Shown: positions 1 to 43,745 of the stretch, piece by piece
How positions within the stretch are numbered: position 1 is the stretch's first letter
How the letters are laid out: every line of letters starts with the position of its first letter
NCBI GenBank assembly: GCA_015486015.1
Contig: WFSL01000022.1
Span: forward strand, 1 to 43,745
DNA length: 43,745 bases
From: Aquificota bacterium
Lineage (GTDB): Bacteria > Thermosulfidibacterota > Thermosulfidibacteria > Thermosulfidibacterales > B14-G1
Reading direction: 5' to 3'
Program-made: the position numbers and the translations under genes
Notes under the pieces: model-generated
Databases searched by the model: none
Seen by the model: only the letters and a program-made list of their open reading frames with translations
Told to the model about the DNA's origin: nothing

Positions 1-1655
1 ACAAGCACTTCCACCAAACCCCTCCCCCTCTCTAAGGGGATACCTCCCATTCGAAAGACCTCCTCTACAGTGGGTGGTGCAAAACCTGCCTCCCTGAACC
101 TCCCCCTTATGAAGGACAGCCACTCCTGCTCTTGGATGGAGAGGCGTGGCCCTGCACCTGGCAACGAGACACCCTCAGGCCGTAACACCACTTTCCCATC
201 CCGATGCATCTCTGCCAGCAGAGCTGCGAACACTTTTCCGTCCCCATCCCATACCCGATGGGCCAACTCCTCCTTAGAGACAAAGGCCCTTAAGGGATTT
301 TCTTGGAAGAAGGCCTCCACGGACCTCAGCACCTTCTGCCTTAGCCCCTCTACCGTCTGGGGATGGAAATACCTCCCTTCCAAGACACAAACCCCTTCGC
401 CCTCAAGGGTACGTAACACATCCGCCGTGGTGCCCCTGCGTGAGGTCTTGAGCAGTAGATCCTGAAACACCATGCCCTTCTCCCCTGCCCACCGGAGAAA
501 CAGGAGGAGCCTGCCCTTATCGGATTCACCCTTCAGCTCCTGGAGCCTGCCTGCCAACACCCTCCTCCTCGCAGGCTCATCAGAGGGGTTGCTATCCAAG
601 ATTCTCCCCCCTCCCACAGTCACCACCGGAGAGAAGGAGCGTACCACAAAGGGGTCGCCAGGGGCGGTCACAACGGGACCTTCCAGATGAAGTCTCACCT
701 CAGCCTCATCCCCGGGTTTTAAGACGTCCCTATCCAGGAGTTTCACCCTCCCCATGGTCTCACCAGTACCCCAGTGAAACCGGACCCGAGACCAATTCTT
801 CATGGCTCTAACCTGAGGTAATAGCCTGAGGGAGAGATCCACAAAGGTAGATGGGGCAAAATGTCCAGGGGTAACCAGCACGTCCCCCCTTCTCAGTGCG
901 CCCTTCTCCGCCCCCGCCAGGTTTATGGCGGCCCTACATCCAGGGGGCACCTCTTCCACAGGACCTCCATGGATCTGGAGGCCCCTTACCCTCACCCTAA
1001 TCCCCTTAGGCAGAATCTCCAAAGTGTCTCCCACGTGCGCCACCCCAGAATAGACCGTACCCGTCACCACAAGGCCAAACCCCTTGATGTGAAAGGCTCT
1101 GTCAATAGGCATCCTGAAGGTCTCACTTGCCCCTTTTGGAGGGACCTCAAGGCACAGCCTCAAAAGCTGTGCCTTGAGGTCCGCAATGCCCCTCCCTGTG
1201 ACCGCCGAGGTGATCACCACAGGAGCACCCTCAAGGAAGGTCCCTTGGAGAAATCCCTCCACATCTTGGCGCACCATCTCCAGCCACTGGGCATCCACCA
1301 AATCCGCCTTTGAAAGAACCACCAACCCCTTCTGCACCCCCAAAAACTGGCAAATGGCAAGATGTTCCCTCGTCTGGGGCATCACCCCCTCATCAGCCGC
1401 TATCACCAGCATCACCAAATCAATGCCCGAGGCACCTGCTACCATGTTCCGCACAAAGCGCTCATGCCCCGGTACATCCACAATCCCCACCTTCACCTCT
1501 GGTGAAAGCTCCAGATGGGCGAAACCAAGATCTATGGTGATGCCCCTCTCCTTTTCTTCTCTAAGCCTGTCCGTATCTATTCCTGTGAGGGCCTTCACCA
1601 GCTCCGTCTTACCGTGATCAATGTGCCCAGCAGTCCCCACCACCACGTACCTCAT
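1..1655 (-). CDS. selB: Selenocysteine-specific translation elongation factor SelB (3' end cut by window edge)
   Basis: GTPase that delivers Sec-tRNA(Sec) to the ribosome at UGA codons marked by a SECIS element. About 551 residues are present out of the roughly 600-650 usual for the family. The G domain begins with [17 protein letters not shown] (P-loop, residues about 8-24), then [20 protein letters not shown] (switch I region, SelB-like), [16 protein letters not shown] (G3) and SKAD (G4). EF-Tu-like beta-barrel domains follow, then the start of the winged-helix RNA-binding region, which runs off the left edge. The ATG lies in an ATGA overlap with the selA stop, so translation is coupled and both proteins come from one transcript. 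No selenoprotein gene or tRNA-Sec was seen in this window. The family call is firm; only the C-terminus is unseen. Confidence 0.95.
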
Positions 1656-3049
1656 ACAAGTGCCCTCCCTAAGGAATCTGCGAGGGGCCCTACCTCATCC
1701 TCCCTGACGGTACGCATATCCAGTAGAAAGGCCTCGTGCTTTATCCTTCCCACCACAGGCAAAGGGGCAGCACGTGCCCTTTCATCTATGAACTCGGGAG
1801 AAAACTCCTCATGTTTCACAGCCACCACCACTGTGGGCATCTCCAACAAGGGGAGAGCACCCCCACCTACATAGGAACAGTCCTCCATAAGAGTAAAAGT
1901 GTAACTGGAAGGAAGCCTCTCCATCAACAGGGAGACAAGCCTCTCGGCCCTTCCCCTCAACACCCCCAAAGGCGTGGAGAGACACTTAAGAGTGGGAAGC
2001 CTCTCTGGAAGGCGCTCCGGTTCCATGTACAGGCGCAGGGTGGCCTCCAACCCAGAAAGGGTAAGCTTATCTATGCGCAGCGCCCGATTGAGGGGATGCC
2101 GCCTCACCCTCTCAACAAACTCTGGCTCACCCAGGATGACCCCTGCCTGAGGTCCACCGAGAAGCTTATCACCACTAAAGGAGAGAAGGCTCACCCCAGT
2201 CTTAAGGCTCTCCTGGACCGTGGGCTCCTTGGGGAGACCATAGGTCCTGAGGTCTATCAGATTCCCAGAGCCTAAATCCTCATAAACAGGAAGTCCCCTC
2301 TCCCTACCCAAGGCAACCAGCTCCCGCAAAGGAACCGAGGCCGTAAAGCCCAAGACCCTATAGTTACTGGGATGCACCTTCATGAGAAGAGCAGTATCCT
2401 CCCCAATAGCCGCCTCGTAATCCCGAAGGTGGGTCTTGTTCGTGGTACCCACCTCCCTGAGGATGGCACCTGAGGCAGCCATAACGTCCGGCATCCGGAA
2501 GCTCCCCCCAATCTCTATAAGCTCACCCCGAGAGACCACCACCTCCTTCCCCTTGGCCAAGGCAGCTAAGACCAAAAGGACTGCCGCAGCATTATTGTTC
2601 ACCACCATGGCTGCAGGGGCCCCAGTCACCTTGCGCAGTATACCCACCACATGAGTGTACCTAAGACCCCGTTCCCCCTTTTCCAGGTCATACTCCAGAT
2701 TGGAGTAATTCAGGGCGATCTCTTCCATCTCTCTCCAAACCTCCCGGGCCAAGGGGGCACGGCCCAGATTGGTATGCAGCACCACACCCGTGGCATTGAT
2801 TACCCGCCTCAGACTGGGAGCAGCAAAGATATCTATACGATCCTGAAGCTCACGAACAATGGAAGAAGGCTCTACCAACCCCCTATCCCCTCTTCCATTC
2901 ATGATCCTTTGGCGCCTCTCTTCCAACACCCTTCTTAGCGCATCCACCACCATCCACCGGGGATACCCCTGAAGCACCTCCTGGACCTCAGGGTAATTCA
3001 ACAATGCATCCACCTGAGGAATCTCCTTAAGGAGCTCCCTACCCATCAT
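1652..3049 (-). CDS. selA: L-seryl-tRNA(Sec) selenium transferase
   Basis: PLP enzyme that converts Ser-tRNA(Sec) to Sec-tRNA(Sec) with selenophosphate. The 465 residues match the usual bacterial length of about 460. The N-terminal segment has PQVDALLNYPEVQEVLQGY, typical of the SelA helical domain. VINATGVVLHTNLGRAPL (about 84-100) and YEDLGSGNL (about 256-264) are family signatures. The PLP lysine is K295 in SFSGDKLLGGPQAG. Two ATG codons are in tandem (3049 and 3046). The purine-rich GAGGGG upstream is better spaced (6 bases) for the second, so the protein may begin one residue later. selA is first in the selA-selB pair and overlaps selB by 4 bases. A plausible promoter lies at 3074-3103. 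Confidence 0.97.
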   Translation of the reverse strand: MMGRELLKEIPQVDALLNYPEVQEVLQGYPRWMVVDALRRVLEERRQRIMNGRGDRGLVEPSSIVRELQDRIDIFAAPSLRRVINATGVVLHTNLGRAPLAREVWREMEEIALNYSNLEYDLEKGERGLRYTHVVGILRKVTGAPAAMVVNNNAAAVLLVLAALAKGKEVVVSRGELIEIGGSFRMPDVMAASGAILREVGTTNKTHLRDYEAAIGEDTALLMKVHPSNYRVLGFTASVPLRELVALGRERGLPVYEDLGSGNLIDLRTYGLPKEPTVQESLKTGVSLLSFSGDKLLGGPQAGVILGEPEFVERVRRHPLNRALRIDKLTLSGLEATLRLYMEPERLPERLPTLKCLSTPLGVLRGRAERLVSLLMERLPSSYTFTLMEDCSYVGGGALPLLEMPTVVVAVKHEEFSPEFIDERARAAPLPVVGRIKHEAFLLDMRTVREDEVGPLADSLGRALV

Positions 3050-3073
3050 CCACCCCTCTGTTTATAAGTTACT

Positions 3074-3103
3074 CTTATAGACCATATAGAATTCCTTGAG
3101 CAA
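3074..3103 (-). promoter_or_regulatory. Putative sigma-70 type promoter for selA-selB
   Basis: On the minus strand a TTGCTC box and a TATAAG box are separated by 18 bases, ending about 25 bases before the selA start. The -10 matches 5 of 6 consensus positions; the -35 matches only 3. It is the only reasonable pair in the 170-base gap between selA and the divergent tRNA-Ser gene. Inference from sequence alone. Confidence 0.35.
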
Positions 3104-3181
3104 GGTGGGAAAACCCACAAAAGATCGAATGCCCACCAACTCACCATCACACAATTACGTCTATACACTGGTTATCGGAGG

Positions 3182-3210
3182 TTGACGAGGCTGATTGGGA
3201 CGGTTATTTA
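3182..3210 (+). promoter_or_regulatory. Putative promoter for the tRNA-Ser / SRP RNA unit
   Basis: TTGACG at 3182-3187 (5 of 6 to the -35 consensus) is followed after 17 bases by TATTTA, a weak -10. The predicted start of transcription falls a few bases before the tRNA-Ser 5' end at 3220. This promoter would be divergent from the selA promoter. The -35 is convincing and the -10 is weak. Confidence 0.4.
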
Positions 3211-3219
3211 ACCTTTTAT

Positions 3220-3313
<94 letters not shown>

Positions 3314-3331
3314 ATACACGTGATCTCAGGT

Positions 3332-3440
3332 GACCGCTACCGGGTCCTACGCAGCGGGTGCCCCCGAACCCCGCCAGGCCCGGAAGGGAGCAACGGTAAG
3401 GGGGACCTCCCGGGTGCCGTGGGGTAGCCTGGTGGCGGTC
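3332..3440 (+). ncRNA. ffs: Signal recognition particle RNA, small bacterial (4.5S) type
   Basis: A hairpin RNA of about 109 bases whose ends GACCGC and GCGGTC pair. The apical region contains CCAGGCCCGGAAGGGAGCAA, which matches the conserved SRP domain IV: the GGAA tetraloop plus the asymmetric internal loop with AGCA, where Ffh binds. It begins 18 bases after the tRNA-Ser CCA, so the two RNAs are probably transcribed together and separated by processing. This RNA explains the sequence before the aldolase gene, so open frames through it are not coding. Confidence 0.92.
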
Positions 3441-3497
3441 TTTACAAGGAGGCAAATATTGAGAGTCAAAGAGCAGACTTCAGCGGAGGGGGTCCCC

Positions 3498-4052
3498 ATG
3501 GGGCTTGTGGGGATCTTCGCTCAGGTGGGCAGGGATCTTTACCACGGCGGATTGGTTACTTCCCATGGGGGGAACCTCAGCCTCCGGAGGAAAGGCGAAA
3601 TGGTGATCACTAAGACAGGGGCCATGCTGGGGCACCTCTCAGATAACGACCTGGTAAGGGTGCCTTTGGACGGAGAGATCAGCCCTCAGGCCTCCAGAGA
3701 AGCACCACTCCATAGGGCCGTGTACCTTGCTACTAATGCCAAGGCCTTAGTCCACGCTCATCCTGCCCATGCAATAGCCCTCTCCTTCTCTCACGACACT
3801 ATAGTGCCGCGCGATGCTGAAGGTCTTTACACACTTCCAACCGTTCCTGTGGTAGAAGTGGCCCAGCCTATTGGCTCCCAGGAGCTGGCTCAGGCTGTAG
3901 CCCAAACGCTGATGGATGCCCCAGTGGTAGTAGTGAGAGGACACGGGACCTTCGCTAAGGGCGAAGATCTGTGGGATGCTTTACGCTACACATCGGTGCT
4001 CGAGACCTCCTGTGAAATCCTCTATCTATTGACCCTTAGCCAGCCCCTCTAA
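3498..4052 (+). CDS. Class II aldolase/adducin family protein (FucA/AraD-like)
   Basis: Predicted metal-dependent sugar-phosphate aldolase, epimerase or dehydratase; the exact substrate cannot be read from the sequence. The 184 residues are slightly shorter than FucA. Family marks include TSHGGNLSLR near the N-terminus, the catalytic-type glutamate in SREAPLHRAVY, the zinc ligands of HAHPAHA (two His) and a third His in VVRGHGTFAKG. The ATG at 3498 is preceded by GGAGGGGG. A longer frame opens upstream but crosses the SRP RNA and is rejected. The 3' end overlaps the convergent lptG by 17 bases. L-fuculose-phosphate aldolase, ribulose-phosphate epimerase-like or methylthioribulose-phosphate dehydratase activities are all possible. 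Confidence 0.85.
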   Translation: MGLVGIFAQVGRDLYHGGLVTSHGGNLSLRRKGEMVITKTGAMLGHLSDNDLVRVPLDGEISPQASREAPLHRAVYLATNAKALVHAHPAHAIALSFSHDTIVPRDAEGLYTLPTVPVVEVAQPIGSQELAQAVAQTLMDAPVVVVRGHGTFAKGEDLWDALRYTSVLETSCEILYLLTLSQPL

Positions 4053-5103
4053 GCAACACTCCAGCCACTATCACGGCCGCCACTGGGGGAAGGGGAGCCG
4101 CTATCATAGAAGGTAGCAAGCCCGTGCGGCCAAGAAAGGCGAGGAGGGAAGTAGCACCCCAATACAGGACAAGAACACCAGCAGTGATGGCCACCCTCTT
4201 CCATCCCCCCTCCCTGGGCGACCTTAAAGAGAGGGGGAATACCAATAACACAAGGGCAATAGGGGAGAAGGCCAAGGCAATCCTCTGATATAGTTCCATC
4301 TTGAGGTTGGGGACCTTGTAACCTTCCTCCTCCATAGCCCGAAGATAGTCCCTCAGCTCATGGTATGTCATCTCCCAGGGCTCCTTCTTCTCACTCAGGA
4401 GCCCTTGGGGAGTGATGCTCAAGGCCAGGGGCAGTGTTTTTGGCCTATCTTCCTGCACTTGGTCGTTAAGCACCTTCAGGAAGATAGGTTTCACCATCTG
4501 CCAGGTCCCTTCCCGCCAGACTACGGTATCGGCAGTGGCAAGGGCCTCTATGTGTCCATTCTCCACCCATACACACTTTGCCTTTCTAAATAGCATCCTC
4601 CTTTCGTCAAAGAAGCGGATAAAACAACTGACATTCTGTTGCTTTATCCACAGGTCGGTGTATCGGGTAAAGGCAGCCTCTTTATTCCGGTTTATCTCTA
4701 CCTTCTCGGCGAGTGCAGCCTCTGTGAGATGGAGAGGGACAACATAGAGATTCCAGGGGACAAGGGCTATACTGGCAAGCACCGCCACAATGAGGAAGGG
4801 CACAAGCACCCTCTCCGTCCTCATACCCAGCGCCCGGAGGGCAACCAGTTCGAAGTTCTTAGAGGCGATGATGAGGTATGTGAGGGTGGCGAAGAAGAAA
4901 GCCAGGGGTAAGACATCCCTGATCACCTGGGGCTGGTAGTGGATAAGATAAACGGCTACGGCCTTGAGGGGTGCCTTATTCTCCAAGACATTATCCAAGA
5001 TCTCGAAAAAGAGGATAAGGGTGTATATGGCCTCCAGCACCACCCAAACACCCAGGAGGATGGCAAGATACCCCTTGAGGATGTATCGGTCTAAAATTTT
5101 CAC
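4036..5103 (-). CDS. lptG: LPS export ABC transporter permease LptG (YjgQ/YjgP family)
   Basis: Inner-membrane half of the LptB2FG transporter that extracts LPS and feeds it to the periplasmic bridge. The 355 residues fit the family. It opens MKILDRYILKGYLAILLGVW, the usual coupling helix and first membrane segment. Two further membrane segments follow, then a periplasmic beta-jellyroll region (about 125-240), then three C-terminal membrane segments. The GTG start lies in a GTGA overlap with the stop of lptF, so the two permeases are translationally coupled. It is the last gene of the rplI-dnaB-lolA-RDD-lptF-lptG operon. Its 3' end overlaps the convergent aldolase gene. F versus G assignment rests on gene order and on the fused neighbour; both are YjgP/YjgQ paralogues. 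Confidence 0.9.
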   Translation of the reverse strand: MKILDRYILKGYLAILLGVWVVLEAIYTLILFFEILDNVLENKAPLKAVAVYLIHYQPQVIRDVLPLAFFFATLTYLIIASKNFELVALRALGMRTERVLVPFLIVAVLASIALVPWNLYVVPLHLTEAALAEKVEINRNKEAAFTRYTDLWIKQQNVSCFIRFFDERRMLFRKAKCVWVENGHIEALATADTVVWREGTWQMVKPIFLKVLNDQVQEDRPKTLPLALSITPQGLLSEKKEPWEMTYHELRDYLRAMEEEGYKVPNLKMELYQRIALAFSPIALVLLVFPLSLRSPREGGWKRVAITAGVLVLYWGATSLLAFLGRTGLLPSMIAAPLPPVAAVIVAGVLLRGAG

Positions 5104-6833
5104 AGACCCACCTTTTCAGACCTCATATAAAGGATTGCGCCTCCCCCTGCCCCCAGGATGATATCGGGGAGCCAGGCCCCAAGGAAGGATGATATCAGGC
5201 CCTTCATGGCCATATTCTGGGAGATGCTAAGGAGGACGTAGTAGAGGAGGAAGAGCCCAAAAGTAAAGAGGAGCCCTGTCCATCTCTCTGCCCTGGGGAG
5301 GAAAGGCCCCAAGGCCAGGGCCAGGAGTGCGAAGACCACCGTGGAGAAGGGCAGTGAGAAGCGCTTGTAGAGGTGGTTGAGCACATCCCAGTAGTGCTCG
5401 GGCCCTCGCTGCTTTTCCCTTTGGACCCGCCTTAGGAGCTGCGGTAGGGTGAGCTCCTTCTTGGAAAAGCCCTTAAATGAGGGCCCCAAGGCAGGGAGCA
5501 GGAACCGATACTTGTCGAAATTTAGGAGATTGTACCTCCTTCCCCCCACCGTGAGGATCTCACCATCCTTCAGAATAAGGATAAAAGAGTGGGTCTCCGG
5601 ATCCACCTTGAGCCTACCCTTCACAGCGGAAAGCACCCTGATCCCCCCATCCCCATTCTCATACAAGAGCAGGTCCCTCAAGTGCGTTTCATGGAGATGA
5701 GAGCTATAAAGCCATAAATGGCTTGAAAGCTTAATAAACCTCCCCTCCTGAAGCCCCAGCCCCTTAGAGGAATAGGCCATCCTCATTACGGAACCGTAGA
5801 ACGCTTGATTGGCCAGAGGGCCCACATATAGGGAGAAGAAAAGGGCAACCGCGGTTACCCAAAAGGCCAGGATCAGGATAGGCTGGGCTATCCTCCTGAG
5901 GCTTATGCCGAGGGCCTGTGCTGCTATGAGCTCCGCATCCGAGGAGAACCTGGAAATGGCCACCACAGAGCCAAAAAGAAAAGCGGGTGGAAGGACTAAG
6001 CTTATGGAAGCCACCGTGAGGGAAGCAACAATACTAAGCAGGAGCGTGAGAGATCCACCCCTGAGAAAGACGAGCAGATCAGTTATCCTACCTATGAAAA
6101 GGAGAAGGACAAATATACCTATACCGAGAATGAACGGCGATAAAATCTCCCGAAGCACATAACCATCTATGATCCCCCTCCAGGGCCATAGGAGAGATGC
6201 CCTTGCCCTCCTATATTCCCGCATGGGCACAGGCCTTGGCTGAGGAGGTGCCACCTCTGGCACCGGCGGTGAAGGGATCTCCTCCTGTTTAGGTGTCTCC
6301 TCTGGCATCGGCGGTGTCCTATGGAAGGCCCTTTCGATCCCCTGCAGCACCTTACGGTCAGCATGGCACACTATGCCAGGGGGCATGATCTCTGTTAAAA
6401 GGCAGGCTGCTTCAAAAGGATCCCCAATCTTGTAAGGATCATAGCCCGGGAGGAGGTAAGCCACCCGAGTTAAGTCAAGGCGCTTCAGGTCCTCCCGGAG
6501 CGCTTCTAACTCTCCTGCTATAACCTCTAATGACAAATCCTGTTCAGGTCCCAAGCCATAGAGGAGGAGCCAGGAAGACTTCCACAGGCCCAAGGTAGAG
6601 ATGAGCACCCTCTCACCCTGGGCACCAGTGATCTCCCCCTCCCTACGATCTAAGAGGAAGTTCAGGGTATGATTGATGTAGCCCAGGATACCCCTCTGAG
6701 AAAAGGGATAGGCAATGCCTATCACCACCACATCCGCCTCCACATCCTGAAGGGGAGAGTCTGTCAAGGTCCAAGTAATGGGGGTTACAGGCCGCTTTGT
6801 CCCTTTCTTCATTCTCAGGCATCCCTTTAGCAT
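5100..6833 (-). CDS. lptF: LptF permease with an N-terminal M17 aminopeptidase N-domain-like extension
   Basis: 577 residues against about 360 for ordinary LptF. Residues about 220-577 are a complete YjgP/YjgQ permease: coupling helix IIDGYVLREILSPF, three membrane segments, a periplasmic jellyroll (about 340-450) and three C-terminal membrane segments. Residues about 20-165 are extra and soluble. They carry ADVVVIGI, then GEITGAQGERVLIST, then LLLYGLGPEQ, which is the pattern of the macro-like N-terminal domain of M17 leucyl aminopeptidases. The metal-binding catalytic domain is absent. A proline-rich linker (about 172-205) joins the two. No stop or frame change separates them. The ATG at 6833 overlaps the RDD stop in ATGCTAA. 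An internal ATG at 6224 could also yield a nearly normal LptF. The permease call is firm; the N-domain assignment is by eye. Confidence 0.88.
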   Translation of the reverse strand: MLKGCLRMKKGTKRPVTPITWTLTDSPLQDVEADVVVIGIAYPFSQRGILGYINHTLNFLLDRREGEITGAQGERVLISTLGLWKSSWLLLYGLGPEQDLSLEVIAGELEALREDLKRLDLTRVAYLLPGYDPYKIGDPFEAACLLTEIMPPGIVCHADRKVLQGIERAFHRTPPMPEETPKQEEIPSPPVPEVAPPQPRPVPMREYRRARASLLWPWRGIIDGYVLREILSPFILGIGIFVLLLFIGRITDLLVFLRGGSLTLLLSIVASLTVASISLVLPPAFLFGSVVAISRFSSDAELIAAQALGISLRRIAQPILILAFWVTAVALFFSLYVGPLANQAFYGSVMRMAYSSKGLGLQEGRFIKLSSHLWLYSSHLHETHLRDLLLYENGDGGIRVLSAVKGRLKVDPETHSFILILKDGEILTVGGRRYNLLNFDKYRFLLPALGPSFKGFSKKELTLPQLLRRVQREKQRGPEHYWDVLNHLYKRFSLPFSTVVFALLALALGPFLPRAERWTGLLFTFGLFLLYYVLLSISQNMAMKGLISSFLGAWLPDIILGAGGGAILYMRSEKVGL

Positions 6834-7201
6834 TTAAGGACCCGGGTGCCCGCCAGGATGTCGTGCCATCCCCGCTTCTCCCTATCCCTCAGTATCCAGA
6901 GAATACCCAACCCCAAGGAGACAACATCCAACAGGTACCCTATGGTGCGTACAAGGGCCCTGAAATATCCCACGGTATAAAATCCCCATGGATCAGTAAC
7001 CCTGATCCCCATGGCCCACTTTCCCAAGGTTTGCCCCCTGTATCCCGTCCAGAAGGTAAAATATAGGATGGCTACCGCCAGCCAGGGATACGAAACCTCC
7101 GAAGGCCACACCAAAGATGAGCCCTCCCAGATCACCCCTAAGAGGAGGATATCAAGGATGAAGGCCAAGATCCGGATGAAAAGACCAGCCTCTCTCTTCA
7201 T
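6827..7201 (-). CDS. RDD family integral membrane protein
   Basis: Small 124-residue inner-membrane protein with about three hydrophobic segments. It has the RDD-family C-terminal signature RDREKRGWHDILAGT and the TLGKWAMGIRV motif of the central region. RDD proteins are mostly uncharacterised; some affect ion or solute transport. It lies 6 bases after lolA and overlaps the start of lptF by 7 bases, inside the envelope operon, so a role tied to the membrane is plausible but not shown. Confidence 0.85.
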   Translation of the reverse strand: MKREAGLFIRILAFILDILLLGVIWEGSSLVWPSEVSYPWLAVAILYFTFWTGYRGQTLGKWAMGIRVTDPWGFYTVGYFRALVRTIGYLLDVVSLGLGILWILRDREKRGWHDILAGTRVLKC

Positions 7202-7207
7202 GCCTAC

Positions 7208-7828
7208 CTATGGTTGGGAGATCCTCACATCCGGAGGGAGGATTATCTCGAAGGTCTTAGAGGGGATGGCAGCATTGACCTTGATATGCCGGAAGGAAAC
7301 AGCATTCAGGTTGCCTAAGGAGTCCAAGGTTTCTACCTTCTTTATAAGGAGACTCTTGGGGTCAAGGTAAACTATCACCTTTTGAATGGGGCCATGGGTA
7401 TCTACAGGGGTAAGGGTGAGAGTGGATTGCCCTTTCCCCCCCTCCTTTACGGTATAGTACCTCTTTATCTGGTCAATGAGGGAGAAAAACGGCCCCTTGG
7501 TAACAATGGCCTCCTTGTCCAATTGACCCTTAACAGCCTCCCTGTTGACGGGATCATAAAGAACAAAGAGGTCACCGTTGGTCCATACTATCTGGGGCTG
7601 GGGGGTTTTATACTCCCACATGCTCTTACCTGGCACAATGTACACCCTGCCCGTGTAGGTCATCCTCCTTCTCACCCCCACAGTGGTCTCCTGAACAAAG
7701 TCGGCCTGAATGGAGTGGATCTCGCTGTAAGAGGCCTTCAACCTCTCCATAAGGGATGTACCCCAAGCAGCCGTACCCATGAGCAGGACCAGCACCCCTA
7801 TGAAGATGCCCCTTCCAATCCTACTCAT
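7208..7828 (-). CDS. lolA: Outer-membrane lipoprotein carrier protein LolA
   Basis: Periplasmic chaperone that takes lipoproteins from the inner-membrane LolCDE complex to the outer membrane. A signal peptide is visible (MSRIGRGIFIGVLVLLMGTAAWG). The mature part begins with LMERLKASYSEIHSIQADFVQ, the usual LolA opening, and has GRVYIVPGKSMWEY and later strand motifs of the half-barrel. The reading frame opens at a TTG at 7843. The ATG at 7828 is preferred: it has GAGGAG 7 bases upstream and overlaps the dnaB stop (AATGAGTAG), giving 206 residues. Sits between dnaB and the RDD gene in one operon. Confidence 0.92.
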   Translation of the reverse strand: MSRIGRGIFIGVLVLLMGTAAWGTSLMERLKASYSEIHSIQADFVQETTVGVRRRMTYTGRVYIVPGKSMWEYKTPQPQIVWTNGDLFVLYDPVNREAVKGQLDKEAIVTKGPFFSLIDQIKRYYTVKEGGKGQSTLTLTPVDTHGPIQKVIVYLDPKSLLIKKVETLDSLGNLNAVSFRHIKVNAAIPSKTFEIILPPDVRISQP

Positions 7829-9161
7829 TAGCATACTCCTCAAAGGTGGTGTACTCCTTCAAGAAAGTGAGCTTGAAAGAGCCCGTAGGCCCGTTGCGCT
7901 GCTTGCCAACAATGATCTCGGCGATGCCCTGGTACTCCGGCTTATGCTTGTTGTAAACCTCTGGGCGATAGATGAAGACGATGAGATCGCCGTCTTGCTC
8001 AATGGCGCCTGACTCCCTCAGATCAGAAAGCTGGGGTCTTTTGTCCTGCCGGGACTCCACCGCCCTCGAGAGCTGTGAGAGGGCCACTACAGGGGTGTTA
8101 AGCTCCTTGGCTAACGCCTTGAGAGAACGCGATATCTCCGATATCTCCTGCTGACGGCTCTCTGGCCTGCCTCTCCCCTTCATGAGCTGCAGGTAGTCTA
8201 TGATCACAAGGTCCAGACCATGATCGGATTGGAGCCTCCTGGACTTTGCCCTCACCTCTAAGACAGAGGAGGCAGGGGTGTCATCCACATAAATCCTGGC
8301 CTGAGAGAGCTTGTCTGCGGCCCTGATCACCCTTTTCCAATCCTCCTTAGAAAGGATACCTGTACGGAGCTTGTGGGACGGGACCTTTGCCAGGCTGGAG
8401 AGCATCCGAAACGCCAATTGCTCTTTTGACATCTCCAAAGAGAAGAAGGCTACAGTTTTCCCCCCCTTCAGGGCAACGTTTTGGGCAATGTTGAGTGCCA
8501 GGGCTGTCTTACCCATGCTCGGTCGGGCAGCAATGATTATGAGGTCGGAGGGCTGAAGCCCCGAAGTAAGGCGGTCAAACTCACTGAACCCTGTGGCGAT
8601 GCCTGTAACAGCTTCACGCCTCTGGGAAAGCATCTCCAAGGTTTTAACGGACGCCTTTACCAGCTCCTGAGAGGTGATGAAGTCCTCCTTGATCTTCCTT
8701 TGTGAAACGGAGAATATCACCCTCTCCGCCTCGTCCAAAACCTCTTCTCCCTCCATCCTCCCATCATAGCATAAGGAGATAACATCGTTGGCCGCCGAGA
8801 TGAGCTGACGGAGCAGGGCCTTCTCTCGAACAATCCTGGCATAGTGAGGGGCATGTGCAGAGCTGGGCACGGTCTCAGTGAGCTCCATGAGGTACTCAGT
8901 GCCCCCAATGGCTTCTATCTCCTCCCTCTGGCTCAGGAGGTCACTAACAGTGATGAGATCTATAGGCTGCCCCCTCTGAAAGAGCTCCAACATGGCAGAA
9001 AAGATAATCCTATGTTCCCTCTTATAGAAATCTTCAGGCGTGACGTTCTCCAAGACCCTCAGAAGGGCATTATTATCCAAGAGGATGGACCCCAAGACAC
9101 TCTGCTCTGCCTCCACATTCTGTGGAGGGAGCCGCAGTTCCTGGGCAGTGCTACCCTTCAT
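7821..9161 (-). CDS. dnaB: Replicative DNA helicase DnaB
   Basis: Hexameric 5'-3' helicase that drives the replication fork. 446 residues, the usual length. The N-terminal collar domain starts LPPQNVEAEQSVLGSILLD. The RecA-like C-domain has Walker A in AARPSMGKTA (about 211-220), the following FFSLEMSKEQLAFRM and Walker B in LVIIDYLQLM. QLSRAVESR and LSDLRESGAIEQDGD are further helicase motifs. The N-domain is intact and no intein is present. Begins 1 base after the rplI stop, the common rplI-dnaB pairing, and ends inside the start of lolA. Confidence 0.97.
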   Translation of the reverse strand: MKGSTAQELRLPPQNVEAEQSVLGSILLDNNALLRVLENVTPEDFYKREHRIIFSAMLELFQRGQPIDLITVSDLLSQREEIEAIGGTEYLMELTETVPSSAHAPHYARIVREKALLRQLISAANDVISLCYDGRMEGEEVLDEAERVIFSVSQRKIKEDFITSQELVKASVKTLEMLSQRREAVTGIATGFSEFDRLTSGLQPSDLIIIAARPSMGKTALALNIAQNVALKGGKTVAFFSLEMSKEQLAFRMLSSLAKVPSHKLRTGILSKEDWKRVIRAADKLSQARIYVDDTPASSVLEVRAKSRRLQSDHGLDLVIIDYLQLMKGRGRPESRQQEISEISRSLKALAKELNTPVVALSQLSRAVESRQDKRPQLSDLRESGAIEQDGDLIVFIYRPEVYNKHKPEYQGIAEIIVGKQRNGPTGSFKLTFLKEYTTFEEYANE

Positions 9162-9162
9162 C

Positions 9163-9609
9163 TTACCCAGCCTCTATCACGTCCACCTGGACCTGGGCCT
9201 CCACCTGGTATGGAAGCTTCACCTTTATTAGATAGTGCCCCGTAGTCCTTATGGGCTCTTCTATAACGATCTTTTTCCTGTCCACCTTTATCCCCTCCAT
9301 CTCTAAGGCGTCAGCGATGTCCCGGGTAGTAACCGATCCAAAAAGTCTCCCCTCCTCCCCCGCCTGCTTCGCCACAACCACACGCGTTTGCGAGAGACGC
9401 TCCCCCAGAGCCCTTATCCTCTTTGCTTCCTTATCCACCCTCCGCATGATCTCAGCCCTTTGCTTCTCCAGTCCCTTGACGTTTTTAGAAGTAGCAACCA
9501 GAGCAAGGCCCTTTGGTATGAGGTAATTCCTTGCATACCCCGGAGAGACATCCACCACAGTACCGGCTGGGCCTATCCCCTCCAGATCAGCCTTCAGAAT
9601 CACCTTCAT
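9163..9609 (-). CDS. rplI: 50S ribosomal protein L9
   Basis: Component of the large ribosomal subunit. 148 residues with the standard two-domain form: N-domain MKVILKADLEGIGPAGTVVD with YARNYLIPKGLA, a long helix, and a C-domain with GRLFGSVTTRDIADAL. The ATG at 9609 has GGAGG five bases upstream. A longer frame opens further upstream but its extra residues do not resemble L9. First gene of the six-gene minus-strand operon, behind the strong promoter at 9639-9668. Confidence 0.97.
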   Translation of the reverse strand: MKVILKADLEGIGPAGTVVDVSPGYARNYLIPKGLALVATSKNVKGLEKQRAEIMRRVDKEAKRIRALGERLSQTRVVVAKQAGEEGRLFGSVTTRDIADALEMEGIKVDRKKIVIEEPIRTTGHYLIKVKLPYQVEAQVQVDVIEAG

Positions 9610-9638
9610 GGAAACCTCCAGCATGCATGAATACAAAA

Positions 9639-9668
9639 AATATACCGACCACTCTCTGGCTGTGTCAA
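9639..9668 (-). promoter_or_regulatory. Near-consensus sigma-70 promoter for the rplI-dnaB-lolA-RDD-lptF-lptG operon
   Basis: On the minus strand TTGACA (6 of 6) and TATATT (5 of 6) are separated by 18 bases. The box ends 29 bases before the rplI start, leaving a short leader with a clear GGAGG. This is one of the best promoter matches in the window. Confidence 0.7.
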
Positions 9669-9683
9669 CCGAGAAGCCTTCCC

Positions 9684-9710
9684 TTGAAAGTTGGCCCCTG
9701 TTCCTATATT
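9684..9710 (+). promoter_or_regulatory. Possible divergent promoter for the ybbR-glmM operon
   Basis: TTGAAA at 9684-9689 and TATATT at 9705-9710 on the plus strand, with a short 15-base spacer. It is back to back with the rplI promoter. The leader to the TTG start at 9771 is about 55 bases and carries GGCCCC (9693) and GGGGCC (9742), which could pair. Weak evidence because the spacing is suboptimal. Confidence 0.3.
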
Positions 9711-9770
9711 TCAAAAAACACCAGTAAAAAGGCCTGCTATTGGGGCCATGAGCTCTTTAGGGAGGGGTCC

Positions 9771-10427
9771 TTGTCCAACTTTCTCACCAAGAACTGGCTT
9801 GAGAGGCTACTTGCCCTAATCTTCGCCCTCCTCTTGTGGGTCTATGTGACAGGACATGAACAGTCTGAAATGGGGTTCACGGTACCCCTCGAGCTCACCA
9901 ACATCCCTGCCAAGATGGAGATCGTCAACGAGCCACCCGCTTACGTGAGCCTCCGGGTGAGAGGTGATAGCCGGGTCCTTAACAACATCAAGCCAGGGAA
10001 GATCAAGGTAACACTGGATCTGTCACAGCTAAAGGAAGGAAAGAATACCTTCACCATAACCAGGGAGCAAGTGATCCTGCCCAAGGGCTTAACGGTAACC
10101 AGGATAAGCCCTTCGTCCCTCAAGATCTTTGCAGAGGAGGTGGTGGAGAAGAAGGTCCCAGTGGCCCTCAATGCTAAAGGGATTCGAGCCTCCTGGAAGG
10201 TGAAACTTGAGCCCCCTGAAGTTACCGTCCAGGGGATGAGGTCGAGGGTGGAAAAGATAAGAAAGGTAAAGACCCAAACCTTTTCGCTAAATAAGAAGGA
10301 TATTATGCCTGGAAAATCCATTAAAAAGACGGTAGAATTGCTTCCTCCAGGGAAGGGACTTTTTCTCTTCCCTGACAGGGTGGAAGTAGTGATAATTGTA
10401 CCTCCAAAAGGAGGAAAAAGGCCATGA
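9771..10427 (+). CDS. YbbR-domain protein (CdaR-like)
   Basis: Membrane-anchored extracytoplasmic protein. One N-terminal membrane helix (WLERLLALIFALLLWVYVTG) is followed by two YbbR beta-repeats at about 25-115 and 118-210. In Firmicutes CdaR regulates the diadenylate cyclase CdaA; the function here is unknown. The TTG start at 9771 is chosen because GGGAGGGG lies 3-5 bases upstream and the protein then begins right before the membrane helix, giving 218 residues. Longer frames upstream contain no recognisable sequence. It overlaps glmM by 4 bases (ATGA). A diadenylate cyclase gene would be expected upstream; the divergent rplI is there instead. Confidence 0.85.
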   Translation: MSNFLTKNWLERLLALIFALLLWVYVTGHEQSEMGFTVPLELTNIPAKMEIVNEPPAYVSLRVRGDSRVLNNIKPGKIKVTLDLSQLKEGKNTFTITREQVILPKGLTVTRISPSSLKIFAEEVVEKKVPVALNAKGIRASWKVKLEPPEVTVQGMRSRVEKIRKVKTQTFSLNKKDIMPGKSIKKTVELLPPGKGLFLFPDRVEVVIIVPPKGGKRP

Positions 10428-11785
10428 AACGCATATTTGGAACTGATGGGATCAGAGGGGTTGCCAACATTGAGCCCATGACGGTAGAGATGGCGTTGCG
10501 GGTGGGCAGGGCCATAGGCTACCTATTCAGAAACTCTTCAAAGGGACGCATCATTATAGGAAAGGACACCAGACTCTCTGGATACATGCTGGAGGCAGCC
10601 TTAGTGGCTGGGATATGCTCTATGGGGTCCGATGCCATCCTCTTAGGTCCATTCCCCACACCGGGGATAGGCTTCATCACCAAGGACATGAGGGCCGACG
10701 CTGGGGTAGTGATCTCCGCTTCTCATAATCCTTATCAGGACAATGGCATAAAGGTCTTTAACAGAGAGGGGATGAAGCTATCCGACGAGATGGAAAAGGA
10801 GCTGGAGGAGTTGGTGTTTTCTGGGAAGATAGACCATGTGAGACCAACCGCTACCCACATAGGGAAGGCCTACAGGGTGGTAGACGCCCTGGGCCGCTAT
10901 ATCGTCCATTTGAAGAGGACATTTCCCTCTGGCCTCTCCTTGGATGGCATCAAGATAGTAATAGACTGCGCCCATGGTGCCACTTACAAAGTGGCACCCG
11001 CAGTCTTCTCTGAGCTGGGGGCACAGGTAGTGGTTATGAATTGTGCCCCCGATGGGACCAATATCAATAGGGAGTGCGGTGCTGTCTATCCCCAAGCCAT
11101 GGCCTCGAGGGTAGCAAAGGAGGGGGCACACATCGGGGTGGCATTTGATGGCGATGGCGACAGGGCTATCCTGGCCGATGAAGATGGGCGCATCCTTGAC
11201 GGCGATTACGTCCTGTCCATATGCGGGTTGGATCTGCTCAAGTCTGGCACCTTGCCCAAGAGGACTGTGGTGGCCACTGTGATGTCCAACATGGGGCTGG
11301 AGTTTACCCTGGCCCCTTATCAGGGGCGAGTGCTGAGAACAACCGTGGGGGACAGGTACGTGTTTGAAGAGATGGAGAGGGAAGGTTGTGCCTTAGGGGG
11401 CGAGGCATCTGGCCATGTGATCTTCAGAGACCACGCCTCTACTGGGGATGGCATTATCACAGCCCTGCAGGTGCTTAAGGTAATGATCAAGAGGAACGCA
11501 TCACTTTCAATGCTGTCTCGGGAGGTGATCAGGCTGCCGCAGGTGCATAGGAGCCTCCCTGTGACAAGGACCCCACCCTTGGAGTCCCTGCCCGAGGTGC
11601 AGAGGGAGCTGGAATGGGCCAGGGGGGTGCTGAGAGAAAAGGGCCGTGTTCTGGTGCGGTACTCAGGAACGGAACCCAAGGTGCGCATCATGGTAGAGGG
11701 AGAGGATCAGGGACTCATCTCCCACATCTTGGATCGCCTGAGTGCCGCTATGTCCAAGAGCTTAGGAGGGGAAGAAATGGGGTAA
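10424..11785 (+). CDS. glmM: Phosphoglucosamine mutase
   Basis: Converts glucosamine-6-phosphate to glucosamine-1-phosphate, the second step to UDP-GlcNAc. 453 residues. It opens [15 protein letters not shown], the GlmM N-terminus. The phosphoserine is S100 in [16 protein letters not shown]. The metal loop is FDGDGDRA, the sugar-specificity loop is GGEASGHV, and the phosphate-binding loop is [13 protein letters not shown]. The ATG is in an ATGA overlap with ybbR. Its stop (TAA at 11783-11785) sits inside the likely pdxJ start. GlmS and GlmU, the enzymes before and after it in the pathway, are encoded at 31-34.5 kb. Confidence 0.97.
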
Positions 11786-12489
11786 AACTGGGGGTGAACA
11801 TAGACCATGTTGCCACGGTGAGGGAGGCCAGAAGGGCCCAGGAGCCCGAGCCCGTGGCAGCAGCAGTTCTGGCAGAACTGGGAGGCGCAGATGGGATCAC
11901 TATCCACCTTAGGGTAGACAGGAGGCACATCAAGGACAGAGACCTAAAGCTTCTGCGCCAGGTAGTAAAGACCAAACTCAACCTGGAAATGTCCTTAGCT
12001 GAAGGAATGGTGAAAGTGGCCCTTGAAGCGAAGCCCCACCAGGTCACTTTGGTGCCAGAGGAACCCAATGAGGTGACTACGCAAGGGGGACTTGACGTAA
12101 AGGGCAACTTAGACACCGTGACACGAGTTGTGGAGCGCCTGAAAAACGCAGGCATTACCGTGAGCATCTTTATCGATCCCGACCCTGTGCAAGTGAGGGC
12201 AGCCAAGGAGGCAGGTGCAGACGCCATAGAGATCCACACAGGGCTTTACGCCGAGGCCCCCAAGGATAAGGTAGATGAAGAATACCAGAAGATCCTAAAT
12301 GCCGCTCAGTTGGCCCAGAACTTAGGTCTCGTGGTCCATGCTGGTCACGGGCTCAACTATAAAAACGTGGCCCCCATCGCCGCCATTCCAGGGGTCGAAG
12401 AACTGAATATCGGCCATAGCATCGTGGCTCGGGCGGTATTGGTGGGCATGGAGAGGGCGGTATATGAGATGAAAAGACTCTTAAAATGA
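11782..12489 (+). CDS. pdxJ: Pyridoxine 5'-phosphate synthase (apparent GTA start)
   Basis: Last step of de novo vitamin B6 synthesis in the DXP-dependent route: condenses 1-deoxyxylulose-5-phosphate with 3-amino-2-oxopropyl phosphate. Signatures are [62 protein letters not shown] and [10 protein letters not shown]. Family members begin close to the LGVNIDH strand. No ATG, GTG or TTG precedes that strand in frame within a sensible distance. A GTA at 11782 fits best: it gives the expected N-terminus (K-L-G-V-N) and forms a 4-base GTAA overlap with glmM, the same geometry as its neighbours. Otherwise CTG (11788) or GTG (11794), the latter removing part of the first strand. Overlaps pgpA by ATGA. 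Confidence 0.93.
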
Positions 12490-12920
12490 GCAGGGCCAGA
12501 CTCCTCTTTCTTACAGGTTTGGGGGCCGGCTACTTCCCGTGGGCCCCTGGGACAGCAGGATCGGTGGTAGGGGTTGTACTCTACCTCATCCTCTGGCATC
12601 ATTGTGGATGGTTCCTCTATCTCCTGCTCACATTAGCACTATTCTTCGGGGGGGTGGTAGCATCGGATACAGGCCTCCAACTGTTTGGAGAGGAGGATAG
12701 CCCCCACATAGTCATAGATGAGATAGTAGGGTACCTCATCACCATGTGGGGGATCCGCTATGGGTTTTGGCCAGTGGCGTTGGGCTTCATCCTCTTCAGG
12801 ATATGGGACATATGGAAACCCTTCTCCTGGGCAGAAAAGATTCCTGGGGGATGGGGAGTGATGGTGGATGATGCATTGGCAGGTGTGCTGGCCAATGTGA
12901 TGCTGAGGATCATATTTTGA
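12486..12920 (+). CDS. pgpA: Phosphatidylglycerophosphatase A
   Basis: Dephosphorylates phosphatidylglycerol phosphate to phosphatidylglycerol in the inner membrane. 144 residues. The motif [19 protein letters not shown] is the PgpA opening. [14 protein letters not shown] carries the catalytic acidic residues, and [14 protein letters not shown] is the conserved C-terminal acidic motif. Hydrophobic segments lie around 28-55 and 85-105. Starts in an ATGA overlap with pdxJ and ends in a TTGA overlap with lptD. Confidence 0.95.
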
Positions 12921-15040
12921 GAAAAGTGATCGTCATCCTTCTATTTGTCTTTGCCCTTGTGCCAAGGGGATGGGCCAAGGGTGGACGTATTAATATCTCT
13001 GCCAAGTCCATCAAGCGATACCCCCAGGAGCACCTGCTGGTGGCTCAGGGAGAAGTAGAGATCACCTACAAAGATGTGAAGCTTACAGCTGACAAGGTAA
13101 GCCTCTATACCACAACAAAGGACCTTATCGCAGAGGGAAACGTCACCCTATATCAGAAACAGGACTACCTCAAGTGCGACAGGCTGGAGTTTAATCTCTA
13201 TTCGAAAACGGGGGTGGCCTACAGGGCAAAGGGCTACTTCCACCCCTTCTACTATGTACAGGGGAAGAAGATAGAGAAGGTGAGCAAAAGGCGATATATA
13301 GTAGAAGAGGGGACATTCACTACCTGTGCCCCAGGGAAAGTTTGCAAGAAGGCTCCTGCGTGGTGCTTCAAGACAAAGAGGATGACGGTAGATGTAGGGG
13401 GATACGCCAGGGGGAAATCCGTCTCATTTTGGATCAAGAAGATCCCTGTACTTTATACCCCCTACATCAGGGTGCCGGTGTATCAGGAGAGGAAGACAGG
13501 TTTCCTTACGCCCCGGCCCGGCTACTCGTCTACTAAGGGCTTCTTTCTACATATCCCTTTCTTCTGGGCCATATCGGAAAGCCGAGACGCAACCATCACC
13601 GTGACCCCATATACAAAGAAGGCTATTAGGGGTACATTGGAATACAGGTACGTCATTGACAAAGAATCCAGGGGGTACTTCTTAGGAGACTACTACCGAA
13701 GAGCGCACCCCAAACGCAGGAAGTGGTCCATCTACTTCGAACATAACCAGTGGCTTAAAAACGATTGGCGCCTGCTGGCAAAGGGAGACATCAGGAGCGA
13801 TAACAGGTATGCCAGGACCTTTGGGGAGAATCTGGAGAAGAGGGTAGAACGCTACACCGACTCCTACGTGACCCTCACCAAGAACTGGCACCATACCCAC
13901 TTCTACCTTGACCTTAGAGGGAAGAAGGATCTCATAGACAAGTTCAGTGAGAGCACTTATAAGATGCCAGAGTGGAAGGTCTCTATTACACCCACCCCCT
14001 TCTTTGGCCTTCCCTTCTACCTGGAAGCGGATAACTCGCTATTGAGCTACGAAAAGAAGAGCACCTCCATGCATCTCAGCCACAAGCTTACCCGCTTGGA
14101 CCTCCACCCTGCCGCCTCTCTGCCCCTGAGGATAGCCCCATGGTTTAGCATCACCCCCAAGGTGGGATTGAGGGAAACCTGGTACAGCAAGAGCCTGAAA
14201 GAGGGGAATGAGAAACACCTAAGGCATGCCTCCCTCAGCCGCTTCCTTCCCAATATAGGGGTGGCATTGAGGGGGCCCCAGATAGAGAGGTTGTTTAAGC
14301 TGAAGGGCGAGAAAAGGATTAAGCATACAATCATACCCGAGATCCGATACACCTATATCCCACCCAAGGACCAGCATAATATTCCATACTTCGATCTGGA
14401 GGATTATGTCCCCCCCCAGGATATGTTCCTCTTTTCGCTCACTAACTGGGTCTATCTCTACACCCCAAAGGGGGGCAGGCGGTTGGCGAAGGTGAGAATA
14501 GAAGAGGGGTACAATAACCACTTTTATAGAAAAACGTGCCCTACCAAGAGACCTTTCACCGACCTACTGGTGGACGTAGACACAGACATACTGCCCACAG
14601 TAAGCCTGGATACTCAGGTGCGATACAGCGTCTATGGCAGGGGAATCACCTCCTGGGATACCCAGCTAAATCTAACCAGGGGAATATTCAGATTCAATGG
14701 GAGCTACCATTACAAAAAGAGGCCTGAGGAGCGTTTTGCGATACTGGAGCCTGGAATCACCTTAGGCCCATGGAACCTATGGGGGGCTGTGAGGTACGAT
14801 CTCAAAAAGTGCTTTACGCGAGAGAAGGAGATCAGGGCTATCTACCAGCAGGAGTGCTGGGCCGCTACGTTGGATTATATCTACATAGACAACCGTTGGA
14901 ACGACGCCCCCAACGAAAAGAGGCTCACCTTCTTTGTAACCTTGAAGGGTATAGGGAGTGTGGGAAGGAAAAAATATTCCTCTTCTCCCGAACAAAGTGG
15001 TTTTATCTTTATGCCTGCATGGGGTCCAAGCGGTTGGTGA
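12917..15040 (+). CDS. lptD: LPS-assembly protein LptD
   Basis: Outer-membrane beta-barrel that places LPS in the outer leaflet. 707 residues. The signal peptide covers about residues 1-20 (VIVILLFVFALVPRGWAK). An OstA/LptA-like beta-jellyroll follows (about 24-130; KLTADKVSLY and LIAEGNVTLYQ). Then come PVLYTPYIRVPV and TGFLTPRPGYSSTKGF, the hallmark entry to the LptD barrel, and many alternating aromatic strands to a terminal Trp. Cysteines lie in TTCAPGKVCKKAPAWC and near the C-terminus; these differ from the E. coli disulfide layout. The TTG start forms a TTGA overlap with pgpA and has GAGGA upstream. LptE was not seen. Confidence 0.93.
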   Translation: MRKVIVILLFVFALVPRGWAKGGRINISAKSIKRYPQEHLLVAQGEVEITYKDVKLTADKVSLYTTTKDLIAEGNVTLYQKQDYLKCDRLEFNLYSKTGVAYRAKGYFHPFYYVQGKKIEKVSKRRYIVEEGTFTTCAPGKVCKKAPAWCFKTKRMTVDVGGYARGKSVSFWIKKIPVLYTPYIRVPVYQERKTGFLTPRPGYSSTKGFFLHIPFFWAISESRDATITVTPYTKKAIRGTLEYRYVIDKESRGYFLGDYYRRAHPKRRKWSIYFEHNQWLKNDWRLLAKGDIRSDNRYARTFGENLEKRVERYTDSYVTLTKNWHHTHFYLDLRGKKDLIDKFSESTYKMPEWKVSITPTPFFGLPFYLEADNSLLSYEKKSTSMHLSHKLTRLDLHPAASLPLRIAPWFSITPKVGLRETWYSKSLKEGNEKHLRHASLSRFLPNIGVALRGPQIERLFKLKGEKRIKHTIIPEIRYTYIPPKDQHNIPYFDLEDYVPPQDMFLFSLTNWVYLYTPKGGRRLAKVRIEEGYNNHFYRKTCPTKRPFTDLLVDVDTDILPTVSLDTQVRYSVYGRGITSWDTQLNLTRGIFRFNGSYHYKKRPEERFAILEPGITLGPWNLWGAVRYDLKKCFTREKEIRAIYQQECWAATLDYIYIDNRWNDAPNEKRLTFFVTLKGIGSVGRKKYSSSPEQSGFIFMPAWGPSGW

Positions 15041-15058
15041 AGGGGAGGATAAGATAAG

Positions 15059-16156
15059 GTGGCCGTAACCCAATTGGACCTCACAAGGGAGTATCGTCTC
15101 TTCCGAAGGGAGATAAACCGGGCCATAGAGAGGGTATTAGAATCCGGCCGCTTTGTCCTGGGCGAGGAGGTAGGGGCCTTAGAGAAGGAGGTGGCTTCCT
15201 ACTGTGGGGCGACATGGGGGATTGGGGTCTCTTCAGGCACCGACGCCCTCCACCTGGCCCTGAGGGCCCTCGACATAGGACCAGGAGACGAGGTGATCAT
15301 CCCCTCCTTTACATTTGTAGCAACAGCGGAGGCCGTTCTTTACTGTGGTGCCACCCCTCGTTTCGTGGATATAGACCCTACCACCTTCAATCTAAACCCA
15401 GAGAGGGTGGAGGAGGCCATTACCCCCAAGACGAGGGCTATTGTGGCTGTACACCTATTCGGCCTGCCAGCACCCATGGATCCTCTTCTGGAGCTGGCCA
15501 GGCACTACTCGCTGTTGGTGATAGAGGACGCTGCCCAGGCCTTTGGCGCCTCTTACAATGAGAAAAGGGTAGGAGGAATCGGGGATGCTGGATGCTTCAG
15601 CTTCTTCCCCACAAAGAACCTCAATGCCTACGGAGACGGAGGCATGGTGCTTACTTCCCATAGTGATGTGGCAGATCGCCTCAGGACGTTGAGGGCCCAT
15701 GGGAGTAGTGAAAGGTACATCCACAGGGAGCTGGGATTTAATAGCCGGCTGGACGAGATCCAAGCGGCCATTCTAAGGGTGAAGCTGACCCATATTGATC
15801 AGCTCAACGAGAAAAGGAGAAGTGTGGCGGCGGCCTATTCCAGGGCACTGAAGGAGGTGGTTCAGGTGCCTGTGGAGCCCGCCGGCTCCTACCACGTCTA
15901 TCACCAGTACACCATCAGGACCCCTAAAAGGGGGAGGCTCATGGAGTGGCTGAAGAAAAGGGGGATAGGGTGTCAGGTATATTATCCCGTTCCACTGCAT
16001 CTGCAGGGGCCCTTCAAGTATTTCCCACGGACATGCCTTGAGGAGACAGAGAAGGCCTCTCAAGAGGTGCTATCCCTACCTATTCACCCATTTCTCACGC
16101 CAAGAGAGGTGGACGAGGTGATAGAGGGTGTCCTATCCTTTTTCAAGGCCTTATAG
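15059..16156 (+). CDS. DegT/DnrJ/EryC1/StrS family aminotransferase
   Basis: PLP-dependent sugar aminotransferase, fold type I, usually acting on nucleotide-linked keto sugars for LPS, O-antigen or polysaccharide. 365 residues. Marks are VSSGTDALHLALRAL (about 58-72), PSFTFVATAEAV, IEDAAQAFGA with D157 and Q160, and the PLP lysine K186 in FFPTKNLNAYGDGG. FNSRLDEIQAAIL is the conserved C-domain motif. The GTG start lies 18 bases after lptD with GGGGAGG upstream, so it is the last gene of the envelope operon. The exact sugar is not determined. The 3' end overlaps the convergent HIT gene by 14 bases. Confidence 0.92.
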   Translation: MAVTQLDLTREYRLFRREINRAIERVLESGRFVLGEEVGALEKEVASYCGATWGIGVSSGTDALHLALRALDIGPGDEVIIPSFTFVATAEAVLYCGATPRFVDIDPTTFNLNPERVEEAITPKTRAIVAVHLFGLPAPMDPLLELARHYSLLVIEDAAQAFGASYNEKRVGGIGDAGCFSFFPTKNLNAYGDGGMVLTSHSDVADRLRTLRAHGSSERYIHRELGFNSRLDEIQAAILRVKLTHIDQLNEKRRSVAAAYSRALKEVVQVPVEPAGSYHVYHQYTIRTPKRGRLMEWLKKRGIGCQVYYPVPLHLQGPFKYFPRTCLEETEKASQEVLSLPIHPFLTPREVDEVIEGVLSFFKAL

Positions 16157-16556
16157 CATTGCGAAGCTTCTCCCCATAATCCTCTATCTCCCCCTCCTCG
16201 TACTTCAGATGCCGCCATCCGAAGGCGACCCCATCATCTACAAACCTGGGAATGATATGGAGATGCAAATGGGGGATCTCCTGTCCTGCAGTTCTCCCAT
16301 TGTTCATGAGGAGGTGGTAGCCGTCTGGCTTGAAGGCCTTTACCATACCCTGGGCCACCAAATGGGCCACCTCCAGCATCTCCTGAAGGACCCCGATGGG
16401 CGCTTCTGCGAACATCTCATAGTGGGCCTTGGGTATAACCAGTGCATGTCCCTTGTTGAGTGGGAATAAATCCAGGATAGCAATGCACTCCCTTGCGTCA
16501 TAGACCTTCTCTGAGGGAACCTCACCTTTAACAATCTTGCAAAAGATGCAGTCCAT
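16143..16556 (-). CDS. HIT family nucleotide-binding protein
   Basis: Histidine-triad hydrolase or transferase acting on nucleotide phosphoramidates or dinucleoside polyphosphates. 137 residues. The active-site triad is HLHLHIIPRF. The N-terminus has DCIFCKIVKGEVPSEKV, where the CxxC pair is a common zinc site, and GHALVIPKAHYEM supplies the substrate loop. The ATG follows AGGAGGGCGAC, an excellent ribosome-binding site. Nine bases separate it from the Fe-S protein gene upstream, so it is the last gene of that minus-strand group. Confidence 0.93.
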   Translation of the reverse strand: MDCIFCKIVKGEVPSEKVYDARECIAILDLFPLNKGHALVIPKAHYEMFAEAPIGVLQEMLEVAHLVAQGMVKAFKPDGYHLLMNNGRTAGQEIPHLHLHIIPRFVDDGVAFGWRHLKYEEGEIEDYGEKLRNAIRP

Positions 16557-16565
16557 GTCGCCCTC

Positions 16566-17807
16566 CTATCCTGTTGTTTCTTTTGAATTATTCTCCACCT
16601 CCCTAAGGCGAAAATCAATGGCCTCCACGATATGGAGGGCCTTAGACCTTATCCCTTCCATTGCTAAGCACCGGTTTATCTGGAGGATGCAAGCAGGGCA
16701 GTCGGTCAGCACTACCCCACAGCCCGTCTGGGAGATGTGCCGGGCCTTGACCTTCCCCACCCCTAAGGAGACCTGGGGATAGATCCAGGCTGCACTCCCT
16801 CCAAAACCGCAGCACCTTTCAAACTCGGCCATTTCCACAAACGATGAGCCCAGGAGAGCCCTGAGGAAGGATGGGACCCCCTTTATCCCCTGCCCACGCC
16901 CCAGATGACAAGGTTGGTGATATGTGGCCCTTTCAGCCAGCTTATATCGGAATCCTCCAGGCCCTACCTCCAACAGCAACTCCGCAACGTCCTTTACCGG
17001 GATAGAAAGCCTGTAATGCCTCTTGAGATGCGCCGTGCACGTGGCACAGGCAGTAACAACAAGGTGGGCCCCGGAGGATTCCAGGACCCGGGTATTCCTC
17101 TCCTTGAGCCTCTCGGCGCCACCCTTATCGCCCATGGCCAAGTGAGGATGGCCGCAACACCCTTGCCCCTCTGGGATGATCACCCTGTATCCCATCCCTG
17201 AAAGGATCGCCACGGTGGCCTCTGCAATGGAAGGGTAGACATACTCCAGCAGGCATCCCAAGAAGAGGGCCACAGTGCCCCTATTCCCCGTACCCTGCTC
17301 TACAGGTGCCTCCCTGGAGTATGGAACCTCGACGGGAGGCATAAGGCCCAGCTCCTTCAGCAAGGGAATCCTCAGGGCAATACCTCTGTATTCCTCCACC
17401 TTCCTTCCCCAGAGGGGACGAGTAAGAATTCCAACGCTCACCAACCTATGGGCTAAGGTCTTGTCTTCAAGGATGCGCTTCAGACACCTCCCAGGAAGAG
17501 AGACACCCTTAGCCTTGGCCAATACTGCCCGAGCGGCTTCCACAATATCCACCACAGGGGTCTCATTGGTGCAGACCTCTTCGCAGGCCATGCATAGGAG
17601 GCAAGTAGAAAGATGCTCCTCTAATCTCCGTGAGGGAGGAACATCTCCCTTCTCAAGGGCCTTTGTCAGGGCCACCCTCCCTCGAGCAACCGCCCATTCT
17701 CGCTGTATAAGATCAAAGGTGGGACAAACAGCCCTACATCTCCCACACCGCACACATCGGGAAATGGCCTCCTCAAGGCCCACCTCTTCCCTCTGCTGGG
17801 ATCCCAC
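16566..17807 (-). CDS. GlcF-like (Fe-S)-binding protein with two CCG domains
   Basis: Likely electron-transfer subunit of an FAD-linked 2-hydroxyacid dehydrogenase such as glycolate or lactate oxidase. 413 residues. Two [4Fe-4S] ferredoxin motifs sit near the N-terminus (CVRCGRCRAVCP and CLLCMACEEVC). Two cysteine-rich CCG domains follow, with EGQGCCGHPHL and FERCCGFGGS at their centres and upstream LFLGCLLEY and QPCHLGRGQG. No membrane segment is seen. The GTG start at 17807 has AGGAAGGGG upstream, and an in-frame TAG just upstream excludes a longer protein. No GlcD-like flavoprotein lies in this window, so its partner is encoded elsewhere. A heterodisulfide-reductase-like role is possible. 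Confidence 0.9.
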   Translation of the reverse strand: MGSQQREEVGLEEAISRCVRCGRCRAVCPTFDLIQREWAVARGRVALTKALEKGDVPPSRRLEEHLSTCLLCMACEEVCTNETPVVDIVEAARAVLAKAKGVSLPGRCLKRILEDKTLAHRLVSVGILTRPLWGRKVEEYRGIALRIPLLKELGLMPPVEVPYSREAPVEQGTGNRGTVALFLGCLLEYVYPSIAEATVAILSGMGYRVIIPEGQGCCGHPHLAMGDKGGAERLKERNTRVLESSGAHLVVTACATCTAHLKRHYRLSIPVKDVAELLLEVGPGGFRYKLAERATYHQPCHLGRGQGIKGVPSFLRALLGSSFVEMAEFERCCGFGGSAAWIYPQVSLGVGKVKARHISQTGCGVVLTDCPACILQINRCLAMEGIRSKALHIVEAIDFRLREVENNSKETTG

Positions 17808-17893
17808 CAGGACCCCTTCCTATGATGGGATGCTGCCCTTCATGGTTCCCCGATGCAAAGGCCTGACTGCACCTGTGGAAAACATAAAATGCT

Positions 17894-18928
17894 TTATCCT
17901 TTTGTCTTTTCTGGCGTTTCTTGTTTCTCTTCTTTCATGATCTCCTTAAAGGTCTTCCCCTCCTTCAACATCTCCACGATCTTCTTCATCCTGGCCAGCC
18001 TTTCAGAGGTAAGGGGATGATCCGAGAGGTAACTCTTCCTGCCGCTCTCCGGGAGCACTGTAGCCAGTCTCAGCCAGGCATCCACCGCCTTCTTCACATC
18101 ATACCCCGCTTGGTAGGCGAACATCATCCCAAAGAAGTCTGCCTCCCTCTCCTGATCCCGAGAGAACTTCAGAAAGGCAAAGGAGGCTGCTGTCCTGTAT
18201 GCCTCGTATCCAGGCCTGCCCCCAAGGGAACTTGCAACAACACCCAGTATACCATACACGAAAGAGAGGGCCTCCCGTTTCTTCAGATGGCCCCTCTTCA
18301 AATGGCCGAGTTCATGGCCAATCACGATGGCCAACTCGTCGTCGTCGGGGAGGGTACGACACATGGCTGTAGTAACATAGAGGTTGTTGCCAGGGGTCAC
18401 CCAGGCATTTATCACCATACTGTCCACTATGTGAAAGCACACAGGCGTCGTCTTGATTGTCTCAGGCTTTACCTTAATCTTCTTGCCGTTCATAAGAAGC
18501 AGCGTAAAGGGCTTTCCCACTTTTGCTGAGACGTTTCCCTGCTTAGGATCCAAGATATCGAAGACCTTTACCCCATGATGCCTGTAGTACGGAGGGACGT
18601 AAACGATCAGGTAACCCCTTTTGGGTAGGATCACCTTTTCGGCACGATAAAAGGCCTCCCTCTCGTCCTTGTCCAGCCCCTCCAAGTTGACAGCCTTTAT
18701 CCCCACATAAGGATAGCTCTTCCCAGAAGGGTCCTTAATATGCTCCAGTATCCTGGTCATTATGTCACCCACCCTCTGCTGACAGGCAAGATAGGTCCTG
18801 ATCTTACGTTCAAGGATCTCCACCCTGGCCAGTCTCTGCTCCTCCTTGGAGACAGGGGGACCAGTCACAGTGGCACATGCTGTCAATAAGAGGGCAAAGA
18901 CTACTATGCATCTCTTCAGATATCTCAT
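17894..18928 (-). CDS. M48 family zinc metalloprotease, predicted lipoprotein
   Basis: Envelope protease of the M48 (LoiP/BepA/HtpX) superfamily. 344 residues. A lipoprotein signal peptide ends in the lipobox LTAC with Cys18. The zinc site is HELGH (205-209), with the third ligand Glu262 in QEREADFFG. WVTPGNNLYVTTAM is the usual segment before the active site. DHPLTSERLARM marks the C-terminal substrate-facing region. Between about residues 60 and 165 is a long segment (GYLIVYVPPYYRHHGVKVFD and following) that I do not recognise from LoiP or BepA. No TPR repeats are present. Transcribed ahead of the Fe-S and HIT genes and divergent to rqcH. Confidence 0.9.
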   Translation of the reverse strand: MRYLKRCIVVFALLLTACATVTGPPVSKEEQRLARVEILERKIRTYLACQQRVGDIMTRILEHIKDPSGKSYPYVGIKAVNLEGLDKDEREAFYRAEKVILPKRGYLIVYVPPYYRHHGVKVFDILDPKQGNVSAKVGKPFTLLLMNGKKIKVKPETIKTTPVCFHIVDSMVINAWVTPGNNLYVTTAMCRTLPDDDELAIVIGHELGHLKRGHLKKREALSFVYGILGVVASSLGGRPGYEAYRTAASFAFLKFSRDQEREADFFGMMFAYQAGYDVKKAVDAWLRLATVLPESGRKSYLSDHPLTSERLARMKKIVEMLKEGKTFKEIMKEEKQETPEKTKG

Positions 18929-18956
18929 GTTTTCCCCTTCCTTGGGACCCAGACTT

Positions 18957-19014
18957 CCTTATAACACTCTCCTTCACCAATCTCCAGAGTAGCCAGGGTT
19001 TGCCTTATAACACT
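18957..19014. repeat. Pair of exact 12-base direct repeats in the M48/rqcH divergent gap
   Basis: CCTTATAACACT occurs at 18957-18968 and again at 19003-19014, 46 bases apart, inside the 107-base gap between the divergent M48 protease and rqcH genes. Each copy contains TATAAC, so either could act as a -10 element for rqcH. Neither has a good -35 at 17 bases. They might instead be two copies of a regulator site. Confidence 0.45.
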
Positions 19015-19035
19015 TTACCTTTTAGACTGGTTTTA

Positions 19036-20706
19036 ATGGACTACTTCCTCTTGCGTTCGGTGACCAATGCCCTGAGTTCCCTGCTCCCCGGAACCAGGGT
19101 AAGGCGGGTGCTCCAGACCATCCCCTTAGGGGTGGAGCTGGACTTGGGAGGTGGCCTCCTCTTCTTTGCCTTAGATCCAGGGATGGCAGGGGCCTACTGG
19201 TTCAGTCGAGCCCCCGCTCCCGCTGAGAGGGGTCACTTTGCCCGCTACTTAGAGGGCCTCTTGAGAGGTGCAATGGTGAAAAGGGTCTTGCAGGTTCCAA
19301 GAGAGAGGATCCTCCACTTAGAGCTTGCGAAGCGGGATTTTGTGGGTCAGGAGGATGTGTACACCCTAATTGCAGAGATCATGGGCCGTCGTTCCAATCT
19401 CATAGTGCTGGACAAGGAGGGTCGCATCTTGGAGGCAGCCAAGCGGGTATATAGGAACATGAGCCGGGTAAGGGAGGTGCTGCCTGGCAGGCCATATACA
19501 CCACCGCCACCCCATAACCGGCTGGATCCATTCATCTTAAAAAGAGAGGCCTTTCTGGAACTCCTCACCGAGGGGGCCACTCCACTGGATGCCTTAGCCC
19601 ATCACACCCTCTTCCCCTCCTATGCCCTTAAGGAGATGGCTTTCAGGCTTGGTCATGGTGCCCAAGGGCCTTCAACTCTCTTGAGGTGCTGGGAGGTGTG
19701 GAGGGGAATGACAGAAGAAATAGAGAAAGGGGAAGGTTTTCTCTATCGGAGGGAAGGGAGAGCCTTTGGGGTTTACCCCCTGCCCCTTCACCACATGGGA
19801 GAGGGGGAGAGAGGCCCCATACTCTCTATCTTAGAGCTCTTCGCCAGGGAGATGTGGGAAAACCAGGCCACAAATGGGCTCCGGTCTAAGCTCTCAAAGG
19901 TGGTAAGGGGGGAGCTGAAGAAGGTGACAAGGACCCTCTCCCTTTTAAAGCAGGAGGAGCGGGTCGCCCAGGATGCAGACCTTTACAGGAAGTGGGGAGA
20001 GACCCTCCTAATCCACCTATCCCGCATCCCCCCCGGGGGACAGGAAGTGGAGGTGGAAGACCCATACAACCCCAAAGAGACGCTGAGGATACCCATACCC
20101 ACTGGTCTCAAACCTTCCAAGGCTGCGCAAGAGTACTTCCGTCGGTACTCCAAGCTCAAGCGAAAGGCCAAGGCTGTTACAATCCGCAAAGAAGAACTGG
20201 AGACCCGCCGCCGCTACTTGGAGGAACTGGATTGGCTTTTAGGATCAGCCCCAGACTTGAGGGAGCTTGAACTTATGAGGGAGGAACTGGTAGAACAGGG
20301 CCTCATCAAGGGAGAAAAACCCAAAAAATCCAATGTATTACCATATCGGGTCTTTCGCTCCTCTCGAGGCAATACTATTCTGGTGGGTCGCCACCCTCGG
20401 GGCAATGAGGAGGTGACCTTCAGGCGCTCCGACCGGCGGGATCTCTGGTTTCATGTGAGGGGGTACCCCGGCGCCCATGTGATCCTCAAAAATCCTCAAC
20501 CCTCCAACGAAGAGATCCAAGAAGCGGCAACCCTGGCGGCTTACTTCAGCAAGGCCCGCCAAGCCCCAGCGGTAGAGGTGGATTATACCCAACGACGCCA
20601 TGTGAGGAAGATCCCCAAGGCCGCTCCAGGTCTGGTCACCTATACGGACTTCTCTACCATACGGGTAAAACCCCAGATGCCACCCGAGGTAACAGAGACC
20701 TCTTGA
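19036..20706 (+). CDS. rqcH: NFACT family ribosome-quality-control protein RqcH (fibronectin-binding A-like)
   Basis: Binds split 50S subunits carrying stalled peptidyl-tRNA and directs C-terminal alanine tailing. 556 residues in NFACT order. The NFACT-N domain has DVYTLIAEIMGRRSNLIVLD (about 113-132). Two HhH-like regions follow, then a coiled coil (about 370-450, RYSKLKRKAKAV). The NFACT-R domain has YRVFRSSRGNTILVGR and DLWFHVRGYPGAHVIL. The ATG at 19036 is chosen because it gives the usual MDYFLLRSVTNAL opening; an earlier in-frame ATG adds 53 unrelated residues and overlaps the M48 start region. No recognised ribosome-binding site precedes it. Confidence 0.93.
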   Translation: MDYFLLRSVTNALSSLLPGTRVRRVLQTIPLGVELDLGGGLLFFALDPGMAGAYWFSRAPAPAERGHFARYLEGLLRGAMVKRVLQVPRERILHLELAKRDFVGQEDVYTLIAEIMGRRSNLIVLDKEGRILEAAKRVYRNMSRVREVLPGRPYTPPPPHNRLDPFILKREAFLELLTEGATPLDALAHHTLFPSYALKEMAFRLGHGAQGPSTLLRCWEVWRGMTEEIEKGEGFLYRREGRAFGVYPLPLHHMGEGERGPILSILELFAREMWENQATNGLRSKLSKVVRGELKKVTRTLSLLKQEERVAQDADLYRKWGETLLIHLSRIPPGGQEVEVEDPYNPKETLRIPIPTGLKPSKAAQEYFRRYSKLKRKAKAVTIRKEELETRRRYLEELDWLLGSAPDLRELELMREELVEQGLIKGEKPKKSNVLPYRVFRSSRGNTILVGRHPRGNEEVTFRRSDRRDLWFHVRGYPGAHVILKNPQPSNEEIQEAATLAAYFSKARQAPAVEVDYTQRRHVRKIPKAAPGLVTYTDFSTIRVKPQMPPEVTETS

Positions 20707-20766
20707 AAATGTTGACCTGAGGAGTATGCTCACTGAACACACCATACTTGATGGAGGCGGCTAAGG

Positions 20767-21984
20767 GTGATGATGCTAAAGAGGGAGTTTTTAAGGATCA
20801 AGAGGCTTCCCCCCTATGTGTTTGCCATAGTGAATGACCTAAAGTACAAGGCCCGCCGTAGGGGTGAAGACATCATAGATTTGGGGATGGGAAATCCAGA
20901 CATTCCCACTCCGAAACATATCGTTCAGAAGCTGGTGGACGCAGCCCAGAATCCACGCAACTATCGGTATTCCAGTTCCAGGGGTATACTCAAGCTCAGG
21001 GAAGCAATCTGCAATTGGTACAAGCGGAAGTTTGATGTGGATCTGGATCCTGAAACAGAGGCCATTGTCACCATAGGAGCCAAGGAGGGAATCGCCCACT
21101 TCACCCTGGCGGCCATACGTCCGGGGGATGTGGCTATGGTGCCTACCCCCACCTACCCTATACACGCTTACTCTGTAGTAATTGCTGGTGGAGACCTCAG
21201 GAGCGTGCCTCTGGTAAATGGTACAGACTTCTTTGACAGCCTCATGAAGGCCGTACGCCAGACCTGGCCTACACCTGAGATGCTCATCCTCAGCTTTCCC
21301 CACAATCCCACCACCAAGGCAGTGGATATAGAGTTTTTCCACAAGGTAATAGACTTTGCCAGGGAACATAATATAATCGTAGCCCACGACTTCGCCTATG
21401 CAGAACTCACCTTCGACGGGTATCAACCCCCCTCCGTACTCCAGATTCCTGGGGCCAAGGAGGTGGCTGTAGAATTCTACTCCCTCTCCAAGTCTTACTC
21501 TATGCCTGGATGGCGGGTGGGATTTATGGTGGGGAATCCTATCCTTGTGGAAGCCCTGGCCAAACTCAAGAGTTACTACGACTATGGGATATTCCAGCCC
21601 ATCCAGATTGCCGCCATTGTGGCCCTGAATGGTCCCCAGGATTGTGTCCGAGAGATAGTGGAAACATACAAAAGGAGGAGGGACACTCTGGTAGAGGGAC
21701 TCAACCGCATAGGCTGGGAGGTGGAGAAACCCAAGGGTACCATGTTTGTGTGGGCTGAGATCCCAGATGAGTACAAACATATGGGTTCCTTGGAGTTCGC
21801 CAAGTTCCTACTGAAGGAGGGGAAGGTAGCAGTATCCCCAGGCATTGGCTTCGGGTACAATGCAGACCACTATGTCCGCTTTGCCCTGGTAGAGAATGAG
21901 CAGCGGATCCGACAGGCCCTGAAGAATATGAAGAGGGCCTTAACCCTTGGGGAGAGGAAAAAGTGCGTAGCCGCATCGGGATAG
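20767..21984 (+). CDS. Class I/II aminotransferase (AlaC/AspC-like)
   Basis: PLP aminotransferase of fold type I. 405 residues. Marks are [12 protein letters not shown] near the N-terminus, [45 protein letters not shown] and the PLP lysine in [27 protein letters not shown] holds the conserved substrate-carboxylate arginine. It could be glutamate-pyruvate or an aspartate-family aminotransferase. Its position before homoserine dehydrogenase favours aspartate/alanine metabolism. GTG (20767) and two ATG codons (20770, 20773) are consecutive in frame; GGAGG upstream fits any of them. It overlaps hom by 22 bases. Confidence 0.92.
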
Positions 21985-23276
21985 GTCTTATAGGTTTTGG
22001 CACCATAGGCACGGGGGTGGTGAAGCTCCTATCTCAGCATCAGGGATTACTAAGGGAGAGGGTGGGGGTGCCGTTAGAGCTCGTGAAGATTGCCGACATA
22101 GACCTTGAGCGCCCCAGGGGTGTGAAGGTGAAGCCAGGATCTCTCACAAGGGAGGCCACCGAGGTGATTCACCATCCAGGAGTAGACGTGGTGATCGAAC
22201 TCATAGGGGGGATAGAACCTGCCAAGGGGTTTATCTTGGAAGCCCTCCGCGCAGGCAAACCGGTGGTCACAGCCAACAAGGCCCTGTTGGCCCAGGAAGG
22301 GAGAGAGATCTTGGATGTCCTGCGGGAGACCAATCAGGAGCTGGGATTCGAGGCGAGTGTTGGGGGGGGGATACCTATCGTCAAGGCCATGAGGGAGGGG
22401 CTCGTAGCTAACAGTTACAAGTACATATATGGGATCATCAATGGGACTTCTAACTATGTGCTCACCATGATGGAGACAGAGGGGCTCTCCTTTCAGGAGG
22501 CCCTGACAGACGCCCAAGCCAAGGGATATGCCGAGGCTGACCCTGCCTTAGACATCTCGGGCGTGGATGCCGCTCATAAGGCCGCCATCTTGGCTACCAT
22601 GGCATTTGGGAGATACTTTTCCCTATCGGAAGTGTACGTGGAAGGTTTAGAAGGGATGGACTTGAGGGACATCAGGTATGCCAAGGAACTCGGCTACCGG
22701 GTGAAGCTCCTCGCCCTCATCAAGGGGGGACCACAGGTAGAGATACGGGTACACCCTACCCTGATCCCATCGGATCACTCCCTCGCCAAGGTAGATGGGG
22801 TATTCAATGCTATCTATATCGAAGGTGATGCTGTTGGCCCCACTATGTTCTATGGCCAGGGGGCCGGAGAAATGCCCACCGCCAGCGCAGTGGTGGCAGA
22901 TATAGTGGATATAGCCAGGGACCTGCTGAAGGGGGTGAGGAGGAGGGTGCCCCCGTTCTCATATGAGAATCTGGAGAGAGATGTACAGGTAAAGCCCATG
23001 GATGAGGTGGTGACCAGGTACTACATGCGCTTTACAGCCCAAGACAGGCCTGGAGTCCTCTCCAAGATCTCCGGGATCCTGGCAAAGAGGGGGATATCTA
23101 TTGAATCCGTAATCCAGAAAGGGCGCAGGGAGAGAGGCACAGTTCCTGTGGTGATGATGACCCATGAGGCCAAGGAAAGGGATGTGCGGCTTGCCCTTAG
23201 TGAGATAGACAATCTGGAGGTAATAGGGGGGAAGACGGTCCTCCTCAGGGTAGAGGACGGCAGAAGAAGGTGCTAA
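21963..23276 (+). CDS. hom: Homoserine dehydrogenase with C-terminal ACT domain
   Basis: Reduces aspartate semialdehyde to homoserine in the threonine and methionine pathway. 437 residues. The NAD(P)-binding loop is [16 protein letters not shown]. Then come [26 protein letters not shown] and [12 protein letters not shown], and the catalytic region [18 protein letters not shown]. Residues about 355-430 form an ACT domain ([20 protein letters not shown]), the usual site of threonine feedback. The GTG start is inside the end of the aminotransferase gene. The ApgM-type gene follows 13 bases after its stop. Confidence 0.96.
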
Positions 23277-23289
23277 AAGGGAGGCCTAT

Positions 23290-24492
23290 ATGCCAAAGTA
23301 CTTAGTGCTCTTGGGAGATGGGATGGCCGATGAGCCCCTAAGTACTTTAGGGGGGCGAACACCCCTTGAGGCAGCCTCCACACCCAATATGGATGCCCTT
23401 GCAAAGAGTGGGGTATGTGGTTGGGTGAGGACGGTACCACCTGGCATGCCCCCAGGCTCCGACGTGGCGAATCTCTCAGTATTGGGTTTCGACCCTAACA
23501 GATACTACACAGGTAGGGCTCCCCTCGAGGCTGCCAGCATGGGAATAGAGCTGTCCCCCCAGGATGTAGCCTACAGGTGCAATCTGGTGGCCATCAAAAA
23601 TGGCGTTATGGTGGATTACAGCGCCGGCCACATCACCTCTGAAGAGGCAAGGCAACTCATTGAGACCCTCAACGATGCCTTAGGGAATGGGGCTTTCCAC
23701 TTCTATCCCGGCGTGAGCTATAGGCACCTGATGGTCTGGAGGGGGGGAAGGGAGACCCCCCAAACTACCCCTCCTCACGACATCTCAGGCCAGCCCATCG
23801 AACCGTATCTCCCAACCGGAGACGGTGCAGAAGAGTTGAGGCACCTCATGCAGAGCTCCATAGAACTTTTGGCCCACCATCCAGTAAATGAAAGGAGGAT
23901 CATGGAAGGAAAGAGACCTGCCACCATGATATGGCTCTGGGGGCAGGGGAAGAGGCCTGTGCTACCCTCTTTCCGCGAGACATACGGCGTTGAGGGGGCG
24001 GTGGTATCTGCGGTGGATCTCGTGAGGGGGATTGCAGTACTTCTCGGCATGGAGCCTATCCAAGTCCCTGGTGCCACAGGTTACCTGGATACAAATTATG
24101 AAGGTAAGGGCCAAGCAGCCATGGACTTTCTGAGGTCATCGGGGGACTTCGTATATCTCCACATAGAGGCGCCAGACGAGGCGGGGCACCAGGGTGACGA
24201 GAAGGCCAAGATCAGGGCCATTGAGGATATAGATGCCAGGGTGCTTTCCACGATTCTAAGGGAAGCCCAGAGGTGGGAGGCACCCTTCAACATCCTTCTG
24301 CTTTGCGATCATCCTACCCCTATCTCTATAAAGACCCACTCCCCCGACCCCGTGCCCTTTGTGATCTGGAGGAGCAACAGGGAACAGTTAGGGGAGAGTG
24401 GGTACAACGAGGCCGCCTTGGCTCATCTCAAACCATACACCATCCAGCAGGGTCACAGGCTCATGTCCCTCTTTTTGGAACACAAAGGGTGA
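23290..24492 (+). CDS. ApgM-type cofactor-independent phosphoglycerate mutase / proposed homoserine kinase
   Basis: Alkaline-phosphatase-superfamily enzyme of the archaeal-type iPGM family. 400 residues. Two-metal site motifs are visible: LLGDGMADEPL at the N-terminus, MPPGSDVANLSVLGFDP with the catalytic serine, IEAPDEAGHQGD, LLCDHPTP and KTHSPDPVPF. GHITSEEARQLI belongs to the inserted domain. A subgroup that sits next to hom in genomes lacking thrB has been proposed to act as a homoserine kinase. This gene lies 13 bases after hom and no thrB is seen nearby, so that role is a fair inference. Glycolytic mutase activity remains the alternative. Confidence 0.88.
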   Translation: MPKYLVLLGDGMADEPLSTLGGRTPLEAASTPNMDALAKSGVCGWVRTVPPGMPPGSDVANLSVLGFDPNRYYTGRAPLEAASMGIELSPQDVAYRCNLVAIKNGVMVDYSAGHITSEEARQLIETLNDALGNGAFHFYPGVSYRHLMVWRGGRETPQTTPPHDISGQPIEPYLPTGDGAEELRHLMQSSIELLAHHPVNERRIMEGKRPATMIWLWGQGKRPVLPSFRETYGVEGAVVSAVDLVRGIAVLLGMEPIQVPGATGYLDTNYEGKGQAAMDFLRSSGDFVYLHIEAPDEAGHQGDEKAKIRAIEDIDARVLSTILREAQRWEAPFNILLLCDHPTPISIKTHSPDPVPFVIWRSNREQLGESGYNEAALAHLKPYTIQQGHRLMSLFLEHKG

Positions 24493-24549
24493 CAGAACCG
24501 CTAAATGGCCTGAGCCCAGCAACAAATCCTGCGCCGGGTGGCCCAGTCC

Positions 24550-24578
24550 TTGACAAAGGGGGCTCGGCGGGAAATACT
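24550..24578 (+). promoter_or_regulatory. Probable promoter for tRNA-Met
   Basis: TTGACA (6 of 6) at 24550-24555 and AATACT (4 of 6) at 24573-24578 are separated by 17 bases. The predicted transcription start is about 24585, just before the tRNA at 24591. The gap from the ApgM stop (24492) to the tRNA contains nothing else recognisable except the DnaA-box match at 24581-24589. Confidence 0.5.
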
Positions 24579-24580
24579 AA

Positions 24581-24589
24581 TTATCCACA
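24581..24589 (+). promoter_or_regulatory. Perfect DnaA-box match at the tRNA-Met start region
   Basis: TTATCCACA, the strict consensus DnaA box, falls between the predicted -10 and the tRNA 5' end. About 0.3 perfect matches are expected by chance in a window of this size on both strands, and one other occurs inside lptG (4644-4652). It may therefore be accidental. Confidence 0.25.
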
Positions 24590-24590
24590 A

Positions 24591-24664
24591 GGGCCCGTAG
24601 CTCAGTTGGTGAGAGCCACCGGCTCATAACCGGAAGGTCCCAGGTTCGAGTCCTGGCGGGCCCA
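24591..24664 (+). tRNA. tRNA with CAT anticodon, probably elongator tRNA-Met, CCA not encoded
   Basis: Acceptor GGGCCCG pairs with CGGGCCC, then discriminator A. D-arm GCTC/GAGC, anticodon loop CTCATAA giving CAT, T-arm CCAGG-TTCGAGT-CCTGG. Initiator tRNA is excluded because the first acceptor pair is a proper G-C and the anticodon stem lacks three consecutive G-C pairs. tRNA-Ile2 (lysidine-modified CAT) cannot be fully excluded by eye. The outermost anticodon-stem pair is A-A, a mismatch. CCA must be added after transcription, unlike tRNA-Ser in the same window. Confidence 0.92.
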
Positions 24665-24724
24665 TTTGATCTCGCTCTCAGGGGCAGAAATGAAGAATTG
24701 TTATGCTAAAAGGGTGCTCCAAGG

Positions 24725-24758
24725 AAGGGGGGGATATGCCTCTGGTATATCCCCCCTT
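24725..24758 (+). terminator. Long GC-rich hairpin between tRNA-Met and nif3
   Basis: Almost perfect inverted repeat: AAGGGGGG-ATATGCC and GGTATAT-CCCCCCTT around a 3-base TCT loop, with one G-T pair in an arm of about 13-15. The 3' flank is TTCTTAG, a poor U-run. It ends 11 bases before the nif3 ATG. It most likely ends tRNA transcription or protects a processed end, but it could occlude nif3 translation. Confidence 0.55.
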
Positions 24759-24769
24759 CTTAGTAGGCC

Positions 24770-25564
24770 ATGATCTTAGAGGAGGTCCTGTCCCTTTTAG
24801 ATCAGATAGCCCCCTTCTCCCTTGCCCTCCCCTGGGACAACTCTGGCCTCCAGATTGGAGACCCCCATCAAGAGATCTCCTCGGTTTACTTAGCCTTAGA
24901 GGCAAGCCACAGGGTGATAGACAGTGCCAAACAGTCAGGGGCCCAGCTCATCGTCACCCATCACCCCCTCCTATTTGAGCCGGTGAAGTCCATCGTTCGG
25001 AGGGGATATCCTGGTCCCCTCATCTACCGGCTCATAGAGTCACGCATAGCCCTGGTGGCCATGCATACCAACTGGGATGCTGCCCCAACGGGGCTCTCCC
25101 ACGCCTTGGCCCAGAAGATAGAGCTAAGGGAGGTTAGGATCTTAGAGCCCACACATGGAGGTGATGCAGGTATAGGAAGGGTAGGCGTCCTCCTGAGGCC
25201 CATCACCCTCCAAAGGCTTGCCAAAAGGCTTATGGAGGAACTTCCTGCCCCCTGGGCCCGATTGGTGGGGGATCCGCAGGCAAAGGTGCAGCGCATAGCC
25301 GTCTGCCCTGGATCGGGAGGAGACCTCTGGAGAAAGGCCCAGGAGGCAGGCGCCCAGTTGCTTGTAACAGGGGACATTAGACACCATCAGGCCCGAGAGG
25401 CCCAGGAATCAGGGATGAACCTCTTGGACATGGGCCATTTTGCTACAGAGGCCTGGGGGATGAAGGTGCTCAAACACAAGATAGAGAAGGTGGCTCCTAA
25501 GCTCAGGGTGGAGTTGGACAACACCCTAAGGGACCCCTTCACCACATACACCAAAGGAGGGTAA
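24770..25564 (+). CDS. Nif3-like dinuclear metal-centre family protein (YbgI/DUF34)
   Basis: Conserved protein with a two-metal site; cellular role unsettled, and often mis-titled GTP cyclohydrolase I type 2. 264 residues, the short form without the central PII-like insertion. Metal ligands are visible in VTHHPLLFEPVK, AMHTNWDAAPTG, TGDIRHHQAR and DMGHFATEAWGM. PWDNSGLQIGD is the usual N-terminal motif. The ATG at 24770 has only a weak AGTAGG upstream, and the hairpin at 24725-24758 ends 11 bases before it. First gene of the nif3-zinc ribbon-RNase HI group. Confidence 0.9.
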   Translation: MILEEVLSLLDQIAPFSLALPWDNSGLQIGDPHQEISSVYLALEASHRVIDSAKQSGAQLIVTHHPLLFEPVKSIVRRGYPGPLIYRLIESRIALVAMHTNWDAAPTGLSHALAQKIELREVRILEPTHGGDAGIGRVGVLLRPITLQRLAKRLMEELPAPWARLVGDPQAKVQRIAVCPGSGGDLWRKAQEAGAQLLVTGDIRHHQAREAQESGMNLLDMGHFATEAWGMKVLKHKIEKVAPKLRVELDNTLRDPFTTYTKGG

Positions 25565-25565
25565 G

Positions 25566-26273
25566 GTGAGGGAAGAGGTGAGGCTTTTGGTAAAGCTCCA
25601 AGCATTGGACACGTGGATAGAGGAGGCAGAAAGGCTGAAGGTTTCTCTTCCCCAGCAGATCCAGAAGGAGACAAGGGCCTTAGAAAAAGCCAAAGAGCAT
25701 TTAGGAGGACTCCAAGGAGAACTCAGGGCCCTGGAACTTGAGCGCAGAAGCAAGGAAAGGGAGATCAATGAGATCGGAGAAAAGGTGGGGGAGAAGAAGG
25801 CCAAGCTCTTTCAGGCCAAGAGTAATGAAGAATACGCCGCCATCACTAAGGAGATAGAGATGCTCAAAGAGAAGATCAGCCAACTGGAGGACGAGGTAAT
25901 CCTCCTCCTGGATCGGATAGAAGAGGTAAAGATGATGGAGCAAGGGGCAAGGGAGGAGGTGAAGGAGAAGGAGCGGCGCCTCCAGGCTGCACAGGCTGAG
26001 GCAGAGAGACAACTTCAAGAGACGGAGAAGAATCTTCAGGAACGGAGGAAGGAACGGGAAGAGATCTCCCACCGGTTGGCCCGTCGCACCTACCAGCTAT
26101 ACGAGAAGGTGAGGAAAAACAGGGGCAACGCTGTAGTTCAGGCCCAAAATTATACCTGTCAAGGTTGCCACATGGAAATCCCCCCCCAGACCTTCTTAGA
26201 GGTAAGAAAGGGGGAAACCCTTATCCAATGCCCTTTTTGCAATCGGATCCTTTACTACTGGGAGGAGAATTGA
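25566..26273 (+). CDS. C4-type zinc-ribbon coiled-coil protein (DUF164 family)
   Basis: 235 residues. A long antiparallel coiled coil (about 30-180, rich in E, K, R and L) is followed by a C-terminal zinc ribbon with CQGCHMEIPP and CPFCNRILYY (four Cys). QAKSNEEYAAITKEIEMLK is a family motif. Function unknown; nucleic-acid binding is suspected for relatives. The GTG start lies one base after the nif3 stop with GGAGG 6 bases upstream. The stop overlaps the RNase HI start in a TTGA arrangement, so all three are coupled. Confidence 0.88.
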   Translation: MREEVRLLVKLQALDTWIEEAERLKVSLPQQIQKETRALEKAKEHLGGLQGELRALELERRSKEREINEIGEKVGEKKAKLFQAKSNEEYAAITKEIEMLKEKISQLEDEVILLLDRIEEVKMMEQGAREEVKEKERRLQAAQAEAERQLQETEKNLQERRKEREEISHRLARRTYQLYEKVRKNRGNAVVQAQNYTCQGCHMEIPPQTFLEVRKGETLIQCPFCNRILYYWEEN

Positions 26274-26782
26274 CGAAGGATGTCCCGGCAAGAGGGCGAA
26301 AGAGGCCTCTCTACCGGCTTTTCATTGATGGGGCCTGCCGAGGCAACCCAGGCCCGGCAGCTTATGGTTGCATCCTCTACAAGGGGGACGAGGTGATGGT
26401 CGAGGGGAAGGGATATATAGGGAGGGGAACAAACAATTCTGCTGAGTACGCCGCCCTTATCAAGGGGCTGGAGCTGGCCTGGGAGGTAGGAGTGAGGGGA
26501 GAGATGGAGATATTTAGCGACTCTCAACTCATCGTAGGGCAGATGAGGGGGACTTACAAGGTTAGACACCCTCAGCTCCTCCCCTTACACCAAAGGGCCC
26601 GGGCCCTCTTGAAAAGATTCAAGGGAACCCGTATCTCTTATATAAGGCGAGGCCTAAACAGGGAGGCTGATCGGTTAGCAAACAGGGCCCTGGACGAGGC
26701 ATTGAAGAAGGCCGGGCAGCCGCCGGTGGGAGATTTTCCACTGGAGGAAAGTCCGGGCCCCGAAGGGCAGGACGCTGGGTAA
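26270..26782 (+). CDS. Ribonuclease HI family protein, 3' end overlapping rnpB
   Basis: Endonuclease predicted to cut RNA in RNA-DNA hybrids. 170 residues. The four acidic catalytic residues are in place: LFIDGACRGNPGPAAYG, NNSAEYAALIKGLELA, IFSDSQLIVGQMRG and LNREADRLANRAL. The TTG start at 26270 has GGAGG 4 bases upstream and overlaps the zinc-ribbon stop (TTGA); a longer frame upstream is the shadow of that gene. The RNase H fold ends near residue 145. The last 26 residues (from about AGQPPVGDF) are encoded by the 5' end of rnpB, a 79-base overlap of coding and RNA sequence. It resembles the short RNase HI/reverse-transcriptase-like family. Confidence 0.9.
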   Translation: MTKDVPARGRKRPLYRLFIDGACRGNPGPAAYGCILYKGDEVMVEGKGYIGRGTNNSAEYAALIKGLELAWEVGVRGEMEIFSDSQLIVGQMRGTYKVRHPQLLPLHQRARALLKRFKGTRISYIRRGLNREADRLANRALDEALKKAGQPPVGDFPLEESPGPEGQDAG

Positions 26783-27106
26783 CACCCAGGTTCCGTGAGG
26801 AACGGAGAGTGCCACAGAGAGGAGAACGCCAGTTTCGGCCCGTCCACCCTAATGCAGGGGCAGGTGACGGGTGGTAAGAGGCTGGTAAGGGTGAAAGGGT
26901 GGGGTAAGAGCCCACCAGCAATCCAGGTGACTGGATTGGCTAGGTAAACCCCGTCTGGGGCAAGACCAAATAGGGGAGCGCGAAGGGTGGCCCGCCCGTT
27001 GCTCCCGGGTAGGTCGCTGGAGGCGTTGGGTAACCAGCGCCGTAGATGAATGGCTGCCCTCTACCCCAATGGGGTAGAGACAGAACCCGGCTTACAGGCC
27101 TTCTTC
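26704..27106 (+). ncRNA. rnpB: RNase P RNA, bacterial type A
   Basis: Catalytic RNA that trims the 5' leader of pre-tRNAs. The ends pair as P1 (GAAGAAGGCC with GGCCTTCTTC). The P4 strands are present: GAGGAAAGTCCGGGC at about 26744 and ACAGAACCCGGCTTA at about 27080. Other conserved blocks are AGGGTGAAAGGGTG, GGTAAGAGCCCACC, GGTAAACCCC and AGATGAATGGCTGCC. Length about 403. P3 appears short. The 5' 79 bases also code for the end of the RNase HI protein. A GGGGG/CCCCC hairpin (27146-27162) lies downstream but lacks a U-run. There is no obvious separate promoter, so it may be processed from the nif3 transcript or start within the RNase HI gene. Confidence 0.96.
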
Positions 27107-27177
27107 GGCCTTGTCCAGGTCGTTTGTGGTATCAGCAATGACAGCGGGGGTTATCCGCCCCCAAAGGGAGGGATTCA

Positions 27178-27942
27178 ATAAGGCAACCAGCACTGACTAT
27201 CTTTTTCTTTGCCCTGGGGGCCTGCATAGGGAGCTTCATCAACGTGGTGATTTACAGACTCCCCCGGGGTGAATCCCTTGTCTATCCCCCTTCTCACTGT
27301 CCCAACTGTGACCACCCCATCGCTTGGTGGGAGAACATCCCCCTTATCTCCTTCCTCATTCTAAGAGGTCGGTGCAGGGGATGCGGCCTGCCCATTTCAC
27401 CTCGTTACCCCTTAGTGGAACTGGCTGCCGGACTCCTCCTCATAGGATGCTACCTCTCCTATGGAGTATCCATAAGGTTGCTCTGGTCAGGCCTCCTCAC
27501 CCTCTCCCTCCTTCCCGTATTCTTCATCGACTTGAGCCATCAGATCATCCCCGACGAGATAGATCTCCCAGGAATCGGTGCAGGACTCCTCCTGTCCCAC
27601 TGGACCACAGGGCTATTACATTCCATCATGGGAACCTTGCTGGGGGGTGGAGGTTTCCTAATCCTGGGGTTCACTGTATCTCGTATCTTGAAGAAAAAGG
27701 CCTTGGGGGGAGGGGACGTGAAGCTGATGGCCATGGTAGGGGCCTTCTTAGGTCCCATAGGGGTGCTCATCACTGCCTTCGTAGGGGCACTATTAGGAGC
27801 CGTCTTAGGCACCTTCTGGCTCCGACTCTCAGGGAGGGGGCGTGACACCCCTATCCCTTTCGGCCCCTTCTTAGTGATAGGGACATACATAGCCCTCTTT
27901 TGGGGGCAAGAGATCACTCGGTGGTATCTCCACTCATCCTGA
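27178..27942 (+). CDS. pilD: Type IV prepilin peptidase / N-methyltransferase (apparent ATA start)
   Basis: Aspartic membrane protease that cleaves and methylates type IV prepilins and type II pseudopilins. Methyltransferase-side motifs are IGSFINVVIYRLPRGESLVYPP, written in two parts here: IGSFINVVIYR and LPRGESLVYPP. Two CxxC pairs follow (CPNC and CRGC), then ENIPLISFL. Catalytic aspartates lie in FFIDLSHQIIPDEI and GGGDVKLMAM. About seven membrane segments. The conserved first helix (LTIFFFALGACIGSF) is in frame upstream of the first GTG (27244). The only sensible start is ATA at 27178, five bases after GGGAGGG; CTG at 27193 is a second option. No pilin genes are nearby. Confidence 0.92.
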   Translation: MRQPALTIFFFALGACIGSFINVVIYRLPRGESLVYPPSHCPNCDHPIAWWENIPLISFLILRGRCRGCGLPISPRYPLVELAAGLLLIGCYLSYGVSIRLLWSGLLTLSLLPVFFIDLSHQIIPDEIDLPGIGAGLLLSHWTTGLLHSIMGTLLGGGGFLILGFTVSRILKKKALGGGDVKLMAMVGAFLGPIGVLITAFVGALLGAVLGTFWLRLSGRGRDTPIPFGPFLVIGTYIALFWGQEITRWYLHSS

Positions 27943-27964
27943 GCCGACTGATCGGGAGAAACGG

Positions 27965-28609
27965 ATGGCAGAAACTGTTAAATCAGGTTTTCTCCGGCAT
28001 GAGGCAAGGGACCTATCCCTCCCCCCGCCCCTGGGTTGGGGGCACGGCCTGGTAATCAGGAGGAGGGTGTTAGGGGAAGCAGACTTGGTAATAGAGGCCC
28101 TCTTTTTGGGCAGAGGGGTTATGGAGTGCATTGTGCGGTCGGGCGCCCTAATCACCGCCCCCCAAAAGGCTGCACTAAGCCCCCCATGCCTCACCTTCTT
28201 CCGTTTCCAGTGGCTGAAAGAGGAGCAGGTGAGGGCCAGGTGGTACCACTGCGTGGAGCCCTTTCCCGCCGCCAGGAGGCACCCCTTTATCGCCTTAGAG
28301 ATATGCTACACCCTATCCACCTACCTCCCCCGCGGTTGGTGGGAACCTGGGCCCCTTCGTGTGGCGCTACGAGCTCTCAGATCCTTAGAAAGAGGAACCC
28401 CCCCGGGTGATGCCCGTCTCCTTTTCCGACTGGGCTTCTTAGAGGTTACAGGTCACTCCCCCATAAACCTCCTGCCAGGCATCCCCCTAAAAGGGGCCCT
28501 CCGGAGTCCCCTTTCCAAGGATAGGCAGCGGCTGGAACGCATAGTCAACGCCCTATGGGCCAGGGCCTTCCCCCAAGGGCCATGGCATGGTAGCCTGTTG
28601 CCACCATGA
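27965..28609 (+). CDS. recO: DNA repair protein RecO, divergent
   Basis: Recombination mediator that helps load RecA on SSB-coated DNA. 214 residues. The N-terminal OB-like strand pattern GLVIRRRVLGEADLVIEALF is RecO-like, and the PFPAAR and FRLGFLEVTGHSPIN segments match the helical domain and its close. The zinc-finger cysteines found after this point in many RecO proteins are missing. Overall similarity is weak, so the call rests on pattern and length. The ATG at 27965 follows the peptidase by 22 bases. The stop forms an ATGA overlap with dut. Confidence 0.65.
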   Translation: MAETVKSGFLRHEARDLSLPPPLGWGHGLVIRRRVLGEADLVIEALFLGRGVMECIVRSGALITAPQKAALSPPCLTFFRFQWLKEEQVRARWYHCVEPFPAARRHPFIALEICYTLSTYLPRGWWEPGPLRVALRALRSLERGTPPGDARLLFRLGFLEVTGHSPINLLPGIPLKGALRSPLSKDRQRLERIVNALWARAFPQGPWHGSLLPP

Positions 28610-29040
28610 GGATCTTGGTGAAAAGGGTTCGTCCCCACGCCCGCTTGCCCGAGTATATGAGCCCCCAGGCCTCGGGCATGGATCTCTACTGCTCATTAGA
28701 TGCCCCTATCACCCTCCAGCCTGGAGAGAGGGCCGCCATCCCCACAGGAATATCCGTTGCCATCCCCCAGGGCTGGGAACTCCAGATCCGACCCAGGAGC
28801 GGCTTAGCCTTGAGGCACGGCATCACACTCCTCAATTCTCCTGGCACCATAGACGCTGACTACCGGGGAGAGATCCATCTGATCCTCGCGAATCTGGGGA
28901 ATACACCCTTCACAATAGAGCCTTTCATGCGCTTGGCTCAGGCAGTGGTGACCCCAGTGGTGCGGGGAAGACTGGAGGAGGTAGAGGAACTTCCCCCTTC
29001 ACCCCGGGGAGAGGGAGGATTTGGACATACGGGGTTGTAG
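28606..29040 (+). CDS. dut: dUTP diphosphatase
   Basis: Hydrolyses dUTP to dUMP and pyrophosphate, keeping uracil out of DNA. 144 residues, the usual trimeric form. The five motifs are visible: ASGMDLYCSL, RPRSGLALRHG, GTIDADYRGEI, LAQAVVTPV and the C-terminal RGEGGFGHTG that closes on the active site. Starts in an ATGA overlap with recO. Ends 4 bases from the convergent FmdB-type gene; no terminator is visible between them. Confidence 0.96.
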   Translation: MRILVKRVRPHARLPEYMSPQASGMDLYCSLDAPITLQPGERAAIPTGISVAIPQGWELQIRPRSGLALRHGITLLNSPGTIDADYRGEIHLILANLGNTPFTIEPFMRLAQAVVTPVVRGRLEEVEELPPSPRGEGGFGHTGL

Positions 29041-29044
29041 CACA

Positions 29045-29392
29045 TCACAGTTCCTCATCATCCTCTTCTCCTTCAGGCAATTCCCCTGCCTCCATCCGAT
29101 CCACCATCTCTTGGAAGTCATCACCCAAGTCCTCCCCCATCTCCGCCCCCATCTTCCGCATAAAACGGGCCATGGACCTGGGATCGTTTTCATCCATGTC
29201 TCCCCACCTCGCAGAGTCTGCGAGACGTTCCAGCCGGGATTCCTCAGAGAGTGCCACCCTCACCCGGGAGACGACCCTCCTCAATCTGGTCCCCCCACAC
29301 AGCTTACAGCGCAGGCTCACCTCCCTGCCACTCAATACGAGGAAGGCCTGCCTCTTCCCACACTCTTCACACTTGTACTCATAGATAGGCAT
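29045..29392 (-). CDS. FmdB-type zinc-ribbon regulatory protein
   Basis: 115 residues. The N-terminal zinc ribbon MPIYEYKCEECGKRQAFLVL with a second CKLCGG pair is the FmdB/CxxC_CxxC family mark. The C-terminal half is acidic (GEEDDEEL end) and probably flexible. Family members are often annotated as regulators, but few have been tested. It is a single gene, 51 bases downstream of the ClC gene on the same strand, so it may be co-transcribed with glmU-glmS-clc. Confidence 0.88.
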   Translation of the reverse strand: MPIYEYKCEECGKRQAFLVLSGREVSLRCKLCGGTRLRRVVSRVRVALSEESRLERLADSARWGDMDENDPRSMARFMRKMGAEMGEDLGDDFQEMVDRMEAGELPEGEEDDEEL

Positions 29393-29443
29393 CCCACTAC
29401 CCCTAAGCCAGCACCCCTTGGTTAAGCTCTTACCTAAGGGTGC

Positions 29444-31270
29444 CTATTCTTCCTGGGCCGCTGCCGCCCTCTTTGCCTGCTCCCTATTGTACACCTCAAT
29501 AACCCCCCGCCTGGTCACCATCCCCAGTAATCGACGGTCCCCCTTGCTCCTCACCACCGGCAGATGGTCCACCCCACCACGACCAAAGCGCCCCATGGCC
29601 TCCATTAGACTGTCCTCCAGCTCCAAGGGCTCCACCTCGGTGACAGCCAGATCCCTGGCTACCACAATCTCCTGAAGCTCATCCATAAAGAGCGCCTCCT
29701 TTAAAATAGAGAAGGGGATCACTCCCACCAGCTTCCCTTCCTCGTCCACGACAAACAGGTCCGTGTGGCGGGAGAATCTCCCAAAGTACACCCTCAATCC
29801 CTTCACAGAGGTGCCCTCCCATATGGCGTCAAACTCCTTGTTTACAGCATCCCTTACCTTCAGGGTCTCCAGGATATCTCCCTCCCTACCGTGGGGAAGG
29901 ACAAGCCCCCTCCTTGCGAGACCATAAGTGTCTATGGAGAAGGGGAGAAGCCTCTCAGCCACCTCAGCACCTACCATGGCGGAGAATATAGCGGGGAGCA
30001 TAATCTGGTAGTTCTTCGTCATCTCAAACAGGAGGAATATCCCTGTGAGGGGGGCATGACAGGCAGCTGCCAGAAAGGCCCCCATCCCCACAGATGCATA
30101 TGCCCCTGGGGGACCGGCGACGCTTGGAAAGAGGGTGTGCAGGATACCTCCGAACGAGGCCCCCACCATACAGCCAATATAAAGGGCAGGAGCAAAGAGC
30201 CCACCAGGACTCCCGGACCCCACAGTGAGAGAGGTGGCCAACATCTTGGCGAAGATGAGCACCGTGATAAGCCCCCAGGTCAATCTTCCCTGCAGGGCCT
30301 CTTCTATGATGGGATAGCCATTGCCCATCACCTGGGGCAGGAAGATGCCCATGAACCCTACCAAAAAGGCCCCCGTGAGGATTTTAAGGTAGAGGTGCAT
30401 TCTGGCCTGGTCAAACCTCTCGTTGACCGCATGGAAGAGCCTAATAAACAAGATCCCCAGAAAGGCCACCACCAGGCCCAGTATTACGTAAAAGGGCATC
30501 TCCACCCACAGGTTCTTGATGTGGAAGGGGGGGAGGGGAAAGGTGACATGGGAGCCGTAAAGGGCCTCTGTAAGCACCGTAGCAGTCCCAGCGGAGATGA
30601 CCACTGGGGGGAAGTACTCCACATCGAAGTCGCCCAACAGCACAATTTCAAGGGCGAACATCATCCCCGCTATAGGGGCGTCAAAGGCCGCTGCTATGGC
30701 CGCTCCCGCACCGGATGCCGCCAGCACCCGCATGCGCTGGGGAGGCATCTGGACCACCTGCCCCACGATAGAACCCAGCGCCCCCCCCAGCGCAGCAATA
30801 GGTCCTTCCCTGCCAGCGGAACCTCCAGACCCTATAACCAGCGTGGATATGGTGATATTCAAGGGCACCACCCTGGCCTTGATGTAGCCCCCCCTCCTGG
30901 CCACCGAGAGCAGAAGCCTGGGCATCCCGTAACCCTTTATAGACTCGGGGAACCTCCAAACAAACAGCCCCACCACCAGGGCACCTGCAACAGGGAGAAG
31001 GAGGTAAAAGGCCCTATGCCAACCCCCAAGGGGTATGCCCAGCCAACCCCCAAATCGGACAAAAAACAGATGGTGGTAGAAGGCCATAAACTCCCTAAAG
31101 GCCCCATTACCCAAAGCGGCGAGCACCCCCACCGCCAAAGCCAAGAAGACCATAGAGGTCCTCTCCCCGAGGCGCACGCCCAACCTCCACTGACCAGGGA
31201 GAAGCCCCCTTAGGGTGCCCACCTTCAACTGCCTTCCCCCTCCGTCAACGGTCTCCCCATCCCGCCGCAT
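29444..31270 (-). CDS. ClC family chloride channel or transporter with two CBS domains
   Basis: Homodimeric anion channel or Cl-/H+ exchanger. 608 residues. Ion-path motifs are GSGGSAGREGPIAALGG with the gating Glu, GSGSPGGLFAPALYIG and the late GAFLAAACHAPLTGIFLLFE. About 10-12 hydrophobic segments fill residues 40-450. Two CBS domains follow at about 470-600 (DLFVVDEEGKLVGVIPFSIL and HLPVVRSKGDRRLLGMVT), usually sensors of adenine nucleotides. The ATG at 31270 directly follows the glmS stop (TAGATG). The gating Glu suggests an exchanger, but the proton glutamate cannot be judged by eye. Confidence 0.93.
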   Translation of the reverse strand: MRRDGETVDGGGRQLKVGTLRGLLPGQWRLGVRLGERTSMVFLALAVGVLAALGNGAFREFMAFYHHLFFVRFGGWLGIPLGGWHRAFYLLLPVAGALVVGLFVWRFPESIKGYGMPRLLLSVARRGGYIKARVVPLNITISTLVIGSGGSAGREGPIAALGGALGSIVGQVVQMPPQRMRVLAASGAGAAIAAAFDAPIAGMMFALEIVLLGDFDVEYFPPVVISAGTATVLTEALYGSHVTFPLPPFHIKNLWVEMPFYVILGLVVAFLGILFIRLFHAVNERFDQARMHLYLKILTGAFLVGFMGIFLPQVMGNGYPIIEEALQGRLTWGLITVLIFAKMLATSLTVGSGSPGGLFAPALYIGCMVGASFGGILHTLFPSVAGPPGAYASVGMGAFLAAACHAPLTGIFLLFEMTKNYQIMLPAIFSAMVGAEVAERLLPFSIDTYGLARRGLVLPHGREGDILETLKVRDAVNKEFDAIWEGTSVKGLRVYFGRFSRHTDLFVVDEEGKLVGVIPFSILKEALFMDELQEIVVARDLAVTEVEPLELEDSLMEAMGRFGRGGVDHLPVVRSKGDRRLLGMVTRRGVIEVYNREQAKRAAAAQEE

Positions 31271-33088
31271 CTACTCAACAGTGACACTCTTAGCAAGGTT
31301 CCTGGGCTGATCCACATCGCAACCCCTTCTGTCAGCGATATGATAAGCAAGGAGCTGAAGGGGCAACACCGTGAGGAAAGGGGTAAGATCCTCCTCCACA
31401 AGAGGTACCTCCAAATACCTATCCACCCGCCCCTGCAAGGGATCACTTGGAAAGACCACCGCTACCACCAGACCGTCCCTGGACTTCACCTCCTCCACAT
31501 TGGCAACCATCTTCTCATAAACCCTGTCTCGAGGAGCCACAACCACAACGGGGAGGCCCTCTTCCACAAGTGCAATGGGGCCGTGCTTCATCTCCCCCCC
31601 GGGATAGCCCTCTGCATGGGAATAAGAGATCTCCTTCAGCTTCAAGGCGCCTTCCAGGGCGATGGGATAGTTTAGCCAGCGGCCAAGAAACAGAAAATCC
31701 TTCGCCTGATACAACTCGCGGGCAAGGGTGGCTATGCCCTCATCCCGCGAGAGGGCCTCCTCCATCCTCCCTGGGAGGGCAAGCAGCCTCTTGAGGCACA
31801 CCGACACCCCTTCCTCGGAGACCCTCCCCGTCCTGACCCCGGCAGCAAGTGCCAACAAATAGAGGACCGCAAGCTGAGTGGTAAAGGCCTTCGTAGATGC
31901 CACCCCTATCTCTGGGCCAGCATGGGTATACACCACCTCATCCGCTTCCCTGGCTATGCTCGAACCCACCACATTGCAGACTGCCAAGGTCCTGGCCCCC
32001 TTACCCCGGGCAATCCTCAGGGCTGCTAAGGTATCCGCTGTCTCTCCGGACTGAGACACGAGCACAACCAAGGTCTTCGGGTCCAGCACAGGGTCCCTCG
32101 CCCGGAACTCGGAGGCAATCTCCACATCCACCGGTACCCCTGCATAGGCCTCCATCCACAGCTTCCCCACCAATGCTGCATGCCAGGAGGTGCCACAGGC
32201 CACGAGCATCACCCTTCCTATGCCACCCTCAAGCACCTCCCCCACTGGAAGATCGACAGCCCCCTTGGCCAGGGAGACATATCCCCGGATCGTATCCGCC
32301 ACGGCCCGGGGCTGCTCGAATATCTCCTTCAGCATGAAGTGCTTATATCCCCCTCTCTCCGCCAGCGAGACGCTCCAAGTGATCTCCTGGAGCTCCCCCT
32401 TCACCCTCTCTCCCTTCTCGTCCACTACCGTCATGCCCTGGGGGGTAAGGAGCACCCTCTCTCGATTCTCAAGAAAGACCACCCTCCTGGTATAAGGGAG
32501 GAGGGCAGGAACATCTGAGGCTAAAAAATACTCCCCTTCCCCAAGACCCACCACCAGGGGACTGTCCTTCCTGGCACCCACCAGGACAAAGGGCTCCTCC
32601 CTCGAAACCACGGCAATGGCATAGGAGCCCTCGAGGCGTCCCATCACCTCACCGACGGCCTCGAATAGGTCCCCCCGATAGTACCTCTGGACCAGCTTGG
32701 CCACCACCTCAGAGTCGGTATCGGAGGCAAACTCATACCCTAAGGCTGCAAGCTCCTCCCTCAGCTCCCAGTAGTTCTCTATTATCCCATTGTGGACCAG
32801 GGCTATAGGCCCTGCCACATGGGGATGGGCATTGGACTCGCTGGGCCTCCCATGGGTGGCCCACCTGGTGTGCCCCAGACCCAGATGAAAACCATTCCCT
32901 CCCCCGCGCCTCCTGAGGGTGCGTTCCAGGTCCCTTATCTTTCCCACAGACTTCACCACCCTGAGTTCCCCTGGGCGCACCAAGGCCACACCCGCAGAAT
33001 CGTACCCCCGGTACTCCAACCTCCTGAGACCCTCCAGCAGAACGTCTACCGCCTCTCCCTCCCCCAGGTACCCCACGATCCCACACAT
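31271..33088 (-). CDS. glmS: Glutamine-fructose-6-phosphate aminotransferase (isomerizing)
   Basis: Makes glucosamine-6-phosphate, the first committed step to UDP-GlcNAc. 605 residues. The catalytic Cys2 opens MCGIVGYLGEGEAVDVLLEG. RRLEYRGYDSAGVAL and HTRWATHGRPSESNAHPH belong to the glutaminase domain. The SIS isomerase domains hold ACGTSWHAALVGK, SQSGETADTLAAL and EIGVASTKAFTTQ, and the end is QPRNLAKSVTVE. GGGGGAGATAGAAC precedes the ATG. No glmS ribozyme was recognised; only 3 bases separate glmU and glmS. It lies between glmU and the ClC gene, close to dnaA. Confidence 0.97.
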   Translation of the reverse strand: MCGIVGYLGEGEAVDVLLEGLRRLEYRGYDSAGVALVRPGELRVVKSVGKIRDLERTLRRRGGGNGFHLGLGHTRWATHGRPSESNAHPHVAGPIALVHNGIIENYWELREELAALGYEFASDTDSEVVAKLVQRYYRGDLFEAVGEVMGRLEGSYAIAVVSREEPFVLVGARKDSPLVVGLGEGEYFLASDVPALLPYTRRVVFLENRERVLLTPQGMTVVDEKGERVKGELQEITWSVSLAERGGYKHFMLKEIFEQPRAVADTIRGYVSLAKGAVDLPVGEVLEGGIGRVMLVACGTSWHAALVGKLWMEAYAGVPVDVEIASEFRARDPVLDPKTLVVLVSQSGETADTLAALRIARGKGARTLAVCNVVGSSIAREADEVVYTHAGPEIGVASTKAFTTQLAVLYLLALAAGVRTGRVSEEGVSVCLKRLLALPGRMEEALSRDEGIATLARELYQAKDFLFLGRWLNYPIALEGALKLKEISYSHAEGYPGGEMKHGPIALVEEGLPVVVVAPRDRVYEKMVANVEEVKSRDGLVVAVVFPSDPLQGRVDRYLEVPLVEEDLTPFLTVLPLQLLAYHIADRRGCDVDQPRNLAKSVTVE

Positions 33089-33091
33089 GTT

Positions 33092-34498
33092 CTATCTCCC
33101 CCGTCTCTTTCTTAAATAGAGCATCCCCTTGCCCGCAAATATCTTCTGAGGCGTGCGAGAGAGGGCCAGGGCATTCTCTGGCACATCCTTGGTTATGGTA
33201 GACCCTGCCCCTATCAAGGCATGGTCACCCACTCTCACAGGTGCCACCAACTGCGTGTCACTACCGATGAACACTCCATCCCCTATGATGGTGGGATGCT
33301 TCCTGAATCCATCATAGTTGCAGGTGATGGTACCTGCCCCCACATTCACACCCCTCCCTATGGTTGCATCTCCTATGTAAGCCAGGTGGCTCGCCTTAGT
33401 ACCTGCACCCAGTTGTGACCCCTTCACCTCCACAAAGTTCCCTACTTTCACCTCAGCCCCAAGGACGGTGCCGGGCCTCAGGTGTGCCATGGGCCCAACC
33501 CTCACACCCTCCCCCAAAGTGACTCCCTCCATGTAAGAGGCCTCCAGAACCCTCGCCCCCTTGCCCAGGTGCGAGTCCCTTATCCTCACATGAGAACAGA
33601 TGAGGCAATCCTCCTCCAGTCGGCTCTTACCCTGAATCTGGACCCAGGGCGCAATCACAGTATCCTGCCCTACCTCAACCTCTACGTCCACGTATGTACT
33701 GCAAGGATCCACTATGGTGACCCCTCCCTCCATGAGGGCCTCGTTTTTCCTGTCCCTCAGCACACCCCAAGCCTTGGCAAGCTCCCTACGGGTGTTCACA
33801 CCCATCCCCTCAAGAGGGTCCTTCACCTGGACCGCCCCCACCTTATACCCCCCCTTTACAGCCCATGAAACTACATCTGGGAGGTAGTATTCCCCTTTTG
33901 GGGGATGAGGGGAAAGCAGCGGAAGGGCCTTCACCAGCAAAGATAGAGAAAACAGATAGACCCCTGTATTCACCTCCTGAAGCGCCTTCTCTGCCAAGCT
34001 CGCCTCCCGATCCTCCACAATGGCCACCACCGCACCGCCGTCACGCACCACACGGCCATACCCCTCAGGATCCTTTACAAAAGCGGTGAGAACCGTCACG
34101 TCCATGCCTTCCCTTAGATGATGCTCCACCAGCCCCCTCAAGGTAGAGCCCCGAATGAGAGGCACATCCCCTGGGGCAACCAGGATAAGGGGTGCAGTGA
34201 GGGAAGAGACTACCGTCCGGAGAGCGTCTCCCGTACCCTTTGGAGCGCCCTGCCTCACAAACGAGGAACACCACTGCCTCAAACCTTCCTCCACCTCTTC
34301 ACAGCGATACCCTGTGACTACCCATACCCTGTCCACCGCCTCTCTCATAGCCCTCAGCACATATGCCCCCATAGGGAGGCCCAGAATCTCGTGCAAGACC
34401 TTCGGCCTCCTGGAGCGCATCCTCCTTCCCTCGCCCGCTGCGAGCACCACACCCTCAATCCTCTCCATATCCTTCAACCCCCTATTGTTTTTACTCAT
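33092..34498 (-). CDS. glmU: Bifunctional GlmU: GlcN-1-P acetyltransferase / GlcNAc-1-P uridylyltransferase
   Basis: Last two steps to UDP-GlcNAc. 468 residues. The nucleotidyltransferase signature VVLAAGEGRRMRSRRPKVLH is close to the N-terminus. GTGDALRTV and NTGVYLFS follow. The C-terminal left-handed beta-helix shows hexapeptide repeats and the catalytic-histidine region GTKASHLAYIGDATIG with NVGAGTITCNYDG. The frame opens at ATG 34498; ATG 34468 (giving MERIEGVVLAAGEG) has a better-spaced purine stretch and the length expected of GlmU, so it may be the true start. First gene of the minus-strand group; divergent to dnaA. Confidence 0.96.
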   Translation of the reverse strand: MSKNNRGLKDMERIEGVVLAAGEGRRMRSRRPKVLHEILGLPMGAYVLRAMREAVDRVWVVTGYRCEEVEEGLRQWCSSFVRQGAPKGTGDALRTVVSSLTAPLILVAPGDVPLIRGSTLRGLVEHHLREGMDVTVLTAFVKDPEGYGRVVRDGGAVVAIVEDREASLAEKALQEVNTGVYLFSLSLLVKALPLLSPHPPKGEYYLPDVVSWAVKGGYKVGAVQVKDPLEGMGVNTRRELAKAWGVLRDRKNEALMEGGVTIVDPCSTYVDVEVEVGQDTVIAPWVQIQGKSRLEEDCLICSHVRIRDSHLGKGARVLEASYMEGVTLGEGVRVGPMAHLRPGTVLGAEVKVGNFVEVKGSQLGAGTKASHLAYIGDATIGRGVNVGAGTITCNYDGFRKHPTIIGDGVFIGSDTQLVAPVRVGDHALIGAGSTITKDVPENALALSRTPQKIFAGKGMLYLRKRRGR

Positions 34499-34736
34499 AG
34501 CGCCTGCAGCCTCATTCTACAAGGCCTGTCCCGAAGATCTACTCCCCCTGTACGACCCAACTCTCCCATTGAATGGAGAGGGGAGGAGTGCTATAAAAAA
34601 TTTATAGCCCGGGAAGAAGGCTTTGGAAAACCTTTGGAAAACTCGATTAGAATATATTTCTTTCCCCGGGAGCCGCAGATTTTTAAAGGCGTTACTGGAG
34701 GCGTGGGAAAAAGTTCCCCTGTGGATAGTAGATCCG
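34499..34736. other. Divergent glmU/dnaA gap: candidate replication-origin and dnaA regulatory region
   Basis: 238 bases without a gene. From left: a CTCTC/GAGAG hairpin-like repeat (34561-34580), the AT-rich inverted repeat CTATAAA-AAA-TTTATAG (34591-34607), an 11-base tandem repeat (34621-34642), AT-rich TAGAATATATTTC (34648-34660), the inverted repeat GGGAA-AAAG-TTCCC (34705-34718), and TGTGGATAG (34720-34728), one base from a consensus DnaA box. dnaA-dnaN-gyrB follow on the plus strand while the genes to the left run the other way. Only one near-consensus box is seen, so the main origin could also be outside this gap. Confidence 0.45.
34621..34642. repeat. Exact 11-base tandem repeat upstream of dnaA
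   Basis: CTTTGGAAAAC occurs twice without a gap (34621-34631 and 34632-34642). An 11-base period places both copies on the same face of the helix. Related TTGGAAAAC and GTGGAAAAG words recur near the 3' end of dnaA, but those are in coding sequence. It may bind DnaA or a dnaA regulator. Confidence 0.6.
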
Positions 34737-36068
34737 ATGAGCGAGAGAGAGGGAGATAGGATCTTGGAGGATCTGTGGCAACAGCTACTGGCCCGACTGG
34801 AGGAAGATGTACCAAAGGAGTGCATTGAGACCTGGATCCAGCCCATAAAGGTCTCCTCCCCACAACCAGGGGAGCTGGTCCTCCGAGTCCCCAACAGGTT
34901 CTTTCAAGGGTGGATCGCTGAGAACTACGAAGGGATCATAAAAAAAAGGGCATGCGAGCTCTGGCAGCGGGACATCCATCTAACATACGTCGTGGAGAAA
35001 GAGGAAGACGAGGTCCACACCCCCAAGAAGACTATTCCCCCTCAGGAGGCCACCTTTAACCCAAGATATACATTCGAGTCCTTCGTAGTAGGTGCTGGCA
35101 ATCAGTTCGCCCACGCTGCCTGTATGGCGGTCGCTGATGAGCCAGGTGAGGCTTATAACCCCCTCTTCATTTATGGGGGGGTTGGACTGGGAAAGACCCA
35201 CCTCCTCCATGCCATCGGGCATCACATCCTGGGTAGGGACCAGGACACAAAGATGATCTACATCTCTGCTGAGCAGTTCATGAACGAACTCATAGACAGT
35301 ATCCGCTTCGACAGGATGGGCCTCTTCAGGAAGAGATTCAGGAGCACCGAGGTCCTGCTGGTGGACGATATCCAGTTTATCGCGGGGAAAGACCGCACCC
35401 AAGAGGAATTCTTCCACACCTTCAATGAGCTTTATGAGGCGGGCAGCCAGATAGTAATCTCCTGCGACCGCTTTCCAGGAGAGATGGAGAGATTGGAGGA
35501 ACGCCTCAAGTCCAGATTCCACTGGGGGCTCATAGTGGACATCCAGCCACCGGACCTGGAAACGCGGATAGCAATACTCCGCAAGAAGGCAGAAATGAGT
35601 GGGATATCTATTCCTCAGGATGTAGCCTTTTTCATAGCAAGGCGGGTGAGATCCAATGTGAGGGAACTGGAGGGGTGCTTAGTTCGCCTGAGTGCCCTCT
35701 CTTCCATAACAGGGACACCCATAACCTTAGAGATGGCCAAGAGGACCCTGGGAGACATACTCCCCTCTTCTACAGGAGAGGTGACAGTGGAGAGAATACA
35801 GAAGGTGGTGTGTGACCACTTTGGGATACGACTCATGGATCTAAAGTCCAAGAAGAGGAGCAGGGGTATCGTTCTTCCTCGCCAGGTGGCAATGTACCTT
35901 TCCAGGAAGCTCACCCACCTCTCCCTCCCAGAGTTGGGAGAGGCGTTTGGGGGAAAAGACCACACATCGGTGCTCCACTCTGTCAGGAAGGTGGAAAAGC
36001 TGTTGGAAAACGATGAACAGATGAGAGAGCTCGTGGAAAAGCTGGAAGAACTGTTAGAGGTTCCATGA
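34737..36068 (+). CDS. dnaA: Chromosomal replication initiator protein DnaA
   Basis: AAA+ ATPase that binds DnaA boxes and opens the origin. 443 residues from ATG 34737. Domain I is ILEDLWQQLLARLEEDVP (about 9-26) with WIQPIKV. A short linker follows, then the AAA+ core with Walker A GGVGLGKTHLLHA (147-159), Walker B LLVDDIQFIAGKDRTQEEFF and sensor 2. Domain IV has the DnaA signature GGKDHTSVLHSV. The frame extends 38 residues upstream to 34623, through the tandem repeat, with no DnaA-like sequence, so the later ATG is preferred despite a weak ribosome-binding site. Confidence 0.96.
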   Translation: MSEREGDRILEDLWQQLLARLEEDVPKECIETWIQPIKVSSPQPGELVLRVPNRFFQGWIAENYEGIIKKRACELWQRDIHLTYVVEKEEDEVHTPKKTIPPQEATFNPRYTFESFVVGAGNQFAHAACMAVADEPGEAYNPLFIYGGVGLGKTHLLHAIGHHILGRDQDTKMIYISAEQFMNELIDSIRFDRMGLFRKRFRSTEVLLVDDIQFIAGKDRTQEEFFHTFNELYEAGSQIVISCDRFPGEMERLEERLKSRFHWGLIVDIQPPDLETRIAILRKKAEMSGISIPQDVAFFIARRVRSNVRELEGCLVRLSALSSITGTPITLEMAKRTLGDILPSSTGEVTVERIQKVVCDHFGIRLMDLKSKKRSRGIVLPRQVAMYLSRKLTHLSLPELGEAFGGKDHTSVLHSVRKVEKLLENDEQMRELVEKLEELLEVP

Positions 36069-36212
36069 TCCTTACCACTGCCCCCAGGATCTCACGGTTG
36101 TTCCCCACCCATTTCCCCAAGAAAAACGATTGAAAAAGCTAAGGCTATATGGGATTTACAGGACAATCAAAACCCCCTACTATTACTAAAAAGGGCACTA
36201 TGGAGGATAAAG
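36069..36212 (+). other. dnaA-dnaN intergenic region
   Basis: 144 bases with no gene. The right half is A/T-rich and has TTGAAA at 36130-36135 but no good -10 at normal spacing. GGAGG lies 6 bases before the dnaN ATG. No consensus DnaA box or terminator hairpin was found. Intergenic gaps here often carry origin elements, but nothing decisive is seen. Confidence 0.3.
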
Positions 36213-39759
<3,547 letters not shown>

Positions 39760-39768
39760 GGGGTACGC

Positions 39769-41199
39769 ATGGAGTTGCATTGGCTCACGGTGAAGGAAGC
39801 AGGGGAGCTGCTGAGTAGGGGAGAGCTGGGATGGAGGGAGCTGTTCCTCGGGCTGAGGGAACGTATAGACAGGGTGGATCCCCGTGTTAGGGCGTATATC
39901 AGCCTTGCTGGTGATGATGCTATCAGTCCGCCTGGGGGGAAGGGGTCCCTTTCAGGTATTCCCTTGGCCGTAAAGGATAACATCTGTACTAAAGGGCTGG
40001 AGACCACGTGTGCCTCTAAAATCCTTAAGGGGTTTAGGCCCCCGTACGATGCTACGGTGATAGAGAGGCTCAAGACTGCAGGATGCGTGCTGCTTGGAAA
40101 GACCAATCTGGATGAATTCGCCATGGGTTCAAGCACGGAGAACTCAGGTCTCTTTACCACCCATAATCCCTGGGATTTGGGCCGTGTGCCAGGAGGGTCC
40201 AGTGGTGGGTCAGCGGCGGCTGTGGCTGCTGGAGAATGCCTTGCTGCCTTAGGCTCAGACACGGGGGGGTCCATCCGCCAGCCGGCAGCCTTCTGTGGAG
40301 TGGTTGGGCTTAAACCCACTTATGGGCGGGTCTCTCGGTATGGTCTGGTGGCCTTTGCCTCCTCCCTTGACCAGATTGGACCTATTTGTAGAACGGTTGA
40401 GGATGCCGCCCTTATCATGGAAGTGATTTCTGGGTATGACCCCAAAGACTCCACTTCTGCGCCTTATCCACCCCTCAATGCTCATGAGCTCCTCTCTAAG
40501 GAGGTGAAGGGCATGGTGGTGGGTCTTCCACGGGAGTACTATGGGGAAGGATTGGATCCCCAGGTGAGGGAGGCCGTGATGGAGGGGGTGAGGGTGTTGG
40601 AGGGCCTGGGGTGTCGAGTAGAAGAGGTCTCCCTTCCCCACACGCCATACGCCGTGGCCACGTACTATCTGGTAGCCACGGCGGAGGCCAGCTCTAACTT
40701 GGCTCGGTACGACGGCGTGAGATACGGTTTACGGGCGGTGGGTTACGAAGACCTCTACGAGATGTATGTGAAGACTCGCTCTCAGGGCTTTGGGGAGGAG
40801 GTGAAGAGGCGGATCATGCTGGGGACCTATGCCCTCTCTGCTGGGTATTACGATGCCTACTATCTCAAGGCCCAGCGGGTGAGGACGCTGATAAGGGGGG
40901 ACTTTGAGAGGGTCTTTGAGACCTGTGAGGCTCTTGTCACGCCCACCTCCCCTACCCCTGCCTTCAGGATAGGGGAGCGGGTGCAAGATCCTCTCACCAT
41001 GTACCTTTCGGACATATACACCATCTCCGCCAACCTTGCAGGGATCCCAGCGATTTCTATCCCCTGTGGTTTCACGCAAGAGGGCCTGCCTGTAGGCCTT
41101 CAGATCATGGGGAGGGCATTTGATGAGGCTACTATCCTCTCCTTGGGCCATGCCTATCAAGGGGTAACGGATTGGCACAAAAAGACGCCCCCCTTGTGA
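39769..41199 (+). CDS. gatA: Aspartyl/glutamyl-tRNA(Asn/Gln) amidotransferase subunit A
   Basis: Amidase subunit of GatCAB, which turns Glu-tRNA(Gln) or Asp-tRNA(Asn) into the amide forms. 476 residues. The Ser-cisSer-Lys triad is visible: Lys in AVKDNICT (about 69), the [14 protein letters not shown] loop (about 143-156) and the nucleophile region [27 protein letters not shown] follows. Its presence indicates an indirect route for at least one amide tRNA. gatC and gatB are not adjacent. It starts 9 bases after gyrB, in the same direction, and is followed by priA. Confidence 0.96.
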
Positions 41200-41233
41200 G
41201 GGCCCTTGGGTCCAAGGGATAAGGCGGCCTCGG

Positions 41234-43393
41234 TTGGTCGCTGTGATGTCTACGCATACTCGGCTCTGCCAAGTGGTCCCACTTCTCCCCGTCTCACGGG
41301 CCTATACCTACAGGATACCCTCGGGACTCTCTCCCCGGATTGATGAGGGGTCCCGGGTGGTGGTGCCCGTGGGCAGTAGAGAGGTGGTGGGTGTGGTGGT
41401 GGGTTGGGATGGGGAGGAGCAGGTGAGGATAAAGGAGGTGCAAGGGGTATTGGATCCGGAGCCTGCTCTCTTGCCAGGGGTCCTTGATCTTACTCGAAGG
41501 GCCTCGCAGTACTACTTGGAGCCTTGGGGGCTGTATCTCCGTTGTTCTTTACCACCTGGCCTCAGGAAGGGTAGGGGTCCTGTTGTCCCGATGACGAGGT
41601 GGGTAGTCTATGCAGGGCCATCGCCCCAGTTACCTACAAGGCGGCAGAGGGAGCTTCTCAACCGGCTGGAGAGTGTGAGGGAGGTCCCATTGAGGACGGT
41701 GATTGCGGAGTGGGGCTATGGTAAAGGGGTGGTAGATCGTTTGGTGGCGGCGGGGTGGATTACAGTGGAGGAGCGGGAGTCCCACGGCCCCCTTCCTTTT
41801 CCGCTCTCCCCTCCGCAACCTCCCCTTAGGCTCACCCCTGAGCAGGAGGAGGCCTTCAGGAGGGTAGAGAATGCGCTGGGCGATTTTACCCCCTTCCTTC
41901 TCTATGGGGTGACGGGTAGCGGTAAGACCGAGTTGTACCTCCAATGGGGTCAGAGGTGCATGGAGGAGGGGATGGGATTTCTCCTGCTCATCCCGGAGAT
42001 CGCCCTTACCCCCCAGTACATCAGTAGGTTCACCGCCCGGTTTGGAGAGCGAGTTGGGGTGCTTCACAGTGCCCTTTCTCCCAAGGACCGGCTCCGAGAG
42101 TGGCTGCGGATCAGAGGGGGCGAAGCCAGGGTGGTGTTGGGGACACGGTCGGCCCTTTTTGCGCCAGTAGACGGCCTTGGCCTTATCGTGGTGGATGAGG
42201 AGCACGACCCATCCTTCAAGCAGGAAGAGACCCCTGTGTACAATGCCAGGGACATGGCTCTGGTGCGCGGGCAGATAGAGGGGTGTCCCGTGGTGCTGGC
42301 CTCTGCCACGCCTTCCCTGGAAAGCTTTTATAATGCCCAGAAAAACAAGTATGCCATGTTGACGCTGAGCAAGCGTGTAGGTACCCCCATGGCCCGGGTA
42401 AGGGTGGTGGACATGGGCCAGGAGGAGGGCATCTTTTCTAAGGCCTTCCTCCACGGATTGAGGGGGGCGTTGAAAGATGGGGGTCAGGCTTTGGTGTTGC
42501 TTAACAGGAGAGGCTATGCGGCCTTCCTCCTTTGCCCTAAGTGTGGGGAGACGGTGAGATGTCCAAACTGCGACATCACCCTCACCCTGCACCGTGAGCC
42601 CCTGCTACTGAGGTGCCACTACTGCGGCTATTCCAAGCCCCCCCTGGATCGCTGCAAGCACTGTGGCAGCGAGATGAGGGCGGTGGGCTTGGGGATCCAG
42701 AGGGTAGAGGAGGAGCTCGCAAGGAGCTTCCCTGAGGCAAGGATAGACAGAATGGATAGGGATGCCCTGAGGTCCAGGCAGGCCCATTGGGAGGTGCTCA
42801 GAAAGGTTGAAGAGGGATACACAGATATACTGTTGGGCACCCAAATGATAGCCAAGGGCCACCACTATCCTCGGATCTCGTTTGTGGGTGTGGTACTGGC
42901 GGATGTCGCCCTCCACCTTCCGGATTTTAGGGCAGCTGAGCGCACATTCCAAATCCTTACCCAGGTAGTGGGGAGGGCAGGAAGGGGGGGGAGAGGCATG
43001 GCTGTGATCCAGACCTTTATGCCTACCCATCCCTCTGTTGTCTGGGCCGCCCGGCAGGATTATCTCTCCTTCGCCGCTGAGGAGCTGGAGCGCAGGAGAG
43101 CCCTGGGATATCCTCCTTTCTCCCATATGGCGAGGATCTTGGTCACAGGGACTAATGAGGATAGGGTAGAGGATGGGGCCAACAAGGTGGCAGGGTTGCT
43201 GAGGAGAGGGGCTGAGGGGATGGTGGTGTTAGGGCCCGCTCCTGCCCCTCTTTACAGAGTGAGGAACCAGTACCGGCGCCACATTATCCTCAAGGGCAAG
43301 CGGAAGGCTCTTCTATTGAACCTTGCCCGCCTTCCCAGGAGGGTGGGGGGCGTACATGTCAAGGTGGACATGGATCCTTATAGCATGCTTTAG
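41234..43393 (+). CDS. priA: Primosomal protein N' (replication restart helicase PriA)
   Basis: 3'-5' helicase that recognises stalled forks and loads DnaB. 719 residues. The N-terminal DNA-binding domain begins VVPLLPVSRAYTYRIPSGL. Helicase motifs: YGVTGSGKTELYLQ (Walker A, about 227), VVDEEHDPSFKQEE (DEEH, about 320), LASATPSLESF and QVVGRAGRGGRG. The zinc region carries eight Cys in four CxxC pairs (CPKC, CPNC, CHYC, CKHC; about 432-478). Start is uncertain among TTG 41234, GTG 41243 and ATG 41246, all in frame and all without a strong ribosome-binding site. Confidence 0.95.
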   Translation: MVAVMSTHTRLCQVVPLLPVSRAYTYRIPSGLSPRIDEGSRVVVPVGSREVVGVVVGWDGEEQVRIKEVQGVLDPEPALLPGVLDLTRRASQYYLEPWGLYLRCSLPPGLRKGRGPVVPMTRWVVYAGPSPQLPTRRQRELLNRLESVREVPLRTVIAEWGYGKGVVDRLVAAGWITVEERESHGPLPFPLSPPQPPLRLTPEQEEAFRRVENALGDFTPFLLYGVTGSGKTELYLQWGQRCMEEGMGFLLLIPEIALTPQYISRFTARFGERVGVLHSALSPKDRLREWLRIRGGEARVVLGTRSALFAPVDGLGLIVVDEEHDPSFKQEETPVYNARDMALVRGQIEGCPVVLASATPSLESFYNAQKNKYAMLTLSKRVGTPMARVRVVDMGQEEGIFSKAFLHGLRGALKDGGQALVLLNRRGYAAFLLCPKCGETVRCPNCDITLTLHREPLLLRCHYCGYSKPPLDRCKHCGSEMRAVGLGIQRVEEELARSFPEARIDRMDRDALRSRQAHWEVLRKVEEGYTDILLGTQMIAKGHHYPRISFVGVVLADVALHLPDFRAAERTFQILTQVVGRAGRGGRGMAVIQTFMPTHPSVVWAARQDYLSFAAEELERRRALGYPPFSHMARILVTGTNEDRVEDGANKVAGLLRRGAEGMVVLGPAPAPLYRVRNQYRRHIILKGKRKALLLNLARLPRRVGGVHVKVDMDPYSML

Positions 43394-43407
43394 CCTGTTT
43401 TTGATCT

Positions 43408-43745
43408 CTAAGGGGGTGTAGCAAAGGGCCCAATGGTGGGGTTGAGCCTTCTCTTTCCACGAAGGATGGTGATTTGGAGGGTATCCCCCGGTGTTTTTCC
43501 CAGGAGGAGAACCCGGAGGTCAGCAATCCCCTTTATGGGGTGGCCATCGGCTGCCACTATGACATCCCCCTCCTTGAGTCCCCCTCTCTGGGCAGGGGAA
43601 TGGGGGAGGACCGATACGATTAGCAGCCCCTTTCGCTTCTCCCTCACCAACACCCCTATCTTGGCTGAGAATGGGGGCCTCTTCCGAGGAGGTATCAGCA
43701 GGTAGTCACCCATGTCAGGGGCCAGCTCCTGGTCACTGCCAAGGA
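43408..43745 (-). CDS. PDZ-domain protein, 5' part cut by the right edge
   Basis: The last 112 residues of a protein that continues past the window; the frame is open to the edge. The visible part is a PDZ domain (about IGVLVREKRKGLLIVSVLP, then SPAQRGGLKEGDVIVAADGH, then LRVLLLGKTPGDTLQITILR). It is preceded by LAPDMGDYLLIPPRKR. The PDZ follows a segment that resembles the end of ChaN-type haem-binding lipoproteins, some of which carry a C-terminal PDZ, but a DegP-like or other PDZ protein is possible. An ATG at 43713 is probably internal. Convergent with priA, 14 bases apart. Confidence 0.7.
   Translation of the reverse strand, partial: LGSDQELAPDMGDYLLIPPRKRPPFSAKIGVLVREKRKGLLIVSVLPHSPAQRGGLKEGDVIVAADGHPIKGIADLRVLLLGKTPGDTLQITILRGKRRLNPTIGPFATPP

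Follow-up and report, generated by a model that had tools for sequence, protein, structure and literature searches.

A small uncultured bacterial family whose LptF permease carries an M17_N-like domain

Does a subunit of the LPS transporter carry a soluble domain related to the N-terminal part of aminopeptidases, and, if so, where does this domain come from and what might it do for LPS export? The question is raised by a single gene in the window, i.e., the whole stretch of 43,745 nucleotides from an Aquificota bacterium. The first-pass annotation, made from the sequence alone, read this gene as one uninterrupted frame joining a module like the N-domain of M17 aminopeptidases, predicted to lie on the cytoplasmic side, to a full LptF, and suggested that the module might bind a ligand and gate LPS export.

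The fused gene, its operon and its relatives

The gene is a single open frame from 6833 to 5100 on the minus strand (577 aa), in which a proline-rich linker joins a Peptidase_M17_N-like domain to a complete LptF. The gene belongs to a tight operon on the same strand, in the order lolA, RDD, M17_N-LptF fusion, lptG. The features referred to below are as follows:

7208 to 7843, minus strand: lolA, outer-membrane lipoprotein carrier (PF03548, E 2e-20; TIGR00547)
6827 to 7201, minus strand: RDD-family small membrane protein (PF06271, E 4e-18), overlapping the fusion frame by 7 nt
5100 to 6833, minus strand: M17_N-LptF fusion gene, an open frame of 577 codons
6318 to 6782, minus strand: Peptidase_M17_N/macro-like domain, about residues 18-172 (Pfam, PDB profile match, AlphaFold and Foldseek)
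6186 to 6317, minus strand: proline-rich flexible linker, about residues 173-216 (alignment of the fusions; 13 Pro in residues 173-204)
6222 to 6224, minus strand: internal ATG at Met204, not conserved, from which an unfused LptF might alternatively start (start-codon and ribosome-binding-site scan)
5103 to 6185, minus strand: complete LptF permease, residues 217-577 (PF03739, E 2.4e-66; end-to-end alignment with the LptF chain 5l75_F)
4036 to 5103, minus strand: lptG (PF03739, E 5e-59; TIGR04408 scores above TIGR04407), overlapping the fusion stop by 4 nt
12917 to 15040, plus strand: lptD, LPS assembly protein (PF04453, E 8e-32)

The LptF part is complete, as first annotated. PF03739 (LptF_LptG) covers residues 225-569 with 224.6 bits against a cut-off of 27.9. 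The NCBIfam equivalog TIGR04407 (LptF) gives 194.7 bits, below its curated cut-off of 230, and the LptG model only 84.6 bits. This shortfall looks like divergence, because the adjoining LptG also misses its own NCBIfam cut-off (178 of 240). In the alignment with 5l75_F, E301 of the fusion takes the position of Glu84, which lies in the coupling helix of LptF and contacts LptB (PMC10094684). LptF occurs only once in the genome, and the remaining matches of the full protein are a stand-alone M17_N paralogue and lptG. The genome further encodes LptB (above the TIGR04406 cut-off), LpxC and LptD; LptC was found in relatives, and none was detected in this genome at E 0.1. Judged by its genes, the exporter is otherwise largely intact.

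The frame is as uninterrupted as originally described, and the location of the domain also fits that description. Residues 1-204 lack any hydrophobic stretch, no TM-like stretch occurs ahead of residue 224, and the segment preceding TM1 is net positive. Because of these features, the positive-inside rule and the known topology of LptF, the fused domain is predicted to be cytoplasmic.

Translation probably starts at Met8 (6812), giving a protein of 570 aa, because the start of the homologues aligns with this residue and AAGG precedes it; the first ATG of the frame has no ribosome-binding site in the start scan. An internal start near 6224, a caveat of the first-pass annotation, would instead yield an ordinary LptF and leave the upstream part as a separate or minor product. 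In the window, codon 204 is indeed an ATG, and AAGG lies nine bases before it; an internal ATG is also found in a related genome (G001). Nevertheless, the other two complete fusions offer no equivalent of Met204 at the LptF boundary that has a plausible ribosome-binding site; their next ATG falls inside TM1, and the linker is in frame everywhere. The internal start is thus disfavoured, and two separate products are improbable.

The in-frame fusion is present in three genomes of two genera, namely the genome of the window (G000), G002 (608 aa) and G003 (638 aa). In G001, a contig end cuts off the N-part within the proline-rich linker, and the LptF part starts at another contig end in sequence likewise rich in proline; the two halves lie on unjoined contig ends and are consistent with one fused gene. 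The linker remains in frame and free of stops across the two genera, in fusion proteins that are only about 50% identical, and the fused gene always follows lolA-RDD. In genomes of sister families (G005, G006 and G008), the order is lolA-RDD-lptF-lptG and lptF is unfused, with 361-389 codons. Since the operon order is the same there without the insert, the insertion is specific to the fusion-bearing family and can be dated to it. The fusion was not seen among about 90 genomes outside the family; wherever such genomes were searched for both domains, the M17_N and LptF matches listed never coincide, and the closest pair seen on one contig is about 37 kb apart (G036).

In public records, the relatives appear as MAGs under the labels Aquificota, Thermodesulfobacteriota or just "bacterium"; these inconsistent labels do not confirm the Desulfobacterota to which the first-pass annotation pointed. 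An assembly chimera was considered and rejected, since MAGs with separate names share the fusion. That this uncultured family is vent-dwelling is a guess based on isolate names, for example "Dive96" and "Guay".

An RDD-family or RDD-like small membrane protein is encoded between lolA and lptF throughout the order (window, 6827-7201; L043, 4564-4971; L044, 1160-1498; L045, 749-1087). This position hints at a role of the RDD protein in envelope lipid export.

Fold and origin of the N-terminal domain

Pfam places Peptidase_M17_N (PF02789) on residues 64-129 of the fusion protein. For the N-part alone, the match is slightly below the cut-off of 23.4 bits (20.9 bits, E 3.6e-4). This weak score does not appear to be due to chance, because PF02789 matches nine of nine relatives of the fused domain at E 0.1 or better (best 3.9e-8), the fused homologues of G002 and G003 pass both Pfam cut-offs (M17_N, 30.5 and 25.0 bits; LptF_LptG, 252 and 262 bits), and the window domain is recovered at E 1.7e-8 for 10,000 sequences with a profile built on stand-alone M17_N proteins of other genomes.

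Structural comparisons point in the same direction. In a phmmer search of the N-part against PDB chains, only a chance match to a designed protein was obtained; an alignment profile of the domain was needed to reach PepA (1gyt, E 5e-4). The AlphaFold model of the domain has a pLDDT of 78.9, and Foldseek ranks the PepA chain 1gyt_A first (E 3.9e-8, TMq 0.64), followed by other leucyl aminopeptidases (LAPs) and macrodomains. The domain is thus predicted to have the PepA N-domain/macro fold; no Pfam macro model was matched at E 0.1. The M17 catalytic domain (PF00883) is absent from the fusion gene, and scans of the five family genomes gave no match above its cut-off.

A stand-alone second copy of the domain is encoded elsewhere in the genome of the window (G000:C2, a frame of 194 codons; 49% identical over the matched stretch). 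Such a copy was found in four of the five family genomes (G000, G001, G002 and G004), with 45-49% identity to the domain of the window, and the sister-family genome G005 has a divergent one. In four family genomes, the stand-alone gene is oriented divergently from a gene for an HD-domain dGTPase-like protein (dgt-like; PF01966 and PF13286 where scanned). The predicted starts of the two genes are about 20-60 nt apart; the start regions are about 30 nt apart in G004 and overlap in G005. From this neighbourhood, a dNTP-related role of the stand-alone protein is worth testing. The divergent pair of stand-alone M17_N and dgt-like genes also lies downstream of an SbcD/SbcC-like pair (L034, 6501-7123; L037, 6018-6606; L038, 6027-6609; L041, 961-1527).

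In a joint tree, the fused and stand-alone copies form one clade (support 100/100) apart from the N-domains of LAPs and from other stand-alone M17_N proteins. The fused copies cluster together in a dedicated tree (90/88), a grouping that does not resolve in the larger tree. The C-terminal segment of the paralogue, HRIHYxxxGxFxYLL, is missing from the fused copies and the linker stands in its place. As for the M17 catalytic domain, it is present in G006 and G007 and was not found in G005. The fused domain is therefore best read as a duplicated stand-alone M17_N protein set before lptF, because it falls in a clade with the dgt-linked stand-alone proteins rather than with the N-domains of LAPs. 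A truncated aminopeptidase as donor was rejected on the same grounds.

These results modify the initial reading of the N-part. Its M17_N/macro-like fold, for which structure prediction had been proposed as a check, and its lack of the catalytic domain were both borne out. The limits of the domain were redrawn to about residues 18-172, with the linker at about 173-216. The M17_N identity likewise held, but the source is not an aminopeptidase minus its catalytic half; it is a stand-alone M17_N protein still encoded in the genome.

The likeness to PepA raises the question of whether the domain could be a nucleic-acid-binding or transcriptional element, as PepA is in E. coli, which would put DNA near the membrane. 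The hexamer of PepA needs the catalytic domain, which is absent here, and the fused domain is net acidic (14 K+R against 20 D+E in residues 31-172); both points speak against such a role. On the other side, the top structural and profile matches are to PepA, and the genes of the paralogue and dgt diverge, an arrangement often seen with regulators. The form of PepA that binds DNA is a hexamer, with N-terminal residues involved in the binding (PMC12826064). On balance, a nucleic-acid role is very improbable.

Constraint on the domain and its possible role

Values of pN/pS were 0.35-0.60 for the fused domain (about 170 codons), 0.24-0.46 for LptF and 0.12-0.46 for the stand-alone protein; synonymous sites are near saturation, so that only the direction of these ratios is safe. 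Between G000 and G001, dN was 0.36 for the fused domain, compared to 0.21 for the paralogue and 0.19 for LptF. The fused domain is thus under purifying selection and less constrained than LptF and the stand-alone protein. As it evolves faster than both, part of the domain may be drifting. Over four fused and four stand-alone copies, 46 columns are invariant, including G-x-L-G-Y-[LI]-N-H-T-L, G-E-R, W-K and Y-D-P, a pattern expected if a putative binding surface has been retained.

The same data bear on a simpler account, in which the insertion was an accident and the domain folds by itself, is harmless or aids the stability or translation of LptF, and has no regulatory role. The faster evolution of the fused domain, the very variable length of the linker, the loss of the paralogue's C-terminal segment and the confinement to one small family would all suit a merely tolerated fusion. 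Such an account is, however, opposed by the frame kept without a stop over two genera at this level of protein identity, by the clear purifying selection and by the family-specific invariant residues that have been kept. We consider it a real but somewhat doubtful possibility.

The reading that we favour, and to which we give an even chance, is that the fused domain is a docking or ligand-sensing appendage that brings the ligand or partner of its paralogue to LptB2FG. The sequence of events would be the following. A stand-alone M17_N gene, macro-like and catalytically empty, would have been duplicated in the ancestor of the family, and one copy would have entered the operon in frame, after the RDD gene and ahead of lptF, presumably in a single duplication-insertion event. 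In all LptF made from the fusion gene, a flexible and proline-rich tether would then hold a soluble domain in the cytoplasm next to LptB. If binding has been retained, this domain would recognise the same small molecule or protein as the stand-alone paralogue, and the binding could couple the state of the cytoplasm to LPS extraction by LptB2FG. To our knowledge, no general ligand of M17_N domains has been described.

The linker is markedly longer in the two complete homologues (G002 and G003) than in the window. Long, variable and rich in proline, such a tether suits a mobile module for docking or sensing more than a rigid gate, and it speaks against a fixed contact between domain and transporter. 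The full-length AlphaFold model (three sequences) has a pLDDT of 39 and is too poor to reveal any interface. A stronger form of the docking or sensing reading, which we regard as unlikely, is that LPS export is directly controlled by a metabolite or partner bound to the macro-like domain of LptF, with the free paralogue competing for the ligand or delivering it. If true, the LPS transporter would have a built-in cytoplasmic regulatory domain.

The fusion suggests a link between LPS export in these bacteria and a signal or partner in the cytoplasm. As an example from nature, it would point to a coupling of LPS extraction to the state of the cytoplasm at the transporter itself. It also provides a handle on the stand-alone M17_N proteins of several unrelated bacterial groups, as the fused copy probably carries to LptB2FG whatever the free copy binds.

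Comparison with known systems

The stand-alone M17_N proteins of other groups (about 160-250 aa) likewise lack a catalytic domain and are of similar length, and most have a comparable loop, G-x-x-G-x-x-[DN]-[WH]. Most of them outscore LAPs against the profile of the fusion family. They differ in that their D-W-R-L is replaced by N-H-T-L in the fusion family, and in that they are not fused to LptF and have other neighbours; no dgt or cysK homologue was found near their genes. Several unrelated genomes encode such proteins of about 175-195 aa, with D-W-x-[LI] after a glycine-containing loop (L076, 3792-4325; L077, 3890-4477; L078, 3858-4412; L079, 3977-4561; L082, 4019-4543), beside ribBA/ribH/nusB and near leuS or trkA-like genes, the neighbours being named by eye. 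No described function was found in this analysis for the stand-alone M17_N proteins of these groups, the small and conserved ribBA/ribH/nusB-linked family included. Two further stand-alone genes (L081, 3924-4415; L086, 3997-4566) adjoin CheA-type chemotaxis kinase-like genes, also named by eye.

With macrodomains such as PARP14 and E. coli YmdB, the fused domain shares the overall fold (Foldseek E about 1e-7 to 1e-6), a likeness of fold only. With PepA and the leucyl aminopeptidases it shares the fold and, at a score just below the cut-off for the window domain, a match to the Peptidase_M17_N profile (PF02789), but the fusion has no catalytic PF00883 and its domain belongs to a clade apart from their N-domains.

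The closest known counterpart of the transporter part is LptF of LptB2FGC from E. coli, Klebsiella (5l75) and P. aeruginosa (5x5y). Residues 221-559 of the fusion align with it end to end, and the coupling Glu and the adjoining lptG are shared. The solved chains, however, align from their residue 2-5 and thus have no cytoplasmic domain at this place, whereas the fusion has about 200 extra residues before TM1. We are not aware of any described LptF or LptG that has a cytoplasmic accessory domain, and none was found in the open-licence papers searched. The fusion is thus a known transporter subunit in a new domain arrangement, so far in one small family of uncultured bacteria.

Follow-up and report, generated by a model that had tools for sequence, protein, structure and literature searches.

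Gene order and the RNase HI–rnpB junction

The locus lies in a 43,745-nucleotide stretch of DNA from an Aquificota bacterium (contig WFSL01000022.1), the whole of which is referred to here as the window. The gene order is tRNA-Met, DUF34/NIF3, C4 zinc ribbon, RNase HI, rnpB and prepilin peptidase, and the three protein genes 5' of rnpB are packed stop to start in the list of open reading frames. The protein cluster is headed by the DUF34/NIF3 gene (24770..25564, plus strand; PF01784, 2e-77). It is followed by a C4 zinc-ribbon/coiled-coil gene of CT398/CdsZ-like type (25566..26273, plus strand; PF02591 and PF24481), which scored far under the cut-off of the CdsZ model and which overlaps the start of the RNase HI gene.

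Upstream of the cluster lies a tRNA-Met(cat) gene (24591..24664, plus strand), preceded by a sigma-70-like site at 24550-24578. The same tRNA stands ahead of the NIF3, zinc-ribbon, RNase HI and rnpB cluster in two other genomes of the phylum, and a same-strand tRNA-Met is found upstream in seven named loci of other phyla, with tRNA-Val(cac) following it in four of the seven (window 24550-24664; L031, L032, L101, L103, L112, L120, L126, L130 and L133). The arrangement leading from a tRNA to the RNase P RNA is possibly of ancient origin. Elsewhere in the window, at 3220-3437, a tRNA-Ser(gga) gene has a small SRP RNA close behind it, and the SRP RNA match is 74% GC.

The RNase HI-like gene occupies 26270..26782 on the plus strand and encodes 170 amino acids if the TTG at 26270 is the start codon. 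This is the likely start, which would give a four-base overlap with the upstream TGA. An RNase H domain is detected in the frame by PF13456 (RVT_3; 1.9e-19, 70.2 bits) and PF00075 (RNase_H; 5.8e-11, 43.2 bits), and D8, E47, D72 and D122, which we take to be the catalytic acidic residues, are invariant among 20 homologues. All seven NCBIfam equivalog-level matches fell under their cut-offs, and the protein is named at the level of the RNase H fold.

The RNase P RNA gene, rnpB, spans 26704..27110 on the plus strand and matches the class A model RF00010 over its full length (model positions 1-367; 312.9 bits against a gathering score of 100, E 1e-101); class membership is by sequence match and catalysis is predicted. 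The last four model positions, 27107-27110, are trailing unpaired bases. As the first-pass annotation had described, the RNase HI coding sequence runs 79 nt into rnpB (26704..26782, plus strand; RF00010 and the open reading frame list). The frame crosses P1, P2/P3 and the conserved block GAGGAAAGTCC, and its TAA (26780-26782) falls in the conserved GGGUAAC of the ribozyme. The end of the protein is thus dictated by the ribozyme, as had also been noted, the portion inside rnpB amounting to about 25 codons plus the final base of a TTG codon. In open-licence PMC text, no description of an RNase HI/rnpB overlap was found.

Conservation of the overlap

The window's phylum was represented by nine genomes (G000-G008), eight of which carry rnpB. 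The first-pass annotation had proposed that stop positions be compared across relatives in case the overlap was a one-off stop loss. In that comparison the RNase HI frame ends inside rnpB in all eight rnpB-bearing genomes and no separated genes are seen, so the overlap is neither chance nor a sequencing slip. The six genomes in which both genes are whole have overlaps of 79, 79, 31, 31, 79 and 31 nt, the stop falling either in P3, a variable region, or in the conserved GGGUAAC. In the remaining two the contig ends within rnpB, and the RNase HI frame there also reads the EESPG.x block.

The wider survey drew on two samples. In the first, 58 of 60 genomes had an rnpB match, of which 48 were used as full loci together with the contig-edge cases G005 and G006, the other eight being left out. 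In the second, 357 of 386 genomes were matched and 80 new loci were taken from about 150 matches, the listing having run from the best score down. Because of the way they were drawn, the resulting 128 unselected loci are biased to high-scoring class A RNAs. A further 20 of 80 named loci were added; having been picked for the GAGGAAAG motif near the RNase HI stop, they do not enter the unselected counts. Of the 148 rnpB loci, 63 have a same-strand RNase HI-like gene upstream, which reaches into rnpB in 22 (43 and 15, respectively, among the 128 loci chosen without regard to RNase HI). Many rnpB loci show overlaps, from 1 to 107 nt long. Among unselected loci outside the window's phylum, an overlap is seen in 9 of 122 and measures 7 to 107 nt, and the named overlaps include one of 71 nt in Latescibacterota and two of 69 and 70 nt in Omnitrophota.

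The stop position varies between 31 and 79 nt, set by whichever stop the ribozyme offers, and the RNase HI tail past P1 is therefore probably tolerated rather than selected. A functional protein tail was considered and ruled out, since relatives differ in its length as well as its sequence. The shared 79 nt from 26704 onward probably arose as a passive side effect.

A stem strand encoded by RNase HI codons

The first-pass annotation had placed the edge of the shared element at 26704. While the extent of 79 nt stands, this boundary does not, as a stem of the RNase P RNA reaches back into upstream RNase HI codons. Helix P1 can be prolonged outward by 10 to 13 bp. In the window the 5' strand (CCTGGACGAGGC; 26689..26700, plus strand) lies inside the RNase HI coding sequence and is made up of the third base of a GCC codon and then CTG GAC GAG GC, and it pairs with the 3' strand (GCCTTGTCCAGG; 27108..27119, plus strand) in the non-coding 3' flank of rnpB. 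Both strands are delineated by the pair table, covariation, flank-swap energies and the fold. A small internal loop separates P1 from the extension in the window's family, and none is present in L010 and L004. The fold of the window also contains two further outer helices, between 26666-26683 and 27122-27136 (GCAAAC/GUUUGU and GCUGAU/AUCAGC).

The extension is kept in all six phylum genomes with both flanks, and its two family groups share little stem sequence. Six of the 12 extension pairs change on both sides, as do 9 of the 21 pairs of P1 and the extension together. The Asp codon at 26693-26695 is GAC or GAT, and the facing base of the 3' flank changes with it between G and A; L013 has the one U-G intermediate. 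Standard pairs fill 93.7% of the 126 cells (21 pairs in six genomes), compared with 38-49% when the partners are slid, and the covariation score of 0.435 exceeds the shuffled mean of 0.175 and was reached in none of 500 shuffles; these numbers lean towards structure, since the register of the six-genome alignment was set by hand for pairing and the internal loop of 2-3 nt was omitted. Inner P1 is paired in 100% of its cells, and it is the outer end of the extension that varies in length.

Stem strength was also measured as duplex energy against shuffled sequences, and the accompanying flank-swap test is independent of the chosen register. With their own flanks, L010 and L004 form duplexes of -23.0 and -22.0 kcal/mol. 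When their left flanks are joined to 3' flanks from the window's family, the energies are -6.8 to -12.2 kcal/mol, and exchanging flanks between the two gives -15.6 and -12.4 kcal/mol despite their belonging to one genus. Flanks swapped within the window's family still pair well (-21.5 to -35.5), so it is between families, and between L010 and L004 inside their genus, that the test has its power. In 1000 shuffles, five of the six phylum stems were reached by two or fewer, and that of L013 by 62, which is not significant alone. The five strongest flank stems of 68 rnpB loci belong to five of the six phylum loci. It is thus well supported by sequence comparison that codons 26689-26700 would form the 5' strand of a P1 extension paired with the rnpB 3' flank. 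The case is strong that this putative codon-encoded strand, with its compensatory changes, is a new element of the junction, and one that the first-pass annotation missed.

Flank stems in other phyla

A comparable arrangement is seen in a second phylum, where L008 and L134 each have a 16-nt overlap of RNase HI with rnpB. The flank duplexes of these loci have energies of -17.5 and -25.4, respectively (reached by 9 and 0 of 1000 shuffles), and the 5' strand again consists of RNase HI codons. The swap test gave a mixed outcome here, as the left flank of L134 with the right flank of L008 yields a weak -9.5 and the reverse combination -21.7, which is stronger than L008's own value. Locus L021 combines an overlap of 107 nt with a flank stem of -21.6 (6 of 1000 shuffles).

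Long complementary flanks are present in other phyla at rnpB genes that RNase HI does not overlap (L139, L151, L179, L192, L203 and L211). As stems also occur at such non-overlapping loci, for example L179, L203 and L211, the flank stem is a wider trait of some rnpB genes than the overlap is, and complementary flanks may represent a precursor stem common to RNase P RNAs in general. Among the 128 unselected loci, stems are stronger where there is an overlap (p 0.001), but the relation is not significant once the window's phylum is removed (p 0.15), and outside that phylum the relation between stem and RNase HI adjacency is marginal (p 0.08). No stem was found at the overlapping named loci of Latescibacterota and Omnitrophota. 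On these two grounds, the p of 0.15 and the stemless overlaps, the stem as a general result of overlap was ruled out.

A putative promoter inside RNase HI and proposed maturation of the 5' end

At 15 other loci a sigma-70-like site is positioned for a start at P1, with 9-11 of 12 matches. No such promoter is found in the six phylum loci, where the corresponding positions have 0-5 of 12 matches. A putative internal rnpB promoter, TTGAAA-17-TATCTC, lies instead within RNase HI codons at 26609..26637 (plus strand), with a predicted start at about 26644. One RNase HI leucine is encoded by TTG in 8 of 8 phylum genomes and the lysine after it by AAA in all seven that keep the lysine; as background, TTG accounts for 21 of 131 leucine codons, and other well-conserved leucine columns have mixed codons. 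Across the phylum genomes the hexamer is TTGAAA (TTGCAA in L010), followed after 17 nt by TATCTY or a weaker sequence. The generic promoter scan did not call the site at 26609..26637, as its rule requires a T ending the -10 element and the -10 here is weak (TATCTC). The codon pattern suggests that TTGAAA may be the -35 element of an rnpB promoter inside RNase HI, with transcription starting about 60 nt before P1. It further suggests that much rnpB RNA could begin past the RNase HI start codon and never be translated. Across loci, stem z and promoter score have a Spearman correlation of 0.26 (p 0.0025), or 0.21 without the phylum (p 0.022), and the Fisher tests are not significant (0.18 and 0.55). 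The case for the stem standing strictly in place of a local promoter is weak.

A start upstream of P1, or read-through from the operon, would leave a 5' leader to be removed. In S. aureus, the SA1279 (gpsB) transcript continues into rnpB, for which a start site of its own is also possible, and RNase J trims the 5' leader of rnpB with helix P1 acting as the stop and protection (PMC3937233, passages on rnpB). RNase J was found above the cut-off in all five genomes of the window's family (TIGR00649, 528.7 bits in the window's own genome) and in none of the four genomes of other families. RNase III was detected in three of four genomes of the sister families and in none of the five of the window's family (PF14622 gave no match in the window's genome), in searches that matched only 8 and 9 of 14 control genomes, the others either lacking the enzyme or having been missed. 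Within one order (G000-G008) the two enzymes are thus complementary, the window's family having RNase J and the other families mostly RNase III.

Proposed explanation and its rivals

We consider it somewhat probable that two ordinary genes, RNase HI and a class A rnpB, overlap here such that the junction DNA carries the protein tail, a stem strand and the rnpB promoter, the leader being trimmed back to the stem. An rnpB precursor would arise from the promoter inside RNase HI, from operon read-through, or from both, and the stem at the end of its 5' leader would be about 22 bp long. By analogy with S. aureus, the leader, RNase HI codons included, would in the window's family most likely be trimmed by a 5' exonuclease of RNase J type until the stem blocks the enzyme; in the sister families, cleavage of the stem by RNase III could take the place of trimming. 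The RNase HI frame would simply have read on past P1 to the first in-frame stop of the ribozyme. It is also possible, if less probable, that the extension stays in the mature RNA as nothing other than a longer P1, perhaps for heat stability, and that the stem is not processed. P1 and the extension are almost continuous, with one small loop between them in the window's family but not in L010 or L004; families that differ in their nucleases retain the stem; and the GC content of the SRP RNA would suit a thermophile. However, compared with inner P1 the structure is looser at the internal loop seen in the window's family and at the outer end, which varies. That the overlap and its flanks are functionless, the upstream stop having been lost and the frame running to the first stop in rnpB, is unlikely as an account of the whole junction. 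The varying overlap depth and tail sequence among relatives, the many overlaps elsewhere and the stemless cases in Latescibacterota and Omnitrophota are what passive compaction would produce, but compaction alone would not be expected to yield compensatory changes between codons and 3' flank in six genomes. For the 79 nt downstream of 26704, compaction may be the right account.

The first-pass annotation had held that translating RNase HI and maturing the RNase P RNA should interfere with each other. Ribosomes completing RNase HI would sit over the first P4 strand as well as P1 and its extension, and with genes packed stop to start a read-through mRNA must contain both. Such interference is possible, but it found no support: the stop position is not conserved, and the likely internal promoter would give rnpB RNA that is not translated. 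Mutual regulation through competition on one transcript is accordingly rated quite unlikely. Similarly improbable is a related reading in which one transcript can end up either as RNase HI messenger or as RNase P RNA, with the stem codons as the switch and translation setting the supply of RNase P. Ribosomes holding the last RNase HI codons open would prevent the stem, leaving the RNA a messenger, whereas formation of the stem would let trimming destroy the end of the RNase HI message and free the RNase P RNA. A stalk cut by RNase III, of the type found in rRNA operons, is the least probable of the alternatives. A long flank-to-flank stem does enclose the RNase P RNA, and the enzyme is present in most of the sister-family genomes, but the window's family retains the stem with no RNase III detected, on which ground such a stalk is ruled out for that family.

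Relation to known systems and significance

Processing stalks of rRNA operons are formed when the flanks of a structured RNA pair around it. The pairing of flanks around rnpB is alike in this respect; it differs in that another gene's codons supply one strand, and no RNase III was detected in the window's family. The proposed route resembles that of SA1279 (gpsB)-rnpB in S. aureus, with read-through from the upstream gene, a possible start of its own and leader trimming by RNase J to P1, all of which is a proposal for the present locus. S. aureus also has an open reading frame, SA1278, inside rnpB, a coding overlap as seen here. The leader in S. aureus, however, is described as lying downstream of the SA1279 frame, and the passages of that report on rnpB describe neither a gene ending in rnpB nor pairing of codons with the 3' flank (PMC3937233). 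In type I 3'-derived sRNAs, such as MicL in cutC, the promoter lies within or just downstream of a coding sequence. The present locus likewise has a non-coding RNA at the 3' end of a protein gene, with a promoter that is putative. Unlike the MicL-type RNAs as outlined in the relevant part of that source, the RNA here is an essential ribozyme and the codons would form a covarying structural stem (PMC7821165). The rnpA/rpmH pair of Thermus is another case of an RNase P gene overlapping its neighbour; as summarised in a later article, it concerns two protein genes with a shared start region, whereas here a protein gene overlaps the RNase P RNA (Feltens 2003, cited in PMC9841429).

The final helix of RNase HI and a dispensable tail behind it are encoded in the junction DNA. 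An overlap of RNase HI and rnpB should be expected here in both gene calling and RNA annotation. If the proposed explanation is true, codons of a protein gene, including a synonymous site, would be selected for the stem of a neighbouring essential ribozyme, with the compensatory changes as the sign. This bears on how the 5' end of RNase P RNA is formed in bacteria that lack a promoter at P1. It would also provide a clear natural case of one DNA strand serving both the last helix of an enzyme and the ends of RNase P RNA.
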